From Acidimicrobiaceae bacterium (GTDB lineage: Bacteria; Actinomycetota; Acidimicrobiia; Acidimicrobiales; RAAP-2): a stretch of DNA of 64,000 nucleotides. Under the pieces are notes generated by a model that worked only from the letters and a program-made list of their open reading frames with translations, was not told the origin of the DNA and made no database searches. Shown here piece by piece: positions 1 to 64,000 of this stretch (position 1 is its first letter; each line of letters starts with the position of its first letter). The translations under genes and the position numbers were made by a program. Where the stretch lies: positions 152,454 to 216,453 of the forward strand of contig PKYQ01000028.1 in assembly GCA_003133685.1 (NCBI GenBank), written 5' to 3'.

Positions 1-2
1 TG

Positions 3-614
3 GCATTCGACGGTGCCGATCTATCGCGTCGCGACGAGGTGAGCCGACTCGTCGCCGAGACGATTGACGTCCTCGGCGGTGTCGACGTGCTCGTCAACAA
101 CGCCGGCATTCAATTCGTCGCGCCGATCGAGGAGTTTCCCGAAGATCGATGGGAAGCGATCATCGGGCTTAATCTCTCAGCCGCCTTCTATTCGATGAAG
201 GCCGCAATTCCCGCGATGAAGGCCAAGGGTTGGGGCCGCATCATCAACGTCGCCTCCGCGCACGGACTCGTGGCGAGCGCGAACAAGGTCGCCTATGTCG
301 CGGCCAAGCACGGCCTTGTCGGCGCCACGAAAGTGGCAGCTCTCGAACTGGCCAATCAGGGTGTCACCGTCAATGCAATCTGCCCCGGTTGGGTTCTCAC
401 GCCGCTAGTCGAGCGCCAGTTGCTTGATCGAGCTGAGCAGTCGGGGACCGCGGTGGAAGTCGAGATGGAGCGACTGCTGAGCGAAAAGCAGCCAATGTCG
501 AAGTTCACGACACCGGAATCGATCGGTGCCATGGCCGTATTTCTGTGTAGCGATGAAGCAGAGACGATTACGGGCGCGGCGCTTTCCATTGACGGAGGGT
601 GGACTGCGCAGTAG
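3..614 (+). CDS. SDR oxidoreductase, 3-hydroxybutyrate dehydrogenase-like (5' truncated)
   Basis: NAD(P)-dependent short-chain dehydrogenase whose 5' end lies outside the window; the frame is open from base 3 (AFDGADLSRRDEV...), so the ORF-track start at 39 is only an internal GTG. The N-terminal TGxxxGxG cofactor loop is missing. Visible are the NNAG motif (VNNAGIQ), the catalytic Ser in NVASAHG, and the YVAAK Tyr-x3-Lys pair. The segment CPGWVLTPLVE and the SIDGGWTAQ C-terminus are typical of D-beta-hydroxybutyrate dehydrogenases, which interconvert 3-hydroxybutyrate and acetoacetate in the cytosol during PHB or ketone-body use. SDR assignment is certain; the substrate is inferred from those motifs only. 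No partner gene of PHB metabolism follows, and the next gene is about 315 bp away. Confidence 0.85.
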   Translation, partial: AFDGADLSRRDEVSRLVAETIDVLGGVDVLVNNAGIQFVAPIEEFPEDRWEAIIGLNLSAAFYSMKAAIPAMKAKGWGRIINVASAHGLVASANKVAYVAAKHGLVGATKVAALELANQGVTVNAICPGWVLTPLVERQLLDRAEQSGTAVEVEMERLLSEKQPMSKFTTPESIGAMAVFLCSDEAETITGAALSIDGGWTAQ

Positions 615-930
615 GCGATGACGGCGACATATATAGACGGCGACATATATATATGTGTATTTTTTAACGACGATGCGCTCGATTCGACGACTCGAACTGC
701 CACTCCGGATGCGCACTCTCAATTTGACGAACTCGTTGAGCGAACAAGAGAAGATTTACCTAACCTTCGCCGTCGCTAAAGGGGAGGTAATGAACGCGAT
801 ATTCGACGCGAGGGAGTCACCGACGTGATCCGACCAATCTGAGCGATTGCCTCTCTTCGCGCGCCGTGCATAATTGCCAAAAGCGTAGATTCTCCTCAGG
901 CTGGAATTGACGTCTGGGCGTTAGTTTGAG
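615..930. other. Intergenic region with 16-bp tandem duplication and AT palindrome
   Basis: No convincing gene here. Directly after the stop codon, GACGGCGACATATATA occurs twice in tandem (620-635 and 636-651). The second copy runs into ACATATATATATGT, a perfect 14-nt palindrome (643-656), followed by GTATTTTTT. The palindrome plus T-run could act as a weak AT-stem terminator for the SDR gene. Minus-strand ORFs across 356-722 are shadows of the SDR reading frame. Confidence 0.5.
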
Positions 931-2343
931 ATGACAATGCGAAACCAAATTACTCAGTCGACGTCAATCCGGATGTTGATCGCGGGCGCCGCGGTGTTGA
1001 CGTCATTCTTGTTGGGCGTCACCCAGGGTCAAGCGTCGGCGACCTCGCAAGGCGACACCTCGTGGACCGTCTATCACGAGGATCCGTCCGGCACCGGCGT
1101 CTCTTCGGCTATGAAGTCCGTCGTCACCGCCAAGCGGGCGTGGACGTCTCCGGTATTGAGCGGCGAGATCTACGGTGAGCCTCTCGTGTACGCCGGTGAC
1201 GTCTTCGTGGCGACCGAGAACGACACCGTCTACGCGCTCACGTCATCTCGGGGATCGGTCGTCTGGTCCCGACATCTCGCCCCCGCAGTTCCCTCGTCGG
1301 ACCTGCCGTGTGGGAACATTTCGCCGAGCGTCGGGATCACGGGCACGCCCGTTATCGATCCGTCGCGCGATGAGATCTTCGTCGTGGCGGACGAGTTCGT
1401 GCGCGGTTACCCTGAGCATTTCCTCGTGGGACTGAGTACGAAAACCGGCGCCATTGAATTGCGTGAGCGCGTCGATCCGTCTGGTTCGGTTCCGCAGGCG
1501 TTGCTGCAGAGAACCGGGCTGAACCTCGATGGCGGACGTGTCGTCTTTGGGATGGGCGGCAACTACGGCGACTGCGCGACCTACCGCGGTCGTGTCATTT
1601 CGGTGAAGGAGAGTGGCTCGCGGCCCGCCATCTTCACGGTCGACAATCGAGCCGGCGACAGCCAGGGGGCGATTTGGATGGGGGGAGCCGCACCGGTCGT
1701 CGACGCGCAGGGCAACGTGTGGGTCAGTGTCGGCAACGGGTCCGTGCACAGTTCCGGTCCGGCGTACGACGACAGTGACTCGGTGCTCGAACTCACGGCG
1801 ACCGGAAGACTCAAGCAGTATTTCGCGCCGTCCTCGTGGACGTCGGACAACGCGAAGGACCTCGACATGTCGACGGCTCCTGTGCTGCTCGCCGATGGAC
1901 AGGTCGTGCTCGCGGGCAAATCTCCGGTCGTTTATCTCTTGAACGGCGCGCATCTCGGCGGCACAGGCGCCCAGGAGGCGAGCCTGTCCTCGGTGTGCTC
2001 GAACGACATCGATGGTGGAAGCGCCATCGTGGGTATGACCATCTACCTGCCGTGCCTTGATGGCCCTGTGGCCATCCACGTGACGAAGTCACCGGCGTCA
2101 CTGCGGGTGTTGTGGCGCACGAGTGTCGGTGGTGGCCCGCCCGTCGTGGCAGCCGGCCTGGTCTGGACGGTGGGCAAGAACGGCGTCCTGTACGGACTGG
2201 ACGCAGCGACGGGACAGGTCCGACAGCAGGCGTCCATTGGGACCGTCGACAACGATTTCACGACGCCGAGCGTTGGCGACGGTCTGATGTTGGTCGCTTC
2301 GTCATCGCGCGTGGTGGCATTTCGCGGGTTGCCCAATCCTTGA
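931..2343 (+). CDS. Secreted PQQ-type beta-propeller repeat protein
   Basis: A 470-residue protein with a signal peptide: basic start, hydrophobic stretch IAGAAVLTSFLLGV around residues 17-31, and an ASA-like cleavage region near 35-38. The mature part has repeated blades typical of PQQ-like/Trp-docking beta-propellers, for example VYALTSSRGSVVWSR, ILYGLDAATGQV-like segments and a final RVVAFRG strand. It is likely extracytoplasmic; no catalytic residues of PQQ dehydrogenases are evident, so a binding or structural role is as likely as an enzyme. ATG at 931 is used, with ATG 937 as an alternative; neither has a strong Shine-Dalgarno. It stands alone, with gaps on both sides. Confidence 0.75.
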   Translation: MTMRNQITQSTSIRMLIAGAAVLTSFLLGVTQGQASATSQGDTSWTVYHEDPSGTGVSSAMKSVVTAKRAWTSPVLSGEIYGEPLVYAGDVFVATENDTVYALTSSRGSVVWSRHLAPAVPSSDLPCGNISPSVGITGTPVIDPSRDEIFVVADEFVRGYPEHFLVGLSTKTGAIELRERVDPSGSVPQALLQRTGLNLDGGRVVFGMGGNYGDCATYRGRVISVKESGSRPAIFTVDNRAGDSQGAIWMGGAAPVVDAQGNVWVSVGNGSVHSSGPAYDDSDSVLELTATGRLKQYFAPSSWTSDNAKDLDMSTAPVLLADGQVVLAGKSPVVYLLNGAHLGGTGAQEASLSSVCSNDIDGGSAIVGMTIYLPCLDGPVAIHVTKSPASLRVLWRTSVGGGPPVVAAGLVWTVGKNGVLYGLDAATGQVRQQASIGTVDNDFTTPSVGDGLMLVASSSRVVAFRGLPNP

Positions 2344-2686
2344 TGGACAAAAGCGTCGATCAGTGAAATTTCGCAGTTGACGGAGCCGTCAACAATCTCA
2401 CGAGATTCGAAGGCAAATCTACGCGTCCGACGCCTTCGTATCACTTCATCTTCGCCGATTCGGTCGCTCCCTCAGACGAGATGGGGACTTAGGGCACGGC
2501 GTCGTACCGAGCGCCCAGGTCTCCTTCCATTTGTCGACGATGGTTGCCGTTCGGATGAGATCAACCTGAATCGTCGGTGTGACTCGACTTGCGCTCATCC
2601 TCCAAACAGAGAAGGACTACGTCGCACTACCTTGGACTCACCAGCAGTCGTTGACTGGTGATGGATTCGATCAAGGGAGGTTGACA
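2344..2686. other. Intergenic region, one possible hairpin
   Basis: I see no gene. CGAAGGC (2408-2414) and GCCTTCG (2432-2438) could pair across a 17-nt loop about 65 bp after the propeller gene, but no T-run follows, so a terminator is only possible. ORF 2377-2661 has Arg/Ser-rich shadow composition. The last bases carry the Shine-Dalgarno AAGGGAGG of the VOC gene. Confidence 0.4.
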
Positions 2687-3082
2687 ATGAGCGCGAAAAT
2701 TGGGCAAATTGGCCCACCGGTTCTGTTCGTTGGGGATCTTGGGCGGGCGAAAGCCTTCTACACAGAGACGCTTGGATTCGCGCTTGGATTCGAAGATGAG
2801 GCCTCGGCCGGCGTGATGATGGGAGAGGACATTTTCCTTCTGGTCACCGTTGCGTCGGCGACTGAGATGTTGCCGGGCGAAGCGTTGGGAACTCCTCGCG
2901 GTCAACGCTCAGTTGGCGTGTTCAATATCTTCGTCGAGAACGTTGACGAAGCATTCGAAGGACTCAAGGCGAAAGGTGTTGCGTTCATCATCGAACCGAT
3001 GGACCGATATTGGGGACGCCGCACGGCACACTTCAAGGATCCCGACGGCGTCATTTGGGAGATATCTCAGTCGATCGAGTAA
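2687..3082 (+). CDS. VOC/glyoxalase-superfamily protein
   Basis: A 131-residue single-domain vicinal-oxygen-chelate protein. The start is the ATG at 2687, not the ORF-track start at 2579, because AAGGGAGG sits just upstream and the protein then begins with the usual first beta strand (PPVLFVGDLGRAKAFY). The features FYTETLGF and HFKDPDGVIWEISQ are classic for glyoxalase/bleomycin-resistance-type folds. The usual metal-binding His of strand 1 is absent (the strand reads IGPPVLFV), while the C-terminal Glu (IWEI) is kept, so the metal site may be incomplete. Function, whether detoxification, dioxygenase or binding protein, cannot be assigned. Confidence 0.8.
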   Translation: MSAKIGQIGPPVLFVGDLGRAKAFYTETLGFALGFEDEASAGVMMGEDIFLLVTVASATEMLPGEALGTPRGQRSVGVFNIFVENVDEAFEGLKAKGVAFIIEPMDRYWGRRTAHFKDPDGVIWEISQSIE

Positions 3083-3573
3083 TTGACTGATGAAGGCGCT
3101 TCTTATACGGAGTCGGCGAGTTCCCCGGGTGCGTACTCAACCAATGAAATGATGACGCCTTGTGGAACGACGTCGGAGGGCTGCTCCTTATCGATTCACG
3201 TCGCGACGTCCAGCGTGAAGCCAATCTTGTCGTCGTCGATCTGAACCAGGGGCGGGGGCGCGATTGAATGAATCGTGGCACCTTCGGGCGCGGGAACGTC
3301 ATTTCCCGAGAGGAAATGAATACTCAAATCCATACAATAAAAATACTGCGCGAACGCGACGTTTTCGCTGACCGTGAAGAACAATCTTTCTCCGACGTGT
3401 TTTCTTCGAACGGACGTTGAAATTGATGTTTCGGCTCCCTGCCCTTGGTCGATCCGCTCCTAAGTCCGCTGAATCGAAACCGGTCCTTGGTACATTGGCG
3501 GCGGCGTCAATTCATTGGCGCATCCGCTCCGAGCAATCGGTCTCACCGACTAATGAACGAAGGTTCCGCCACC
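3083..3573. other. Gap between the VOC gene and P450, low coding evidence
   Basis: Apart from one weak minus-strand small ORF listed separately, this stretch holds nothing I can support. The P450 ORF is open upstream to 3445, but that extension is Arg/Ser-rich and lacks P450 features. GAACGAAGG about 10 nt before ATG 3574 serves as the P450 ribosome-binding site. Confidence 0.4.
3196..3384 (-). CDS. Possible small hypothetical protein or gene remnant
   Basis: A 62-residue minus-strand ORF from a TTG with a good upstream GGAG (GGAGAAAGA-TTG). Its composition is balanced (SGNDVPAPEGATIHS, IDDDKIGFTLDVAT), unlike the Arg-rich shadow ORFs around it. After its TGA stop the same frame continues with plausible protein sequence (SDVVPQGVIISLVEYAPGEL) to a TAA at 3103. 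It may therefore be the broken form of a roughly 95-residue gene, or two small genes. I do not recognise the family. Confidence is low because it is short and isolated. Confidence 0.25.
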   Translation of the reverse strand: MFFTVSENVAFAQYFYCMDLSIHFLSGNDVPAPEGATIHSIAPPPLVQIDDDKIGFTLDVAT

Positions 3574-4821
3574 ATGGCAGTTCAAACCACCGACGAGAAC
3601 ATCCCACTCGAGTCGGCCTTCAATCCCTTCGACACGGTGTTCATGACTGATCCCGACGCGGTGCTGGCTCGCGCGCGCAACGAGGGAACGGCCTTCTTCA
3701 GCCCGATCCTCGGCGCGTGGATCATCACTCGCTACGACGACGTGGTGTCGGTCCTGCGAGACCCCGAACTGTTCTGTTCCAAGGAGATCCTTTCCATCAC
3801 CGAGCTGCTCTCGCCCGAAGTCATCGATTTCTTCGGCGATGAGATCCCGATGGAGGGCACCCTGATCGGTGTCGACCCGCCGGATCACACGAGGTTGCGC
3901 GGTGTCATGGAGTCCTCGTTCACCGCCAGCAGCGTGGCGTCGCACGAGGCGATGATCCGCTACGCGTGCGGAGAACTCGTCGACGGCCTCGAACGCGGCA
4001 CCAGCGCCGACCTGCTCAGTCAGTTCTCGTATCCGTTACCACTACGCGTCGTCGCCCTACTGCTCGGCATGCCAAAAAAGGCCATGCCGTCCTTGCGCCG
4101 TGGGGTCAAGGATTGGCCGGAACTGGCGATCGCGCTTCTGATGGGCGTGCCGCTCGACGAGCAACTCACCATGGCCCACAACATCCTCGAGATGCACCGA
4201 ATGGTCTCTCGGTTGATTGAAGAGCGCTACGTGCGACCACAGAACGATCTCCTGACGATCATCGCCAAGGGTCGCGACGAGTTCAGTTTGAGCGAACGAG
4301 AGATGCTGTCACTCGTACCGGGACTCTTCCTCGCCGGACACGAGACCCTGGCGCACGAGCTCACCAACGTGCTCTGGCGACTCTTGTCGGTACCGGAACG
4401 TTGGCGCGCCCTCGTCGAGGACCCGAGCCTCGCACCGCAGTTCTTCGACGAAGCCCTTCGCTGTGATCCCTCGGTCTACGGCATGTGGCGAATCGCGACG
4501 CGCGATACCGTGTTGCTCGGTCAGTCGGTGCGGGCCGGCCAGAAGCTCTTTTTGGTGTATCTCGCCGCCAATCGCGACGAGCGCCATTACGTCGACGCCA
4601 CCTCGTTCTCGATCGAGCGCGGACGAGTGGCTCCGAACCTGGCCTTCGGTCGGGGCATCCACCATTGCATCGGGGCTCCGTTGGCGCGATTGGAAGCACG
4701 GGTCGCGCTCGAGGTCCTCTCATCACGTCTGCCCGGACTTCGACTCGCCGAAGGATTCACCCCGACCTATCAGCCGCACCCGTTCTTGCGCGGCATGGCC
4801 GAGTTGTCCGTCACCTGGTGA
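3574..4821 (+). CDS. Cytochrome P450
   Basis: A 415-residue soluble bacterial-type P450 monooxygenase. The start at ATG 3574 follows a GAAGG-type ribosome-binding site and gives a normal class I length; the longer ORF from 3445 adds an unlikely Arg-rich leader. Visible motifs are I-helix AGHET near residue 254 (oxygen activation), K-helix EALR near 293 (ExxR), and heme loop FGRGIHHCIG with the thiolate Cys near 365. No ferredoxin or ferredoxin reductase is nearby, so redox partners must be encoded elsewhere. A TetR-family regulator follows on the same strand 222 bp downstream and may control it. Substrate is unknown; bacterial P450s of this class hydroxylate lipids, terpenes or xenobiotics. 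Confidence 0.95.
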   Translation: MAVQTTDENIPLESAFNPFDTVFMTDPDAVLARARNEGTAFFSPILGAWIITRYDDVVSVLRDPELFCSKEILSITELLSPEVIDFFGDEIPMEGTLIGVDPPDHTRLRGVMESSFTASSVASHEAMIRYACGELVDGLERGTSADLLSQFSYPLPLRVVALLLGMPKKAMPSLRRGVKDWPELAIALLMGVPLDEQLTMAHNILEMHRMVSRLIEERYVRPQNDLLTIIAKGRDEFSLSEREMLSLVPGLFLAGHETLAHELTNVLWRLLSVPERWRALVEDPSLAPQFFDEALRCDPSVYGMWRIATRDTVLLGQSVRAGQKLFLVYLAANRDERHYVDATSFSIERGRVAPNLAFGRGIHHCIGAPLARLEARVALEVLSSRLPGLRLAEGFTPTYQPHPFLRGMAELSVTW

Positions 4822-5043
4822 ACCAACCTTCGCGGTGACGACTTCGATCCCGACACGTCGTACCGGTCAACTGCCACCCCAACTGGTATGGCGGGTCACG
4901 TAGATTCGATCGAAAAATGGTGGCCTCATGGACCGGAAACGGTGCCGTTGGTCTTCCACAACTTTCGAACAATCATGCTGTGAGCAGGTGATTTGCCCTA
5001 TACAGATTGTCAAAGGTATGAATCATCCGGTTAATATATTTTG

Positions 5044-5658
5044 ATGGCAAAACAGAACCGCTCCGCGCCGGTCATGCAGGCTGTCCTGAACGCGGTCGGA
5101 GATCGCCTGATGAAGGGCGATGAATCGCTCATTCGCATTCCAGAAATCTGCGAAGCGACCGGCGTCAACTACGGCTCGGTGTACCACCACTTCGGATCGC
5201 GCGAGGGTGTCATCGACGCGGCCTATCACCAGATGTTCACCACATTGGCTGAAGAGGACCTCGAAACGTTGCACTCGGTCAGCGTCTCATCGCAGAGTTT
5301 CGAAGAGTATCTCGTGGCGATGCAGGGCCTCATCGGGACTTTCGCCTCCAGCGACGTTCGTCGCGCCCGTCGAGCCTTGCGGGCCCGCATCGTTGCCGCC
5401 TCCATGATGCGACCCGAACTGCGAGTGCTCATAGGTGCCACGCAGTCGCGTCTCACGAACGAATTGCGGTCGATCGTCGAATACGGTCAGGAGCGCGAGT
5501 GGCTCAATCGTGATCTCTCGGCCCACGCGGTCGCCGTATTGATCCAAGTCCTGCTGGTCGGTCGCACCCTGGACGACGTGTCGACGACGCCGATCGACAA
5601 TTCGGTGTGGGAAGCGTCCATGGTGATCATGCTCGGCGTGATCCTCGCTCGTTCGTAA
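5044..5658 (+). CDS. TetR/AcrR-family transcriptional regulator
   Basis: A 204-residue one-component repressor-type protein. The N-terminal helix-turn-helix is clear (IPEICEATGVNYGSVYHHFGSREGVIDAAY, residues about 27-58), followed by an all-helical ligand/dimer domain with no recognisable effector specificity. ATG 5044 is preferred over the adjacent TTG 5041; no strong Shine-Dalgarno is visible in the AT-rich leader (GGTTAATATATT), which may also contain the promoter. It lies between the P450 gene and a small secreted protein gene, either of which could be its target. Confidence 0.9.
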   Translation: MAKQNRSAPVMQAVLNAVGDRLMKGDESLIRIPEICEATGVNYGSVYHHFGSREGVIDAAYHQMFTTLAEEDLETLHSVSVSSQSFEEYLVAMQGLIGTFASSDVRRARRALRARIVAASMMRPELRVLIGATQSRLTNELRSIVEYGQEREWLNRDLSAHAVAVLIQVLLVGRTLDDVSTTPIDNSVWEASMVIMLGVILARS

Positions 5659-5684
5659 CGGGAAAACTGTGGTGTAGTGGACGT

Positions 5685-6041
5685 ATGAAGTCTTTTCGAC
5701 TCGTCGTGGCCGTGCTAGTGCTCGCCGGGTTGGTGGTGCTCAGCTTTCGAACGACGTCGAGTTCCGCGACGGCGGCCGCGCCCGTACCGTGCACCACGTC
5801 TGCGCTCGGTCAGGCCTTCGACGGTCAGTTCCACCTGTCGTCGATTCAGAACTACGGGTGCGAAGGCGAGTGGGCCTTCGTCTGGGCGACCGTCGGTACC
5901 GGCGAGCAGGCCATTGGCGTGACCGAGGTGCTGGCCTTCAACACCACCACGCAACGCTGGGCCTTCGTCTCGCGCTCGGTCGACTGTAAGGCGAGCATCC
6001 TACCCAGTGTCGTCTACCTCCAGGGCTGCTTCTCGAACTGA
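5685..6041 (+). CDS. Small secreted hypothetical protein
   Basis: A 118-residue protein starting at ATG 5685, 26 bp after the TetR stop; the ORF-track extension to 5607 is in the TetR gene and is rejected. MKSFR followed by VVAVLVLAGLVVLSF is a signal peptide or membrane anchor. The mature part has four Cys (CTTSALG, YGCEGEW, VDCKAS, QGCFSN), suggesting two disulfides in an exported domain, with beta-rich segments such as EWAFVWATVGTGEQ. I do not recognise a family. Confidence 0.7.
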   Translation: MKSFRLVVAVLVLAGLVVLSFRTTSSSATAAAPVPCTTSALGQAFDGQFHLSSIQNYGCEGEWAFVWATVGTGEQAIGVTEVLAFNTTTQRWAFVSRSVDCKASILPSVVYLQGCFSN

Positions 6042-6085
6042 ATCAGTGCTTTCGCGGTGGTCGTGGAAACAATGAGCTCGCTTCG

Positions 6086-7423
6086 TTGCCCGAGCACGCA
6101 TCACCTACGCTCGATGTCGTGCGACGACGGGGATTCGGTTCCCTCGCGTGGGCCTCCGCGCAGGAACTTTTCGATCAAAGTACGGCCTTCGGCCGTCTCG
6201 CGCTCGTGCACGTCATCATGATGGCGGGCGACACGCTGGTCACGGTCTCACTGGCCGGCTCACTCTTCTTCTCGGTGTCGCCCACGGAAGCAAAGACTCG
6301 AGTGCTGCTCTATCTCTTGTTGACGATCGCCCCGTTCGCCGTGGTTTCACCGCTTCTCGGACCGCTCATCGACAAGTCGGCCAACGGGAGGCGAATCCTG
6401 GTCGCGATGTCGGCGCTCGCGCGCGCCGTGCTCTGTTGGATGATGAGCGAGCACCTCAACTCACTCTGGCTCTTTCCGTTGGCGTTCCTGATCTTGGTCT
6501 CCTCGAAGCTCTACGTCGTGACGCGAGGCGCACTGGTGCCCGAGATGGCGCGCACCGATCAGTTGCGCGAGCATTCGGACCACGTCGGCGGTGCGGGGTG
6601 GCCGAACACCGCGGTCGAACAGGGGAAGGGCTACTCCGGATTCAACGCGCAACTCACTTTGCTCGGCACGCTCAGTGGACTCGTGGTCGGATCGATTGGC
6701 GCGGGGATCTTGAAGGGGATCGGCGCCTCCAGTGTGCTGATCACCGCCTCCGTCGTGTTCATTGCGGCGACGGTCGCGAGCCTTCGACTTCAGCGCCCGG
6801 CGAAGGTCGTGCGCGACGAAGTTACGGGACTGACCCAGGCCGAGCGAGATCGCAACGCGCTCAATCCGATGGGCGACATCGAAGTGGTGTGGGGACTAAG
6901 TGCCGCCGCCCTTATGCGCTTCGCCGTTGGATTCGCGACGTTCCTACTGGCCTTCGGTCTACGGCGCGACAACGCCGGTCTCGGCTACTTCGCCGTCGCT
7001 TTGGCGACGAGTGCGCTCGGCGCGCTGGTGGGACTGGCGTTGGTCACGCGAGTGCGCAACGCCGTTCCGGAATCGACGTTGTTGACGTTGGCGCTACTCG
7101 CCACCGGGCTGGGCTCCGGCCTGGCCGCGCTCCATCCGACATTGATCGCCCAAGTCGTGCTCGCCGGGTGGCTGGGGCTGTGCGCGGCCGTGGCCCAGCC
7201 CACGTTTGACGCGATCACGCAACGCAACGTGGCGCCCGGAGCGCAGGGCCGGACCTTCGCGCGTTTCGCCGTTCGTCAGCAGTTGTTGTGGGTGATCGGC
7301 GCGCTGATTCCGGTCGCTATCACGCTGCGATTCGCCGTGGGCGATGGTCTGCTGGCGGTGCTCACGATCGCCGGCGGTCTCGTCTACGGCCTCGGGCGTC
7401 GCTTCGCGCACGGGCGAAGTTGA
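6086..7423 (+). CDS. MFS-like multispanning membrane protein
   Basis: A 445-residue integral membrane protein with roughly 10-12 hydrophobic helices. An early helix contains VHVIMMAGDTLVTVSLAGSLFF, and the segment LLGPLIDKSANGRRILVAMSALARAV resembles the MFS loop 2-3 motif. Arrangement and length fit the MFS of uncertain substrate. The start is uncertain: TTG 6086 is the longest, while GTG 6119 would remove 11 residues; neither has a clear ribosome-binding site. An inserted hydrophilic loop lies around residues 165-185 (HSDHVGGAGWPNTAVEQGKG). Upstream is the small secreted protein, downstream the NDH-2 gene. Confidence 0.75.
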   Translation: MPEHASPTLDVVRRRGFGSLAWASAQELFDQSTAFGRLALVHVIMMAGDTLVTVSLAGSLFFSVSPTEAKTRVLLYLLLTIAPFAVVSPLLGPLIDKSANGRRILVAMSALARAVLCWMMSEHLNSLWLFPLAFLILVSSKLYVVTRGALVPEMARTDQLREHSDHVGGAGWPNTAVEQGKGYSGFNAQLTLLGTLSGLVVGSIGAGILKGIGASSVLITASVVFIAATVASLRLQRPAKVVRDEVTGLTQAERDRNALNPMGDIEVVWGLSAAALMRFAVGFATFLLAFGLRRDNAGLGYFAVALATSALGALVGLALVTRVRNAVPESTLLTLALLATGLGSGLAALHPTLIAQVVLAGWLGLCAAVAQPTFDAITQRNVAPGAQGRTFARFAVRQQLLWVIGALIPVAITLRFAVGDGLLAVLTIAGGLVYGLGRRFAHGRS

Positions 7424-7453
7424 AATTCAGCACCTGATTATGCTGAAAAGCAC

Positions 7454-8755
7454 ATGGTGAATTCCCCCCGGTCCGTGCCGGAGAACCTCGCGTCCCGGCC
7501 GCACGTCGTCGTCATTGGAGGGGGATTCGCTGGGGTCGCGGTCGCCAAGGGACTGGCTGACCAAGACGTTCGGGTAACGATCATCGACCAGCACAATTTC
7601 CACACGTTCCAGCCGCTGCTGTACCAAGTCGCGACGGCCGGATTAGAGCCGGCCGACGTCGCCTTTCCGATTCGTACGATTTTTGGTCACGCCAGAAACG
7701 TGCGATTCCGCCACGGTCGCGTGCGTCGCGTCGATCAGTCGCGCAACCTCGTCACGCTCGGTGACGGTTCGGAGATCGACTTCGACCACCTGGTCATCGC
7801 CACTGGCGCGGTCGCCACATTCTTCGGTGTGCCGGGCGCGTCGCAGTTCGCGATGCCGCTCTACACGTTGTCCGACGCGCGACGCCTCCGCAATCGGCTG
7901 CTCTCGGTCCTCGAAGAGACTGAAGTGCGCGGTGACAGTGACGGTGCGTCGCCCCAGCTCACGTTCGTCGTGGTCGGGGGAGGACCTACCGGCGTCGAAA
8001 CGTCGGGCGCGTTGACCGAATTGATTCAGATCGCGATCAAGCGCGACGGCCTTCGTCTCGATCCCGCTCGAATACGAGTCGTCCTGGTTGACATGGCGCC
8101 GCGACTTTTGACGGGATTTCCCCAGCGCGCCAGCGATTACGCGAAGCGCCGACTTGAATCGAGCGGGGTCGACGTCCAATTCGGTCGGTCGGTCGTCGAT
8201 ATCGACGAGCACTCCATCCACTTCGAAGACGGGGAACGGGTTGAATGCGCGGCCGTCATCTGGGCGGCCGGCGTCAGCGCCGGCGACGCGTTGCCCCAGG
8301 ACCTATCGTCAACCTCCGGTCCCGGTGGCAGGGTCCGCGTGAGTGCCGATCTTCGGCTCCTCGACAGCGCCAACGTCTGGGCCGTCGGTGACGCCGCGGC
8401 CGTGCCATCAATGGATGGTGCGTTCTGTGCACAGCTCGCCCCCGTCGCGATCCAGAGCGGGCGGCACTGCGCCGCGCAGATCCTGCACGTCGTCCACGGC
8501 GAGGTGACGACACCTTTCCACTACCACGACAAGGGCATCATGGCGACGATCGGTCGAAACGCCGCGGTCGCGGAGTTACCGCACGGCGTCGTCGTGAAGG
8601 GTCGTCTCGGATGGCTCGCGTGGCTCGGACTGCACCTGTGGTACTTGGTGGGATTTCGCAATCGTCTGCGCGTGTTCATCAATTGGACGTGGCGCTATTT
8701 CGACTGGCCCTCCGGTCCACGACTGATCGTCGCCGACGCCGAGACGGTCGACTAG
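7454..8755 (+). CDS. ndh: Type II NADH dehydrogenase (NAD(P)/FAD-dependent oxidoreductase)
   Basis: A 433-residue single-subunit, non-proton-pumping NADH:quinone oxidoreductase. The FAD-binding Rossmann motif GGGFAGVAVAKGL is at residues about 18-30, and the second dinucleotide motif for NADH (VVGGGPTGVETSGAL) is near 175-190. The substrate-side segment FQPLLYQVATAGLEP and the FAD-contact WAVGDAA are standard for NDH-2. The C-terminal stretch WLAWLGLHLWYLVGFRNRL is the amphipathic membrane anchor of this family. It feeds electrons from cytosolic NADH into the quinone pool. ATG 7454 was chosen. It is monocistronic, converging with the SDR gene on the opposite strand. Confidence 0.92.
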   Translation: MVNSPRSVPENLASRPHVVVIGGGFAGVAVAKGLADQDVRVTIIDQHNFHTFQPLLYQVATAGLEPADVAFPIRTIFGHARNVRFRHGRVRRVDQSRNLVTLGDGSEIDFDHLVIATGAVATFFGVPGASQFAMPLYTLSDARRLRNRLLSVLEETEVRGDSDGASPQLTFVVVGGGPTGVETSGALTELIQIAIKRDGLRLDPARIRVVLVDMAPRLLTGFPQRASDYAKRRLESSGVDVQFGRSVVDIDEHSIHFEDGERVECAAVIWAAGVSAGDALPQDLSSTSGPGGRVRVSADLRLLDSANVWAVGDAAAVPSMDGAFCAQLAPVAIQSGRHCAAQILHVVHGEVTTPFHYHDKGIMATIGRNAAVAELPHGVVVKGRLGWLAWLGLHLWYLVGFRNRLRVFINWTWRYFDWPSGPRLIVADAETVD

Positions 8756-8765
8756 CGCTGAGCGA

Positions 8766-9572
8766 TTAGAGATCTGGCAACTGGAAGTCGAGATTAGGGA
8801 TGTCAATGCCTCCGTCAATCTCGAGGATCTTGCCGGTGATGTAGGCGCCGGCCGGTGAGGCCAGGTAGACGACGCCAGCGGCGATGTCCTGGACGTCGCC
8901 GATGCGACCGAGCAGTGTCATCTCTTCCATCATCTGCTTCAGCTCGGGCGTCGTCATCACGATTTCGAGCGCCGACGTGGCGATCGAGCCGGCGGCGATC
9001 GCGTTCACGCGGATCTTGGGCGCGAGGTCCTTCGAGCTGAGTCGCGTGTAGTGCGCCATCGCGGCCTTCGCCGAACCGTACGCGGCGTAGCCGCGACCGG
9101 CGACGCGGCCCATCACCGAGGAGATGTTGACGATCGATCCGCCGCCGCGCTCGAGCATGATTGGCACCGCGGCGAGGTTCAGCGCGTGGGCCGTCGCGAC
9201 GTTGAAGTGGAAGGCCTCTTCCATGTACTCCGGCGTCGTCATCAAAAACGGCAACGGCACCGCGCCGCCGACGTTGTTGACGACGATGTCCACGCGACCG
9301 AACTCGCGGCGCGCGATTGCGGCGAGTTCGGCGATGGCATCGAGATCAGCGAGGTCACAGGCCACGCTCACGGCGCGACGATCGAGGGACTCGACGGAGT
9401 GGGCGACTTCGTCGAGGTCCGACGCCGTACGCGAGGCGATGACGACGTGGGCGCCGCATTCGGCGAGGGCGACCGCGCTGGCGGCGCCGATGCCCCGACC
9501 AGAGCCAGTGATGATCGCTACCTGGTCGTCGATGCGAAATAGGTCCGTAATCACCGTGGTCTCCTCAGTCAA
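8766..9572 (-). CDS. SDR-family NAD(P)-dependent oxidoreductase
   Basis: A 268-residue classical short-chain dehydrogenase. TGSGRGIG (cofactor loop, residues about 22-29), NNVG (variant of NNAG, near 98), catalytic Ser in NISSVMG, and YGSAK (Tyr-x3-Lys) are all present, and the C-terminus carries the usual GKILEIDGG. Similar to glucose-1-dehydrogenase or hydroxysteroid-dehydrogenase-like members, but substrate cannot be told from sequence. It lies 47 bp downstream of pckG on the same strand, with a hairpin between them, so cotranscription is uncertain. Confidence 0.88.
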
Positions 9573-9601
9573 ATGCGCTCGCGCGCGCCCGACTTGTCTA
9601 G

Positions 9602-9618
9602 CACGACGGTTCGTCGTG
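9602..9618 (-). terminator. Possible hairpin terminator after pckG
   Basis: CACGACG-GTT-CGTCGTG is a perfect 7-bp inverted repeat with a 3-nt loop, placed immediately downstream of the pckG stop on the minus strand. No U-run follows, so it could be a Rho-independent terminator of the U-less type or simply a transcript-stabilising hairpin. Confidence 0.35.
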
Positions 9619-9619
9619 A

Positions 9620-11413
9620 TTACTGCGCCAGGTTCGCTTCGAGACGATCGACTTCGTCGTGGAGCGTCTTGGGCAGGTCGTCACCGAACGTGGCGAAGTG
9701 CTCTCGAATTCGGGGCACCTCGTCACGCCACTCGTGGTGATGCACCGTCAATAGTTCGGACATGTCCGCCTCGGTGACATTCAATCCCTCGACGTTGAGC
9801 GCCGTCGTCGACGGCACCAAACCGATTGGTGTCTCGACGGCGTCGCCGCGACCGGCCGTTCGTTCGAAGACCCACTCGAGCACGCGACTGTTCTCGCCGT
9901 ACCCGGGCCAGAGCCAGCGTCCATCCCCGCCCTTGCGGAACCAGTTCACGTAGAAGATCTTCGGCAACTTGGATTCGTCAAAGCGATCAGAGAACGTCAA
10001 CCAGTGCGCGAAGTAGTCGGCCATGTTGTACCCGCAGAAGGGGAGCATCGCGAAGGGGTCGCGGCGTAGCCTGCCGACGGCCCCGGTCGCCGCAGCCGTC
10101 GTCTCCGAGGAAAGGATCGATCCCAAGAAGACCCCGTGGTCCCAACTACGTGACTGGAAGATGAGGGGGATGACGCTGGCGCGTCTACCGCCGAAGAGGA
10201 TCGCGTCGATCGGCACTCCGGCCGGGTCCTCCCACTCCGCGGCGATCGCCGGGTCCTGGGACGCGGGGGCCGTGAAGCGAGAGTTCGGATGCGCGGCCGG
10301 TGTGCCGAGGTCCTTCGACCACAATTGGCCCTTCCAGTCGATGAGACCCTCGGGCGCTTCGCCCATGCCCTCCCACCAGATGTCGCCGTCGGGCGTGATC
10401 GCGGTATTGGTGAAAATGGTGTTCGCCTCGATCGAGAGCATCGCGTTGGGATTGGTCTGCATGTTGGTTCCCGGCGCGACGCCGAAGAATCCGGCCTCGG
10501 GGTTGATCGCGCGAAGGCGTCCCTCGGCGTCGGGCTTCATCCAGCAGATATCGTCACCGATGGTCTCGACCTTCCAACCGGGCAGCGACGGCACGAGCAT
10601 CGCGAGGTTCGTCTTGCCGCAGGCACTCGGGAACGCGCCGGTCACGTAGCGCGATTCGCCGGCCGGACTCGTGAGCTTCAAGACCAGCATGTGCTCAGCC
10701 AACCAACCGTCGTCGCGCGCCAGGACTGACGCGATGCGCAGCGCGAAGCACTTCTTACCCAAGAGGGCGTTGCCGCCGTAGCCGGAGCCGAAGGAGATGA
10801 TCTCGCGGGTCTCGGGGAAATGCACGATGTACTTGTCGGTCGAATTGCAGGGCCACTGCACGTCGGCTTGGCCTTCTTCGAGGGGCATCCCGACTGAGTG
10901 CAGGCACGGCACGAACTCGCCGTTCTCGCCGAGCACCTCGAGGGCGCCGGTGCCCATGCGCGTCATGATCTTCATGTTGACCGCGACGTAGGCCGAGTCC
11001 GTCACCTCGACACCGATGTGGCTGATGTTCGATCCCAGTGGTCCCATGGAGAACGGCACGACGTACATCGTGCGGCCCTTCATCGATCCTTCGAAGAGTT
11101 CTTTGAGGGCTTCGCGCATCTCGTCCGGATCGCGCCAGTTGTTGGTTGGTCCGGCGTCGTGCTCGTCCTTGGAGCAGATGAAGGTGCGGTCCTCGACGCG
11201 CGCGACGTCACTCGGGTCCGACGTCGCGTAGTAACTATTCGGTCGCTTCGCCGCAGAGAGTCGGGTGAAGGTGCCGGCGTCGACGAGCAGTTGACACAGT
11301 TCGTCGTACTCCTTGTCCGATCCGTCGCACCAGTGGATACGATCGGGGGTAGTGAGCCGCGCAATTTCTTCCACCCACGCGATGAGTTTCTTGTGTTGGG
11401 TCGGGTACGACAC
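9620..11413 (-). CDS. pckG: Phosphoenolpyruvate carboxykinase (GTP)
   Basis: A 597-residue GTP-dependent PEPCK, the usual length for the family. It converts oxaloacetate and GTP to PEP, CO2 and GDP at the entry to gluconeogenesis. The P-loop-like kinase motif [15 protein letters not shown], the neighbouring DDICWMKPD metal-binding region and the guanine-pocket region [11 protein letters not shown] are clear. GTG 11413 is the preferred start because GGAGGA lies 8 nt upstream, so the five residues MEELN of the ORF-track protein are probably untranslated. It is divergent from thiL with only about 35-60 bp between them, so their promoters must overlap. Confidence 0.97.
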
Positions 11414-11475
11414 GTTGAGTTCCTCCACTCATCTGACGCCACGACATCGTGACGAACACCTGGCGAACCAGGTTC

Positions 11476-12429
11476 ATGCCCGCGCCGACTGACCCAACAG
11501 TCCCCAAAGGGGTTTACTCCCGGCGTGAAGATGACGTCATTGAGCGTATCGCCCAAATTGTCGGACTAGGTAATATTCCGGCGGGCGAGCGGCACATTGG
11601 CGACGACGCCGCGGTCCTCGCGCCCTTCGTGGGACAGGCTGTGATCAGCACTGATGTCGCCGTTTTGGGCGTCCATCTCGATTCGGAATATTTCCCATTG
11701 GAGGACCTTGGCTTTAAAGCGGTGGCCGCCGCGGTCTCGGACCTGGCCGCGATGGGCGCGCGCGTGCGCGGTGCCGTCGTGGCGGTGACGGCGCCAGAAG
11801 GTACGGATCTCGAGGAGTTGCATCGTGGCATGGCCGACGCCTCGAGAGTGACGAGTTGCCCGATCGTCGGCGGCGACCTCGCGCAGGGTCGCGACGTGAC
11901 GGTCGCGGTCACCGTCTTTGGCGAGTGTCCCGGTCGTGGCGCGATCTATCGAAGCGGCGCGAAGCCCGGCGATCAACTCTTGGTCACGGGTCCGCTCGGC
12001 CGCTCCGCGGCCGGACTTCGACGTCGTCGCGCGGGCGCGTCACTCTCGGATGAACTCGTCGTCGCGCATCGCCGTCCCCGGCCGCGCCTCGCCGAAGGCA
12101 TGGCGGCACGCGGGGCGGGCGTGCACGCGATGATGGACCTCAGTGACGGCCTCGGCCTGGACCTTCACCGCTTCGCCGACGCCTCCGGCGTTGGATTCGA
12201 ACTGCACGACGTCCCCGTCGCCGAAGGGGCGACGGTCGACGAGGCGATCAGCGGGGGAGAGGACTACGAGTTGTTGATCGCGACCGACGACGTCGCGAGA
12301 CTCCGGTTGGTCTTTCTGGACCGAGGGCTTCGTGCCCCACTGGCGATCGGCACGGTCGTGAAGGACCGCGCGACGAGGACGTTAAAGGGAGAAGCGTTCG
12401 AACGTCGGGGCTGGCAGCACCAGTTTTGA
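11476..12429 (+). CDS. thiL: Thiamine-monophosphate kinase
   Basis: A 317-residue kinase that phosphorylates thiamine monophosphate to thiamine pyrophosphate, the last step of TPP synthesis. Motifs are GDDAAVL near the N-terminus (ATP/Mg binding), STDVAVLGVHLD, AAAVSDLAAMGA, VGGDLAQG, and DLSDGLGLDLHRFA. ATG 11476 is preferred; GTG 11449 would add MTNTWRTRF, which lacks family similarity. No TPP riboswitch-like element fits in the short space before it. Divergent from pckG and convergent with rpmB, the stops only 1-2 bp apart. Confidence 0.93.
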   Translation: MPAPTDPTVPKGVYSRREDDVIERIAQIVGLGNIPAGERHIGDDAAVLAPFVGQAVISTDVAVLGVHLDSEYFPLEDLGFKAVAAAVSDLAAMGARVRGAVVAVTAPEGTDLEELHRGMADASRVTSCPIVGGDLAQGRDVTVAVTVFGECPGRGAIYRSGAKPGDQLLVTGPLGRSAAGLRRRRAGASLSDELVVAHRRPRPRLAEGMAARGAGVHAMMDLSDGLGLDLHRFADASGVGFELHDVPVAEGATVDEAISGGEDYELLIATDDVARLRLVFLDRGLRAPLAIGTVVKDRATRTLKGEAFERRGWQHQF

Positions 12430-12430
12430 A

Positions 12431-12640
12431 TTACGCCTCGACGCTGCGGCGGGCGGGCTTGGTGACCTTGCCCGATCGGATGCAGCCGGTGCAGACGTTC
12501 ATACGCGTGGGCGTGGCGCCGACCATTGCGCGCACGCGCTGGATGTTCGGGTTCCAACGGCGCTTGGTGCGACGGTGCGAGTGGGAGACGTTCATGCCGA
12601 ACGACGGCTTCTTGCCGCAGATTTCGCAGACGGATGCCAT
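12431..12640 (-). CDS. rpmB: 50S ribosomal protein L28
   Basis: A 69-residue ribosomal protein of the large subunit. The sequence [12 protein letters not shown] and CTGCIRSGK supplies two CxxC pairs, making this the zinc-binding (C+) form of L28. The basic core [16 protein letters not shown] contacts rRNA. It is divergent from the fakA-like gene, an order (rpmB next to the DAK-domain gene and recG) found in many Gram-positives. C+ ribosomal proteins are often backed up by C- copies under Zur control elsewhere in the genome; none is seen here. Confidence 0.97.
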
Positions 12641-12718
12641 GATGAACTCTTTCCTTGGTTGCAGGCACCTACTGGCGCCACCGGACTAAACCGAACGACC
12701 ATTGTAGCATTTCAGACG

Positions 12719-14356
12719 ATGACCACTCCGTTGACGCTGTCCGCGCGCGAACTGCGTTCAACGATTGCCACCTACTCCGATCTCCTTCGGTCCCATAAGG
12801 ATGTCATCAATCGCCTGAATGTCTATCCGGTGCCCGACGGCGACACCGGGACCAACATGACGCTCACCATCGAATCGGTGGCCGCCGAACTGGGCCCACT
12901 CGCCGATGACGCCGAGATGTCCGAAGTCTGCAGGGCCATTGCCCACGGCTCACTCATGGGCGCCCGGGGCAACTCCGGCGTCATCCTCTCCCAGATGCTC
13001 CGCGGTCTCGTCGCGAAATTCCCCATCAAGGGCGACGTGTCGGCCGACCTGCTGGCCGAGTCGCTCGAGAACGCCGACGTCCTGGCGCGCCAGGCGGTGG
13101 TGCGCATAGTCGAAGGGACGATGCTCTCCATTGCTCGCGCCGCCGCCGAAGGTGCTCGCGCGCATTGCGAGACGTTGATCGATCTCGTGCGGTCGGCGCG
13201 CGACCGCGCCAAAGACGCGCTGGCCTTCACGCCCGAACAGCTCCCGGTGTTGAAACAGGCCGGCGTCGTCGACTCCGGCGGCACGGGTCTGTTGTTGCTG
13301 TTTGATGCGTTGTGCAGTGTGGTCGCCCACGATCCGCTGCCGATCGCGCCATTGGCCGAATCGATCACCGTGCACGTGCACGAAGAGACCGAGACGCGTG
13401 AGTCGACGATCGCGGACCTGCGCTACGAGGTGATGTACCTCCTCGACGCCGAAGACGACAAGATGCACGCCTTTCGCGAGGTCTGGTCGGGGATCGGCGA
13501 CTCGATCGTCATCGTTGGCGATGACGGCCTCTACAACTGCCACATTCACACCGACAACATCGGCGCGGCGGTCGAGGCCGCACTCGACGCCGGACGACCG
13601 CGCGACATTCGCGTGACCGACCTCACCGAACTGGTCATCGAAGAGCGCTGGGTTCGCGAGGGGAGTGCCGAACAGCCGGACGCCGAACTCGACGCGGCGC
13701 CCGCGACGTCGGTGGTGGCGGTCGTCGTGGGCGAGGGCGTCGGTCGGATCTTTCACTCGCTCGGCGTGCGCGTCCTCGTCGCGGGCGGTCAATCAATGAA
13801 CCCGTCCACGGCCGACCTCGTGGCGGCGGTGGTGGCGACGGGCTCGGACCAAGTGGTGCTGTTGCCGAACAACAAGAATATTCGACCGGTCGCCGAGCAG
13901 GTTGACGGTCTCGTCGAACAGACCGTGACCGTCGTACCGACGAATTCGATCGTCGAAGGTTTCGCGGCGCTGCTGGAGTACGACCCCGACGCCACCGCCG
14001 CGGACAACGCGACCTCGATGAGCGCCTCGGCGTGCAACGTGGTGGCGGCCGAAGTCACCCAAGCGGTGCGCGACACGACGACCGACGTCGGCGAAGTACA
14101 CGTCGGTGACTGGATCGGACTGTCCGTCAGCGGCGTGCGTTCGATCGATCACTCGATTGCCGGAGCGAGCAATCACCTCTTGAACGAGCTCATTACTCCC
14201 GCGCACGAACTGGTCACGATCATTGAAGGCGAGGGATCCTCGCCCGCGAACACTCGCCGGATCACCGAGTTCCTCGCCGACGAATATCCGGACTTAGCGG
14301 TGGAAGTCCATCACGGGGGCCAGCCGTTGTACCCCTACTACTTCGGAATCGAATGA
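12719..14356 (+). CDS. DAK2/DegV-like fatty acid kinase FakA-type protein (YloV family)
   Basis: A 545-residue protein beginning at ATG 12719; the ORF-track extension to 12575 overlaps rpmB and is rejected. The N-terminal DhaL-like domain (about 1-200) has NVYPVPDGDTGTNM, whose Asp residues bind Mg-ATP, plus MGARGNSGVILSQ. The middle domain has TIADLRYEVMYLLDA, and the C-terminal domain ends in the GGQPLYPYYFGIE signature. FakA phosphorylates fatty acids held by FakB to acyl-phosphates, which PlsX/PlsY use for phospholipids; plsX and acpP lie downstream in this same cluster. No FakB gene is in the window. Overlaps recG by 4 nt (ATGA). Confidence 0.88.
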   Translation: MTTPLTLSARELRSTIATYSDLLRSHKDVINRLNVYPVPDGDTGTNMTLTIESVAAELGPLADDAEMSEVCRAIAHGSLMGARGNSGVILSQMLRGLVAKFPIKGDVSADLLAESLENADVLARQAVVRIVEGTMLSIARAAAEGARAHCETLIDLVRSARDRAKDALAFTPEQLPVLKQAGVVDSGGTGLLLLFDALCSVVAHDPLPIAPLAESITVHVHEETETRESTIADLRYEVMYLLDAEDDKMHAFREVWSGIGDSIVIVGDDGLYNCHIHTDNIGAAVEAALDAGRPRDIRVTDLTELVIEERWVREGSAEQPDAELDAAPATSVVAVVVGEGVGRIFHSLGVRVLVAGGQSMNPSTADLVAAVVATGSDQVVLLPNNKNIRPVAEQVDGLVEQTVTVVPTNSIVEGFAALLEYDPDATAADNATSMSASACNVVAAEVTQAVRDTTTDVGEVHVGDWIGLSVSGVRSIDHSIAGASNHLLNELITPAHELVTIIEGEGSSPANTRRITEFLADEYPDLAVEVHHGGQPLYPYYFGIE

Positions 14357-16563
14357 GTGAGACGGCGCCACGCCGGCTTCGTGAGTTAGGCGAGATCCCC
14401 GTCAGCCGGCTGAACCGAATCGGCGAGAAGCGCACGGTCGCCCTCGCCTCGATGGGCATCGACAATGTCTTCGATCTCCTCACCATCTATCCCCGTCGCT
14501 ACATCGACCGCACCAAGCGCGTCGACCTCTCGGACTTAACCGTCGGTGAGGAGGCCGCGGTCTTCGGCGAAGTGACCAAGATCAAAGGTCGTCGCACGAA
14601 GAACGGTCGGGTCATGGTCGAGGCCAGCGTCAGTGACGACAGCGGATCGTTCAAAGTTGTCTTCTTCAATCAGGGTTGGCGCGAGAATCAGCTCCCCGTT
14701 GGTGTCCAGGCGCTGTTCTTTGGCAAGGTCACGGACTACAGGGGTCAGCGCCAGATGACGAACCCCGTGGTCGACGTGATCATCGGACCCTCGGGCGATG
14801 AACGAGACGCCTCGCGAATCGGCCGCGTCGTGCCGATCTACCCGGCGTCGGGCAAAGCCGGACTGACCAGTTGGGAGATCGGCGGTTTCATCGACGAGAG
14901 CCTGCGCCGCGCCGGACCAATGCTCGATCCGGTACCGGAAACTGCGCTCGCCGAGTTCGATCTGGTCGATCGCACGGCGTCGTATCGAGGGATCCACCTG
15001 CCGGCGGACTTCGCCGACATAAGGCCCGCGCGACGACGACTCGCCTTCGACGAGTTCTTGCGGTTGCAGTTGCTCCTGGCCCTTCGGCGCCGTCGCCTCG
15101 AGGCGTCCTCGGCCGGCATTCGGCACCCGATCAACGTCGAGGACCTTGACGTCGGTCCGGGAGCGCTCGCCGACACGTCGTCATCGCTCGTTCGACGATT
15201 CTTGGTCGGACACCACTTCGCTCTGACGAGCGCGCAACGTCGCGTACTCGGAGAGATCGCGACCGACCTCTCCTCGCCACTGCCGATGCACCGTCTCTTG
15301 CAAGGCGACGTCGGCTCCGGCAAGACGGTCGTCGCGTTGACGGCGTTGCTGGCCGCAATCGACGGCGAACGACAAGGTGCGCTGATGGCGCCGACGGAGG
15401 TCTTGGCCGAACAACATCTCGCGTCACTTCGAAAGGACCTGGAGGGACTCACCAAAGCGGATTCCGCGGTGCTGGGCGGTGAACGACCGTTGTCGATCCA
15501 ACTCCTCACGGGACGAGTGCGGGCCAAAGACCGACAGAGCGTGCTGAACGGTCTGCGCGACGGGTCGGTTGACATCGTGGTCGGCACGCACGCGCTGTTG
15601 AGTGACGACGTACGTTTTCGCGCACTCGGGGTCATTGTCATTGACGAACAGCACCGCTTCGGTGTCGAGCAGCGCGCGGCGCTGCGTGACAAGGGCCGAG
15701 AACGCTCCGACGAAGCCGCCGACCCGGACCTGTTGGTGATGACCGCGACGCCGATTCCGCGAACGGCGGCGATGGTCGTCTTCGGCGACCTCGACCGCTC
15801 GGTCTTGGACGAAATGCCCCAGGGGCGTTTGCCAATCAAGACGTCCTGGGCGAAGGAACCGTTGGCGGTAGCCAGTTGTTGGCAGCGCGTACGCGACGAA
15901 GTCGCGCTCGGTCGTCGCGCCTACGTGATCTGCCCGCTCGTCGAAGACTCCGAAAAGGTTGAGGCGACGAGTGCCGTCGAAGAACGCACGCGTCTGGCCC
16001 TCGAAGAGTTGCGCGGACTCGCGGTCGGTCTACTGCACGGCCAGATGAAGGGACCGGAAAAAGAAGAGGTGATGGCGCAATTTCGCGCCGGCGAACTCGA
16101 CGTGCTCGTGGCGACGGTCGTGATCGAAGTCGGGGTCGACGTGTCCGAAGCGAGCGTCATCGTCATCGAAGACGCGTGGCGCTTCGGCCTCGCGCAGTTA
16201 CACCAACTGCGCGGCCGGGTGGGACGCAGCGACGTGCAGAGTTACTGCTACCTGTTGGGCACCTCACCGACCGAGGACGGCGCCGTTCGCCTCCAGGCGC
16301 TGGTCGATTCCAACGACGGCTTCGCCCTCGCCGAGGTCGACCTCGATCTGCGCGGCGAAGGGACGCTGCTCGGCTCGCGCCAACGCGGGCGAAGCGACCT
16401 GCGCCTGGCCTCTCTACGCCATGACGAGGACTTATTGATTGCCGCCCAGCGGGTGGCGGCCACGATGGTCCAGAAGGACGGCCTCGACGACGAACCCGAG
16501 ATGGTGGACGAACTTCGCCTCTTCATCGACGACGAAGAAGCCGACTACTTGTTCAAGTCGTGA
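14353..16563 (+). CDS. recG: ATP-dependent DNA helicase RecG
   Basis: A 736-residue superfamily 2 helicase that remodels stalled forks and Holliday junctions. The N-terminal wedge/OB domain covers roughly residues 60-165 (EVTKIKGRRTKNGRVMV). Helicase motifs are Walker A GDVGSGKT near 318, DEQH near 431, MTATPIPRT (motif III), and QLRGRVGRS (motif VI). The C-terminal DLDLRGEGTLLGSRQRG is diagnostic for RecG. Start ATG 14353 overlaps the fakA-like stop, indicating translational coupling. rsmD follows 24 bp downstream. Confidence 0.97.
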   Translation: MSETAPRRLRELGEIPVSRLNRIGEKRTVALASMGIDNVFDLLTIYPRRYIDRTKRVDLSDLTVGEEAAVFGEVTKIKGRRTKNGRVMVEASVSDDSGSFKVVFFNQGWRENQLPVGVQALFFGKVTDYRGQRQMTNPVVDVIIGPSGDERDASRIGRVVPIYPASGKAGLTSWEIGGFIDESLRRAGPMLDPVPETALAEFDLVDRTASYRGIHLPADFADIRPARRRLAFDEFLRLQLLLALRRRRLEASSAGIRHPINVEDLDVGPGALADTSSSLVRRFLVGHHFALTSAQRRVLGEIATDLSSPLPMHRLLQGDVGSGKTVVALTALLAAIDGERQGALMAPTEVLAEQHLASLRKDLEGLTKADSAVLGGERPLSIQLLTGRVRAKDRQSVLNGLRDGSVDIVVGTHALLSDDVRFRALGVIVIDEQHRFGVEQRAALRDKGRERSDEAADPDLLVMTATPIPRTAAMVVFGDLDRSVLDEMPQGRLPIKTSWAKEPLAVASCWQRVRDEVALGRRAYVICPLVEDSEKVEATSAVEERTRLALEELRGLAVGLLHGQMKGPEKEEVMAQFRAGELDVLVATVVIEVGVDVSEASVIVIEDAWRFGLAQLHQLRGRVGRSDVQSYCYLLGTSPTEDGAVRLQALVDSNDGFALAEVDLDLRGEGTLLGSRQRGRSDLRLASLRHDEDLLIAAQRVAATMVQKDGLDDEPEMVDELRLFIDDEEADYLFKS

Positions 16564-16586
16564 CGAGCACGGCGTACCCTTGAGGA

Positions 16587-17111
16587 ATGCGAGTAATTGG
16601 GGGATCGGCCCGCGGACGTCCGCTAAAGGCGAAGCTGCCGTCGACGGTTCGACCGACCACCGACTACGCGCGTGAGGCGATCTTCTCGATGCTCGAGAGT
16701 CGCGGGGGACTCTACGACCTCGTCGTCGCCGACCTCTACTGCGGTTCGGGCGCGATGGGTATCGAGGCGATGTCGAGGGGAGCGGCGAAGGTCTACTTCG
16801 TCGACAGCGACCCGGCCTGTCTGGCCGCGGTGAAACTGAACCTCGAACCCCTGAACTTCGACGCCGAGGCCGTCTTCGTGCGCGCGATGTTGCCGGTGTG
16901 GTCGCCGCCGGACGACCTCGATCTCGTGCTCGCCGATCCGCCCTACGGCCCGCTCGATCTCGCCAGCGTGTTGCGCGGCGTCGTCGCCGAACGCGTGATT
17001 GTCGAGAACGATCGTCATATGGAGCCGTTGGAGGGCTGGATCGTTACCAAAACCAAGCGCTACGGCACTACGCTCGTAACGATGTTGGAACCGGACGAAG
17101 GCGGCGCATGA
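16587..17111 (+). CDS. rsmD: 16S rRNA (guanine(966)-N(2))-methyltransferase RsmD
   Basis: A 174-residue Rossmann-fold SAM methyltransferase acting on G966 of 16S rRNA in the assembled 30S. Motifs are RVIGGSARGRPLKA at the N-terminus, RPTTDYAREAIFSML, the SAM motif VADLYCGSGAMGIEAMSRGA, and catalytic LADPPYGP. ATG 16587 follows GAGGA. The stop overlaps the coaD start (GCATGA), a common rsmD-coaD pairing. Confidence 0.95.
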   Translation: MRVIGGSARGRPLKAKLPSTVRPTTDYAREAIFSMLESRGGLYDLVVADLYCGSGAMGIEAMSRGAAKVYFVDSDPACLAAVKLNLEPLNFDAEAVFVRAMLPVWSPPDDLDLVLADPPYGPLDLASVLRGVVAERVIVENDRHMEPLEGWIVTKTKRYGTTLVTMLEPDEGGA

Positions 17112-17596
17112 CGGTTGGTCTCATCCCCGGCTCCTTCGATCCCTTCCACAACGGGCACCTCGAGGTGGTGGAACGGGCCTCGCACATCTTCGACGAGATC
17201 GTCGTCGCCGCGATCCGCAATCCCCAGAAGTCCGAGGCGCTCTTCGACCTCGACGAGCGCCGTGACATGATCGCCGAGTCCCTCGCGCACCTGAAAAACG
17301 TGCGAATCGTCTCGATTTCGACGTTGCTCGTGAATGTCGCGAAAGACGTCGACGCGACCGCCATCGTGAAGGGCCTGCGCGCCGTCTCGGACTTCGAGAG
17401 TGAGTTGCAGATGGCCCAGATGAATCGCTCGCTCTCGGGCGTCGAGACACTGTTTATCCCGTCGAGTTCGACGCATTCATTCATCGCCTCGCGGCTGTTG
17501 CGCGAGGTGGCGCGCTACGGCGGCGACGTCTCGCCCTTCGTGCCCGCCGCGGTCGCCAAACGCTTTATCGGCAAGTTTCCAGGAGGTGGGCAATGA
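17108..17596 (+). CDS. coaD: Phosphopantetheine adenylyltransferase
   Basis: A 162-residue nucleotidyltransferase that converts 4'-phosphopantetheine and ATP to dephospho-CoA. GSFDPFHNGHLEVV (residues about 7-20) holds the HxGH ATP-binding motif, and SSSTHSFIASRLLREVA is the second nucleotidyltransferase signature. The ORF-track protein from 16898 is the rsmD region in another frame; ATG 17108 gives the canonical start MTVGLIPGSFDP. Overlaps rsmD by 4 nt at its start and the next gene by 4 nt at its end. Confidence 0.97.
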   Translation: MTVGLIPGSFDPFHNGHLEVVERASHIFDEIVVAAIRNPQKSEALFDLDERRDMIAESLAHLKNVRIVSISTLLVNVAKDVDATAIVKGLRAVSDFESELQMAQMNRSLSGVETLFIPSSSTHSFIASRLLREVARYGGDVSPFVPAAVAKRFIGKFPGGGQ

Positions 17597-18225
17597 CGTC
17601 CTTTGACGGATACGACGACCCCGAAGAGTTTCAGGAGCCGTCCGGTCGCCACGTGCGCCGCGACATCGAATCGGACCTGCGCGACCTCATTGAGCTCGTC
17701 GCCAACGCCAAGCAGATGCCGCTGTCGAATTCGGCGCTGATACCGCGTGATGACGTGTTGGGACTCCTCGAGCAGGCCCTTCGCGCCCTGCCCGACGAGA
17801 TCCGCGAGGCGCGTTGGGCGCTGCGCGACCGCGAGGAACTGATGGCGGGCGAATTGCAAAAGGCGCAGCAACTGATGGATCAGGTCCGTGCCGAAGCGGC
17901 CCGGATGGTCGACAAGACCGAGATCGCGCGCCAGAGCCGCTTGATGGCTCAACAGATCATCGCCGAGGCCCACGCGCAGTCGCGCCAGATGATCAACCAG
18001 TCCGAGGACTTCATCGACGGCAAGCTCGGCAGCTTCGAAATAGTCCTCGAGCGACTACTGAAGACCACGCACTCGGGCCGCGAACGCCTGAGCGCTCAAG
18101 GACTGCCGACGTCGCTCATCGAAGAGGCACCGATCGACGAGCAGGCCCTCAGTGCGGCGCCGGAGTTCAAGGAGCCGACCGGTCTCGACGACACGACGTC
18201 GTTCTTCGATCAGGACGCGTTTTAG
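17593..18225 (+). CDS. Coiled-coil protein, DivIVA/ATP-synthase-B-like
   Basis: A 210-residue hydrophilic protein with an acidic N-terminus (SFDGYDDPEEFQEP), a short segment MPLSNSALIPRDDVLGLLEQALRALP, then a long predicted helical coiled coil (about 75-150: LQKAQQLMDQVRAEAARMVDKTE) and a disordered tail. DivIVA-like or cell-division-associated proteins with this layout are found between coaD and the DUF177 gene in other actinobacteria, but the function is unclear. It starts at ATG 17593, overlapping coaD by 4 nt, and ends just before yceD, so it is cotranscribed with CoA and ribosome genes. Confidence 0.7.
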   Translation: MTSFDGYDDPEEFQEPSGRHVRRDIESDLRDLIELVANAKQMPLSNSALIPRDDVLGLLEQALRALPDEIREARWALRDREELMAGELQKAQQLMDQVRAEAARMVDKTEIARQSRLMAQQIIAEAHAQSRQMINQSEDFIDGKLGSFEIVLERLLKTTHSGRERLSAQGLPTSLIEEAPIDEQALSAAPEFKEPTGLDDTTSFFDQDAF

Positions 18226-18230
18226 TCGTC

Positions 18231-18785
18231 GTGGCCTCGCCGTACCTCGTTCCGGTCGCCCAACTGTTGCGCGATGTGCCCTCGCGCGCCGAGGTCGCCT
18301 TCGAAGCCTTGTTCGATGAGCCGCACGAGTTTCCGTCGCGCGGGCCGGCCGAGACCGACGTCTTCCCCGAAGCGAACGTCCGCCTGCAGCTGCGTCTCGA
18401 GAGCTTCAACGGGGGACTGCGCGTGCGCGGTCAGGTCGAAGCGCCGTGGCACGGGGTCTGTCGCCGCTGCTCGACGCCGGTGCTGGGCGTCAGCAGTGTC
18501 AGCGTGGACGAGCGTTTCGTCGACGAACGCCAAAACGGCGACGAAGAGGTCTACCTGATCGAGGACGACTTCATCGACCTGGCGCCCTTGGCGCACGACG
18601 CCATCTTTCTGGACCTGCCGCTCGCGCCGCTCTGTCGCGAGGACTGCAAGGGACTCTGCCCCTTTTGCGGGATCGACCGCAACGAGGAGACCTGTGAGTG
18701 CCAGGCGCCCATTGATTCGCGCTGGGCTACACTGGACGGACTCCGATTCACGGACCTAGAGACCGGCGAATCCAAAGAAGTGTGA
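18231..18785 (+). CDS. yceD: DUF177/YceD family protein
   Basis: A 184-residue protein starting at GTG 18231; the ORF-track start at 17814 lies in the preceding gene. The family is coupled to rpmF (L32) across bacteria and has been linked to 23S rRNA/ribosome assembly. The motif LCREDCKGLCPFCGIDRN is the family signature, and CRRC plus the later Cys residues (CECQ) may bind zinc. rpmF follows 33 bp downstream, as usual. TACACT at about 18727-18732 inside the 3' end resembles a -10 element that could drive rpmF-plsX. Confidence 0.88.
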   Translation: MASPYLVPVAQLLRDVPSRAEVAFEALFDEPHEFPSRGPAETDVFPEANVRLQLRLESFNGGLRVRGQVEAPWHGVCRRCSTPVLGVSSVSVDERFVDERQNGDEEVYLIEDDFIDLAPLAHDAIFLDLPLAPLCREDCKGLCPFCGIDRNEETCECQAPIDSRWATLDGLRFTDLETGESKEV

Positions 18786-18818
18786 CGGGCGAGCCCGTTC
18801 GACTGAAAGAGAAGATCG

Positions 18819-18998
18819 ATGGCCGTCCCGAAGCGCAAGACCAGCAAAGCGAAGACCCGCAGCCGCCGTGCCGCGAACTGGACCCTGGACCGTCCGGCGC
18901 GCAGCGTCTGTCCCCAGTGCGCGACGTCGAAATTGCCCCACGTCGTGTGCCCGAACTGCGGTTGGTACAAGGGTCGCGTCGCCGTAGAGGTTAACTAA
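18819..18998 (+). CDS. rpmF: 50S ribosomal protein L32
   Basis: A 59-residue ribosomal protein, too short for the ORF track and found by reading the gap between yceD and plsX. It begins MAVPKRKTSKAKTRSRRA, the hallmark N-terminus of L32, and carries CPQC and CPNCGWYKGR, the two CxxC pairs of a zinc ribbon. ATG 18819 to TAA 18998. plsX starts 2 nt after the stop, so the classic yceD-rpmF-plsX order is intact. Confidence 0.97.
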   Translation: MAVPKRKTSKAKTRSRRAANWTLDRPARSVCPQCATSKLPHVVCPNCGWYKGRVAVEVN

Positions 18999-18999
18999 G

Positions 19000-19983
19000 T
19001 TGAGCCTGCCCATCGCCCTGGACGCGATGGGTGGCGACTTCGCTCCCAAGGAGATCATCGCCGGGGCCCGCGCGGCCGTCGACGAGCTCGGACTCTCCGT
19101 CATCCTGGTCGGTGTTCCCGAACTGCTCGGTGACCCCCTCGGACTCGAGGTCTTCGCCTGCAGCGAGGTCATCGCGATGGACGACGATCCCGCCGCCAGC
19201 GTGCGCAAGAAGAAGGACTCCTCACTCGTGCGCGCGGCCGAACTGGTGCGCGACGGCCGGGCCTGCGCGATGGTGTCGGCCGGCAACACCGGTGCGACCA
19301 TGGCGTCGGCGCTGCTGCGGATGGGTCGACTGCCGGGCGTCGTTCGTCCCTGCATCGCGACCCCGATCCCGAATCCCGGTCACACGCCGATGGTCCTGGT
19401 CGATGCCGGCGCGAATTCCGAATGCACGGCCGAGATGCTCGTCCAGTTCGCCCTGATGGCGAGTACGTTCGTCACGGCGCGCTACAACGTCGAGCGCCCG
19501 CGCGTCAGTCTGCTCTCGATTGGCGAGGAGTCGACTAAGGGCACGCCGCTGGTGAAAGAGACCCATCAACTCCTCCTCGCCCTCGAAGGACTCAACTTCG
19601 TCGGTAACGTCGAGGGTCGCGACCTCGTGCCCGCGCCCGTTGACGTCGTGGTCACCGATGGTTTCACCGGCAACGTCGCCTTGAAGACGCTCGAAGGAGC
19701 GCTGAAGTTCATCTTCGCGACGGTCCTCTCGGCGCTCGACACCAACGACGAGACCAGGGCCGCCGGTGACGTCTTGTTCGAGTACCTCTTGCCCCTGGCG
19801 GCCGAGCTGACCCCGGAAAACCAAGGCGGCGCGATGCTGCTCGGTCTCGACGGGATTTGTGTGATCTCGCATGGTTCCTCGAACGCCACGGCGATCAAAA
19901 ACGCACTGCGCGTCGCCTCTGAGATGGACGCCGCGAACGTGGTGGCGAAACTTCGCCTCGCCATCCGACCTGATCAACCCTAA
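19000..19983 (+). CDS. plsX: Phosphate acyltransferase PlsX
   Basis: A 327-residue peripheral membrane enzyme that makes acyl-phosphate from acyl-ACP for PlsY-dependent phospholipid synthesis. ALDAMGGDFAPKEI at the N-terminus is the family signature; further on are SAGNTGATMASAL, VDAGANSEC, and VVTDGFTGNVALKTLEG. The start is TTG 19000, the only one giving the conserved N-terminus. It sits between rpmF and acpP, the partner carrier protein, and is in the same run as the FakA-type kinase that supplies the same acyl-phosphate pool. Confidence 0.96.
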   Translation: MSLPIALDAMGGDFAPKEIIAGARAAVDELGLSVILVGVPELLGDPLGLEVFACSEVIAMDDDPAASVRKKKDSSLVRAAELVRDGRACAMVSAGNTGATMASALLRMGRLPGVVRPCIATPIPNPGHTPMVLVDAGANSECTAEMLVQFALMASTFVTARYNVERPRVSLLSIGEESTKGTPLVKETHQLLLALEGLNFVGNVEGRDLVPAPVDVVVTDGFTGNVALKTLEGALKFIFATVLSALDTNDETRAAGDVLFEYLLPLAAELTPENQGGAMLLGLDGICVISHGSSNATAIKNALRVASEMDAANVVAKLRLAIRPDQP

Positions 19984-20045
19984 TTTTCGGGACCGCATCC
20001 TCCCTGGTTCGGTAAACTCGAACAGCAACAACAAGGGAGTGCTCA

Positions 20046-20333
20046 ATGGCAGACGCTGTACATCCATCATCACTGGATAGGGCCACGATCTTGGGCATCG
20101 TGCGTGATCAACTCGCAGAAATTCTCGAGAAGAGTCCCGACGAGATCAAAGAGGACGTCTCGTTCACCGACCTCGGCGCCGACTCCCTCGCGCTGATCGA
20201 ACTCGTCGAGGCGCTCGAAGAGGCGCTGGGTAAATATTCCGCCGGATTTCACATCGACGACGAGGACCTCGAAGGTCTCCTGAGCGTCCGCGACGCGGTC
20301 AATTACGTCGCCGACAAGCTGCAGGTGACCTAA
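20046..20333 (+). CDS. acpP: Acyl carrier protein
   Basis: A 95-residue acidic carrier protein. The 4'-phosphopantetheine attachment Ser is in LGADSLALIELVEALEE; the surrounding helices match type II fatty-acid-synthase ACPs. ATG 20046 has AAGGGAG about 7 nt upstream. Upstream, GGTAAACTCG (TAAACT at 20013-20018) resembles a -10 box. It lies between plsX and rnc, a typical arrangement. At 95 residues it is longer than the usual 75-80, due to an N-terminal extension (ADAVHPSSLDRA). Confidence 0.95.
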   Translation: MADAVHPSSLDRATILGIVRDQLAEILEKSPDEIKEDVSFTDLGADSLALIELVEALEEALGKYSAGFHIDDEDLEGLLSVRDAVNYVADKLQVT

Positions 20334-20341
20334 CGAGGCAC

Positions 20342-21028
20342 GTGAGCCTGTTGCTGTCGCCACTTGATGCGTTAGCCGAGCGAGTGGGACTTGCGCGCGC
20401 GAGCGAGCTCTTAGCCGTGGCGCTGACCCATTCGAGTTACGCCGCCGAGCACGAGTGCGAGTCCAACGAACGACTGGAATTCCTCGGCGACGCCGTCGTG
20501 GACTTGGCGGTCGCCGACCTCATCGTCACCAGCTATCCGCAACTCAACGAGGGCAGTGGTTCGTCGGTGCGTTCGCGCGTCGTCAACGAGTCGTCATTGG
20601 CCGACGCCGCGACGCGACTCGAACTCGCGAGCGCGATGCGTATCGGTCGCGGCGTGAAGAAGGAACACGGATTGGACCGTCCGTCCCTGCTCGCCGACGC
20701 CTTCGAGGCGGTGGTCGCCGCGATCTACCTGGAGAATGGTTACGACGCGGCCAAGTCCTTCATCCACGAAACGTTGGGCGAGGCGGTCGCCGACGCCGCG
20801 TCGCGCCCCGGCGACGGCGATCCTAAGACCCGTCTTCGTCAGTGGTCCGAGGCGAACGGCCTCGGCGCGCCGGACTACGAGGTCACGTCGTCGGGCCCGA
20901 GCCACGACGCGACCTACACGGCGCTCGTGCGAATCGCGCGCCGGCCGGTGGGAACCGGCGAGGGCCGGTCCAAGAAGAGCGCCGAAGCACGCGCCGCCGA
21001 CGACGCCTGGGGGAGACGCGATGCCTGA
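20342..21028 (+). CDS. rnc: Ribonuclease III
   Basis: A 228-residue dsRNA endonuclease that processes rRNA precursors and some mRNAs. NERLEFLGDAVVDLAVAD is the catalytic signature with the metal-binding Glu/Asp, followed by the second acidic cluster ALLADAFEAVVAAIYLE-type (here LLADAFEAVVAAIY). A C-terminal dsRNA-binding domain runs from about 150 (DPKTRLRQWSEA) to the end (GRSKKSAEARAADDAW). Start GTG 20342 is 8 nt after acpP. The 3' end overlaps mutM by 8 nt, coupling the two. Confidence 0.96.
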   Translation: MSLLLSPLDALAERVGLARASELLAVALTHSSYAAEHECESNERLEFLGDAVVDLAVADLIVTSYPQLNEGSGSSVRSRVVNESSLADAATRLELASAMRIGRGVKKEHGLDRPSLLADAFEAVVAAIYLENGYDAAKSFIHETLGEAVADAASRPGDGDPKTRLRQWSEANGLGAPDYEVTSSGPSHDATYTALVRIARRPVGTGEGRSKKSAEARAADDAWGRRDA

Positions 21029-21923
21029 GCTTCCCGAAGTCGAAACGGTCCGCGCGGCGCTGGCCCGCGACCTGATCGGCAAGAAGGTGAAATCGGTCTC
21101 GGTGACCAACGGACGGATCGTGCGCCGCCACAAGACGGCGAAGGACTTTCGCGCGATGATCGAGGGCCATACGATTCGCAGCGCGCAACGCCTCGGCAAG
21201 AATCTCGTCTTCGGGTTGGAAAATGGCACGCACCTGGTCATCCACCTCGGCATGAGCGGACAGCTCCTTCGCGCGAAGGGTCCGAAGGACCCGAAACCCA
21301 AGCACACCCACGTCGTATTCACTTTCGTCCAAGGCGGGGAGCTGCGCTACGTCGATCCGCGGACCTTCGGCGAGCTCTACGTTTCCTCGCCCCCGGCCGA
21401 GGGCGAGACGGTGGAGATCTCGAAGTTCGCGCGCCTCTCGATCGGCGGCGACGGGCTGGCGCTGCGAAAGGTCGTACCGGAGCTGGCCCACCTCGGTATC
21501 GACCCCTTCGAAGACCAGATCGGCTGGGACCGGTTCGCGGCGATTCTGCGGAGCCGCTCGACGCCCTTGAAGGTCGTCCTCACCGACCAGGACATCATCG
21601 CCGGTATCGGCAACATCTACGCCGACGAGATCCTGTTCGCCGCCGGACTTCGTTTTGATCGCGAATCGGAATCGCTCTCGACGATCGAGATCCGACGACT
21701 GCACCGAGCGATCGCCGAGACGTTGACCGAGGCGATCAAACACGGTGGCTCCACGCTTGACGACGAGCAGTTCGTCGACCCCGACGGCGTGCCCGGCAAC
21801 TACCAACAGTTCCATCAGGTCTATAACCGCGAGGGTCTGGCGTGCTTCCGGTGCCGCCAGCCCATCGAGCGAGAAACGGTTCGCGGTCGCTCGACGTTTT
21901 ACTGCTCGAAGTGCCAGTCTTGA
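21021..21923 (+). CDS. mutM: Formamidopyrimidine-DNA glycosylase
   Basis: A 300-residue bifunctional glycosylase/AP lyase that removes 8-oxoguanine and formamidopyrimidines. MPELPEVETVRAAL provides the catalytic N-terminal Pro and Glu after Met removal; QRLGKNLVF holds the beta-loop Lys; GNIYADEILF is the helix-two-turn-helix; CFRCRQPIERETV with CSKC forms the C-terminal zinc finger. The ORF track starts at 20736 inside rnc; the true start is ATG 21021. The rnc-mutM-smc-ftsY order is common in actinobacteria. Confidence 0.96.
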   Translation: MPELPEVETVRAALARDLIGKKVKSVSVTNGRIVRRHKTAKDFRAMIEGHTIRSAQRLGKNLVFGLENGTHLVIHLGMSGQLLRAKGPKDPKPKHTHVVFTFVQGGELRYVDPRTFGELYVSSPPAEGETVEISKFARLSIGGDGLALRKVVPELAHLGIDPFEDQIGWDRFAAILRSRSTPLKVVLTDQDIIAGIGNIYADEILFAAGLRFDRESESLSTIEIRRLHRAIAETLTEAIKHGGSTLDDEQFVDPDGVPGNYQQFHQVYNREGLACFRCRQPIERETVRGRSTFYCSKCQS

Positions 21924-21961
21924 CAACCAGAGTCCTACTAGAACATTGCTAGCGTCGTGCC

Positions 21962-24900
21962 GTGTTTCTTAAGCGATTGACGATGAAGGGCTTCAAGTCC
22001 TTCGCTGACAACACCGTGCTCGAATTCGAGACTGGGGTGACCGCGGTCGTTGGTCCGAACGGTTCGGGCAAGTCCAACGTCGTCGACGCCGTGACCTGGG
22101 TATTAGGTGCCCAGAGTACGAGGGCGCTACGCAGCGCGAAGATGGACGACGTCATCTTCATGGGCACGGCGAATCGCCCCGCCCTCGGTCGCGCCGAAGT
22201 GGCGCTCACCCTCGACAACTCCTCGGGCAAACTACCGATCGACGGCGCCGAAGTCACTATCTCGCGCACGCTGTTTCGCTCCGGGGACTCGGAGTACGCC
22301 ATCAACGGGACGACCTGTCGACTGCTCGACGTCCAGGAACTACTGAGCGACTCCGGCGTCGGGCGCCAACAGCACATGATCATCGGTCAGGGCCAGCTCG
22401 ATTCGATCCTCAACTCGTCATCGGACAATCGTCGCGCCGTCATCGAAGAGGCCGCCGGCGTCTTGAAGCATCGTCGTCGCAAGGAACGCGCCGAACGGCG
22501 CCTCGCGGCCACGCAGGAGAACATCGAGCGCCTCGGCGACCTCGTGCGCGAGGTTCGGCGTCAGATGCGTCCGCTCGAACGTCAAGCGGTCTCGGCCCGC
22601 AGTTACTCCGACGTCGAGGCCGATCTGCGCGCCGCTCGACGCGCGCTGTTCTCCACGCGACTGCACGCCTTCGAGCGTCGACGCGCCACGCTCGAAAGTG
22701 AGTTGGTCGGCTCGACCTCACGAGAGCGCGACCTGCGCCTCGAACTCGTGACCCTCGACGCGCAGGCCTCGAGCGCGGCCGCCGAGATGGCGAGTCGTCG
22801 TGAGGAGATGCTCGCCTCCACGCTCGGCACACTGCAGGGACTCGCCGAACGGGCCCGAGGCACCGCCTCGATCATCCAGGAGCGCGAACGATCGCTGCGT
22901 CAGGCGCTCATCGCCTCGGCTGACGAGAACGTGATCGCCACCCTCGAGGCCGACGCCGCGAAACTCACGTCCGACCTCCAGAGCGTCGATGATGAGACCC
23001 TCGCGCTCAGCGCGCTGCGCGAGGCCGTGGCTCTGGCCCAAGACGAACTGGATACGGCCCAGCACACCTTCGACGAGACGTGGGGAACGGGTTCGAGCGA
23101 GATTGATGAAGCGGCGCTGGTCGCGGCGCGTCAGCGAATCGCGCTCTTGGAACGATCGCTCAATTCACTGCGCGAGAGCGAGCGTCGGGCTACCACTCGA
23201 CTCGCAGATTCGCGCGCTCGCGTCGCTGCGAGCACGTCAGAACACGAGATGGTTCGACACGCGCTCGAGGAGGAACGACTCGCGTTGGAGAGTGCTCGTC
23301 AGGACCGACAAGACGCGCAGCACGCGGCCGACGAAGCCGAGGTCGAACGTTCGTCGTGCGACGAAGAACTTCGCGAGGCGACGGACTGGGCCGCCAGGAC
23401 CGAGGCCCACGCCGAGGCGTTGGCGCGGGCTCTGGACGAACTTTCCGGGGCCGGTGGTCGCGCGATCATCGGCGACCTGGAGGGTGTCCTCGGTGCGTTC
23501 CTCGATCTCATCGAGATCGAGGGCGGTTGGGAGCGGGCCGTTGAATCGGCCGCGGGCGCTTCGGTGGGCGCGATGGTCGTCGACGGACGTCGATCGGCGC
23601 GCGCGTCGCTCGAAGCGCTCCGACGCGAAAATGGTGCCGGGCTGATCTTGCCCGTCGCGGAGAGCGACATCACGGCGCCCGCGACGCCAGCGGGCTGTGA
23701 GCCCCTGCGCCCGCTCGTTCGCGCCCGTCGAAAGGCCCCGGCGCACGTGACCCGGGTGCTGGACGCGCTGTTCTCTCGCGCGTTCATCGCCACCGACTGG
23801 GAGACGGGCATGGACGTCGCGCTCGCGAACCCGGAACTGATCATCGTGACGCGTGACGGGGATCGCTTCGCGTCCTCCGGTTGGCGCATCGCCTCCGGCC
23901 GTGCGGTGGTCACTCGTTCGGCCGTTGAAGAGTCACAGGCGGCCGCTCGAGAGGCGACGAATGCCGTCGCGCCCGTGCGCGAACGCCGCAAGAGCGCCGA
24001 CGCCACCGCAATCGACGCGCGCCAATTATTGAACCGCGCGACGTCGCGCGAAGCGCAAACGTTGGCCGAGTCCGCGCGTCTCGAGGGCGAGGAACGACGA
24101 CTCGGTGCATTGATCGATCAACTCATCCACGCCGAGGAGACGTTGAGTGAGGACCTCGCCGAATTAACCGAGCAGATCGTCACGAACGACGGCGAGCTGT
24201 TCAATCTGCGCGAGCAGTTGCCGAATCTCGAAGAGGCCGTCGCGCTCGCCGGGGAACGTTCCGCGCGTGTCGCCGAAGCGCGTCAGGGCCTTGAGGCGCT
24301 GCGAACACGCGTGAACGACGAGGCGACCGCGCTCTCGCGCCGCGACGCCGAGTTCTCGGAGCGGCGTCGACTCTTCGAGCAACGTCGCGAAGAGATTGAG
24401 CAACGCCTGGAGGGCCGTTCCAGTGAACGCGCCGAAGCGGCCGGTCGGCGCGAATCTTTGGAGTTCGATCTCCAGGTCCTCGATCGGTTGTCGCGACTCG
24501 TCGAACGCAGCGGCGACGAGATTCGAGTGGCCCAAGAGGCGTTGGATTCGACCTACCGCGAACAGCTGGAGGCGACGCGCGCGGGGGCCGAGCGTCTCGA
24601 AGAGGTTCGACGGAAGCGAAAAGACGCCGAAGCGAAGCTCGCGGAGTTGAGCGACGCCGTTCGTCGCAGTGAGATCGAGCAGGCCGAGCTGGTCGTGAAG
24701 ATCGCCAACCTCAATGAACTGATCCGCCACGACCTCGGCATCGAACCGGGAGAGCTCGGCGAGGTGGTCCCGCCCGAACTGCCCGAGGGCGTCACGCTCG
24801 AAGGACGCGTCGCCGAACTCGAGGCTCGTATCACGTCGCTCGGACCGATCAATCCGCTCGCGCTGGACGAACTGTCGTCGCTCGAGGAGCGCTACAAGGA

Positions 24901-25456
24901 TCTGGACGCCCAGGTGAGCGACGTACGCCACGCGCGCCGCGAGATCCAAGAGGTGATCCGCGCTCTCGACCAGGAGATCATGGAGACGTTCTCGAGTGCG
25001 GTTGCCGACGTCAACGAACACTTCTCGGCGCTGATCGCGATGCTGTTTCCCGGTGGCCAGGGCCGTCTCATCTTGACCGAGCCCGACGACCCGCTCAATA
25101 CCGGCGTCGAGATCGAAGTGCGGCCGTTGGGTCGCAACGTTCGTCGCCTCTCACTGCTGTCCGGTGGCGAACGGTCGATGGCGGCGCTGGCCTTCCTCTT
25201 CGCGGTGTTTCGTTCGCGACCGTCGCCGTTCTACATGATGGACGAGGTCGAGGCCGCGTTGGATGACGTGAACCTGCAACGTTTCCTCAGCCTGGTCGAT
25301 GAATTCCGTGACGAGGCGCAACTGTTGATCGTCACCCACCAGAAGCGAACGATGGAAGCGGCCGACGCCCTCTACGGCGTGACGATGGGACCGGGTGCCT
25401 CCTCCAAAGTGATCAGTCAACGCGCACAACGCACGAGAGAAGTCGAATCGGCGTGA
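21962..25456 (+). CDS. smc: Chromosome segregation protein SMC
   Basis: A 1164-residue SMC ATPase of normal bacterial length that forms V-shaped dimers and extrudes DNA loops with ScpA/ScpB (not in the window). Walker A GPNGSGKSNVVDAV is at about 32-45; long coiled coils flank a hinge region (near 500-650, GGRAIIGDLEGVLGAF); the C-terminal ABC signature LSGGERSMAALAFLFAV is near 1063-1079; and Walker B reads FYMMDEVEAALDDVN. GTG 21962 gives MFLKRLTMKGFKSFAD, the canonical start. It overlaps ftsY by 4 nt. Confidence 0.97.
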   Translation: MFLKRLTMKGFKSFADNTVLEFETGVTAVVGPNGSGKSNVVDAVTWVLGAQSTRALRSAKMDDVIFMGTANRPALGRAEVALTLDNSSGKLPIDGAEVTISRTLFRSGDSEYAINGTTCRLLDVQELLSDSGVGRQQHMIIGQGQLDSILNSSSDNRRAVIEEAAGVLKHRRRKERAERRLAATQENIERLGDLVREVRRQMRPLERQAVSARSYSDVEADLRAARRALFSTRLHAFERRRATLESELVGSTSRERDLRLELVTLDAQASSAAAEMASRREEMLASTLGTLQGLAERARGTASIIQERERSLRQALIASADENVIATLEADAAKLTSDLQSVDDETLALSALREAVALAQDELDTAQHTFDETWGTGSSEIDEAALVAARQRIALLERSLNSLRESERRATTRLADSRARVAASTSEHEMVRHALEEERLALESARQDRQDAQHAADEAEVERSSCDEELREATDWAARTEAHAEALARALDELSGAGGRAIIGDLEGVLGAFLDLIEIEGGWERAVESAAGASVGAMVVDGRRSARASLEALRRENGAGLILPVAESDITAPATPAGCEPLRPLVRARRKAPAHVTRVLDALFSRAFIATDWETGMDVALANPELIIVTRDGDRFASSGWRIASGRAVVTRSAVEESQAAAREATNAVAPVRERRKSADATAIDARQLLNRATSREAQTLAESARLEGEERRLGALIDQLIHAEETLSEDLAELTEQIVTNDGELFNLREQLPNLEEAVALAGERSARVAEARQGLEALRTRVNDEATALSRRDAEFSERRRLFEQRREEIEQRLEGRSSERAEAAGRRESLEFDLQVLDRLSRLVERSGDEIRVAQEALDSTYREQLEATRAGAERLEEVRRKRKDAEAKLAELSDAVRRSEIEQAELVVKIANLNELIRHDLGIEPGELGEVVPPELPEGVTLEGRVAELEARITSLGPINPLALDELSSLEERYKDLDAQVSDVRHARREIQEVIRALDQEIMETFSSAVADVNEHFSALIAMLFPGGQGRLILTEPDDPLNTGVEIEVRPLGRNVRRLSLLSGGERSMAALAFLFAVFRSRPSPFYMMDEVEAALDDVNLQRFLSLVDEFRDEAQLLIVTHQKRTMEAADALYGVTMGPGASSKVISQRAQRTREVESA

Positions 25457-26508
25457 TCATCGTCATCGTCATCGTCGTCGTGGTGGCCGTTCTCGTCGCG
25501 GGACTCGGTGTCGTCGTGGCGCGTCGGCGTCGGCGTCGTCGCGGTCGTGTCGCGATTCCTGCCCCCGCGCGCGCGGCGATGCCGACGGTGCTGGTCACGG
25601 AGTTGGCCGAACGGCCGTCGTTGGAAGTCCCGTCGCTCGCGCAGCGCCTTGGATCCTCGCGCAGGGTCTTCGACCGGGTTCGTTCCCTCTCGAGCGTGGG
25701 CGCGCTCAGCACCGAACAGTTGGAAGTGGTCGAGGAGGTCTTGCTGCGAAGTGACGTCGGCGTCGCCACGACCACCATGATTCTCGACAATCTGCGCGTG
25801 AACGGCGCTCCCGACGGCGTGGCGAGTGCCGTTCGCGCGTCGCTGCTCGATTCACTGACCGCGGAGCGAACGGTCACCGCGACGGCGCAGAATGGTCGCG
25901 TTGCGGTATGGCTCTTCGTCGGCGTGAACGGTGTTGGCAAGACGACCACGATCGGCAAACTGGCGAAGCGTCAGATCGACGAGGGGCGCAGTGTCGTCTT
26001 GGCCGCCGGCGACACGTTCCGAGCGGCCGCGGCCGACCAACTCGAGCAGTGGGCCACGAGGACCGGCGCCGACATCGTTCGCTCGGCCGAAGGCGCGGAC
26101 CCCGGTTCGGTCGTGCACGACGCGTTGGGGCGAGCCGCCGCGAGGGGATCGGACATGGTGCTCGCCGACACCGCTGGTCGACGCTCGAACAGTACGAACC
26201 TGTTAGACGAATTGAGCAAGGTCCGACGCGTCGCCGACCGCGAGCCCGGACAGGTCGTGGAGACCTTCATGGTGCTCGACGCGACGACGGGGCAGAACGC
26301 GTTGAGCCAGGCGCGAGAGTTCCTCGCCGCGGCCGACGTGACGGGCATCGTGCTCACCAAACTCGACGGGACGGCGCGCGGCGGCATCGTCGTCGCCATC
26401 GAGCGTGATCTGGGAATACCGGTCAAGTTCGTCGGTATCGGAGAGGGCGTCGAAGACCTCATCGCCTTCGACCCCGAGGCCTTCGTCGATTCACTGCTCG
26501 ATACCTAG
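25453..26508 (+). CDS. ftsY: Signal recognition particle receptor FtsY
   Basis: A 351-residue SRP GTPase that docks ribosome-SRP complexes at the membrane. The N-terminus is a single hydrophobic helix (IIVIVIVVVVAVLVAGLGVV) followed by an Arg-rich stretch (ARRRRRRRGR), so it is membrane-anchored rather than carrying the long acidic A domain of E. coli FtsY. The NG domain has G1 GVNGVGKTTTIGKLA near 157, LAAGDTFRAAA, DTAGR, and TKLDGTARGG. GTG 25453 overlaps the smc stop. ffh, its partner, follows 16 bp downstream. Confidence 0.97.
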   Translation: MIIVIVIVVVVAVLVAGLGVVVARRRRRRRGRVAIPAPARAAMPTVLVTELAERPSLEVPSLAQRLGSSRRVFDRVRSLSSVGALSTEQLEVVEEVLLRSDVGVATTTMILDNLRVNGAPDGVASAVRASLLDSLTAERTVTATAQNGRVAVWLFVGVNGVGKTTTIGKLAKRQIDEGRSVVLAAGDTFRAAAADQLEQWATRTGADIVRSAEGADPGSVVHDALGRAAARGSDMVLADTAGRRSNSTNLLDELSKVRRVADREPGQVVETFMVLDATTGQNALSQAREFLAAADVTGIVLTKLDGTARGGIVVAIERDLGIPVKFVGIGEGVEDLIAFDPEAFVDSLLDT

Positions 26509-26524
26509 CGATAGCGTTAAGCAC

Positions 26525-28003
26525 ATGTTTGATGCCCTGAGCGAACGATTTGAGCGACTCGGCACGTCGCTGCGCTCGCGCGGACGCCTCAGTGACGCCG
26601 ACCTCGACGAGGCCCTGGGCGAAGTGCGCGCGGCGCTCTTAGAAGCCGACGTCGAACTCGGCGTCGTTCGCGCATTCCTCGACGCCGTACGCCAACGCTT
26701 GAGCGGCGAGTCACTGAGTCAGAGCCTCTCGCCGGGCCAACAGGTCATCAAGGCCGTCCACGAACAACTGATCGAAGTACTCGGGGGATCGGCCCTCAAG
26801 GTCACGTACGCCTCGAAGCCACCGACGGTCATCTTGCTCGCCGGTCTCCAGGGCGCCGGAAAAACGACGACGGCGGCGAAGCTGGCCGCGTGGTTCAAGC
26901 AACAGGGCCGCCAGCCGTATCTGATCGCGGCCGACCTCCAGCGACCGGCGGCCGTCGAACAGCTGCGCGTCCTCGGCGCGCAAGTCGGCGTCGACGTCTT
27001 CTCAGAATCATCGACGCCGATCGACGTCGCACGAAGCGGACTCAAAGAGGCGACGCGACTCGGGCGCGACGTCGTCATCATCGACACCGCTGGTCGACTC
27101 TCGATTGACGAAGCGTTGATGGACGAAGTGCGTTCCATAAGCAAGGTCACGTCGCCGCACTACACCTTCCTCGTCATCGACGCGGTCACCGGCCAAGACG
27201 CCGTCGTCACGGCGCGCGCCTTCCACGAGACGTTGGAGCTCTCGGGCATCATCGTCACCAAGTTGGACTACGACGCGCGCGGCGGTGCCGTGCTCTCGGC
27301 GCGCGGCGTCGTCGGTCGACCGGTCGTGTTCGCCTCCACGGGCGAGAAGATGGACGACTTCGATCTCTTCCACCCGGACCGGATGGCCTCGCGGATCTTG
27401 GGCATGGGCGACATGCTCTCGTTGATCGAACAGGCCGAGCAACGAATGGACTCCGACGTCCTCGCCGAGGGCGCCGGGCGAATGATGAGCGGGACGTTCA
27501 CGCTCGATGACTTCCTCGCCCAGATGAATCAGGTTCGAAAGATGGGATCACTGGGCGGGATCATGAAGATGATGCCGGGGGTCACCAAGGAGATGCGATC
27601 GGCCGCGAACAACGTCGACGAGGGCGAGTTGAACAAGGTCGAGGCGATCATCCGCTCCATGACCAAGCGCGAAAGGCGCGAACCGGTCATCATCGACGGA
27701 TCGCGGCGCACGCGCATCGCTCGCGGATCGGGAACGACCGTCACCGCGGTGAATCAACTCTTGAAGCAGTTCAATGAGATGCGAAAGATGATGCGCCAGA
27801 TGAGCGCAGGCTCGATGCCGGCAATGCCGGGCGGCGTGGGACGAATGGCGAACATGGCGGCGAAGGCACAACGCGGTGACGCCTTGCCCCCCGGATTCGA
27901 GGCGCTGGGCGCGGGAATGAAGTCCGCGCAGCCGGTTCGAAGCGGTGGCGCCAAAAACAAGAAGAAGAAAGGCGGGAGGGTTACACCCCCCAAACAACGC
28001 TAA
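26525..28003 (+). CDS. ffh: Signal recognition particle protein Ffh
   Basis: A 492-residue SRP54 GTPase. N domain MFDALSERFERLG (residues 1-90), G domain with P-loop GLQGAGKTTTAAKLA near 107, DTAGRLSIDE, and TKLDYDARGGA (usually TKLDGDARGG, here Gly replaced by Tyr). The Met-rich M domain (about 300-460: MKMMPGVTKEMR, MRKMMRQMSAGSMPAMPGG) binds signal sequences and 4.5S RNA. A Lys-rich tail (KNKKKKGGRV) ends the protein. ATG 26525 is chosen; the ORF-track extension lies in ftsY. The SRP RNA gene is not in the window. Confidence 0.96.
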   Translation: MFDALSERFERLGTSLRSRGRLSDADLDEALGEVRAALLEADVELGVVRAFLDAVRQRLSGESLSQSLSPGQQVIKAVHEQLIEVLGGSALKVTYASKPPTVILLAGLQGAGKTTTAAKLAAWFKQQGRQPYLIAADLQRPAAVEQLRVLGAQVGVDVFSESSTPIDVARSGLKEATRLGRDVVIIDTAGRLSIDEALMDEVRSISKVTSPHYTFLVIDAVTGQDAVVTARAFHETLELSGIIVTKLDYDARGGAVLSARGVVGRPVVFASTGEKMDDFDLFHPDRMASRILGMGDMLSLIEQAEQRMDSDVLAEGAGRMMSGTFTLDDFLAQMNQVRKMGSLGGIMKMMPGVTKEMRSAANNVDEGELNKVEAIIRSMTKRERREPVIIDGSRRTRIARGSGTTVTAVNQLLKQFNEMRKMMRQMSAGSMPAMPGGVGRMANMAAKAQRGDALPPGFEALGAGMKSAQPVRSGGAKNKKKKGGRVTPPKQR

Positions 28004-28071
28004 ACTTTGACGCTCGGGTATCTCGCCCAGTTCCGGTGGACCGGGACAAAAGGTTTGAAGGGAATTTCGTC

Positions 28072-28368
28072 GTGGCTGTGAAACTTCGTTTGGTGCGCAT
28101 GGGCAAGAAGAAGCAACCGACCTATCGCGTCGTCGCGGCCGAGAGCCGCCGGGCCCGCTCCGGGGCATTCCTCGAGATCGTTGGCACCTACCAGCCCCGT
28201 GGCCTCTCGGCCGCCGAGCCCGAGACCGTCACCAAAATCGACAACGACAAGGTCCTGCGTTGGCTCCAGCAGGGGGCCCAGCCGACCGAGCGGGTCGCCA
28301 AGTTGCTCAAGACCAGTGGGGCCCTCGACATGTTCGCGGCCGCCAAGGCCGAAAAGGCCGCTCAGTGA
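28072..28368 (+). CDS. rpsP: 30S ribosomal protein S16
   Basis: A 98-residue small-subunit protein. GTG 28072 gives MAVKLRLVRMGKKKQPTYRVV, the conserved N-terminus, and has GAAGGG about 9 nt upstream; the ORF-track start at 28036 is upstream leader. The body (SRRARSGAFLEIVGTYQP) and the Ala/Lys-rich tail fit S16. It starts the rpsP-KH-rimM-trmD-rplS unit. Just upstream, TAAACT at 28001 overlaps the ffh stop and resembles a -10 box, but no convincing -35 was seen. Confidence 0.97.
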   Translation: MAVKLRLVRMGKKKQPTYRVVAAESRRARSGAFLEIVGTYQPRGLSAAEPETVTKIDNDKVLRWLQQGAQPTERVAKLLKTSGALDMFAAAKAEKAAQ

Positions 28369-28715
28369 GCGACGTCAACGACTACGTCGTCGGCGACGTC
28401 AACACGATTGACGACGGCTACGAAGACGAGGACATCAACGAGGACGTCAACGAGAGCAGTGACTCGGTCGACAACGCCGCTACGGCGAGCGCCGTCTTGC
28501 ACTTCATCGCCACCTCCCTCGCCGAGGACGCCAGTGCGGTTTCGGTCGACGTCAGCGAGCGCCAGGGCAAAGTCGTCCTCTCGCTGAGTGTCGGGGCCAA
28601 CGACATGGGCCGAATCATCGGTCGTCGCGGCCGCACGGCCCAGGCAATTCGCGCCCTCGTCGGCGCCGCGGGCGCACGCGATGGCGTGACGACCTCCGTC
28701 GACATCGTCGACTAA
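28365..28715 (+). CDS. KH-domain RNA-binding protein (KhpA-like) with acidic N-terminal extension
   Basis: A 116-residue protein from GTG 28365, overlapping rpsP by 4 nt. Residues about 45-116 form the KH domain: SVDVSERQGKVVLSLSV then the GxxG-type RNA-binding loop MGRIIGRRGRTAQAIRAL. KhpA proteins between rpsP and rimM are normally about 75-80 residues; here an extra 40 residues of very acidic sequence (DDGYEDEDINEDVNESSDS) precede the domain. KhpA in Gram-positives forms a complex with KhpB/EloR and binds mRNA and rRNA; that partner is not in the window. Confidence 0.85.
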   Translation: MSDVNDYVVGDVNTIDDGYEDEDINEDVNESSDSVDNAATASAVLHFIATSLAEDASAVSVDVSERQGKVVLSLSVGANDMGRIIGRRGRTAQAIRALVGAAGARDGVTTSVDIVD

Positions 28716-28717
28716 TC

Positions 28718-29194
28718 GTGAGCGCCGTCGAGCGCCCCACGCTCGAAGTCGGGCGCATCATCAAAGCACAGGGCCTCAAGGGCCAGGTCCTCGTCGACCT
28801 CTGGAGCGATCGCACCGAGCGACTCGCACCCGGGAGTGAACTCCTGACCGAGCGCGGACCGCTTTGCGTCACGGCGTCGATCGCGCACCAGCAACGCTTC
28901 ATCGTCACCTTCGAAGGACTCGACACACGCGAGAAGGCCGAGCAGTGGCGCGGCGTCGTGCTCTCAGCCCCCCGCCTGGATGACGAGAGCGTGATCTGGA
29001 TCGACCAGCTCTACGACGCCGAGGTCTATGACGCCGACGGCGTTCGTCGCGGCGTCGTCGTGGGCGTTGAAGCCAATCCGGCGAGTGACCTGCTGGTACT
29101 GGACAGCGGCGCGCTCGTGCCGCTGACGTTCGTCACGACGGTCGAGGCCAATATCCGTATTGACGTCGACGTCCCCGAAGGACTCTTCGAATGA
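28718..29194 (+). CDS. rimM: Ribosome maturation factor RimM
   Basis: A 158-residue 30S assembly factor. N-terminal RimM domain EVGRIIKAQGLKGQVLV (residues about 9-25) and C-terminal PRC-barrel-type domain (VSELYDAEVYD-like, here IDQLYDAEVYDADG, and DVDVPEGLFE at the end). It binds S19 and helps form the 30S head. GTG 28718 starts 2 nt after the KH gene; the 3' end overlaps trmD by 4 nt. Confidence 0.95.
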   Translation: MSAVERPTLEVGRIIKAQGLKGQVLVDLWSDRTERLAPGSELLTERGPLCVTASIAHQQRFIVTFEGLDTREKAEQWRGVVLSAPRLDDESVIWIDQLYDAEVYDADGVRRGVVVGVEANPASDLLVLDSGALVPLTFVTTVEANIRIDVDVPEGLFE

Positions 29195-29943
29195 TGCTGC
29201 GCGTCGACGTGCTGACCCTCTTTCCGCAGGCCATCGCGAATTACGCGTCGACGTCGGTGCTCGGACGCGCGAGCGAACGCGACGTGTGGGAGCTACATCT
29301 CTACGACCTGCGCAACGCGACCGACGACGTGCACCGCACCGTGGATGACACGCCCTTCGGCGGGGGAGCGGGCATGGTGTTGCGCGCCGAGCCGATTCTT
29401 CGCACGTTGGATGAACATCCTGAGATCTCGCGACCGCTGATCGCGCTGACGCCGTCCGGGAGGCCGTTTACGCACGCACTCGCAAAGGAGTTGGCGAGCC
29501 TCGACGGCTTCTCGTTGCTGTGCGGGCGCTACGAAGGAATCGATCAACGCGCGCTCGATCTCGTGGTGGACGGCGAGATCTCCCTCGGGGACTTCGTGCT
29601 CGCCGGCGGTGAACTAGCGGCGCTGTGCGTCATCGAAGCGGTCGTGCGGTTGCGTCCGGGGGCCCTGGGCAATGACGCGAGCAGCCTCGATGAATCCTTC
29701 AGTGACGGACTGCTTGAATACCCGCACTACACCCAACCGGCGGAGGTGCGTGGGGTCGCGGTGCCCGAAATCTTGCGATCCGGCGATCACGCCCGGATCG
29801 CGCGCTGGCGTCGCGCCCAAGCGCTGCACCGCACGATTACACGGCGACCGGACCTCATCGCGGCGCGCGGCGGCCTGAGCGGTGAAGACGAAGCGATACT
29901 GGCCGAATTCCCGGTGTTGGAAGCGAATGGGCGAAACGGCTAA
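29191..29943 (+). CDS. trmD: tRNA (guanine(37)-N1)-methyltransferase
   Basis: A 250-residue SPOUT-class methyltransferase that makes m1G37 in tRNAs reading CUN, CCN and CGG, which prevents +1 frameshifting. Diagnostic segments are RVDVLTLFPQ at the start, PFGGGAGMVLRAEP, and the knotted SAM site LLCGRYEGIDQRALD followed by EISLGDFVLAGGELAA. ATG 29191 overlaps rimM. It is followed by rplS after 38 bp, as in most bacteria. Confidence 0.97.
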   Translation: MMLRVDVLTLFPQAIANYASTSVLGRASERDVWELHLYDLRNATDDVHRTVDDTPFGGGAGMVLRAEPILRTLDEHPEISRPLIALTPSGRPFTHALAKELASLDGFSLLCGRYEGIDQRALDLVVDGEISLGDFVLAGGELAALCVIEAVVRLRPGALGNDASSLDESFSDGLLEYPHYTQPAEVRGVAVPEILRSGDHARIARWRRAQALHRTITRRPDLIAARGGLSGEDEAILAEFPVLEANGRNG

Positions 29944-29981
29944 ACTTCTAAAGCCTCAGTGATCCGAAAGGGACCGCTCCC

Positions 29982-30341
29982 ATGAATCCGACCGACCTCA
30001 TCGACCGCGACTCGCTTCGCGATGACATTCCCTCATTCCGTACCGGTGACACCCTGAAGGTCCACGTGCGCGTCGTCGAGGGCGTGCGCGAGCGCGTCCA
30101 GATCTTCCAGGGCGTCGTCATTCGTCGCCAGGGATCGGGCGTTCACGAGACGTTCACCGTGCGAAAGATCAGTTTCGGCGTCGGCGTCGAGCGCACTTTC
30201 CCGGTGCACGCGCCCACGATCGCCAAGATTGAGATCGAATCCTACGGTGACGTTCGTCGTGCCAAGCTCTATTACCTCCGTGATCTGCGTGGAAAAGCCG
30301 CCAAGATCAAGGAGCTCCGCGTGACCGAGCGCACGAAGTAG
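29982..30341 (+). CDS. rplS: 50S ribosomal protein L19
   Basis: A 119-residue large-subunit protein at the 30S/50S interface. Segments [50 protein letters not shown], and [18 protein letters not shown] are characteristic. The leader has GAAAGGGACC about 12 nt before ATG 29982, and TAAACT at 29941 (straddling the trmD stop) looks like a -10 box. DUF2469 begins 3 nt after the stop; the lepB and rnhB genes often placed here in other actinobacteria are absent. Confidence 0.97.
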
Positions 30342-30344
30342 CGC

Positions 30345-30644
30345 GTGGGCGAAGAGGAACTCGACGACTACGAGTCGACGCTGGAACTCGCGCTCGTCCA
30401 GGAGTACAAGGCAGTTGTCGGCACGTTCAACTACGCGGTGGAAACCGATCGACGCTTTTATCTCGCCAATGACGTCGCGATTGAGGTTCGCTCTACGGGC
30501 AACCCGACGCTGCTCGAAGTGACGCTCAATGACGCCTGGGTCTGGGACATGTACCGCACGGCGCGGTTTGTGCCTTCGGTGCGCGTGCTGACCTTCCGAG
30601 ACGTGAACATCGAGAAGTTGCCCAAAGAGGACCTGCAGCCCTAG
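30345..30644 (+). CDS. DUF2469 family protein
   Basis: A 99-residue conserved actinobacterial protein. ELDDYESTLELALVQEYKAVVGTFNYAVET, RRFYLANDV, and DAWVWDMYRTARFVPSVRVLTF match the DUF2469 pattern. It has no assigned function; it normally sits near rnhB and the L19/trmD region, which fits its position directly after rplS. Start GTG 30345, 3 nt after the rplS stop, implies cotranscription. Confidence 0.88.
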   Translation: MGEEELDDYESTLELALVQEYKAVVGTFNYAVETDRRFYLANDVAIEVRSTGNPTLLEVTLNDAWVWDMYRTARFVPSVRVLTFRDVNIEKLPKEDLQP

Positions 30645-30647
30645 GTC

Positions 30648-31127
30648 ATGGCGCTGGTCCGACTCGACGTCCGCTTCGATAGCCTCGACGCGCTCGCGCA
30701 GTACGCGCACGTCAATCAGGTCGTCGTTTCGATAATCGATGCTGACACCATCGTCGCGCTGGGATCGCTGCACGATCAGCTCACGAGCCCGATCGGGGCC
30801 TGGCTGGAACTCTCGGAGAACTACTCAGCGCAGATGGCGGCGCGCGACGTGGCGACGCTGAGCTGGCTTGTCCCACTCGATACCGTGGTCGTGAGCGGTC
30901 CCAGTGCCGAGGCGAGTGCGCAGGTGCTCGAGGCACTGCTGACGAACGACGAAGTCAACTTCACCAACGGTGTCGCGACGTTGGTCGGTGCCTACAACCG
31001 ACCCGCACCACCGAATCCGATTGCGGTGTGGAGTTGGGACGGTTCGGTGCTGCGTGGTGGTGACGAGGTGCTTCGAGTGGCGTCGTCGGAGTCGAGTGAT
31101 CTCGGCGACGCGACGACGTATCGCTAG
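30648..31127 (+). CDS. Hypothetical protein
   Basis: A 159-residue protein that begins at ATG 30648, 3 nt after DUF2469, so it is probably the last gene of the ribosomal run. Hydrophilic and without a signal peptide or membrane helix. Segments VVVSIIDADTIVALGSL and LVPLDTVVVSGPSAEASAQVLEALLTND suggest an alternating alpha/beta fold. I do not recognise a family. It converges with the F420-type PPOX gene, the two stop codons abutting. Confidence 0.65.
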   Translation: MALVRLDVRFDSLDALAQYAHVNQVVVSIIDADTIVALGSLHDQLTSPIGAWLELSENYSAQMAARDVATLSWLVPLDTVVVSGPSAEASAQVLEALLTNDEVNFTNGVATLVGAYNRPAPPNPIAVWSWDGSVLRGGDEVLRVASSESSDLGDATTYR

Positions 31128-31529
31128 CTATTCGGGTTGTCGCGTTATTCGATCGGGATGAATAGTCACCGTGACGCGTACTTCTCCCTCGCGACGGTTC
31201 GGGTAGGCGTCGACACCGAGGTACTTCTGGGCCAGGCGATCTATGACCTCGTCGGCGCCGATGGTCGTGAAGCCCACGACCGATCCGTGAAGCGTAATCA
31301 GCGAGTGATCGTCGTCGGGGTCGACGATCGACACGGCGACGCGTGCGTCCGTCGCGAGATTGCGGGCCTTGGCGCGACCGAGTGCGGTATTGATCACGAG
31401 GTCGTCACCCTCCAACTCGACCCAGACCGGCGAAACGTTCGGTCCGCCGTCGGCGTCGAGGCTCGCCACGTGCGCGAGGACCTTTTTCGCGATGAGTTCG
31501 CGAGCGGCGGGTGAGAATAATTCGGTCAT
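31128..31529 (-). CDS. PPOX-class F420-dependent oxidoreductase-like protein
   Basis: A 133-residue split-barrel flavin/deazaflavin-binding protein. The start is ATG 31529; the extra 38 residues in the ORF track run over nfo sequence in reverse. LAHVASLDADGGPNVSPVWVELEGDDLVINT is the typical N-terminal half of the PPOX/FDOR family, and AKARNLATDARVAVSIVDPDDDHSLITLHG the cofactor-contact half. In actinobacteria such proteins usually bind F420 (or heme/FMN). It is divergent from nfo, with 46 bp between starts. Confidence 0.85.
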   Translation of the reverse strand: MTELFSPAARELIAKKVLAHVASLDADGGPNVSPVWVELEGDDLVINTALGRAKARNLATDARVAVSIVDPDDDHSLITLHGSVVGFTTIGADEVIDRLAQKYLGVDAYPNRREGEVRVTVTIHPDRITRQPE

Positions 31530-31575
31530 CTGATTCCTGACGTTGTGGGGTGAAGAGAGCGGTAGTTTTACTGTA

Positions 31576-32679
31576 ATGAACATTGGTGCACACGTACGCG
31601 GGGGCGGCAAGCTCATCCCCTCGCTAGAGGCTGGTGTCGACATTGGCGCGACGTCGATTCAGATATTTACGCAGAGCCCTCGAATGTGGAAGCCCTCGCA
31701 GTACGCGCCCGAGGTGCTCGAGGCGTACCGCGAGGCGCAGGCGAACCATCCCAGCGTGACGCACACGTTCTGTCACGCGACGTACTTGATCAACTTGGCC
31801 AGCCCCGACAAAGAACTGTACGAACGCTCGGTCGCCTGCTTGATCAGCAACCTCTCGACGGGTCGGGGCATGGCCTCCTCGGGCGTCGTACTCCACGTCG
31901 GCTCGCACAAGGGCTCCGGTTTCGAAACCGCGCTGCCGCAGATGGCCGAGGCTTTCAAGCGCGCGCTCGACACCGCGGACGCCGCGCCACCCGGGGTTAA
32001 AGACTGTCCGATCCTGATCGAGAATGCGGCCGGAACGGGCGGCACCGTGGGCCGCAGCCTCGACGAGATTCAGGCGTTGATCGACGCCACCGGTGGCGAC
32101 GAACGCATTGGTTTGTGCATTGACACCCAACACCTGTGGGCGAGTGGCTATGACTATTCGAGCACCCATGGTACGAACAAACTCGTGCACGAAATTGATA
32201 TGCGCATCGGCCTCGACCGTCTCCGTTGCTTCCATTTGAATGACTCGAAGATCGAATTGGGCGGCAACCGAGACCGTCACGCCAACATTGACGAAGGGAC
32301 GATTGGCACCATGGGTCTGGCTGCACTGGTGGGCCATCCAGATTTTCGCGACTTGCCACTTCTGCTCGAGGTTCCCGGCACCGGTGATGGACCTCGCGCC
32401 GAAGATGTCATCGCGGCACGGAACGTTGTCGTTGAGGGCATCAAGCTCTTCGACGGTGAAGTGTCCTCTGAACTCGAAGCGATGGTCCTTGTGTTGCCAC
32501 CGGCCATGACAAGGCCACCCGCGAAGAAGGCCGCCAAGAAAGCACGCGCCAAGAAGATCGCCGCTAAGAAGACCGCCGTTAGGAAAGCTTCAGCGAAGAA
32601 GGCTCCACCGAAGAAGGCTCCGCCGAAGAAGGCTCCAGTGAAGAAGATGCCCGCCAAGAAACCTGCCAAGAAAAAGTAG
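31576..32679 (+). CDS. nfo: Endonuclease IV with histone-H1-like Lys/Ala/Pro tail
   Basis: A 367-residue AP endonuclease of the TIM-barrel Nfo family, which cuts 5' of abasic sites in base-excision repair. Metal-binding segments are visible: [54 protein letters not shown], and LLLEVPG. The catalytic part ends near residue 310; the remaining 50-odd residues are a low-complexity basic tail of AKKA and KKAPPKKAP repeats, like the C-terminal domain of histone H1/HupB. Such a tail is expected to bind DNA without sequence specificity. ATG 31576 is chosen. fumC follows 10 bp downstream. Confidence 0.94.
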
Positions 32680-32689
32680 AGGGTCTGCG

Positions 32690-34078
32690 ATGAGTGAAGT
32701 GAGGATGGAGTCCGACTCCATGGGCATGATTGAGGTGCCATCGAATCACTACTGGGGCGCGCAAACCGAACGGAGTTTGCACCACTTCGCGATCGGACAC
32801 GAAACGATGCCACCGGCACTCATTCGCGCATTCGGAATCTTGAAGTTCGCGTCGGCCCAGGTGAACCACGACCTTGGCAAACTTGATGCTGAGCGGGCAT
32901 CGCTGATCGAACAGGCATCGCGCGAAGTAATTGATGGTGTCCTCGCTGATGAGTTCCCACTTCGTATTTGGCAGACCGGGTCTGGTACGCAAACCAACAT
33001 GAACGTCAACGAGGTCATTTCGAATCGCGCCATCGAGATATCCGGCGGTGTGATGGGTAGCAAGGACCCGATTCACCCGAATGACCACGTCAACATGTCG
33101 CAGTCCTCTAACGACACGTTCCCGACCGCCATGCACATCGCCGCGGTCCTCGAGATCACTGATCGTCTGGTGCCGTCTGTGGGTCGCTTGCGCGACGCCC
33201 TCAACGTGAAAGTGAAAGCGTTCGCGGGCATCACGAAGATTGGACGAACGCACTTGATGGACGCGGTACCGCTCACTCTGGGTCAGGAATTCTCGGGCTA
33301 CGTCGCTCAACTCGACGCCGACCTCGCGAGATTGGGACTCGTTCTGCCCGGACTGTGCGAGTTGGCGGCGGGCGGCACGGCCGTGGGAACTGGTCTCAAT
33401 ACGCATCCCGAATTTGGTGAGCGCGTGGCCGTCGCGATCACGGCTCTTACCGGCAAACCCTTCGTCACGGCGCCGAACTATTTCGCAGCTTTGGCTGCAC
33501 ACGATGCACTCGTGTTTGCCCACGGCGCGATCAGAACGCTCGCCGCGAGCCTGGCAAAAATCGCTGACGACATCCGCTGGCTTGGATCGGGTCCTCGTTC
33601 GGGACTCGGTGAACTGATTTTGCCCGAAAATGAGCCGGGTAGCTCCATCATGCCGGGGAAGGTCAATCCGACCCAGTGCGAAGCGATGATCATGGTCGCG
33701 GTCCAGGTGTTCGGCAATGACGTCGCCGTGACGTCGGCTGGTGCACGGGGCAATCTCGAATTGAACGTGTGCAAGCCCGTCCTCATTCACAATTTCTGTA
33801 ATTCGGTCGACCTCTTGACTGACGCGTGTGACCGGTTCCGCGAGTTCTGCATCGAGGGACTCGAGCCCGATGTCGAGCGCATCGCGCAGCACCTGCACAA
33901 CTCGCTGATGCTCGTGACGGCGCTCGCCCCGAGCATTGGTTACGACAAGGCCGCGGAAGTCGCGAAGAAGGCTCATCACGAGGGCACCACGTTGCGCGAG
34001 GCCGTCCTCACCTTGGGACTACTCAGCGGCGAAGAGTACGACGAGGCCGTAGTGCCTGAGGACATGACGCACCCTTGA
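32690..34078 (+). CDS. fumC: Fumarate hydratase class II
   Basis: A 462-residue iron-independent fumarase of the TCA cycle (fumarate to L-malate). [15 protein letters not shown] binds substrate, [11 protein letters not shown] follows, and [16 protein letters not shown] is the fumarase/aspartase signature with the catalytic Ser. [14 protein letters not shown] is near the C-terminus. ATG 32690 follows the nfo stop by 10 nt (AGAGGG upstream). The stop overlaps the TTG start of the pterin dehydratase gene. Confidence 0.97.
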
Positions 34079-34389
34079 CCAGACCGTCACGACTCGACGA
34101 CCACGTCGCGCAGGACTGGACCACGGCACATCCACATTGGCACGTCGAAGATTCACACTTGATTCGCTACGTCCGAACCACCGACTACCCGAGCGGCGCA
34201 CGGCTGATTCAGGCGCAAGTGGCACTCGCCGAACGTCTCGACCATCACCCGGTCGTGACGTTCAGCTATCGTCGGCTGCGCTTTGAACTGTGGACCCACG
34301 ACCGCGACGGTCTGACCCAGTTGGACTTCGACTACGCCGAAGCACTTGATTCAATAGTCGAGAACGACTTCGCCGAGTTCGTTCGCTAG
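34075..34389 (+). CDS. 4a-hydroxytetrahydrobiopterin dehydratase (PCD family)
   Basis: A 104-residue PCD/DCoH-family protein. The signature is present: [23 protein letters not shown], with the HHP and WTHD catalytic residues, then [10 protein letters not shown]. It recycles 4a-hydroxy-tetrahydropterin formed by pterin-dependent hydroxylases; no phenylalanine hydroxylase is nearby, and in many bacteria PCD proteins serve molybdopterin-related or unknown roles. TTG 34075 overlaps the fumC stop. It converges with pspAB, the stops overlapping by 4 nt. Confidence 0.85.
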
Positions 34390-34961
34390 GAGACGGGCAG
34401 GTTCCATAGCGCCATCCAGCGCGAGAGATCCTTTTCCATTGGAAGGTCGTCACCGACGAAAGAGCGCACCCGCAGTTCCAACTCGTTGTCGCGCTGGTTT
34501 GGCCCGGTCGGAGCGAAGGGGTAGAAGGTTCCTTGCTTGAGGAGATAGACCATTCGAACTGCGCCATCGCCCGGCGGCGTCTTAGGGACGAATCCGAAGA
34601 CCGCGCACAACAGTCGCGGACCAAGTCCGTGTTCGACCATCGTGGTGTTGGCGCCGTGAATCCGTGTCACCAGGCCGTCGAGTTCGGGATCGGTGACGAC
34701 CAACCACTTGAATCCCAAATCGTCGGTCGTGATCTTCACGGTGCCGGTCTTGTCGTCGAAGTTGAGCAACGCGGTGATCTCGTCGTCGGTCGTGATCGTG
34801 GTCTCGCCACTCCCGGCCTTGAAGCAGAGTCCAGCGTTGCCCGACGGGACGAGGTCCAGTTCGCTCTGCAGCGTCAACGCCGCGGACGGCAACGCGAAGA
34901 GACCGTCGAGTTTCGGCGCGACCTGTTTGGTGCGTCCGAAGAGAGCGTCGCGAAGACCCAC
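34386..34961 (-). CDS. pspAB: PspA-associated protein PspAB
   Basis: A 191-residue soluble protein. The opening MGLRDALFGRTKQVAPKLDGLFALPSAALTLQ and later KWLVVTDPELDGLVTRIHG match the actinobacterial PspAB family encoded with htpX and pspA. Function is unproven; association with the Psp envelope-stress response is inferred from gene context. The start is GTG 34961, which overlaps the htpX stop by 1 nt (TAGTG). Confidence 0.8.
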   Translation of the reverse strand: MGLRDALFGRTKQVAPKLDGLFALPSAALTLQSELDLVPSGNAGLCFKAGSGETTITTDDEITALLNFDDKTGTVKITTDDLGFKWLVVTDPELDGLVTRIHGANTTMVEHGLGPRLLCAVFGFVPKTPPGDGAVRMVYLLKQGTFYPFAPTGPNQRDNELELRVRSFVGDDLPMEKDLSRWMALWNLPVS

Positions 34962-35866
34962 TAGCCGTTGAGTTCGACTTCGAGCTTCTTCAGCGCGTCA
35001 AGTCGCTTCTCCAGCGAAGGGTGCGTGGAGAAGAGCGACGCCGCCGTGTTGCCGGCGAGGGCCGGGGCAAAGAAGAAGGCGTTCATGCCCTCGGACTTGC
35101 GAAGGTCGGTGCGTGGGATCTTGCCCATGTCGCCCGTCACGTGGACGAGTGCACTAGCGAGCACGCTGGGTTTGCCGATGAGGATCGCGCCGGACCGGTC
35201 GGCCGCGAGTTCGCGATAGCGCGACAGGGCCATCGTCAATAAGAAGGCGATGATGTAGATGACGATCGATATGACGAAGGTCAACATCTCGAGCAGGACG
35301 ATTTGATTGCCGTTACGACTTCGCCCGCCGCCCGTGAGCAACGTGCTCCACAGCGCGATGCGACTGACCAGGCCAGCGAGCATGCCCACCCCTGACGCGA
35401 TTGTCATTATCGCGACGTCGCGGTGCGCGACGTGACTCAGTTCGTGGGCGAGTACGGCCTCGAGCTCCTCGTCATTAAGACGGTTCATCAGTCCTCGCGT
35501 CGCGCAGATCACGGCGTGCTTGGGACTTCGACCGGTCGCGAAGGCGTTGGGAATGTCCATCTCAGCGACACCGACTCGTGGTTTTTGCATGTTGGCGAGC
35601 AGGCAGAGCCGGTCCACGATCTCGTGGAGCTTCGGCTCTTGGGCTGGCGTCACCTCTTTGGCGTGCATCGAGAACATCGCGATCTTGTCCGAGAAGAAGT
35701 ACTGGGAGAAGAGCAGTCCGCCACAGATGACGATGACGAATCCGAGTTGAACCCCGACGTTCAAGAGCACCGTGAAGATGATCACGTAGAGGATGACGAG
35801 CGCGAGGCCCGTCATGAACATTCGAACGTTCAATCCGTGGTCGCTCTCGATCTTCGATGGGGCCAT
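34961..35866 (-). CDS. htpX: Membrane zinc metalloprotease HtpX
   Basis: A 301-residue M48B protease with two N-terminal membrane helices (FMTGLALVILYVIIFTVLL and VQLGFVIVICGGLLF) and two more after the active site. Zinc-binding HELSH (LAHELSHVAHRD, near 140) and the third ligand Glu in ELAADRSG are present. HtpX degrades damaged membrane proteins. ATG 35866 overlaps the pspA stop by 1 nt (TAATG), so pspA-htpX-pspAB is one operon. Confidence 0.96.
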   Translation of the reverse strand: MAPSKIESDHGLNVRMFMTGLALVILYVIIFTVLLNVGVQLGFVIVICGGLLFSQYFFSDKIAMFSMHAKEVTPAQEPKLHEIVDRLCLLANMQKPRVGVAEMDIPNAFATGRSPKHAVICATRGLMNRLNDEELEAVLAHELSHVAHRDVAIMTIASGVGMLAGLVSRIALWSTLLTGGGRSRNGNQIVLLEMLTFVISIVIYIIAFLLTMALSRYRELAADRSGAILIGKPSVLASALVHVTGDMGKIPRTDLRKSEGMNAFFFAPALAGNTAASLFSTHPSLEKRLDALKKLEVELNG

Positions 35867-36636
35867 TACTTGGCCTCTTCGGTGTTCGCCGCGGCGTTAG
35901 TCGCGGGAGCGTCACCCGAGGGCAGTTCCGACGTGGCGCCGCTCGAGACCTGCGTCTTCAGCGCCGCGATCTGCGCGTCGATGTCCGAGGTGCCCTTGGC
36001 CTTGTCGAGCTGGGCCTGGATATCGTCGTTCGTGCTCGTGAGATCGGTGAGTGCGCCGGAGGCGAGTAGTTCGTCGAGTGCGCCACTGCGTGCCTGCATT
36101 TCGGCGACCTTGTCCTGGGCGCGCTGCATCGCGGCACCGGCGTCGCCCATGGACGTCGAGATCCCACTGACGGATTCGGAGATGTGCGCCGACGCTTCTG
36201 CGGCGGTGTACGTCGCCTTGATCGTCTCTTTCTTGGTGCGGAAGGCTTCGACCTCAGTCTGGAGCCGCTGGGCGGTGTCGGTCAACTTCTGTTCTTGGTC
36301 GACGATGGTGGCGTGTTGGGTTTCCAGGTCGGCCAATTGCACGGTGATCGCCTGGCGACGAGAGAGGGCTTCGCGCGCGAGGGGCTCGTTGTTCTGGGCG
36401 AGGGCGGCCTTGGCCTGCTCGGCCAACTTGTCGCCCTGCGTCTTCAACTGCTCGGCCTGGATTTCGACGCGCTTGCGCGCGGTGGCGACGTCGGCGACGG
36501 CGCGCTTCACCTTCGTGAGGTTGTCGAGCTGCTGTTCGTAGGAGAGATCCAGCGTCTGGCGGGGGTCCTCAGCCTTGTTCAGCGCCGAGTTCGCCTTGGC
36601 CTGAAAGATAGTGCTGACGCGCTTCATGATACCCAT
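35866..36636 (-). CDS. pspA: PspA/IM30 (ESCRT-III-like) phage-shock protein
   Basis: A 256-residue all-helical protein of the PspA/Vipp1 family, which coats and stabilises stressed membranes. MGIMKRVSTIFQAKANSALNKAEDPRQTLDLSYEQQ is the typical start, followed by a long coiled coil (about 40-190) rich in Gln/Ala/Lys. The C-terminal tail (ATSELPSGDAPATNAAANTEE) is disordered. ATG 36636 has GGAGG close upstream. It is the first gene of a psp operon with htpX and pspAB; no PspF or ClgR regulator is adjacent. Confidence 0.93.
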   Translation of the reverse strand: MGIMKRVSTIFQAKANSALNKAEDPRQTLDLSYEQQLDNLTKVKRAVADVATARKRVEIQAEQLKTQGDKLAEQAKAALAQNNEPLAREALSRRQAITVQLADLETQHATIVDQEQKLTDTAQRLQTEVEAFRTKKETIKATYTAAEASAHISESVSGISTSMGDAGAAMQRAQDKVAEMQARSGALDELLASGALTDLTSTNDDIQAQLDKAKGTSDIDAQIAALKTQVSSGATSELPSGDAPATNAAANTEEAK

Positions 36637-36723
36637 GGGGGCCTCCTTAGTTACGAGTCCACACTAGGGGGCAACTCGGGTTCACCGCGAACGAATGGGC
36701 ATTGGCGATTTGTAAGAAAGTCG

Positions 36724-37212
36724 TTAACTTCTCGGCAAGTCACGGTCCTGTTCACCGGCCTGCGATGCCAACTCCTGACGGTAGTGCTCGAGCGCGTTCG
36801 CCAACGCGTCGTCACCAAGTGAAAGGATGCGCGCGGCGAGCAGACCGGCGTTGGTCGCGCCGTTGATGGCGGTCGTGGCGACCGGTACGCCGCGCGGCAT
36901 CTGGGCGATGGAGAGCAATGAGTCCAGGCCGTCGAGTTGCGCGAGCGCGACCGGGACACCGATGACGGGCAAGGTGGTCACCGCGGCCAACATCCCGGGT
37001 AAGTGCGCCGCGCCACCGGCACCGGCGATCAGCACTCGGAGTCCACGCGAACGAGCGCTGAGGCCGTACTCGATCATGGCTTCCGGCGTGCGGTGCGCCG
37101 AGACGACGTGGATCTCACTCGGCACGCCGAAGCGCTTCAGGATCGTCTCGGCACCCTTCATGATCTCGTGGTCCGAGGAACTACCCATGACGATCCCAAC
37201 CACTGGCTGCAC
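36724..37212 (-). CDS. purE: 5-(carboxyamino)imidazole ribonucleotide mutase PurE
   Basis: A 162-residue enzyme that converts N5-CAIR to CAIR in purine synthesis. [28 protein letters not shown] (catalytic His), and [13 protein letters not shown] are the family motifs. The start is GTG 37212 rather than 37257: TAGTG overlaps the purK stop by 1 nt, and GGGAG lies just before it, giving the usual N-terminus. It is translationally coupled to purK. Confidence 0.96.
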
Positions 37213-38363
37213 TATGTCTCCCGTGTCCGCGTGCCGTACGCCCGCGCGCTCTCCCATGCTGTCACGTGCGCCGCGCTCGCGTCGTCGCCCACGACGGTGA
37301 CGTGACCAAGTTTTCGACCCGGGCGCCAGGACTTGCCGTAGTCGTGCACGTGCGCCCCGGGGATTTCACTCGCTCGTTCGATCGAACCCGGCTCGTCAGC
37401 GCCCACGACGTTCACCATCACGGCCGAGGCCACGATCGGTTCGGTCGAACCGAGGGGCCGGCCACTCACCGCCAAGAGGTGATTCGTGAACTGACTCGTG
37501 CGCGCGCCCTCGATCGTCCAGTGTCCCGTGTTGTGGGGACGCAGGGCGATCTCATTGACGAACAGTCCGCGGTCGCTCAGGAAGAATTCGATGGCGAGCA
37601 CGCCGACGGCACCAACGAGGTCGGCAATCTTTCGACCGAGTCGATTGGCTTCGTGTTGCGTCGCCTCATCGACGTCGGCCGGGTAGCGGACCTCGACGCA
37701 CATTCCCTTGGACTGGACTGTTGAGACGAGGGGATAGTTGGCGTAGCCGTGAAGGCCACGCACGACGACGAGCGCGAGTTCGCTCCGGAGGCTCAAACGC
37801 TCTTCGATCACCACGCTGGTGGTTCGTGAGAGTTCGTCGATCATCGCCAGCGTCTCCACGCGGCTCTGTGGAAAGAGCACGCCGCGCCCGTCGTAACCGC
37901 CGCGCGCGGCCTTCAAGACCGGCGGCCCGACGCTGTCGAGGAAACCCTTCAGCATCGGATCGTTCTTGGACGTGACCACGATGAACCTCGGCACGGGAAT
38001 GCCCGCGGCGTCGAAGGCTCGTCGTTGGTGACCCTTGTCGACGGCGAATCGCAGGGCGCGGGCATTCGGTCGAATCATGACGCCGCGAGCTTCGAGAACC
38101 GAGATTTGATCGAGATCGACCAGTTCGTGATCGAACGTGATGACGTCGACCTTGGCGCAGAGTTCGTCGAGTGCCCTGACGTCGTCGGGCGATCCGTAAA
38201 TCGCCGCGTCGGCGGTCGCGACGGCCGAATCGTCCGGTGAGGTCGCGAGGACGGTCAAGATGACGCCGGCGCCGTGGGCCGCGTCGCCCATCATTCGGGC
38301 CAGCTGGCCTGCTCCCACCACCCCCACCGATACGGGACCAGTAGGTTGGGTTTCGATCAACAC
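37212..38363 (-). CDS. purK: 5-(carboxyamino)imidazole ribonucleotide synthase PurK
   Basis: A 383-residue ATP-grasp enzyme that forms N5-CAIR from AIR, bicarbonate and [19 protein letters not shown] is the N-terminal nucleotide motif; [23 protein letters not shown] (ATP-binding) and [26 protein letters not shown] (active-site region) follow. GTG 38363 is the likely start (TTG 38360 is next to it); the ORF-track extension to 38687 reads antisense to the LLM gene. Divergent from the LLM oxidoreductase with 40 bp between starts. Confidence 0.95.
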
Positions 38364-38402
38364 GACCGTAACGCTATCGGTCGGTCGAGCGAGGAGGTCC
38401 TG

Positions 38403-39311
38403 ATGGACATCGCAATCGGAATGGACGTCGACGGACCACTGGAGAAGACGCTCGAACGCGCCGAGGGGCTGCGTGCGCGAGGCTTCACTCGAATGTGGTC
38501 CTCGCAGATCTTCGGACCGGACACGCTCACCGTGTTCGCCGTGGTCGGGCGCGAGTACCCGGACCTCGATCTCGGCACGGCCGTCGTGCCGATTCAAACG
38601 CGCCACCCCACGATGCTCGCGGCCCAAGCGCGCACGGTGCAAGAGGCCATCGGTGGACGACTTTCGCTGGGCATCGGGCTCTCGCACAAGGCCGTCGTCG
38701 AGGGCATGTGGGGCATCTCCTTCGATCGTCCGGCGAGTTACATGGGCGAGTACCTCGCGGCCTTAGCGCCACTCCTGCGGGGCGAGCGCGTCCGGGTCCA
38801 CGGTGAACGGGTGAGCGCCACGACGATCGGCGTCTTAGGACCGAGCGACACGCGGACACCGGGTCTCTTGGTGGCGGCACTGGCTCCCAAGATGCTCGAG
38901 ATGGCGGGGACTTTGACCGACGGGACGTTGACGTGGATGACGGGCGTGAAGACGCTCGCCACGCACGTCGTGCCGACGATCAACGCCGCCGCCGCGGCGG
39001 CCGGTCGTCCCACTCCGCGGGTCGTGTGCAGTCTGCCGATCTCGGTGACGGCCGACGTCGCCGACACCATGACGAAGGTGAACGAGACCCTCGAGATCTA
39101 CGGCACGTTGCCGAGCTATCGCGCGATGTTGGACCGCGAAGGGGCGAAGGGTCCGGCCGACGTCGGTCTCTTCGGCACCCGCGAGCAGGTCCTGGAAAAA
39201 CTCCACGATCTGGCCGAGGCCGGGGTGACGGAGTTCTCGGCCGCGCTGGCCGGTGGCGCCGACGATCGAGACGAAACCTACGACACGCTGGTCGCGTACC
39301 AGTCGACGTAA
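38403..39311 (+). CDS. LLM-class F420-dependent oxidoreductase
   Basis: A 302-residue luciferase-like TIM-barrel protein. ATG 38403 has GAGGAGG 5 nt upstream, so the ORF-track extension to 38274 is rejected. Segments RAEGLRARGFTRMWSSQ, LGTAVVPIQTRHPTMLAAQARTVQ, and GGRLSLGIGLSHK fit F420-binding LLM enzymes of actinobacteria; the closing FSAALAG repeat is also typical. It may use F420H2 as hydride donor, with unknown substrate. The F420 biosynthesis genes are not in the window. Confidence 0.88.
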   Translation: MDIAIGMDVDGPLEKTLERAEGLRARGFTRMWSSQIFGPDTLTVFAVVGREYPDLDLGTAVVPIQTRHPTMLAAQARTVQEAIGGRLSLGIGLSHKAVVEGMWGISFDRPASYMGEYLAALAPLLRGERVRVHGERVSATTIGVLGPSDTRTPGLLVAALAPKMLEMAGTLTDGTLTWMTGVKTLATHVVPTINAAAAAAGRPTPRVVCSLPISVTADVADTMTKVNETLEIYGTLPSYRAMLDREGAKGPADVGLFGTREQVLEKLHDLAEAGVTEFSAALAGGADDRDETYDTLVAYQST

Positions 39312-39321
39312 CTGGGCGGGT

Positions 39322-39915
39322 TCAGCGCGGCAGTTGGGTATGCTTGAACTCGTTCAGGTCGGCGCGATTCGTCATCATGGCAAGCAGCGTGGTGATCAGT
39401 TCAACCGACTGGGCCGGGTCATCACTGGGCTCGCTCATGTAGCGAACGAACGTCGCGTCGTCCTTCACCACGAACGTCGGCACGCCGAACGCCTCGAAGC
39501 GATCGAACTCCTTGTGACTCGCGGCAATCACGTCATGGGGTCGGCGTGAGGCGACGTCGGCGGCAACTTTCGCCATGTCAACCCCGAGCGGCGCGAGGAC
39601 GTTGCTGATCTCGTCGAGCGTGATGAGTCGGATCGCTCGGTCGTGACGGGCCCGAAAGAGCGCTTCGTGCGCGTCGAGAAAGTACTCACTCTGTTGGTCG
39701 CGCACGGAGATTGCGGCCGCCAGCGAAATCAAGTCGGCGTCGTGGGCCGGGTCGTTCCACACGTCGGGTGCGCCGTCGCTTCGGCTACCTTGACTGAGCG
39801 ACCACGGGGAGAAGTTGACGTCGAAGTCGGCGCCGGCACGTAACGCCGTGACGACGTGCAGGTGGATGTTCTTCGCGAACGGGCACCGGTAGTCGAAGGA
39901 GAGGTCGAATTGCAT
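39322..39915 (-). CDS. DsbA-family thioredoxin-fold protein
   Basis: A 197-residue cytosolic DsbA/FrnE-like protein: FDYRCPFAKNIHLHVV at residues about 7-22 is the thioredoxin-fold active-site loop, with CPFA instead of CxxC, so only the first Cys is kept. VPTFVVKDDATFVRY carries the conserved cis-Pro. A large helical insertion lies between. One-Cys members act as glutathione/mycothiol-linked reductases or isomerases (2-hydroxychromene-2-carboxylate isomerase type). ATG 39915. Converges with the LLM gene and is preceded by the RecB-type nuclease. Confidence 0.8.
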   Translation of the reverse strand: MQFDLSFDYRCPFAKNIHLHVVTALRAGADFDVNFSPWSLSQGSRSDGAPDVWNDPAHDADLISLAAAISVRDQQSEYFLDAHEALFRARHDRAIRLITLDEISNVLAPLGVDMAKVAADVASRRPHDVIAASHKEFDRFEAFGVPTFVVKDDATFVRYMSEPSDDPAQSVELITTLLAMMTNRADLNEFKHTQLPR

Positions 39916-39956
39916 ATCGCCAGACTAAAGGTCGATCCTCGAAAACCCTCAACGAC

Positions 39957-40745
39957 TCAGACGGGTACGGCGACTCCGTTCGCACGACAGAGGTCTTTGT
40001 ACGAGCAGAAGCGACAGGCTCTGACCGACGGGGTCGCTGGGAATTCGCCGTCGCCATAGAACCGATTGATCTTCTCCCACGCGTTGGCGGCCGATTGCGA
40101 GCGGGCCCGCACGACGACGTCGCTCACGTCGCGTTCGATGCTCTCGCCCTTTGCGACGTACATCAGTCGAATCTTGGTGGGCTTTTCGCCGAGTTTGGCT
40201 TCGCACAACGCGGCGTACAGTTCGGCGTTGGCGAAGGTCTGGGAGTCGTAGTTGCGATTCGGCAGGGCGCCAGTCTTGTAGTCGACGATCGTGAGCGTTC
40301 CGTCGGTGTCGCGGTCGAGCCGGTCCAGGATGCCGAAGAGCGGCGCACCGTTGACGGTGACGCCGAGTCGAAGTTCGACGCCTTCACTGGTGACCGTCGT
40401 CGGATCTTCCATTTCGAAGTACGTCGTGATGATGTGATCGGTCTCGGCGAGCAGCCGAGCCATCATGGCGTCATCCATGGCGATGTCGACGCGAACGTCC
40501 TGCGTGAGGACCGCCTCGACGGCCGCTGGTATGAACTCACGGGCCCTTTCGATGGTCCGTTCTCCAGCAAGAAGATTGAAGAGTTGTTCGAAGACGTAGT
40601 GAGCAAAGCGGCCCTTGGCCGTTGCGTAGGACGCGGGCTGGGGGATGCGCTCGATCGAGGCGTACTGGTAACGACGCGGGCAGGCCTGAAAATCCGAGAG
40701 ACGAGAAGGGGAGAGGGAACGGGGCAGTTCCTGCGTGAAGGACAT
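39957..40745 (-). CDS. RecB-family PD-(D/E)XK nuclease
   Basis: A 262-residue single-domain nuclease of the AddB/RecB/Cas4 superfamily. The start is placed at ATG 40745 (MSFTQELPRSLSPSRLSDFQACPRRYQY), where family similarity begins. GILDRLDRDTDGTLTIVDYKTG holds the Asp and DxK catalytic residues. One Cys precedes (ACPRRY) and CRFCSYKDLC closes the protein, matching the 4-Cys Fe-S cluster of this group. Actinobacteria often carry a stand-alone copy; it may act in DNA end processing. It is divergent from the 101-residue gene. Confidence 0.88.
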   Translation of the reverse strand: MSFTQELPRSLSPSRLSDFQACPRRYQYASIERIPQPASYATAKGRFAHYVFEQLFNLLAGERTIERAREFIPAAVEAVLTQDVRVDIAMDDAMMARLLAETDHIITTYFEMEDPTTVTSEGVELRLGVTVNGAPLFGILDRLDRDTDGTLTIVDYKTGALPNRNYDSQTFANAELYAALCEAKLGEKPTKIRLMYVAKGESIERDVSDVVVRARSQSAANAWEKINRFYGDGEFPATPSVRACRFCSYKDLCRANGVAVPV

Positions 40746-40809
40746 GACTCCACGGTAGGACGGGGGTGTGACGCCGAGCGACCATAGTGCCACCGACTAG
40801 AAATGAAGC

Positions 40810-41115
40810 ATGAAACAACGCGCCGTCGTCACTCGTCACGGCCACGTGGTGCGAAGCACCCGTTGGAATGGGGTACGCGCCGGTGATGAAGTCGTCGTGG
40901 ACGGCGCCAAAGAGCGTCGTCAACATTGGGTCTTTGTCGCCCACGTCGTGAACGAATCCACGAACGACGAATGGGTCGAGGTTCGCGGCGGCCGCGTGGG
41001 TGAAGCTAAGGGGCGGTCGTTCCGACCAGAGGTTATATACCCAGGTTCTGCGAAGAAGGGCTCTCGCCTCGTGGGGATGTCGCTGGCGGAGGCTCCGCAA
41101 CTGCCGATCCCTTGA
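40810..41115 (+). CDS. Conserved-looking hypothetical protein
   Basis: A 101-residue basic protein (MKQRAVVTRHGHVVRSTRWNGVRAGDEVVVDG). It resembles a small beta-barrel nucleic-acid-binding type, but no family is recognised. The ATG at 40810 is 65 bp from the divergent nuclease start. Its last 83 bp overlap the 3' end of the convergent MFS gene; the C-terminal part (AEAPQLPIP) is therefore in sequence shared by two genes. Confidence 0.6.
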   Translation: MKQRAVVTRHGHVVRSTRWNGVRAGDEVVVDGAKERRQHWVFVAHVVNESTNDEWVEVRGGRVGEAKGRSFRPEVIYPGSAKKGSRLVGMSLAEAPQLPIP

Positions 41116-42343
41116 CGCGGTCCTTGTCGACTTCGTTGATCTTGCGCGAGAGCATGATCCATATCCCGGGCGCACTCGCTAACAGGCTCACCACCACGAA
41201 GTAGGTGCGCACGCCCCACTCGGTGGCCAGTATTCCCGCCACGACCACTCCGATCGGCGCCAGGCCCAACGACATGAACCAATCGACTGAGCTCACCCGT
41301 CCGAGCAAGTCCCGTGGTACCTCGGTTTGCATCATCGATTCCCAGATGACGTTGCCGAGGAGCAGAAGTGGTGAGGCGACGACTGGAAAGATCATGACCT
41401 CCCAGAAGTTGGTGGCGAAGCCAATGACCAGTCCCGCGAGCGACGCGACTGTCCAATAGGCAATCATGACGCGGATTCGTCGTCGCGGCATCTTCATGTT
41501 CGACGCGAAGAGCGCGCCGATCGCGCCCGACAGACCCATCACCGCGAAGGTGTACCCGACGATCACCCCGCTGTCATGCAACGTGTGGCGCAGCAAGTAC
41601 GGAATCAACACCGCCAAGGGACTGAACATGATGGCGTTAATGACTCCTGCGGCGAGCAAGTTTGTACGGAGCCACCTCGTGTGGCGAACGAACCGCACGC
41701 CCTCTTTGATTTCGGAACGCATCGAACTTCCTGGCGTGCGTTGTGGCGTGGGCGTCGGTTTCATCAAGAACAGCGCACTCGCCGAAACGAGGAACGTGGC
41801 GCAGTCGACGCCGATCGCCCACGACGTGCTCGCCGTGGCGATGACGCCGCCGACGGCGGGCCCGATCATGTTGCCCATCAAATTGCCCGACAGCGGACGC
41901 ACCGCGTTCATGGCGGGCAACAAGTCCTCGGGCACGATCTCCGGCGTCAACGCGGTGATGCACGGCATGAAGACCGCGTCGAAAGTACCGAAGAGAACGG
42001 CGAAGATAATCAACTCGCCAAAGTGCAAATGATGGGTGGCGATGAGAACGACGAGGACCGCCGTCAGCAGTGCACGAACGCAGTCTGAGATGAGCAGAAG
42101 GATTCGCCGCGAGAATCGGTCGACGATGGCGCCGCCCAGCAAGAGGAAGACCACGAGCGGCGTCGTGCGCGCCGCGACGAACAACGCCAACTTCGACGCG
42201 CTGTTGTGCGTCGTGTCGAGTACGAGCAGCGTGAGCGCGACGAGGGCGACGCCGTCGCCAAACTGCGACACGGTTTGACCGGTCACGAGCAGACGAGGCT
42301 CGCGATGCTTCGCCAACTGCACGAGCGCGATCTTCTTTTTCAC
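41033..42343 (-). CDS. MFS transporter (drug/macrolide efflux type)
   Basis: A 437-residue, roughly 12-helix major facilitator protein. The first helix lies at GQTVSQFGDGVALVALTLLVL, and the loop 2-3 motif is GGAIVDRFSRRILLLISD. GTG 42343 starts a normal short cytosolic N-terminus; TTG 42421 would add 26 hydrophilic residues. The C-terminal tail (AVAEPPPATSPRGESPSSQNLGI) is hydrophilic and overlaps the convergent 101-residue gene by 83 bp. Substrate unknown. Confidence 0.85.
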   Translation of the reverse strand: MKKKIALVQLAKHREPRLLVTGQTVSQFGDGVALVALTLLVLDTTHNSASKLALFVAARTTPLVVFLLLGGAIVDRFSRRILLLISDCVRALLTAVLVVLIATHHLHFGELIIFAVLFGTFDAVFMPCITALTPEIVPEDLLPAMNAVRPLSGNLMGNMIGPAVGGVIATASTSWAIGVDCATFLVSASALFLMKPTPTPQRTPGSSMRSEIKEGVRFVRHTRWLRTNLLAAGVINAIMFSPLAVLIPYLLRHTLHDSGVIVGYTFAVMGLSGAIGALFASNMKMPRRRIRVMIAYWTVASLAGLVIGFATNFWEVMIFPVVASPLLLLGNVIWESMMQTEVPRDLLGRVSSVDWFMSLGLAPIGVVVAGILATEWGVRTYFVVVSLLASAPGIWIMLSRKINEVDKDRVKGSAVAEPPPATSPRGESPSSQNLGI

Positions 42344-42438
42344 CAGAGACGACTCTACGTTGGATCGATCACCTGGATCCTTTACCTCGGGGCAATCAGT
42401 GATTATCGGCGCAGCGTTCAATCGCTATCGTGCGCAGT

Positions 42439-43506
42439 ATGGCTTTGGATTTAGAGGACGCTCGCCGTCGCTATCACTTCTCGTTCACGCGCGAAGACCA
42501 TGATCGACTGCCGTTCTACTCCGCGTTGATGATCGCCCTCGAACGTGATGTCGTCGCCCAAGAGATGCTGGCCAGTATCCGCGTTGAACAGCGAAACCCA
42601 ATGTTGGTGCTCGCGTCGATACACCTCGCCGCCCTGCGTGGGCATCCGGTCCTGGCTCCGATTTATCTGGATGTCCGACACGGTTTGATCGGGGATCCCG
42701 ATAAGGCCGCGAACGAGGTGATCGGTGTCGTCAATACCGAACCGGAGTTGGTGCGATCGGAACTCCACCGGTCGACGCAAACCAACGAGCCGGTCCGCTC
42801 CGCGGTCTTCCAGAGTGTCATCGCGCTCATCGCGCTCATCGCGCAGCGCGGTCATTCGTCGATCAATCTCGTCGACGTTGGGACCTCGGCCGGAATCAAC
42901 CTTCACTTTGATCAGTTCCCGGTGCGGGAGAAGGACGACGGCAATCCATTGACGCTGATCTGTCGCGACGAGACGCCGATTGATCGTTCGCTACCACTGC
43001 CGGAAGTGCTCTCGCGCGTCGGCATTGACCCCTCGCCACTGGACCTCTCGGTTGATGAAGATCGACTGTGGCTGCAGGCCTGTCTGTGGCCGGAAGAGCC
43101 GCGTCGGATGGACCGGTTGGACGCGATCGTCAAGCAGTGTCCCTCGTGGCCCGAAACGACGGTCTTGCGCGGTACCGTCGCGGAACGACTCGGTGACGCG
43201 ATCGCGCTCGGCGATCCGTCGCGTCTGACCGTCGTACTCAACAGCTACGTCGCGGCCTATTTCTCCGAAGAAGACCAGATGGCGTACTTTGAGGACATGG
43301 TGGAGCGTTGCGCCCGTGGCAACGTCGCCTGGATTTCGCTCGAGTCGCCGTTCATGGTGAGTTGGCCGACGGCGTCGCGTTCGAATGAAGGCGCGAAATC
43401 GGGCGCGACCCAAATACTCGTGACACTCCCCGGTGAAGCACCACGTGACTGGGGATGGTGTCATCACCACGGACTGTGGACGAGATTGGCAGTCCCTTCG
43501 TGTTAG
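42439..43506 (+). CDS. DUF2332 domain protein
   Basis: A 355-residue soluble protein of the DUF2332 family. INLVDVGTSAGINLHFDQF resembles a SAM-binding glycine loop, and the family is described as having a methyltransferase-like fold, though activity is unproven. RRYHFSFTREDHDRLPFYSALMIAL at the start and WAWHHHG-like end (GWCHHHGLWTRL) fit the family. ATG 42439 or GTG 42430 may be used. It is divergent from the MFS gene; downstream is a 178-bp gap. Confidence 0.8.
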   Translation: MALDLEDARRRYHFSFTREDHDRLPFYSALMIALERDVVAQEMLASIRVEQRNPMLVLASIHLAALRGHPVLAPIYLDVRHGLIGDPDKAANEVIGVVNTEPELVRSELHRSTQTNEPVRSAVFQSVIALIALIAQRGHSSINLVDVGTSAGINLHFDQFPVREKDDGNPLTLICRDETPIDRSLPLPEVLSRVGIDPSPLDLSVDEDRLWLQACLWPEEPRRMDRLDAIVKQCPSWPETTVLRGTVAERLGDAIALGDPSRLTVVLNSYVAAYFSEEDQMAYFEDMVERCARGNVAWISLESPFMVSWPTASRSNEGAKSGATQILVTLPGEAPRDWGWCHHHGLWTRLAVPSC

Positions 43507-43684
43507 ATCGGCGTCAATCTATTTAATTGAGCGTCGCACGTGGCCATCGTGAGCGCTCGACGCTGTCGACTCGGTCGACGCGAGCACAATTTGCACGCCC
43601 TTCACGAATCGGGAATTGAAACGTCACGCTCTCGTAATACGCGGATTTTAAGGTGCTCCTCGTTGCCCAGCGGGAGGGAAAACC

Positions 43685-44875
43685 ATGATTCGCTCCAGAC
43701 TGCGGCTTTGGACGGCGTTGTTCACACTCACGGGCGCCGCCGTGGGAGTCACGTTCGTGCCCTTTAGTGTTCCGACGGCCTCAGCGACGAGCGGCACGTT
43801 TCACGTATCGCAGATTCTCTTGGGCTCTTCGTTGCACCACACCTACACGGTGAGCGGATCAACGTCGACGCACACCGAGGCGCTGAGTGACCCCGACGAT
43901 ATAAGTCAATGGGGTAACGACCTCGTCGTTGGCTTCCAGAACGGTGTGGGCCCGCAAGGGCAGGCGAGCGCCGACGGGAATCTTGACAGCACGGTCGTCG
44001 AATTCACACTGAGTGGACGCGTCCTCGCGCAATGGGACCTGACCGGAAAGACCGACGGGGTCACCGCCGACCCGGGGCTTGGCGTGCTCGCGACCGTCAA
44101 CGAAGACGCGAATTCTGCTCTTTACCTGATCCGCCCGGCTGCACCCACGAGTGACGCAGTGATCCGCTTCTCGTACAACGAGTCGCTGCCTCACGGCGGT
44201 GGTACTGACGCCATCTCGATCGACGACGGTCATATATTGATCAGCGCCTCCGCGCCGGGAACGAACGGGGCGTCGGCGCCGCAAGCAACGTACCCGGCCG
44301 TCTATTCGGTGACGCTTGGCGAGTTCACGAAGACCGCGACGGTCACGCCGCTCTTCTTCGACGAGAGTTCCGCCACGGTGGCCAACATCGGAAGCGCGAA
44401 GTACGGCGCTTCGACGCCACTGGCACTGACCGATCCGGACTCCAATGAAGTGGTCCCGTTTTGGAGTCCCCGTTTCGCGGGTGACTTCATGCTCACCAGT
44501 CAGGGTGATGGGGTGCAGGTCTACGTCCACGGCGCTAGGACGTCGCATCAAACATTGAGCGTGCTGACCCTGACGCAGTCGGTGGATGATACCGCGTGGC
44601 CGACGAACGCCCACGGTTCGCTCTTCGCCACGAACTCGACGAACGACGCCGTCGACGTCGTGAAGGGCCCGTTCGATCGCAATGCACCAATAGTCGTGGT
44701 GACGCCTTGTGGCGCCAACAGCGCTCCGGCCACCTGCCCGGCGCCGAACTACCCGGCCAATTATCTGGCGACGTTGAACATCACGAACGGAACTGTCACG
44801 CCGGTCACGGTGTCGGGATCGACGTTCGTTCCCCAAGGTGGTCTGGCGTTCGTGGCGGGCTTCACACCCAATTGA
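43685..44875 (+). CDS. Secreted beta-propeller-like hypothetical protein
   Basis: A 396-residue exported protein. ATG 43685 follows GGGAGGG at good spacing. Signal peptide RLRLWTALFTLTGAAVGVTFVPF with a probable cleavage after SVPTASA near residue 34. The mature part alternates short beta strands with WGNDLVVGFQNGVGP, VLATVNEDANSALYLI, and AAPTSDAVIRFSYNE, compatible with a beta-propeller. CGANSAPATCPAP contains a Cys pair. No enzyme motif recognised. Its end is 238 bp before hen1. Confidence 0.7.
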   Translation: MIRSRLRLWTALFTLTGAAVGVTFVPFSVPTASATSGTFHVSQILLGSSLHHTYTVSGSTSTHTEALSDPDDISQWGNDLVVGFQNGVGPQGQASADGNLDSTVVEFTLSGRVLAQWDLTGKTDGVTADPGLGVLATVNEDANSALYLIRPAAPTSDAVIRFSYNESLPHGGGTDAISIDDGHILISASAPGTNGASAPQATYPAVYSVTLGEFTKTATVTPLFFDESSATVANIGSAKYGASTPLALTDPDSNEVVPFWSPRFAGDFMLTSQGDGVQVYVHGARTSHQTLSVLTLTQSVDDTAWPTNAHGSLFATNSTNDAVDVVKGPFDRNAPIVVVTPCGANSAPATCPAPNYPANYLATLNITNGTVTPVTVSGSTFVPQGGLAFVAGFTPN

Positions 44876-44989
44876 AATCGTCGACCGTCCTGACCGTAAT
44901 AAGTGCACCGGACTGTTTCATCTGTCTGACTTTTTGAAGTTTCGCGGTATCGCAACCGACGCACGCAAACTAACGACGATCAACTCCGC

Positions 44990-45035
44990 CTGACGCCAGC
45001 GCGAGACCTTCACTCGAGTCTCGCGCCGTCGTCAG
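44990..45035 (+). other. Strong two-part hairpin upstream of hen1
   Basis: GCGCGAGAC (44999-45007) pairs perfectly with GTCTCGCGC (45018-45026) across a 10-nt loop. Outside it CTGACG (44990-44995) pairs with CGTCAG (45030-45035) after a symmetric 3-nt internal loop. No U-run follows, so it is either a U-less terminator for the preceding secreted-protein gene or a structured leader/regulatory element of the hen1-pnkp transcript, 78 bp before the hen1 ATG. Confidence 0.45.
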
Positions 45036-45112
45036 TCGCCGTTTGAAGCTTCAGGACCTCACCACAAACCTGGCGTAGCGTGGGACAATCCGATCGCCGC
45101 GTGGAGCCGTTC

Positions 45113-46507
45113 ATGCTTTTGACAATCACAACGACACACCAGCCGGCGACGGACCTCGGTTTTCTGTTGCACAAGAACCCCGACCGGCACCAGAGTGCCG
45201 TACTCAGCTTCGGCACGGCGCACGTGTTCTACCCCGAGGCGATGGTGGATCGCTGCACGGCCGCCGTCCTCGTCGAGGTCGATCCGGTCGACCTCGTTCG
45301 AAATCACCGGGGTCCCAGCGGGGGAGCGGCCTCCCTGGGTCAGTACGTGAACGACCGCCCCTACGCCGCCTCATCGCATCTCTCGGCCGCGATCAACAAA
45401 CTCTTCGGCACGGCGTTGAGTGGGCGCTGCAAGGAGCGACCCGAACTCGTCGAGGTAAGGATGCCCTTCGAGGTGCGTCTCCCCGCGCTCCCGGTGCGCG
45501 GCGACGCTGACCTCCTGCAACGGATCTTCGAACCGATCGGCTATCACGTGGAAGCGACGCCCATCGCGCTCGACGTCGAGTTCCCAAACTGGGGGATGAG
45601 TCGTTACTTCGACGTTCGTCTTACGACGACCACTCGACTTCGCGACTTGCTCGAACAGCTCCTCGTGCTGGTTCCGGTGCTCGATGACGCCAAGCACTAC
45701 TGGGTGGGCTCTGAAGAGATAGACCGGCTGCTGCGACGTGGCGGCGAATGGCTGTCGACGCACCCCGAGCGCGAGCTCATCGCGAACCGGTACCTCCGTC
45801 ACGACCGTGTGCTCACGAATCAAGCGCTGGAACGACTCCTGGACGTGGAAGACATCGCTGAGATCGAGGGCGCCCACGACAACGCCGAAGAAGCCGTCGA
45901 GCGTCCGATCTCGCTCAACGAACAGAGAATCGCCGCGGTCGTGAATGAGGTGAAGGCATGCGGCGCTCGACGCGTCTTGGACCTGGGATGCGGATCAGCC
46001 AAAGTGATTCGCGCGCTGCTGTCCGATACCAATGCCGAAAAGGTCGTCGGTGTCGACGTCTCGTATCGCTCGCTCGAGGCCGGGGCCCGTCGTCTGCATC
46101 TCGACACGATGACGCCGCGCCAGCGTGAACGCGTTGACTTGTGGCACGGCTCACTGACGTACCGGGACCGTCGACTCGAGGGGTTCGACGCGGCGGTCGT
46201 GGTCGAGGTCATCGAGCACCTCGATCCCTCCCGTCTGTCGAGTTTCGAGCGGGTCATCTTCGCGCACGCCAGCCCACGCGTCGTCGTCGTAACGACGCCC
46301 AACGTCGAATACAACGTGCGATTCGAGGGGTTAGCCACCGGCGCGTTGCGCCACCCGGACCACCGCTTTGAGTGGACGAGGACGGATTTCGCTCAATGGG
46401 CCGAGGCGGTCGCGTCGCGCCACGGCTACCACGTCACCTTTGCCGGCATCGGACCGGATGATCCCGAGGTCGGCGCACCGACGCAAATGGCGGTCTTTCG
46501 CCGATGA
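45113..46507 (+). CDS. hen1: RNA 3'-terminal ribose 2'-O-methyltransferase Hen1 (bacterial)
   Basis: A 464-residue two-domain Hen1. The N-terminal half (about 1-245, MLLTITTTHQPATDLGFLLHKNPDR) is the bacteria-specific domain that binds and activates the Pnkp ligase. The C-terminal half is a SAM methyltransferase: LDLGCGSAKVIRALL near 289-303, and the Mn2+-binding EVIEHLDPSRL with a later His in FAHASP. It methylates the 2'-OH of the cut RNA 3' end before ligation so that repaired RNA resists further cutting by the same ribotoxin. ATG 45113 has GGAG 6-8 nt upstream. Overlaps pnkp by 4 nt. Confidence 0.96.
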   Translation: MLLTITTTHQPATDLGFLLHKNPDRHQSAVLSFGTAHVFYPEAMVDRCTAAVLVEVDPVDLVRNHRGPSGGAASLGQYVNDRPYAASSHLSAAINKLFGTALSGRCKERPELVEVRMPFEVRLPALPVRGDADLLQRIFEPIGYHVEATPIALDVEFPNWGMSRYFDVRLTTTTRLRDLLEQLLVLVPVLDDAKHYWVGSEEIDRLLRRGGEWLSTHPERELIANRYLRHDRVLTNQALERLLDVEDIAEIEGAHDNAEEAVERPISLNEQRIAAVVNEVKACGARRVLDLGCGSAKVIRALLSDTNAEKVVGVDVSYRSLEAGARRLHLDTMTPRQRERVDLWHGSLTYRDRRLEGFDAAVVVEVIEHLDPSRLSSFERVIFAHASPRVVVVTTPNVEYNVRFEGLATGALRHPDHRFEWTRTDFAQWAEAVASRHGYHVTFAGIGPDDPEVGAPTQMAVFRR

Positions 46508-49044
46508 ACATCAAGATCCCCGAACTCGCCCTGGTCGTGCTCGTGGGCGCGAGCGGTTCCGGTAAGTCGTCGTTCGCGGCGAGACATTTCCTGCGGACCG
46601 AGGTGGTGTCCTCGGATTTCTGCCGGGGACTCGTGAGCGACAACGAGAACGACCAGGCGGCCACCCAAGACGCGTTCGACGTCCTTCACTACATTGCCGG
46701 CAAACGTCTGAATGCCGGAAAGCTCACGGTCGTCGACGCCACGAACGTGCAACCGGAGTCACGTCGCAGCCTCATCGAATTGGCGAGGAGGCACCACGTC
46801 CTCGCGGTGGCGGTGATCTTGACGGTACCCGAGTCAATCTGCCACCAACGAAACGAGTCTCGAACGGATCGTGATTTCGGGCCGCAGGTGGTGCATCGAC
46901 AACTCGACCAGTTGCGTCGTTCGATGAAGGGACTCCGACGCGAAGGATTTCACCGCGTCGCGACCCTGGAGGGCGTCGAGGAGATCGAGGCGGCGACGTT
47001 CACTCGAGAACGCGTCTGGAACAACCGTCGCGACGATCACGGCCCCTTCGATCTCATCGGCGACGTCCACGGCTGCTTCGATGAGCTGGGTCAGTTACTC
47101 GAACAGTTGGGCTACGACCTGGCCGATGACGGTTCGTCCGCCACTCATCCCGAGAGTCGACGGGCGGTCTTCCTGGGCGACCTCGTCGATCGCGGCCCGA
47201 AGACCCCGGCGGTGTTGCGACTCGTCATGGGAATGGTGCGCGACGGATCCGCGCTCTGTATCCCGGGGAACCACGAAGTGAAGCTGCTGCGCGCGATGCA
47301 AGGTAAGAACGTCTCCGCCAGCCACGGCCTGGCGGAGAGCCTGGCGCAGTTGGCGTTGGAACCGGAACCGTTCCGAAACGAGGTCGTCCATTTCCTCGAC
47401 GGACTGATCGGCCACTACGTTTTGGACGACGGTCAGCTCGTCGTGGCGCACGCCGGACTGCCGGAGTCGATGCAGGGACGCCAGTCGGGCGCCGTGCGCG
47501 CTTTCGCCCTGTACGGCGATACCTCGGGCGAGACCGACGAGTTCGGTCTGCCCGTGCGTTATCCGTGGGCCAATGACTATCGGGGCGAGGCGACCGTGGT
47601 CTACGGTCACACGCCGGTGCCCGAGGCCGTGTGGGTCAACAAGACCATCTGTCTCGACACCGGGTGCGTGTTCGGCGGTCGTCTCACCGCGCTGCGCTAT
47701 CCCGAGCGAGAACTGGTCGCGGTGCCGGCGAACGAGGTGTACTACGAGCCGGTACGACCGTTGATCGACGAGTCTTCGAACGTCGACGTATCTCGCGAAC
47801 GCGGTGAACTCGATCTCACCGACGTCGCCGGCAAGCGGATCATCTCGACGGGCCTCGCTCGCCACGTGACGATCCGCGAAGAGAACGCCATCGCGGCGCT
47901 CGAGGTCATGAGTCGATGGGCGATCGATCCAAGGTGGTTGGTCTACCTTCCCCCGACCATGGCGCCGACCGCGACGACGAAAATCGAGGGCCTCCTGGAA
48001 CATCCGACCGAGGCGTTCAAGGCCTTTCGCGACGACGGCGTCGAGACCGTGGTGTGCGAAGAGAAGCACATGGGTTCGCGCGCGGTCGTGGTGGTCTGTC
48101 GCGACGACGCGGCCGCGGCCCGGCGCTTCACGGCGGATCGCCCGTCGCTCGGCGTGATCCACACTCGAACCGGACGACCCTTCTTCGAAGACCTCGCCGA
48201 CGAGACGACAATCTTGGAACGCGTTCGACGAGCCATAACGGCGGCCGGTCTCTGGGAAGAGCTCGACACTGATTGGTTGATCCTGGACTGCGAGTTGCTG
48301 CCCTGGTCAGCCAAGGCCGAGGAGTTACTGCGCACGCAGTACGCGGCCGTGGGCGCCGCCGCCACGGCAACGTTGAGCGCGGAACAGGTGGTGCTCGAAC
48401 AGGCGTTGGCGCGTGGCATCGACGTGGCTGAGCTCTTGACGTCGAGCGGTGAACGAAAGTTCATGGTCGAAGGCTTCGTCGACGCGTACCGGCGCTACTG
48501 CTGGGAGGTCACGACACTGGAGGACCTCAAGCTCGCGCCCTTTCAGATCCTCGCGGGCGAGGGCGAGAACTACGCGTTGCGCGATCACCTCTGGCACTTG
48601 GAGATGCTCAGTCGACTGGTGGTCGCGGACGAAACGACGTTTCGGCAGACTCGGCACGTCGTCGTTGATCTGAACGACGAATCCTCGATTGAAAACGGGA
48701 CGACCTGGTGGCGAACGCTCACCGACGAAGGCGGAGAAGGGATGGTCGTGAAACCCGTCGAAGTCGTTCGTCAGGGCCCCAAGGGTCTCGTCCAACCGGG
48801 CATTAAATGCCGGGGCCGCGAGTACCTTCGCATCATTTATGGTCCGGAATACACGGCGGCGCATAACTTGGAACGTTTGCGCCGACGGGGCCTCGGTCTC
48901 AAGAGATCGCTCGCGATTCGAGAGTTCGCCTTGGGCATCGAAGCGCTCAACAGATTCGTCGCCGACGAGCCCTTGCACAAAGTGCACGAGTGCGTCTTTG
49001 GCGTACTCGCCCTCGAGAGTGAACCGGTCGATCCGAGACTTTGA
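46504..49044 (+). CDS. pnkp: Polynucleotide kinase-phosphatase-ligase Pnkp
   Basis: An 846-residue trifunctional RNA-repair enzyme. Kinase domain (about 1-170) with P-loop GASGSGKSSF near 15-24. Calcineurin-like phosphatase domain (about 180-430) with DLIGDVHGCFDELG, FLGDLVDRGPKT, and IPGNHEVKLLRA (metal ligands). Ligase domain (about 480-846) with the adenylated Lys in EEKHMGSRAVVV near 521 and the late EGMVVKPVE. Pnkp heals 5'-OH and 2',3'-cyclic ends and, with Hen1, seals and methylates them. ATG 46504 overlaps the hen1 stop, as in other Pnkp-Hen1 operons. No ribotoxin gene is adjacent. Confidence 0.96.
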   Translation: MNIKIPELALVVLVGASGSGKSSFAARHFLRTEVVSSDFCRGLVSDNENDQAATQDAFDVLHYIAGKRLNAGKLTVVDATNVQPESRRSLIELARRHHVLAVAVILTVPESICHQRNESRTDRDFGPQVVHRQLDQLRRSMKGLRREGFHRVATLEGVEEIEAATFTRERVWNNRRDDHGPFDLIGDVHGCFDELGQLLEQLGYDLADDGSSATHPESRRAVFLGDLVDRGPKTPAVLRLVMGMVRDGSALCIPGNHEVKLLRAMQGKNVSASHGLAESLAQLALEPEPFRNEVVHFLDGLIGHYVLDDGQLVVAHAGLPESMQGRQSGAVRAFALYGDTSGETDEFGLPVRYPWANDYRGEATVVYGHTPVPEAVWVNKTICLDTGCVFGGRLTALRYPERELVAVPANEVYYEPVRPLIDESSNVDVSRERGELDLTDVAGKRIISTGLARHVTIREENAIAALEVMSRWAIDPRWLVYLPPTMAPTATTKIEGLLEHPTEAFKAFRDDGVETVVCEEKHMGSRAVVVVCRDDAAAARRFTADRPSLGVIHTRTGRPFFEDLADETTILERVRRAITAAGLWEELDTDWLILDCELLPWSAKAEELLRTQYAAVGAAATATLSAEQVVLEQALARGIDVAELLTSSGERKFMVEGFVDAYRRYCWEVTTLEDLKLAPFQILAGEGENYALRDHLWHLEMLSRLVVADETTFRQTRHVVVDLNDESSIENGTTWWRTLTDEGGEGMVVKPVEVVRQGPKGLVQPGIKCRGREYLRIIYGPEYTAAHNLERLRRRGLGLKRSLAIREFALGIEALNRFVADEPLHKVHECVFGVLALESEPVDPRL

Positions 49045-49094
49045 TTGAGTCCGAAGTCGACGGCACGTAAAATCAACGAACCTCGGGAGTTTCG

Positions 49095-49490
49095 CTAATT
49101 CTGAAAGTTGTAGGTCGTCGTGTGGTGCACTCCGGCGATGGCCCCGATGATGATGAGAATCAGCGTGGCGGCCCCGACGCATCCCAGGACGATGCCGGCG
49201 ATCGCCATACCGTCACCCTTTTCACCGCGCTCCCTGATCTGCTTGCGGGCGACGACTCCGAAAATGAGCGCGAGAATCGACCCGATCCACCACACCCAGA
49301 CGATGCCGAGCACCATCGAGGCGATCGCGAGTCCGTTGGTCGACGTCGTTTGGATCTGCTGGACGTAGGTGACCTGCGGCATCGGCGGTGGCATGGCGCC
49401 AATCGAGGGTGCCGCAGTGCCGAGGGCGACACCGCAGGTGGGGCAAAACGCGACGCCCTCCGGGCATTGGTGTCCGTTCGAGCAAATCAA
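49095..49490 (-). CDS. DUF4190-type small membrane protein with zinc ribbon
   Basis: A 131-residue protein with an N-terminal zinc-ribbon-like segment (CSNGHQCPEGVAFCPTC, a Cys-rich module), a Pro-rich linker (AMPPPMPQVTYVQQ), then two membrane helices (LAIASMVLGIVWVWWIGSILALIFGVV and MAIAGIVLGCVGAATLILIIIG). The membrane pair fits DUF4190. The start is TTG 49490 with GGGGGA 5 nt upstream. It is convergent with pnkp. Function unknown. Confidence 0.75.
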   Translation of the reverse strand: MICSNGHQCPEGVAFCPTCGVALGTAAPSIGAMPPPMPQVTYVQQIQTTSTNGLAIASMVLGIVWVWWIGSILALIFGVVARKQIRERGEKGDGMAIAGIVLGCVGAATLILIIIGAIAGVHHTTTYNFQN

Positions 49491-49729
49491 GGAGTCCCCC
49501 CTAGGTCGGGCCAGTCATGCGAAACCTATCAGTTGATGGTCCTTGACTGAAGTATCGAAAGTGGGAATCGATTATTCTGTCCCATCCCTCGTTCGGCGTC
49601 GGTCTATAACCACTCAATGAGATTCGCGACGATTCGATTGTCGTCGGCAATCGTCGTTGGCATTGATGGTCGCGATGTCGGAACACGGCAGTCGTTCGCC
49701 TTCGACGTGGTGTTGTTTAACCTTAGGGA

Positions 49730-50752
49730 GTGAATTCAACTCGACTTCGTTTCCATTTGGGTCGGCGGACGCGCGTGGTGTTGTTCGCTGGCGCGGTCGT
49801 CGTTCTCGCAACATGGGTCAACGCGACCTCGGTCCAGGCAGTTGGGGATCACTCGAAGGGGAGATCTTCGACTCCCTCGCCCACACCCTCGGCTCTCAAG
49901 CACTTTGGACCGACGGCATTCGCTGGAGAGGGTAGCTGGCACGCTGCCGGACGACCCGTTGACGGAACGCGGGCCATATACGAGACGACCTTGGTCCCGC
50001 CGGGCGGAACTCAAGTCGCCGGGGTGGCGTGGATGGATATGCGTCTTTTGTCCGCGCGGCTGTACTCGGGCTCGAAGAGTCCCGGGAAAGGGCCGTATCG
50101 ATTCACCGCGCCCGTGCAGCCAACCTACGCGAGGACGTTGGTGGCCGCTTTCAATGGCGGCTTCGTGATGAACGTCGCCAAGGGCGGCTACTACACCGAA
50201 GGTCGCGTGGTCGATCCGTTGCGAACGGGGGCGGCATCCTTCGTCATCTATGCAGACGGCAGTGTCAACGTTGGCGCCTGGGGCAGCCACGTGTCAATGA
50301 CCTCACGTGTCGTGAGTGTGCGTCAGAACTTGGTGCCACTCGTGGCCGATGGGCACCTCACCGCGGCTGCGGCGAGCGCGAATTGGCACGCCTGGGGTTC
50401 GACGTGCGGCGTCTATTCGTGCGCCAAGTCAGTACCTGGCATCGAACATCAATGGAGATCAGGCGTGGGCATTACGTCCAAAGGAGCGTTGATTTATGTA
50501 ACTGGTCCCGCCCTCAGCCCGTACCAGTTGGCACAGTTGCTCGTGCGCGCCCGCGTCGTTCGCGGAATGGAACTCGACATCAATTCGAGCTGGCCCGACT
50601 TTTCCACCTACGATCCGCCCGTGGCGAACGGCCTCGCGTCGTCGTCAAACGGGAGCAAGCTCATCGCGTCAACCGTGCAAGGTCCGTGGACCTTCTTCGA
50701 ATCGACGTGGCCCCGTGATTTCATCACGATGTCCGCACGCTCACAGGGATAG
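49730..50752 (+). CDS. Secreted phosphodiester glycosidase (NAGPA) family protein
   Basis: A 340-residue exported protein. RTRVVLFAGAVVVLATWVNATSVQA is a signal peptide, cleaved after SVQA near 37. The mature part carries LVAAFNGGFVMNVAKGGYY, ASFVIYADGSVNVGAWG, and VRGMELDINSSWPDFSTY, typical of the phosphodiester glycosidase/exopolysaccharide family that includes lysosomal uncovering enzyme. Likely acts on envelope or extracellular glycans. GTG 49730 is the longest start; its ribosome-binding site is poor. It ends just before the left tRNA-derived repeat. Confidence 0.82.
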   Translation: MNSTRLRFHLGRRTRVVLFAGAVVVLATWVNATSVQAVGDHSKGRSSTPSPTPSALKHFGPTAFAGEGSWHAAGRPVDGTRAIYETTLVPPGGTQVAGVAWMDMRLLSARLYSGSKSPGKGPYRFTAPVQPTYARTLVAAFNGGFVMNVAKGGYYTEGRVVDPLRTGAASFVIYADGSVNVGAWGSHVSMTSRVVSVRQNLVPLVADGHLTAAAASANWHAWGSTCGVYSCAKSVPGIEHQWRSGVGITSKGALIYVTGPALSPYQLAQLLVRARVVRGMELDINSSWPDFSTYDPPVANGLASSSNGSKLIASTVQGPWTFFESTWPRDFITMSARSQG

Positions 50753-51165
50753 GAAAAAAACTGAGTAGGCATCAATCATTGCAACGAAGACCAAGGAGCG
50801 GGCAACGGTTGTCTGGTTCCAGGACCCTGGAGCGGGTGACGGGAATCGAAGCCGCATGGCCGTCTTGGAATTCTGGATGACGCTACAAAAGATCGCCGCA
50901 GCAACAACGCTGATTAAACCGCACTTCGATTGGAATCTGTTGCGCATCCAAGTCATCTGGGCACTCCATGGATACTTTGTCAACGCAGCCAATCCGATAT
51001 GTGCCACGTGAGTTCCCGTCCGAGGACCACAATCGTTAGCCCAAACCCCGTTTGGTGGACACGTTGACCCAGACACCGATTCAGGATTAGATGCCGGAGC
51101 GTCGACAAGAGCGTTGACTTTGAGGTGTGGGACAATGAGTGTGCCAATGTCAAAATTGCGCGGAC
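50753..51165. other. Gene-free gap holding the left tRNA-derived repeat
   Basis: This 413-bp stretch has no supported protein gene. It contains a degenerate tRNA-Gly 3' half followed by about 140 bp that is similar by eye to sequence at 62748-62886. The minus-strand ORF 50741-51355 reads through the repeat and is not trusted. TCTGGGCACTCCATGGATACT at 50956-50976 matches the GGGCAC-containing element of the right repeat. Confidence 0.5.
50828..50876 (-). pseudogene. Degenerate 3' half of tRNA-Gly (left copy)
   Basis: On the minus strand this 49-nt stretch reads as the anticodon-loop to CCA part of a tRNA-Gly (T-arm region and CCCGCTCCA end), but it differs from the right copy at 62699 by 7 substitutions in 49 positions in my hand alignment. 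The 5' half of the tRNA is absent, so it cannot be a working tRNA. Such 3' fragments are normally left by site-specific integration at tRNA genes. Confidence 0.6.
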
Positions 51166-52107
51166 ATGGAGAAAAGAGTGCATCGAAAATTCGTGCGTTC
51201 TCTCTCAGCTGGACTCGTCGCCGTAACTGCAATCTGTGTTCTGATCGTCTATCGCACTGATGTAATGCGCGTGATAGGTGTATCTGATTCGTCTGCCGCG
51301 ACGCCGAGCGGACAGTCGACAGGTTTCTATCTCGATATCGGCGCTTCGTCATCACTTGGAACGCAGCCAGACGGTATCCGTGCCCACAACGGTCATCGAA
51401 CGAAGACCGGTTATTCGAATGACCTTGTCTCGATCGAAAAAACGCACGGCATGACGCTGACGATGCGTGAAATCGGTTGTCCCGGCGAAACGGTACAGTC
51501 CATCCTCGGGCAGTTGAAGGACAGGTGTTACCACTTGCCGAATACGCAACTCAGCATTGCGACGGCCTACCTACGGCAACATTTGGGAGAAGCCGGCGTT
51601 GTGACCATTGACTTGGGATTCAACAATCTTCTTCCGTGTCTTACCGCGACTGCGACGATAACTTCGTGCGTGAACCGGGGGATTGTTGCGGTTCGAAATG
51701 ACCTTCCGACGATCGTCAGCCGACTCCAACGCGCGGCCGGACCGCTCGTTCACTTCATTGGACTCGGGAACGACGATCCTTTCCTGGCGTACTACTTGCA
51801 CGGTTCATCGGGTCGAGTCATTGCTCAACAAGGCCTGGTCGCCATGAACCAATTGAACACCGCGCTGCAACGGGTCTATAACGCGAGGCATGTACCAATG
51901 GCGACTGTCGCGGAGGGTTTCCAAAGCAGTAAGACGAATCTCGTCACGACGGCGAAATTCGGAATCGTGCCCGAGAACGTGGCCCAAGTTTGTACGGCGA
52001 CGTGGATGTGCACGCCGCCACCATTCGGACCCGACGACCATCCGAACAATGCCGGATATTCGATCATCGCTCACGCGATCTTTGTGAAACTTCCACGATT
52101 GTCCTGA
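51166..52107 (+). CDS. Secreted SGNH-hydrolase-like protein, paralogue 1
   Basis: A 313-residue exported protein from ATG 51166 (GTG 51139 possible). N-terminal RKFVRSLSAGLVAVTAICVLIVYR is a membrane anchor or signal. The SGNH blocks are visible: Ser in YLDIGASSS, Gly in IGCPGET, Asn in DLGFNN, and His in DDHPNNAGY. The canonical GDS reads GAS, and the usual Asp three before the His is a Pro, so the catalytic acid may be supplied differently. Two Cys pairs suggest disulfides. Clear paralogue of the gene at 55125, whose order of motifs is the same. Confidence 0.75.
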   Translation: MEKRVHRKFVRSLSAGLVAVTAICVLIVYRTDVMRVIGVSDSSAATPSGQSTGFYLDIGASSSLGTQPDGIRAHNGHRTKTGYSNDLVSIEKTHGMTLTMREIGCPGETVQSILGQLKDRCYHLPNTQLSIATAYLRQHLGEAGVVTIDLGFNNLLPCLTATATITSCVNRGIVAVRNDLPTIVSRLQRAAGPLVHFIGLGNDDPFLAYYLHGSSGRVIAQQGLVAMNQLNTALQRVYNARHVPMATVAEGFQSSKTNLVTTAKFGIVPENVAQVCTATWMCTPPPFGPDDHPNNAGYSIIAHAIFVKLPRLS

Positions 52108-52178
52108 GGATGCGTTCGTCGTCCCGCTGCGAGATGTCGGGACATCTCTTAACGATCACAACTCGGATCATGTGAGGC

Positions 52179-53804
52179 ATGTGGAATACGACGGACCATT
52201 TTGCGACCCTTGGTAGGGTGGGAATATCACACCAACTTTTGCGTGATGGAGTAGTCAGCAGCCTCGTGCCCCCTGAAAGCCACGATCGCCCAGTGGAGAA
52301 GCCATTTCGTGACCTAATCGAAGAACGTGCCGTCACGCGCGAACGCGCCGCGTGGCTATTGGGGGCTCGGGTTAATCAACAGGTTTCATACCGCCAAGTC
52401 CGTGAGCGCACACGTGATTGGGCCAACGTTTTTTCGTCCGTGGGACTTCGCGACGGTGACCGGGTAGGACTGCTCGTCTCAGATCCCCTGGAATTTGGAA
52501 CGTGTTTCGTCAGCGCCCTCGCGTACGGACTTTGGGTCGCCCCGCTTGATCCCACGCTCGAGTATCCGAATGGCCAGACACTCGACGAGCGCGCCACACG
52601 CCTCCACCTCAACGCCATCGTGAGTGATCGCGCCGCGCCCGTGGCATTGTCGACCACGTGGATAGACCTGCATGACGGTTCCTCAGGCGATACCGCCAGC
52701 GATGACATGCCCTCGCCGAACGGCGGCGGCGTGATTCTGGCGACGTCGGGCACCACGGGAACACCGAAGATCATGGCCCTACCTGTGGCTCAACTGGTCT
52801 ACGCCGCCGACTTAATCGCGCGCCACAACGAGTTGACGACGGTCGATCGAGGATTCAATCCTCTGCCGCTTTGGCACGTGAACGCTGAGGTCGTTGCGCT
52901 GCTCGCAACTTTTCTATCGGGTTCGTCGCTCGTGCTCGACGACGGCTTCCATCGCACCGATTTCTGGTCTCTGATGGATCGTCTCGAGGTCACCTGGATC
53001 AACGCGGTACCCGCAATTATCTCGCGCCTGGTTACGCGACACGGTGACGAGGCCATACCCCAGCGAGTGCGCTTCATACGCTCGGCCTCCGCGCCGCTTT
53101 CGGGACCTTTATTAGAGGCCTTTGAAGCTCAAACGAACATTGTCGTTGTTGAGTCCTACGGCATGACCGAGGCGGCGAGTCAAATCTGCGCCAATCCACT
53201 TCGGGGACCGAGAAAGAGGGGCTCGGTCGGTCCGGCGGTTGGCGTCCAACTTCGTGTCATCGCGTCGCCAATTTCGTCGCGCGCCGACGCTCATCACCCC
53301 GGACACGTCGAGATCCGCGGCGCCTCCGTCATCAAGCGTTACGAAGGTGACGGCTACGAGGACCGATTTGATCCTGAGGGTTGGCTGCGCACCGGTGATC
53401 TTGGTTATTTGGACGAAGACGACTATCTCTTTCTCGTCGGGCGAAGTGACGACGTCATCAACCGGGGTGGCGAAAAAATCTTTCCTCGAGAGATCGAAGA
53501 CGTAATCCTTGGTGTGCCCGGCGTCCTGGGAGCGGCGGTGATCGGCGCCGCCGACGAAGTTTTCCATCAGGTTCCCGTTGCCTTCGTTCAATTAGAGAAC
53601 GTAACATCGTCGACACCGCTTGACGCGATACGTACGGTGACGGCACAGATTCGCAACGAGCTCGCCGTAACGTTCGTGCGGACCCGCCGTCCGGTCGAGT
53701 TAAACGTCGTCGTCCATTTGCCGGTCAACGCGACCGGGAAGGTCAAAAAGGGCGAGCTACTGGACGACACCGTAGAGATCATTACGCGTGAGAGTCTCCA
53801 ATGA
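52179..53804 (+). CDS. AMP-forming acyl-CoA synthetase/ligase (ANL superfamily)
   Basis: A 541-residue adenylate-forming enzyme. P-loop ATSGTTGTPKIM near 190-201, ESYGMTEAASQ (ATP/acyl motif), GWLRTGDLGYLDEDDYLF, VGRSDDVINRGGEKIFPREIED (hinge region), and the catalytic Lys region NATGKVKK near the end are all intact. It activates a carboxylic acid to acyl-AMP and then usually acyl-CoA; the substrate is unknown. It lies between SGNH paralogue 1 and a membrane acyltransferase on the same strand, so it may supply activated acyl groups to that enzyme. ATG 52179 is the longest start, with weak ribosome-binding context. Confidence 0.9.
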   Translation: MWNTTDHFATLGRVGISHQLLRDGVVSSLVPPESHDRPVEKPFRDLIEERAVTRERAAWLLGARVNQQVSYRQVRERTRDWANVFSSVGLRDGDRVGLLVSDPLEFGTCFVSALAYGLWVAPLDPTLEYPNGQTLDERATRLHLNAIVSDRAAPVALSTTWIDLHDGSSGDTASDDMPSPNGGGVILATSGTTGTPKIMALPVAQLVYAADLIARHNELTTVDRGFNPLPLWHVNAEVVALLATFLSGSSLVLDDGFHRTDFWSLMDRLEVTWINAVPAIISRLVTRHGDEAIPQRVRFIRSASAPLSGPLLEAFEAQTNIVVVESYGMTEAASQICANPLRGPRKRGSVGPAVGVQLRVIASPISSRADAHHPGHVEIRGASVIKRYEGDGYEDRFDPEGWLRTGDLGYLDEDDYLFLVGRSDDVINRGGEKIFPREIEDVILGVPGVLGAAVIGAADEVFHQVPVAFVQLENVTSSTPLDAIRTVTAQIRNELAVTFVRTRRPVELNVVVHLPVNATGKVKKGELLDDTVEIITRESLQ

Positions 53805-53862
53805 CGGGGTTGCCGCCATCGCGCAGTGAGCGGGCCTTGAGTATGGAGTTGGTGACTGCTTT

Positions 53863-55089
53863 GTGAGCACGGCCACGACGCCGCCGGCGGGTACCCGCAA
53901 GCGCTTAGATCACATCGACGCCATGCGTCCCGTCAAACAGGCGGCGGTCATTTCGACGCACGCGTTAATCTTCTTCGCGCCGCTCGCCACCAGCACCACG
54001 GTCGTCGGGCTGATCATGCTGACGCGCTTCTCGCGTGACGCCTTCCTCTTCGTATCGGCGTGCATGCTCACCTACAGCTATAAGGACAGTCAGAAGATCG
54101 CACTCGTCCACTACTCGAAACGACGGTTTCTTTCGGTCGGCGTGCCGTATTTGACTTGGACGGTGATCTACTTCTTCTACACGTCACTGACGGACGTGAA
54201 GGGAATTCCCTTTTATTCGTTCCATTCCGCCGACATCCTCAGCACGGCGGGGCTTCATTACTTCGTGCACATCCTGCTCACGGGCTACTACCACCTCTAT
54301 TACTTGATCGTGATAATGGAGTTCTATCTCGTGTTCCCGTTGTTGATGAAATTCGTACGGCGCTTTTCCCAGTGGCACACCCCAATCATGGTGTTCGCCC
54401 TCGTGTGGCAGGTTGCGTTCGGCGTCCTCGTGAGTCCCCATCTCATTGCGTTCAAGATCTCGGGAGTTTTCCAAACACGATTGATCACTTCGTACGCCAT
54501 CTACCTCATTGGCGGCATGATCGTGGCCTTGCACCTCGATCCGATTCACGAGTGGATCTGCGACAAGGCCCGTTGGATTATTACGTTCACCATCGCCAGC
54601 GCCCTGGTTGCTGAGGTCTTGAGCTACCAGACACGCCACGGATCGTTACCGGCGTACTTCAAGACTGGTACGAATATCTTTTCGCCGGCGATCTTGCCAT
54701 TCAACGTGGGAGCGATCCTGTGTGTCTACCTCTTGGGCGTCTATCTCGTCGCCCCGCAACGCCGTCTACGCACGCGCGCGATCGTGAAATCGGGTTCGGA
54801 CAACTCCTACGGCGTGTATCTCTCACAGATGCTGTGGATACCGTTTCTTTTGCGGGTTCGCAACTCTTTGGGGTTTCACATTCCGTGGCCCGTGGCGGCG
54901 CCGCTGGCGTTGATCCTCGTCTACTTCATGGGCTACGTCTTCACTGCACTTATGGCGCGCACGCCCGTGGCCCGCGCGGTGACCGGTCGGGGCCAGGCGT
55001 CGTGGAGTTCGTTACGCCCCAAGCACTACGATTCGTCGCCCAAGGATGATGAAACGAGTGTCAGTCCGCTCGACGTCGCGACGGAGTAG
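53863..55089 (+). CDS. Membrane acyltransferase family 3 protein
   Basis: A 408-residue integral membrane acyltransferase (OafA/NolL/YrhL-type) with about 10 helices. HIDAMRPVKQAAVISTHALIFF near the start holds the conserved His/Arg region of the family, and VHILLTGYYHLYYLIVIMEFYLVFPLL is the core. These enzymes move acetyl or other acyl groups from cytosolic donors to cell-surface glycans or lipids. GTG 53863 is used. 58 bp downstream of the ligase, so likely cotranscribed. The C-terminal tail (SSPKDDETSVSPLDVATE) lacks the SGNH domain sometimes fused to this family; separate SGNH genes flank instead. Confidence 0.88.
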   Translation: MSTATTPPAGTRKRLDHIDAMRPVKQAAVISTHALIFFAPLATSTTVVGLIMLTRFSRDAFLFVSACMLTYSYKDSQKIALVHYSKRRFLSVGVPYLTWTVIYFFYTSLTDVKGIPFYSFHSADILSTAGLHYFVHILLTGYYHLYYLIVIMEFYLVFPLLMKFVRRFSQWHTPIMVFALVWQVAFGVLVSPHLIAFKISGVFQTRLITSYAIYLIGGMIVALHLDPIHEWICDKARWIITFTIASALVAEVLSYQTRHGSLPAYFKTGTNIFSPAILPFNVGAILCVYLLGVYLVAPQRRLRTRAIVKSGSDNSYGVYLSQMLWIPFLLRVRNSLGFHIPWPVAAPLALILVYFMGYVFTALMARTPVARAVTGRGQASWSSLRPKHYDSSPKDDETSVSPLDVATE

Positions 55090-55124
55090 ACGTATCGATT
55101 CTTGGGTCGGAACTTCGCCGTCGC

Positions 55125-56021
55125 TCAGAGGGCGGCAGGAAGTTTGGCGGCGATCGCCGACGCGATGATCTCGTAGCCACCGTCGTTGGGGTGCAGATTG
55201 GGGCCGTAGGGTGCCGGGTTACACATCCAGGTGAGTGCGCAATTATTGGCGACATTGGTGGCGACGGTGCCCACGCCGGACATCGTGGTTGGCGTGTGAT
55301 CGAAGTTCTTGAAGGCCTTCGCCACGTTGGCCGTGGGAATGAGGAATGACTGGTAGATGCGCGACAGCGTTCGATTGAGCGTTGACATTGCGTCGAGGCT
55401 CTTGGTGGCCTTGGCGATACCGGATGTACCGTGCAGGGCGCTCTCGAGGAAGGGGTCGTAGTGGCCCACGCCCACGAAATGGACGTTCGGTCCGGCCACC
55501 GCTTCGAGGGTCGACAGGATTTGTGGAAGCTCCTGGCGTACCGTGGCAAATCCTTGATTGAGACAGGCTGAAACACCGGTTGTCATCTTGATGCACTTAA
55601 CGACGTTGTTGAATCCCAAGTCGACTGTGACGATGCCGGTTTGGTCGTGGTGGCTTTGGAGGAAGGAGACGGCCGTTGTCAGCTGGGTGACTGGCGACTG
55701 GTAGCAGTGGTCGCCTCCGTAGAGCATCTTCGTCGTGGATTCGCCCGGACATCCCGTCTGGACCAATTCCAACGCGACACCGTTCGCGGCCTCGAGAGCG
55801 ACCAGGTCGTTGGCGTAGCCACTGGCCGTCGGCTCGCCGTGCGGATTCGAAAGCGTAGGCTGGACGCCCACGGAAGCAGAGCCCCCGATGTCCAAGTAAA
55901 AAATTGAAGGTGTCGTCGCCGCTCCGGCGACGCCGGTGCCCCCGAGACCAACGAGCGCGAGCGAAAGTGTCGCGAGCGCAATCCCAACGGAGACGACCAG
56001 AGAACGTGCAGTACGCCTCAT
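55125..56021 (-). CDS. Secreted SGNH-hydrolase-like protein, paralogue 2
   Basis: A 298-residue exported protein from ATG 56021. Signal peptide RTARSLVVSVGIALATLSLALVGL with cleavage near GVAGAAT. SGNH blocks: Ser in YLDIGGSAS, Gly in TGCPGEST, Asn in DLGFNN, and His in NLHPNDGGY. It is homologous to the gene at 51166 throughout, including the CNPAPYGP/CTPPPFGP segment and the Cys pattern. As in paralogue 1, the canonical Asp three residues before His is Pro. It converges with the acyltransferase gene (35 bp). Confidence 0.78.
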   Translation of the reverse strand: MRRTARSLVVSVGIALATLSLALVGLGGTGVAGAATTPSIFYLDIGGSASVGVQPTLSNPHGEPTASGYANDLVALEAANGVALELVQTGCPGESTTKMLYGGDHCYQSPVTQLTTAVSFLQSHHDQTGIVTVDLGFNNVVKCIKMTTGVSACLNQGFATVRQELPQILSTLEAVAGPNVHFVGVGHYDPFLESALHGTSGIAKATKSLDAMSTLNRTLSRIYQSFLIPTANVAKAFKNFDHTPTTMSGVGTVATNVANNCALTWMCNPAPYGPNLHPNDGGYEIIASAIAAKLPAAL

Positions 56022-56307
56022 ATGGAACGTCAATTGATCTCCGATCGGTGGGGGTGAGGCTTAGGAATCCTAATGGGTGAACTTGTCGAAGTATTCAGCC
56101 ATATTAAGGATCGCCCGCACCGATCGCACTGAACATGGTGTGGTGATCTGATGTTCGAGAGAAGTTTCCCTTCGTCAGGTGCAACACGTTCCGTACCACA
56201 TTGTGGCTAACGTGAAAGTGGGCCGAGGATTATCGCCTTCCTCGAAACTGGCTGCTCCGGACCCTGGAAGCAACTGCACTGCGCAGTGGCGGGTGAGCGA
56301 CGAACGA

Positions 56308-57795
56308 ATGAGCCCAGAACTGAAGACTTCAGTTCCCACCATGCTGCCTCCCGCGGGTACGCTGCCGCCGGGACCATCGAACGACAGTGCCTCGAGCGCG
56401 AAACGGCCGCGCGCGGCGGCCCGTCTGGACCGCATGCCGGCAACGTGGTGGCTCGCCAGCATCATGGGTCTACTTTTTCTGAGCTGGCTCATCGAGTCAT
56501 ACGACATCGGTCTGACGGGTTCGGTTCTGCCGTCGCTCACACAACAGTTCGCTCTTTCGACCGCGATGAAGTCCTTTGTCGCGGTTGCCGCCAATATCGG
56601 CATCGTGATCGGTATTGTGCCGGCCGGTCGACTGGCCGACCGGTTCGGTCGACGAAAGGTGTTGATCGTCGGCACCGCCGCGTACGCGATCTTGACGTTC
56701 GCGACCGGTTTCGCGCACGGCCTCGCCAGCCTGATCACGCTGCGCATCGTTGACGGCATCGCCATGGGCGCAGTCTTCCCGATCCCCTACATCTACGCCA
56801 GCGAACTCTGCCCGCCCAATCGCCGTGGTCGATTTACTGGCTGGGCCGATTCATTCTTATCCTTCGGTTATTTCCTCTCGCCGCTTTTGGCCCTGCTCTT
56901 GATCCCCAACGTCAATGACACTGAGGGTTGGCGCATCATGTTCATGATCGGCGGTATTCCGATTTTGTTCGCGTTGCTGGCGTGGCGCTTTCTACCTGAG
57001 TCACCGCGGTGGCTCGAATCTAAGGGCCATTGGTTGGAATCCGAGGCGGCGTTGGCAAAGATGGAAGCGAGGGCCGAGCGTTCGCTTGGTGCGCCACTCG
57101 CTCCGTTGCCACCAGAGGTCGAAGTGCCAGCCGTTGCACCCCTCCATCCATTGCGAGCAATCTTCAAGCCACCCCTTCGTCGTCGCTCCGCAACGCTCTG
57201 GGTCACCTTTGGCGGAACATTCTTCATCTTTTATTCGATTCAGACCTTCATGCCGACGGTCGTCGCCAAGATGGGCTATCCGCTGACGTCCGCATTCGAA
57301 TTCACGGCGATAATTGTTGGGGTCTCCATTCCGGGCAAGATGCTCGAGGCGTACGTCATCGAGCGTTGGGGACGCAAGCCGGTGATCATTGGCTTTACCA
57401 CGATTGCGGCGTTGGCGGCGATGGCCTTCGGCTTCGTCCGTGGCGCGATACCCATCATCGCCTTGGGTTGTCTGATGTCGTTCTTCGGTATAGGTGTCGA
57501 TCCGGCGGTAAAGACCTACACCTCCGAAAGCTACCCAACCGAAATTCGAGCGTGGGGAGTCGCGACGACCGAAGGATTCGGACGTCTTATCTCGGGCGTC
57601 GCCGGTCCTTCGCTCATACCGATCATGCTGTCGAACTTCGGCGTCGGCGCGGTCTACTCGCTCGTAGGTTCCGTCGCCTTGATTGCCGTGGTGATCGTCT
57701 TCATCTTCGGGCGAGAGACACACGGCATGACTCTTGAGCAGAGCGCAGACGTGAACGCACCACTTGAGCGCACTCGATCGGTCCTCACTACATAA
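56308..57795 (+). CDS. MFS transporter, sugar/metabolite:H+ symporter type
   Basis: A 495-residue 12-helix transporter. Loop 2-3 motif GRLADRFGRRKVLI, YIYASELCPPNRRGRFTGW after helix 4-5, and FLPESPRWLESKG after helix 6 are signatures of the metabolite/H+ symporter group. ATG 56308 is preferred; the frame is open to a GTG at 56179, but that extension is not helix-like. ATG 56341 is another option. The central hydrophilic loop (around 230-290) is normal. Substrate unknown; the adjacent SGNH gene diverges. Confidence 0.87.
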   Translation: MSPELKTSVPTMLPPAGTLPPGPSNDSASSAKRPRAAARLDRMPATWWLASIMGLLFLSWLIESYDIGLTGSVLPSLTQQFALSTAMKSFVAVAANIGIVIGIVPAGRLADRFGRRKVLIVGTAAYAILTFATGFAHGLASLITLRIVDGIAMGAVFPIPYIYASELCPPNRRGRFTGWADSFLSFGYFLSPLLALLLIPNVNDTEGWRIMFMIGGIPILFALLAWRFLPESPRWLESKGHWLESEAALAKMEARAERSLGAPLAPLPPEVEVPAVAPLHPLRAIFKPPLRRRSATLWVTFGGTFFIFYSIQTFMPTVVAKMGYPLTSAFEFTAIIVGVSIPGKMLEAYVIERWGRKPVIIGFTTIAALAAMAFGFVRGAIPIIALGCLMSFFGIGVDPAVKTYTSESYPTEIRAWGVATTEGFGRLISGVAGPSLIPIMLSNFGVGAVYSLVGSVALIAVVIVFIFGRETHGMTLEQSADVNAPLERTRSVLTT

Positions 57796-57883
57796 ATGCG
57801 GTTCGCAATGCCGAGTACATCGAACAGTCGATGGTTCTCCGACGTCCGGATCCCGGCGCCATCGATGTTGAGCGGTGATCTCC

Positions 57884-58618
57884 TCACTTTTTCTTGAGCG
57901 TGCAACTAGTGGTTCCGACCCCGCAGCCACCGGTCACTTTGAAGGGAAATTTATGGAACGGTATTATCGGACTGCCGACGTCAATTTGTATATTGGCGTG
58001 CGCAAGGAGCGGTGTTAGGCGAGGGTTGCCGTCGAGCCGCTTCCCGTTCTCAAATACGACCACTCTTCCTTTTGCGGGGCCGACTTGGTTCGGTCCGAGC
58101 GGCTGATTCCAAATGTCGAAGAACTGACCAAGGGAGAAATTACGTTGTCCCGGAGACTCCACGTGGATTATTCCGTCAGCCACGTGCGTGTGCAGCCAGT
58201 AGAGGCAGTCGTACGGCCCGACGTCGTAAAAGTGGCCATTCGAGAATTTCTCGAGGAGGCGAGGTTTGGTGATACCAATACCGGCCGGCAGACGCATCAT
58301 CTTGCCCTTGACGTACACGGAGACGTGAACGTGGACGTGATACTTGACTGTGTCGTCCGACTGCTTCCGGCAACTGATCCCGTCCATGGTCTGACCATCG
58401 CGAGTCGTGGCCGGCGCGAGGTTAGGAACTTTATAGATGAGGACCCCTTCGGGTCCCTTGTACGACGTGGGACTGGCGTTAGCGCTTGATGTTCCGACGA
58501 GCAAAATTGCTCCGGTTCCACCAACGGACGCAAGGACGACCAGCAGAATGGTAGGGATCGTTCTCCGAATCCTTCGCCGGAGCCGTTCTTCAACTGCAAT
58601 CATTTTTTCTTCGTTCAT
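57884..58618 (-). CDS. Membrane-anchored His-rich hypothetical protein
   Basis: A 244-residue protein from ATG 58618 (longer start at 58702 possible). One N-terminal helix (TIPTILLVVLASVGGTGAILLVG) anchors it outside the membrane. The exported part has KYHVHVHVSVYVKGKMMRLP, LHTHVADGIIHVESP, and NFSLGQFFDIWNQPLGP, with several His spaced for metal binding. Two C-terminal Cys (GGCGVGTTSC) and a Lys tail follow. I do not recognise a named family. It is on the same strand as, and 183 bp downstream of, the csoR-SHOCT pair, so a role in metal handling is possible. Confidence 0.65.
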   Translation of the reverse strand: MNEEKMIAVEERLRRRIRRTIPTILLVVLASVGGTGAILLVGTSSANASPTSYKGPEGVLIYKVPNLAPATTRDGQTMDGISCRKQSDDTVKYHVHVHVSVYVKGKMMRLPAGIGITKPRLLEKFSNGHFYDVGPYDCLYWLHTHVADGIIHVESPGQRNFSLGQFFDIWNQPLGPNQVGPAKGRVVVFENGKRLDGNPRLTPLLAHANIQIDVGSPIIPFHKFPFKVTGGCGVGTTSCTLKKK

Positions 58619-58800
58619 TGACGTCGTCGTCGTGATGGAGAACCCGTCATTGTTCGATTTTTCAGGTTCTCGCGATGATGAGCATTGGAGGGCAGCAGGC
58701 AATCATCGTGTAGTTGTGGCCCTGATGTCCTGCGTGCCCGTCGGCGTCTTTTGACGTGTCGGTCGGTTCTTCGAATTGGATATCGGAGTCGGAGCATTTG

Positions 58801-59154
58801 TCATAGCCTGACGACCTGACGGATTGTGCTCGCGACTTCGTCGAGCGCAGCGTCTGCGTCGGTGGCGGAACGACGCACGGCGTCGACGACGCAACTGTGA
58901 ATGTGGTCGTTTAAGAGACCCACGGACACCTCTTGCAGGGCGCGGGTCACCGACGAGACTTGAGTAACAATGTCCGGGCACCAGCGGTCGTCCTCGACCA
59001 TCCTTTGGAGCCCTCGAACTTGACCTTCGATTTTAGAGAGTCTCGCCAGGTAGTCGTCTTTGCCCGACGCGTAGCCTCGGATAGCGCGACGTGCCTTTCC
59101 TCGAGGGATCGGCGTGTGTTCGCCGTCCGCGTGTGATGTTGTCACGGTGGTCAT
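58801..59154 (-). CDS. csoR: CsoR-family Cu(I)-sensing repressor (copy 1)
   Basis: A 117-residue all-helical DUF156 regulator. The Cu(I)-binding CHC triad is present: Cys in DDRWCPDI, His and Cys in NDHIHSCV (H-x3-C). LSKIEGQVRGLQRMVEDD is the conserved DNA-binding/dimer helix. It has an N-terminal basic extension of about 35 residues (PIPRGKARRAIRGYASGK). It shares a TGA/ATG overlap with the upstream SHOCT gene, forming one operon. Apo-CsoR represses and copper relieves; a palindrome upstream of the SHOCT gene may be its operator. Confidence 0.9.
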   Translation of the reverse strand: MTTVTTSHADGEHTPIPRGKARRAIRGYASGKDDYLARLSKIEGQVRGLQRMVEDDRWCPDIVTQVSSVTRALQEVSVGLLNDHIHSCVVDAVRRSATDADAALDEVASTIRQVVRL

Positions 59155-59423
59155 CGCCCAACTCCAGCGACCGGAGTGCGTCCGCTGGCGTCAAGGAGTT
59201 CAATCAACTGGCGGTACTTGTCTTGGTCGATTTCGCCCTTCGCGAGTCGTGGATTAAGAATCGATCGCGCTTCATCGGGACCATTTTCAAGACGTCGGTT
59301 GGAGCGACCGATGACCAAGTAGCAGATGGCCCAGATTGCGAGTCCCCAAATGACGAGCATGGCAAGTGACATGAGAGCAATGTCCCATCCCGACGAACTG
59401 CTTCCGTATTCGAACATCGGCAT
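59151..59423 (-). CDS. SHOCT-domain-like small membrane protein
   Basis: A 90-residue protein with one membrane helix (DIALMSLAMLVIWGLAIWAICYLVIG, residues about 12-37) followed by a cytosolic short C-terminal segment ARSILNPRLAKGEIDQDKYRQLIELLD that fits a SHOCT domain. ATG 59423 has AAAGGAG 8 nt upstream, so the longer ORF (59441) is rejected. It is the first gene of the csoR operon on the minus strand. SHOCT membrane proteins next to CsoR are common in copper-resistance loci. Confidence 0.8.
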   Translation of the reverse strand: MPMFEYGSSSSGWDIALMSLAMLVIWGLAIWAICYLVIGRSNRRLENGPDEARSILNPRLAKGEIDQDKYRQLIELLDASGRTPVAGVGR

Positions 59424-59478
59424 GATTGCTTCTCCTTTCATTACTCAATTCCAAGTACAACATGCGCATGCCGAGCAA

Positions 59479-59493
59479 TACCCATGGGGGGTA
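59479..59493. promoter_or_regulatory. Possible CsoR operator in front of SHOCT-csoR
   Basis: TACCC-ATGGG-GGGTA is an inverted repeat of 5-bp arms, 56 bp upstream of the SHOCT start on the minus strand. It has the same TACCC-N5-GGGTA form as the stronger palindrome at 59664-59684, so both transcription units may be controlled by the CsoR proteins. Confidence 0.5.
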
Positions 59494-59663
59494 GGGCCTA
59501 ACGTCACTTCCTTCAATGTCGGAACTGACAAAGTGGAAACGGCGCATGAGAGAAATTTCTCGGTCGGTCTCCGGCGACAGAGATACGGGGCTTCTAAATG
59601 GACAACGCCGTCCACTAATTATCGAGCGTGTCGAGCACGGCAACAAGGGTCGCGCGTTGAGTG

Positions 59664-59684
59664 TTATACCCCCAAGGGGTATAA
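59664..59684. promoter_or_regulatory. Probable CsoR operator before csoR copy 2
   Basis: TTATACCCC-CAA-GGGGTATAA is a perfect 9-bp inverted repeat (21 nt) located 25 nt before the ATG of the second csoR. G/C-rich inner arms flanked by TATA match the published style of CsoR boxes. Its position so close to the start means a bound repressor would block the promoter and ribosome-binding site region. Confidence 0.7.
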
Positions 59685-59708
59685 TGGCGGAACGAGAAGG
59701 GATGTGCC

Positions 59709-59996
59709 ATGACCAAGCCCGCGTACGTCGACCAGAAGTCCGCACTTCAAAAACGACTGAAGCGAATTGAAGGTCAGGTTCGTGGCCTCGAGCGCATGGT
59801 CGACGAAGACGAGTACTGCATCAACATCCTCGTTCAGATTTCGGCGACGACGCGCGCGCTTCAAGCCGTTGCAATGAATCTCCTCGACGACCATCTCTCT
59901 CATTGCGTCTCCGAGGCGCTGGCAAAGGGTGGCCCGAGCGCTGACGCCAAGGTCAAAGAGGCTCAAGAAGCCATCCGAAGGTTAGTGCGCTCATGA
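59709..59996 (+). CDS. csoR: CsoR-family Cu(I)-sensing repressor (copy 2)
   Basis: A 95-residue DUF156 regulator with the Cu(I) triad: Cys in EDEYCINI, His and Cys in DDHLSHCV. LKRIEGQVRGLERMVDED is the core helix. ATG 59709 has GAGAAGGG about 8 nt upstream and the 21-nt palindrome just in front. It leads into the permease-YHS gene 77 bp downstream, so it likely represses its own operon. It shares the core but not the N-terminal extension of copy 1. Confidence 0.92.
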   Translation: MTKPAYVDQKSALQKRLKRIEGQVRGLERMVDEDEYCINILVQISATTRALQAVAMNLLDDHLSHCVSEALAKGGPSADAKVKEAQEAIRRLVRS

Positions 59997-60073
59997 AACA
60001 AATCAACAGGTTCCGTCAGATGACCCTCTTCGCGAGCGGCCTTACCGTTAGCCAGTTGCGACGGAGTTAGATA

Positions 60074-61651
60074 GTGCACGCTGAGTTCGTCGCATCCCTC
60101 ACCTTCACGAGTTTCTTTGACGATGTTGGACGAAGCCTGCGCGAAGGTTTCTTCATGTTCTGGGAGACACTCTGGGCTCTCGTGCTGGGCTTCACGCTCT
60201 CTGGATTCGTCCAAGCGTTCGTCTCCAAGGAACAGATGGAGGCCAAATTGGGCAACCATCGTCCCGCGGCGATCGGTCGCGCAGCCGGTTACGGGACCGT
60301 GTCGTCGAGCTGCTCCTACGCCGCGTCCGCCATGGCGAAGTCACTCTTCGCGAAAGGCGCGGACTTCGTGTCATCCATGGTCTTCATGGTCGCTTCAACG
60401 AATCTGGTCGTCGAACTCGGCATCGTGATGCTCGTCCTCCTCGGCTGGCAGTTCATGGCTGCGGAATTCGTCGGCGGGCCGATCATGATCGTCATTTTCG
60501 CCCTCGTCGGCGGCTTCGTGTTTCGTCGACCGCTGGTCGACGCCGCGCGCCGACGACTCACCGGCCAGGAAGCAGGAGGACACGACCATGGTGCGATGTC
60601 GGGCGTGTCGATGGACGAGCAGATGGAACTCGACCAAGCATCATTGTCGCAAAAGTTCCGTTCACCCGCGGCTTGGTCTGACGCGTCGAGTTACGCGGTA
60701 GCTGACGTCACGATGCTTCGTCGCGAATTGGTCATTGGCTACGCCGTGGCTGGTTTCTTGGCTGCCCTCGTCCCGACGCACGTATGGAACACGCTCTTCA
60801 TTCACGGCCACGGATTCTGGACGAGCCTGGAGAACGCGCTCGTTGGTCCTCTCGTCGCAGTCATCAGTTGGGTCTGCTCTATTGGAAACGTGCCCCTCGC
60901 CGCAGCGCTCTGGTCGGGCGGGATCAGCTTCGGTGGTGTCATCGCGTTCATCTTCGCGGACCTCATCGCAATGCCCCTCATCCTCATCTACCGCAAGTTC
61001 TACGGACCGAAACTCACGGTTCGCCTTGTGGGGCTCTTTTACGCCATCATGGCGACCGCCGGACTTCTGACGGAAGGAATTTTCCGACTCTTCCACGGGG
61101 TACCGACGACGCGCCACCTGGCGGTGACTTCGGCACACTTCCAGTGGAACTACACGACGTACCTGAACTTTCTCTTTCTCGCTATTGCGGCAGTCGTGTG
61201 GTGGCTCTCACGTCAACAGAAGCGCTGGGGCGGGGGACAGGGCTACGCCATCGATCCGGTCTGTGGGATGCAGGTTCGCAAAGAGAGTGCTCCGGCGCAG
61301 GCTTCGGTCGGCCACGACCACTACTACTTCTGTTCGGACCGCTGTCGCGACCGTTTCGAAGCGCAACCTGAGAAGTACACCTCGGACATGGCGCCCATGC
61401 ACGGAATGGATGAATTGGAAGGGATGACAGGTATGGGTGGCATGAACGAAATGAGCGCGCATGGCGCTCCAAAAGACAGCGCGGTTGACCCCGTCTGTGG
61501 CATGACCGTCAATCCCAAGACGGCCGCCGCACATCGATCGTACGAAGGTGTCGACTACTGGTTTTGTAACCCGGGCTGTGCCGCGACGTTCGACGCCGAT
61601 TCTGGACGCTATGTGAGTAGCCACCCGGAGTCCGAACACCCTTTGCGCTGA
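60074..61651 (+). CDS. Permease (DUF318/ArsP-like) fused to two YHS domains
   Basis: A 525-residue membrane protein. Residues about 25-190 and 215-385 are hydrophobic helices of the DUF318/ArsP permease fold, including SSSCSYAASAMAKSLF and FVSSMVFMVASTNLVVELG. Two YHS metal-binding domains follow: DPVCGMQVRKES...YYFCSDRCRDRF (about 395-440) and DPVCGMTVNPKT...YWFCNPGCAATF (about 470-515), separated by a Met-rich linker (MAPMHGMDELEGMTGMGG). The central loop has HDHGAMSG. Layout suggests efflux of Cu or a related ion with YHS/Met sites as chaperone. GTG 60074 with CGGAG upstream. In operon with csoR copy 2. Confidence 0.85.
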   Translation: MHAEFVASLTFTSFFDDVGRSLREGFFMFWETLWALVLGFTLSGFVQAFVSKEQMEAKLGNHRPAAIGRAAGYGTVSSSCSYAASAMAKSLFAKGADFVSSMVFMVASTNLVVELGIVMLVLLGWQFMAAEFVGGPIMIVIFALVGGFVFRRPLVDAARRRLTGQEAGGHDHGAMSGVSMDEQMELDQASLSQKFRSPAAWSDASSYAVADVTMLRRELVIGYAVAGFLAALVPTHVWNTLFIHGHGFWTSLENALVGPLVAVISWVCSIGNVPLAAALWSGGISFGGVIAFIFADLIAMPLILIYRKFYGPKLTVRLVGLFYAIMATAGLLTEGIFRLFHGVPTTRHLAVTSAHFQWNYTTYLNFLFLAIAAVVWWLSRQQKRWGGGQGYAIDPVCGMQVRKESAPAQASVGHDHYYFCSDRCRDRFEAQPEKYTSDMAPMHGMDELEGMTGMGGMNEMSAHGAPKDSAVDPVCGMTVNPKTAAAHRSYEGVDYWFCNPGCAATFDADSGRYVSSHPESEHPLR

Positions 61652-61691
61652 GCTCTTCTCGGAAACCTAACTTGAATGAAGGGAGGTATTC

Positions 61692-62303
61692 GTGGGCATC
61701 TACCGAGAACAAATTCTGCCGCGACTTCAAGACAAGGTCATGAAGCGAAAGGGAACAGGTGAGGTGCGAAGACGCGTCTGCGCGGGACTTTCCGGCGACG
61801 TCGTCGAAGTCGGATTTGGTACGGGTTTGAACGTTCCCTACTATCCAACGGAAGTAAGAAGGGTCTTTGCCGTCGAACCGTCGCGAGTCTGTATGCAACT
61901 CGCCGAAGAACGCATCGCGCGCTCGAACGTTAACGTCGAACTGGCCGGACTGACGGGCGAGCATCTCGATTTGCCGTCCGATTCTTTCGACACCGTGCTC
62001 TCGACGTGGACGCTTTGCACGATTCCCAATCTCGATGCCGCGCTCGACGAGTTGCGACGCGTGCTGAAGTCCGGCGGTACGTTCCACTTTGTTGAGCACG
62101 GTCACGCTCCCGACACCACGACGGCGAAGTGGCAGCGACGGATCGAGCCAATCAACAAGAAACTCGCCGGGGGATGTCACCTGACTCGGGATATCCCCGA
62201 GCACCTCGAAAGAGCCGGGTTTCAGATTGAACACCTCGACACGTACTACTTCGAGGGCGAACCGAAGCCCTTTGGTTTCACGTTCGAAGGTCGAGCGCTC
62301 TGA
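61692..62303 (+). CDS. Class I SAM methyltransferase (UbiE/METTL7-like)
   Basis: A 203-residue methyltransferase with Rossmann motif VVEVGFGTGLNVPYYP (near 35-50), the acidic loop FAVEPSRVCMQLAEERI, DTVLSTWTLCTIPN, and the later EHGHAPDTTTAKWQRRIEPINKKLAGGCHLTRDI. The GGCHLTRD and REH-type segments resemble METTL7-like (thiol/arsenic methyltransferase-like) proteins, but substrate is not proven. GTG 61692 follows GGGAGGT. It lies 40 bp after the permease, so it may belong to the same metal-response operon. Confidence 0.82.
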   Translation: MGIYREQILPRLQDKVMKRKGTGEVRRRVCAGLSGDVVEVGFGTGLNVPYYPTEVRRVFAVEPSRVCMQLAEERIARSNVNVELAGLTGEHLDLPSDSFDTVLSTWTLCTIPNLDAALDELRRVLKSGGTFHFVEHGHAPDTTTAKWQRRIEPINKKLAGGCHLTRDIPEHLERAGFQIEHLDTYYFEGEPKPFGFTFEGRAL

Positions 62304-62570
62304 AGATACATCGATGACTGGGAGTTCGCACGGTCTCTATGTGGTCGTAGAGGAATCGCCAGGATCGCGATCACATCATCGCTAACGCTTCGGCGTGATC
62401 GCTGAGCGGATCGACGATTCGCCCGGCGCAGACCTGTGAACAAGATCTCTCATTGCCCGAGAGCTCGTTTCGCATCACTTGCGGGTCGCAATACGAAGTC
62501 TTCTGGCACGTTATTTTAGGCACCTCGTGGTTCTGTTTGGGCACCTGTGGGCACTTCATAGAGGACACTC

Positions 62571-62660
62571 GTGGTGACTCGTGGTGACTCGTGGTTACTC
62601 GTGGTTGCTCGTGGTGACTCGTGGTTACTCGTGGTTGCTCGTGGTGACTCGTGGTCACTC
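62571..62660 (+). repeat. Nine-copy 10-bp tandem repeat
   Basis: Units of GTGGTGACTC and its variants (GTGGTTACTC, GTGGTTGCTC, GTGGTCACTC) run in register at exact 10-bp spacing from 62571 to 62660. The 30-bp block of three units is itself duplicated perfectly (62581-62610 and 62611-62640). A 10-bp step equals about one DNA helical turn, so repeat sites would face the same side. It could be slippage-prone and variable between strains. Confidence 0.9.
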
Positions 62661-62698
62661 GAAAGTGCTTGAAGTCATTGCTCTCTCAACGAAAACCG

Positions 62699-62747
62699 TG
62701 GAGCGGGTGACGGGGATCGAACCCGCATGGCCAGCTTGGAAGGGTGG
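62699..62747 (-). pseudogene. 3' half of tRNA-Gly (right copy, attachment-site-like)
   Basis: On the minus strand this reads CTTCCAAGCTGGCC (anticodon loop with TCC, Gly), then GCGGGTTCGATCCCCG (T-arm) and CCCGCTCCA (acceptor end with CCA encoded). The 5' half is missing: the sequence stops matching a tRNA just past the anticodon stem. Better preserved than the left copy. It is the kind of tRNA 3' fragment left at the edge of an integrated element. Confidence 0.75.
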
Positions 62748-62949
62748 AAGACGCAACGAGATCGTCGAAGCATCAATGCTGATCAAGCCACACCTTTGTC
62801 GGATTTTCTTGCACGTCTACGTCGTTTGGGCACTCCACGGGCACTAAGTCGATGTGGCCAGTTCGAAATGTGCCCTGTGGGTTCTCGGGCGCGAGGGGAT
62901 GTGGTAGACAAACACGACTGTTGCAGATGTTGTGGGACAGGAGGTGATG

Positions 62950-64000
62950 ATGGAATTCCAATTGGGTCTGAGTGACTACGAAGGAGTCTTGAACGTCGTG
63001 CGAACGGCGGGGGAGGCTCGAGATCCCGGTGAGTTCTCTCGCGTCGTCGTTCGCGAACTCGCCAAGCTCGTTCCCTGCGAATGGGTCACCTTCAACGAGA
63101 TCGATCTCGAAGGTGGGCAACAACGAATAGTTGCTGAACCTGAGTCATTCGTTGTTCCCCCCGAGATCGAGCCGTTCCTCGTGGAGTTCGCTGACCAACA
63201 TCCGTTGATCGCGTACTACACCGCGACCGGTGACGGCTCGGCAAAAAAGATCAGTGACTTTCTCACGCGAGAGGAGTTCCACGCCAGGCCTCTCTACCAG
63301 AAGTATTACAAACCGATCGGCGTCGAATATCAGATGGCGTTCACGTTGACCGGAACCCATCCGCACGTGGTTGCTCTCGTCCTTTCCAGTCCACACACCG
63401 ACTTCACCGAGCGCGACCGCGCCGTGCTCAATCTTGTTCGACCTCATCTCGTCCAAGCGTGGTTCAACGCCAAAGAGCAGGGCCATCTTCGTTCACTGCT
63501 CAGCTCGGCCAGTGACGCCACCGCGCACAGCGGCGCGGGGCTCGTTATCCTCTCTGATCCACCGCACGAACTGACCCCTGGAGCACTGACGACCCTCTAC
63601 CGTTTTTACGGTCGACCCTCGAAGACTGGACCGGTGTCATCGAGGGTGGAGCGCTGGATAGCGGTTCAAGAGTCTCGACTCGACTCCCCCGACAGGCTGG
63701 AACTGGCGACACCCCTGGGCGCCGAGATTGACGGTCGCCGGATGGTACTGCGCTATCTGCCCGGCCGGCCGCCTGATCCCCCCGCACTGCTCCTCCGAGA
63801 GGAGAGGCGAAGGTTCCGCAGCCACGACGCATTGGGTCTGACGGCGCGCGAAACTGAAGTTGTCACCTTGGTGATCAAAGGGGAGACGAACGTGGCCATT
63901 GGTCAGGCACTCCACGTGTCACCGAACACCGTGAAGAAACATCTCGACAACATCTACGTGAAACTTGGTGTGCGGGGTCGGGGTCGACTCACCGCCTTCG
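62950..64000 (+). CDS. LuxR-type transcriptional regulator (3' truncated)
   Basis: Not in the ORF track because it has no stop before the window ends; the frame from ATG 62947/62950 is open to base 64000. Start follows AGGAGGTG, so 62950 gives the best spacing. The N-terminal 270 residues form a possible sensor (GAF-like; ILSDPPHEL, MAFTLTGTHPHVVALVLSS). The C-terminal helix-turn-helix is LTARETEVVTLVIKGETNVAIGQALHVSPNTVKKHLDNIYVKL, the LuxR/GerE signature. It lies just outside the right tRNA-derived repeat. The end of the DNA-binding domain is beyond the window. Confidence 0.88.
   Translation, partial: MEFQLGLSDYEGVLNVVRTAGEARDPGEFSRVVVRELAKLVPCEWVTFNEIDLEGGQQRIVAEPESFVVPPEIEPFLVEFADQHPLIAYYTATGDGSAKKISDFLTREEFHARPLYQKYYKPIGVEYQMAFTLTGTHPHVVALVLSSPHTDFTERDRAVLNLVRPHLVQAWFNAKEQGHLRSLLSSASDATAHSGAGLVILSDPPHELTPGALTTLYRFYGRPSKTGPVSSRVERWIAVQESRLDSPDRLELATPLGAEIDGRRMVLRYLPGRPPDPPALLLREERRRFRSHDALGLTARETEVVTLVIKGETNVAIGQALHVSPNTVKKHLDNIYVKLGVRGRGRLTAF

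Follow-up and report, generated by a model that had tools for sequence, protein, structure and literature searches.

Bacterial copper export is generally credited to P1B ATPases equipped with HMA domains or chaperones, which are taken to be near-universal. Among the ArsP_1 membrane permeases, ArsP exports methylarsenite and other organoarsenicals, a mutant of SO_0444, which represents a family of Cu/Zn efflux transporters, is sensitive to Cu and Zn (PMC3219624), and Rv2963 of M. tuberculosis is a putative permease regulated by RicR (PMC10961391), a paralogue of CsoR. A haloarchaeal permease with YHS is already in print, since a Halovivax protein was included in a YHS alignment in 2015; in the same paper, Cu(2+) was found to stimulate an M. 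phlei cyclase six-fold in vitro through YHS (PMC4626032). In the literature searched, we found no functional study of ArsP-YHS, of YHS together with copper and a permease, or of DUF318, and public plasmid records label such fusion genes just 'permease'.

The window, by which we mean the whole stretch of 64,000 nucleotides analyzed here, from a soil actinobacterium, harbors a csoR gene followed by a permease fused to two YHS domains (Table 1). Pfam assigned the chain to ArsP_1/DUF318 (PF03773; 203.7 bits vs. a cut-off of 32.3, E 4.5e-60) and, in two stretches, to YHS (PF04945; 85.8 bits vs. a cut-off of 30.3, E 1.9e-24). The two YHS domains are identical at 18 of 44 residues, both contain D-x-x-C-G-M and the D-x-x-C...C-x-x-x-C ligand set is intact in each; these ligands account for six of the eight cysteines in the chain, with the other two, C80 (in SSSCSYAA) and C268 (in WVCSIGNVP), residing in the membrane domain. 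The earlier note had described this gene as a permease with two complete YHS domains, placed under a CsoR gene and distinct from P-type ATPases, and this description stands, the chain being an ArsP_1 permease plus YHS with no ATPase. Its proposal of a transporter with a built-in metal-capture module also remains the best reading, with 'metallochaperone' a putative role. The metal, direction, energy source and handover are inferred from regulation, motifs and genome context; we consider it probable that the protein is a Cu-derepressed copper exporter, with a YHS tail that would capture cytosolic Cu and stand in for CopA/CopZ.

Table 1. Coordinates in the window of the fusion gene, its domains and the adjoining regulatory features.
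Feature	Position	Strand	Remarks
Second CsoR-family gene	58801-59154	-	C-H-C copper triad, read from sequence
Small membrane protein, SHOCT-like C-terminus	59151-59441	-	Named by eye, no Pfam match
Second CsoR-type operator, TACCCATGGGGGGTA	59479-59493		Before the leftward SHOCT-like/csoR pair
CsoR-type operator, TACCCCCAAGGGGTA	59667-59681		In the csoR-permease promoter, between -35 and -10
CsoR-family repressor gene	59709-59996	+	Directly upstream of the permease; Cu(I) triad C37, H62, C66
Permease-YHS-YHS fusion	60074-61651	+	525 aa; GTG start preceded by GGAG
ArsP_1 membrane domain	60155-61075	+	Residues 28-334, Pfam
YHS domain 1	61247-61378	+	Residues 392-435; YHS profile from relatives
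Met-rich linker	61379-61480	+	Residues 436-469, disordered in model, unconserved
YHS domain 2	61481-61612	+	Residues 470-513; YHS profile from relatives

With CopZ/CopA, the window fusion would have in common the proposed role of cytosolic copper capture and export under CsoR, but it comprises neither an ATPase nor an HMA domain and the proteins are unrelated. Rv2963 is similar by setting, as an ArsP_1 permease linked to copper and under RicR, and may belong to the subfamily of the window permease. A permease on a Mycolicibacterium aubagnense plasmid (L142) displays the same SSSCSYAA and VCSIGNVP motifs, with 46% identity to the window protein, but differs in having a His-rich tail and no YHS. 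The haloarchaeal permease-YHS proteins (Halovivax ruber AGB15007.1 and L143 of a Halorarius plasmid, 4983-6386) carry the same fusion and belong by sequence to the same subfamily; however, in L143 the central loop and the C-terminus each bear a single YHS and, unlike in the window, no CsoR is among the annotated neighbors.

An AlphaFold2 model of the fusion (mean pLDDT 81.6, pTM 0.73) predicts a helical membrane part followed by two separate small ordered domains with a disordered linker between them, the disorder being located at residues 166-183, in the central loop where HDH and Met occur, and at residues 441-466, in the linker. Basic residues are found in the stretch past the last helix (SRQQKRWGGG) and in the central loop. 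Recognizing that basic loops face the cytosol according to the positive-inside rule, we surmise that the YHS tail should be cytosolic; that the central loop and the C-terminus lie on the same side is suggested by L143, which has a YHS in each. By sequence, we found no solved structure for the permease fold, with only YHS-like matches to phenol hydroxylase, and fold comparison of the model with Foldseek yielded no match at E <= 0.001. At the start of the gene, an ORF of 25 codons (59993-60070, + strand), in frame with the permease, begins at an ATGA that overlaps the stop of csoR and closes with TAG directly ahead of the GTG start; since most relatives begin the permease at the csoR-overlapping ATGA, the start seems to have been moved in the window.

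We regarded a CsoR as Cu(I)-responsive on the basis of a PF02583 match, a C-H-C ligand set and an operator of type 2, and the CsoR upstream of the permease displays all of these, with 99.6 bits to PF02583 (cut-off 22.8); its best NCBIfam model is RicR (NF052430), with a score of 133.3 bits, which is under the cut-off of 175. In the published CsoR consensus, ATATACCCCTNAGGGGTATAT (PMC3902906), an inverted TAC/GTA repeat flanks G-tracts. The window contains two exact TACCC-N5-GGGTA sites, one at 59479 and the other at 59667, vs. none expected in shuffles, and these are the only two in the 2.5-Mb assembly. The csoR-permease promoter, comprising TTGAGT (-35, at 59657) and TATAAT (-10, at 59680-59685), is sigma-70-like (10 of 12 positions) and is the sole promoter-like site within the scanned 59400-61760. 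As a point against the preferred explanation, exact operators near csoR were found in 14 of 50 relatives, rising to 28 of 50 with one mismatch allowed. Four CsoR-family genes were found in the genome, among which only the two in the window are of the copper type. The others (L159 and L160, on contigs 33 and 18) are CstR-like without the copper His, and are positioned near sulfide:quinone-reductase-like and CoA-disulfide-reductase-like genes (names by eye), as for persulfide sensors. In relatives, homologues of the SHOCT-like protein precede csoR and the permease.

Relatives were gathered by a scan of genome contigs, yielding 80 loci. Acidimicrobiia MAGs, from sites that include peat and permafrost soils, account for most of these, and the remainder includes Frankiales, Thermoleophilia, Dormibacterota and Streptosporangiaceae. 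One to four YHS domains were present on about 70 of the 80, comprising almost every complete member; the fusion was found in all 13 ArsP_1 proteins sampled from the window's own family of Acidimicrobiia, and it occurs elsewhere in Actinomycetota, in Dormibacterota and in haloarchaea. In view of these counts and the 2015 haloarchaeal case (PMC4626032), we rejected a unique fusion, and the earlier note's premise that the architecture is unusual was not supported. Its statement that DUF318 permeases normally end after the membrane part is true for most, but those seen are of other subfamilies: the other readable ArsP_1 proteins of the class carry CSCSAVP or CECSSVP in place of SSSCSYAA/VCSxGNVP, indicating that YHS goes with one permease subfamily. 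Within that subfamily, the DxxC..CxxxC ligand set was kept in 142 of 142 YHS domains of relatives, while C80 (SSSCSYAA) and C268 (VCSxGNVP) were invariant in 44 relatives, YHS-less members included. The first YHS domain and its conserved junction to the last helix (GGGxGYAIDPVCGMQV) are constant, whereas later copies are variable. Members without YHS, from Levybacteria, Acidobacteria, an alphaproteobacterium and the Mycolicibacterium plasmid, have tails rich in Met/His, Cys/His or His instead. Matches to the fusion profile in genomes G407 and G495 were discarded, since neither proved to be a permease, one being an XdhC-like protein (by eye) and the other a YHS-bearing ABC ATPase. In other Actinomycetota, YHS was seen fused to an ABC-transporter ATPase (L200:1151-2131) and to an XdhC-like protein (L194:1386-2714), both named by eye.

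The M/H/G linker pointed out earlier is present, its 34 residues including 7 Met, 2 His and 6 Gly (for Met, binomial P 1.4e-4 vs. its frequency in the remainder of the protein), but it is unconserved, and a role as a general functional part is not supported. Linkers with seven or more Met were found only in the window protein and its 88%-identical neighbor, the median being one, and the Met-rich linker was limited to the window and L033 among the relatives compared. A conserved copper relay was rejected as an explanation, with at least four Met in only 6 of 55 rows, three of these being copies of the window.

The genome of the window (2.5 Mb, 95% complete) yielded no HMA domain, hence no CopZ, in a search that was positive in 13 of 14 control genomes. 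No P1B ATPase was found in it either, hence no CopA; its five P-type ATPases, all without the CPx-type motif, resemble enzymes of the H+, K+ (two), Ca and Mg types. We then surveyed 198 genomes of the class for YHS and ArsP_1 matches joined in one frame, showing the fusion in 20, namely all 13 of the window's family and seven in three other families. HMA was absent in 19 of 20 fusion genomes vs. 16 of the 178 without the fusion (Fisher P 5e-16, an overstatement as it is uncorrected for relatedness), and a P1B ATPase over the cut-off was absent in 14 of 20 vs. 15 of 178; as the genomes are mostly MAGs, absence may reflect lost contigs, but the 95-98% complete members of the window's family agree. 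One of the 16 non-carriers without HMA, G170, bears a gene of the fusion's permease subfamily that is cut short where its contig ends (L138). Within the three families harboring both states, HMA was absent in 7 of 7 carriers, a result reached in 14 of 20,000 within-family permutations, the one probability here that relatedness does not inflate. In a sample of the phylum outside the class, HMA was absent in three of six verified fusion genomes vs. 23 of 331 others (P 0.007, likewise overstated by relatedness), with a single weak HMA match in each of the other three (9.7e-6, 1.9e-6 and 2.4e-11); if absence is taken as no match better than about 1e-11, a threshold picked after seeing the data, the counts become 6 of 6 vs. 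27 of 331. We found no earlier description of such a genome-level exclusion between the fusion and the HMA/P1B system for copper. Since six of the 20 carriers in the class retain a P1B ATPase, the replacement is not complete everywhere.

Based on these features, we postulate that rising cytosolic Cu(I) would take CsoR off the promoter operator, allowing csoR and the permease to be made. The cytosolic YHS domains would then bind Cu(I) via Asp and three Cys and hand it to a membrane site including C80 and C268, from which the permease would move Cu out of the cell with no need for ATP, the proton gradient being the probable driving force. In many relatives, the Cu could be accepted by a secreted cupredoxin encoded in the same cluster. 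In such a scheme, the YHS tail would substitute for CopZ and for the HMA domains found in CopA, the permease would substitute for CopA itself, and added YHS copies probably raise capacity. Copper binding by YHS is supported by the response of the M. phlei cyclase to Cu(2+) through this domain, and export by a DUF318 protein is supported by the Cu/Zn sensitivity of the SO_0444 mutant, albeit from a distant family. For the wider proposal, that CsoR-controlled YHS-permeases provide stand-alone, ATP-independent Cu export, have replaced CopA/CopZ several times with YHS in place of HMA, and serve as the main exporter in this Acidimicrobiia family, we see the odds as even. If true, there would be a second solution for copper export where P1B/HMA is missing, namely a permease with its own metal-capture domains, and a function for a widespread subfamily now annotated merely as 'permease', perhaps including the copper-induced Rv2963.

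The YHS domains of the same copper exporter may instead act as a sensor or gate, with Cu binding opening the permease and no handover, and the constancy of the first YHS domain and its junction, while copy number varies from one to four, would fit a fixed regulatory domain of this type. We surmise that this is unlikely, because the fusion is anti-correlated with HMA, the domain that CopZ and CopA have in common, which favors capture and delivery, and the His-rich or Cys/His-rich tails of the YHS-less members look like ligand-rich capture tails and not like switches. More doubtful still is a different thiophilic substrate, be it methylarsenite or another organoarsenical, as in ArsP, or Zn/Cd. 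ArsP itself does belong to the Pfam family ArsP_1, mutants of SO_0444 are Zn-sensitive besides being Cu-sensitive, and Cd as well as Cu induces the response of SO_0444-family genes. However, the locus has a CsoR with the C-H-C triad and CsoR operators at its promoter, i.e., CsoR-type and not ArsR-type regulation, with no ArsR gene among the neighbors read, and the protein scores far under the cut-offs for both SO_0444 (NF033936; 68.4 bits vs. 300) and the SaoE efflux transporter (NF040736; 62.7 bits vs. 325). The SO_0444 family, while sharing the ArsP_1 fold family, is also distinguished by a MerR-type regulator in place of CsoR and by a model that names no YHS.

As direction is not fixed by sequence, and the cupredoxin neighbors could be clients in need of copper, the permease might also serve copper uptake or supply. 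We deem this highly improbable, as excess copper de-represses CsoR (PMC3902906), which fits export, and the fusion replaces export genes in the class survey.

The gene neighborhood of the putative exporter was compared among relatives. For the 67 whose upstream sequence extends over 450 nt or more, csoR adjoins the permease in 50, most commonly with a 4-base ATGA overlap. A secreted protein of 180-260 aa with a C-P-H-GM cupredoxin motif lies near the permease in 19 of 72 loci, usually just upstream, and the two that were tested both match sulfocyanin SoxE. The L142 permease adjoins a multicopper oxidase and a heavy-metal ATPase, and the L143 permease a heavy-metal ATPase and a plastocyanin-like protein. 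In the window, 57884-58702 (- strand) encodes a secreted protein of 272 aa that contains HVHVHV and DCLYWLHTHVADGIIHVE motifs and has no Pfam match; it is conserved beside the permease in at least nine relatives (E about 1e-80 to 1e-93) and may belong to this system as a copper binder outside the cytoplasm. The downstream methyltransferase (61692-62303) was left out of the system, as it is conserved only in the nearest relative. Further downstream, the intergenic stretch 62567-62661 comprises a tandem 10-base unit within a 30-base higher-order repeat, with 95% matches.
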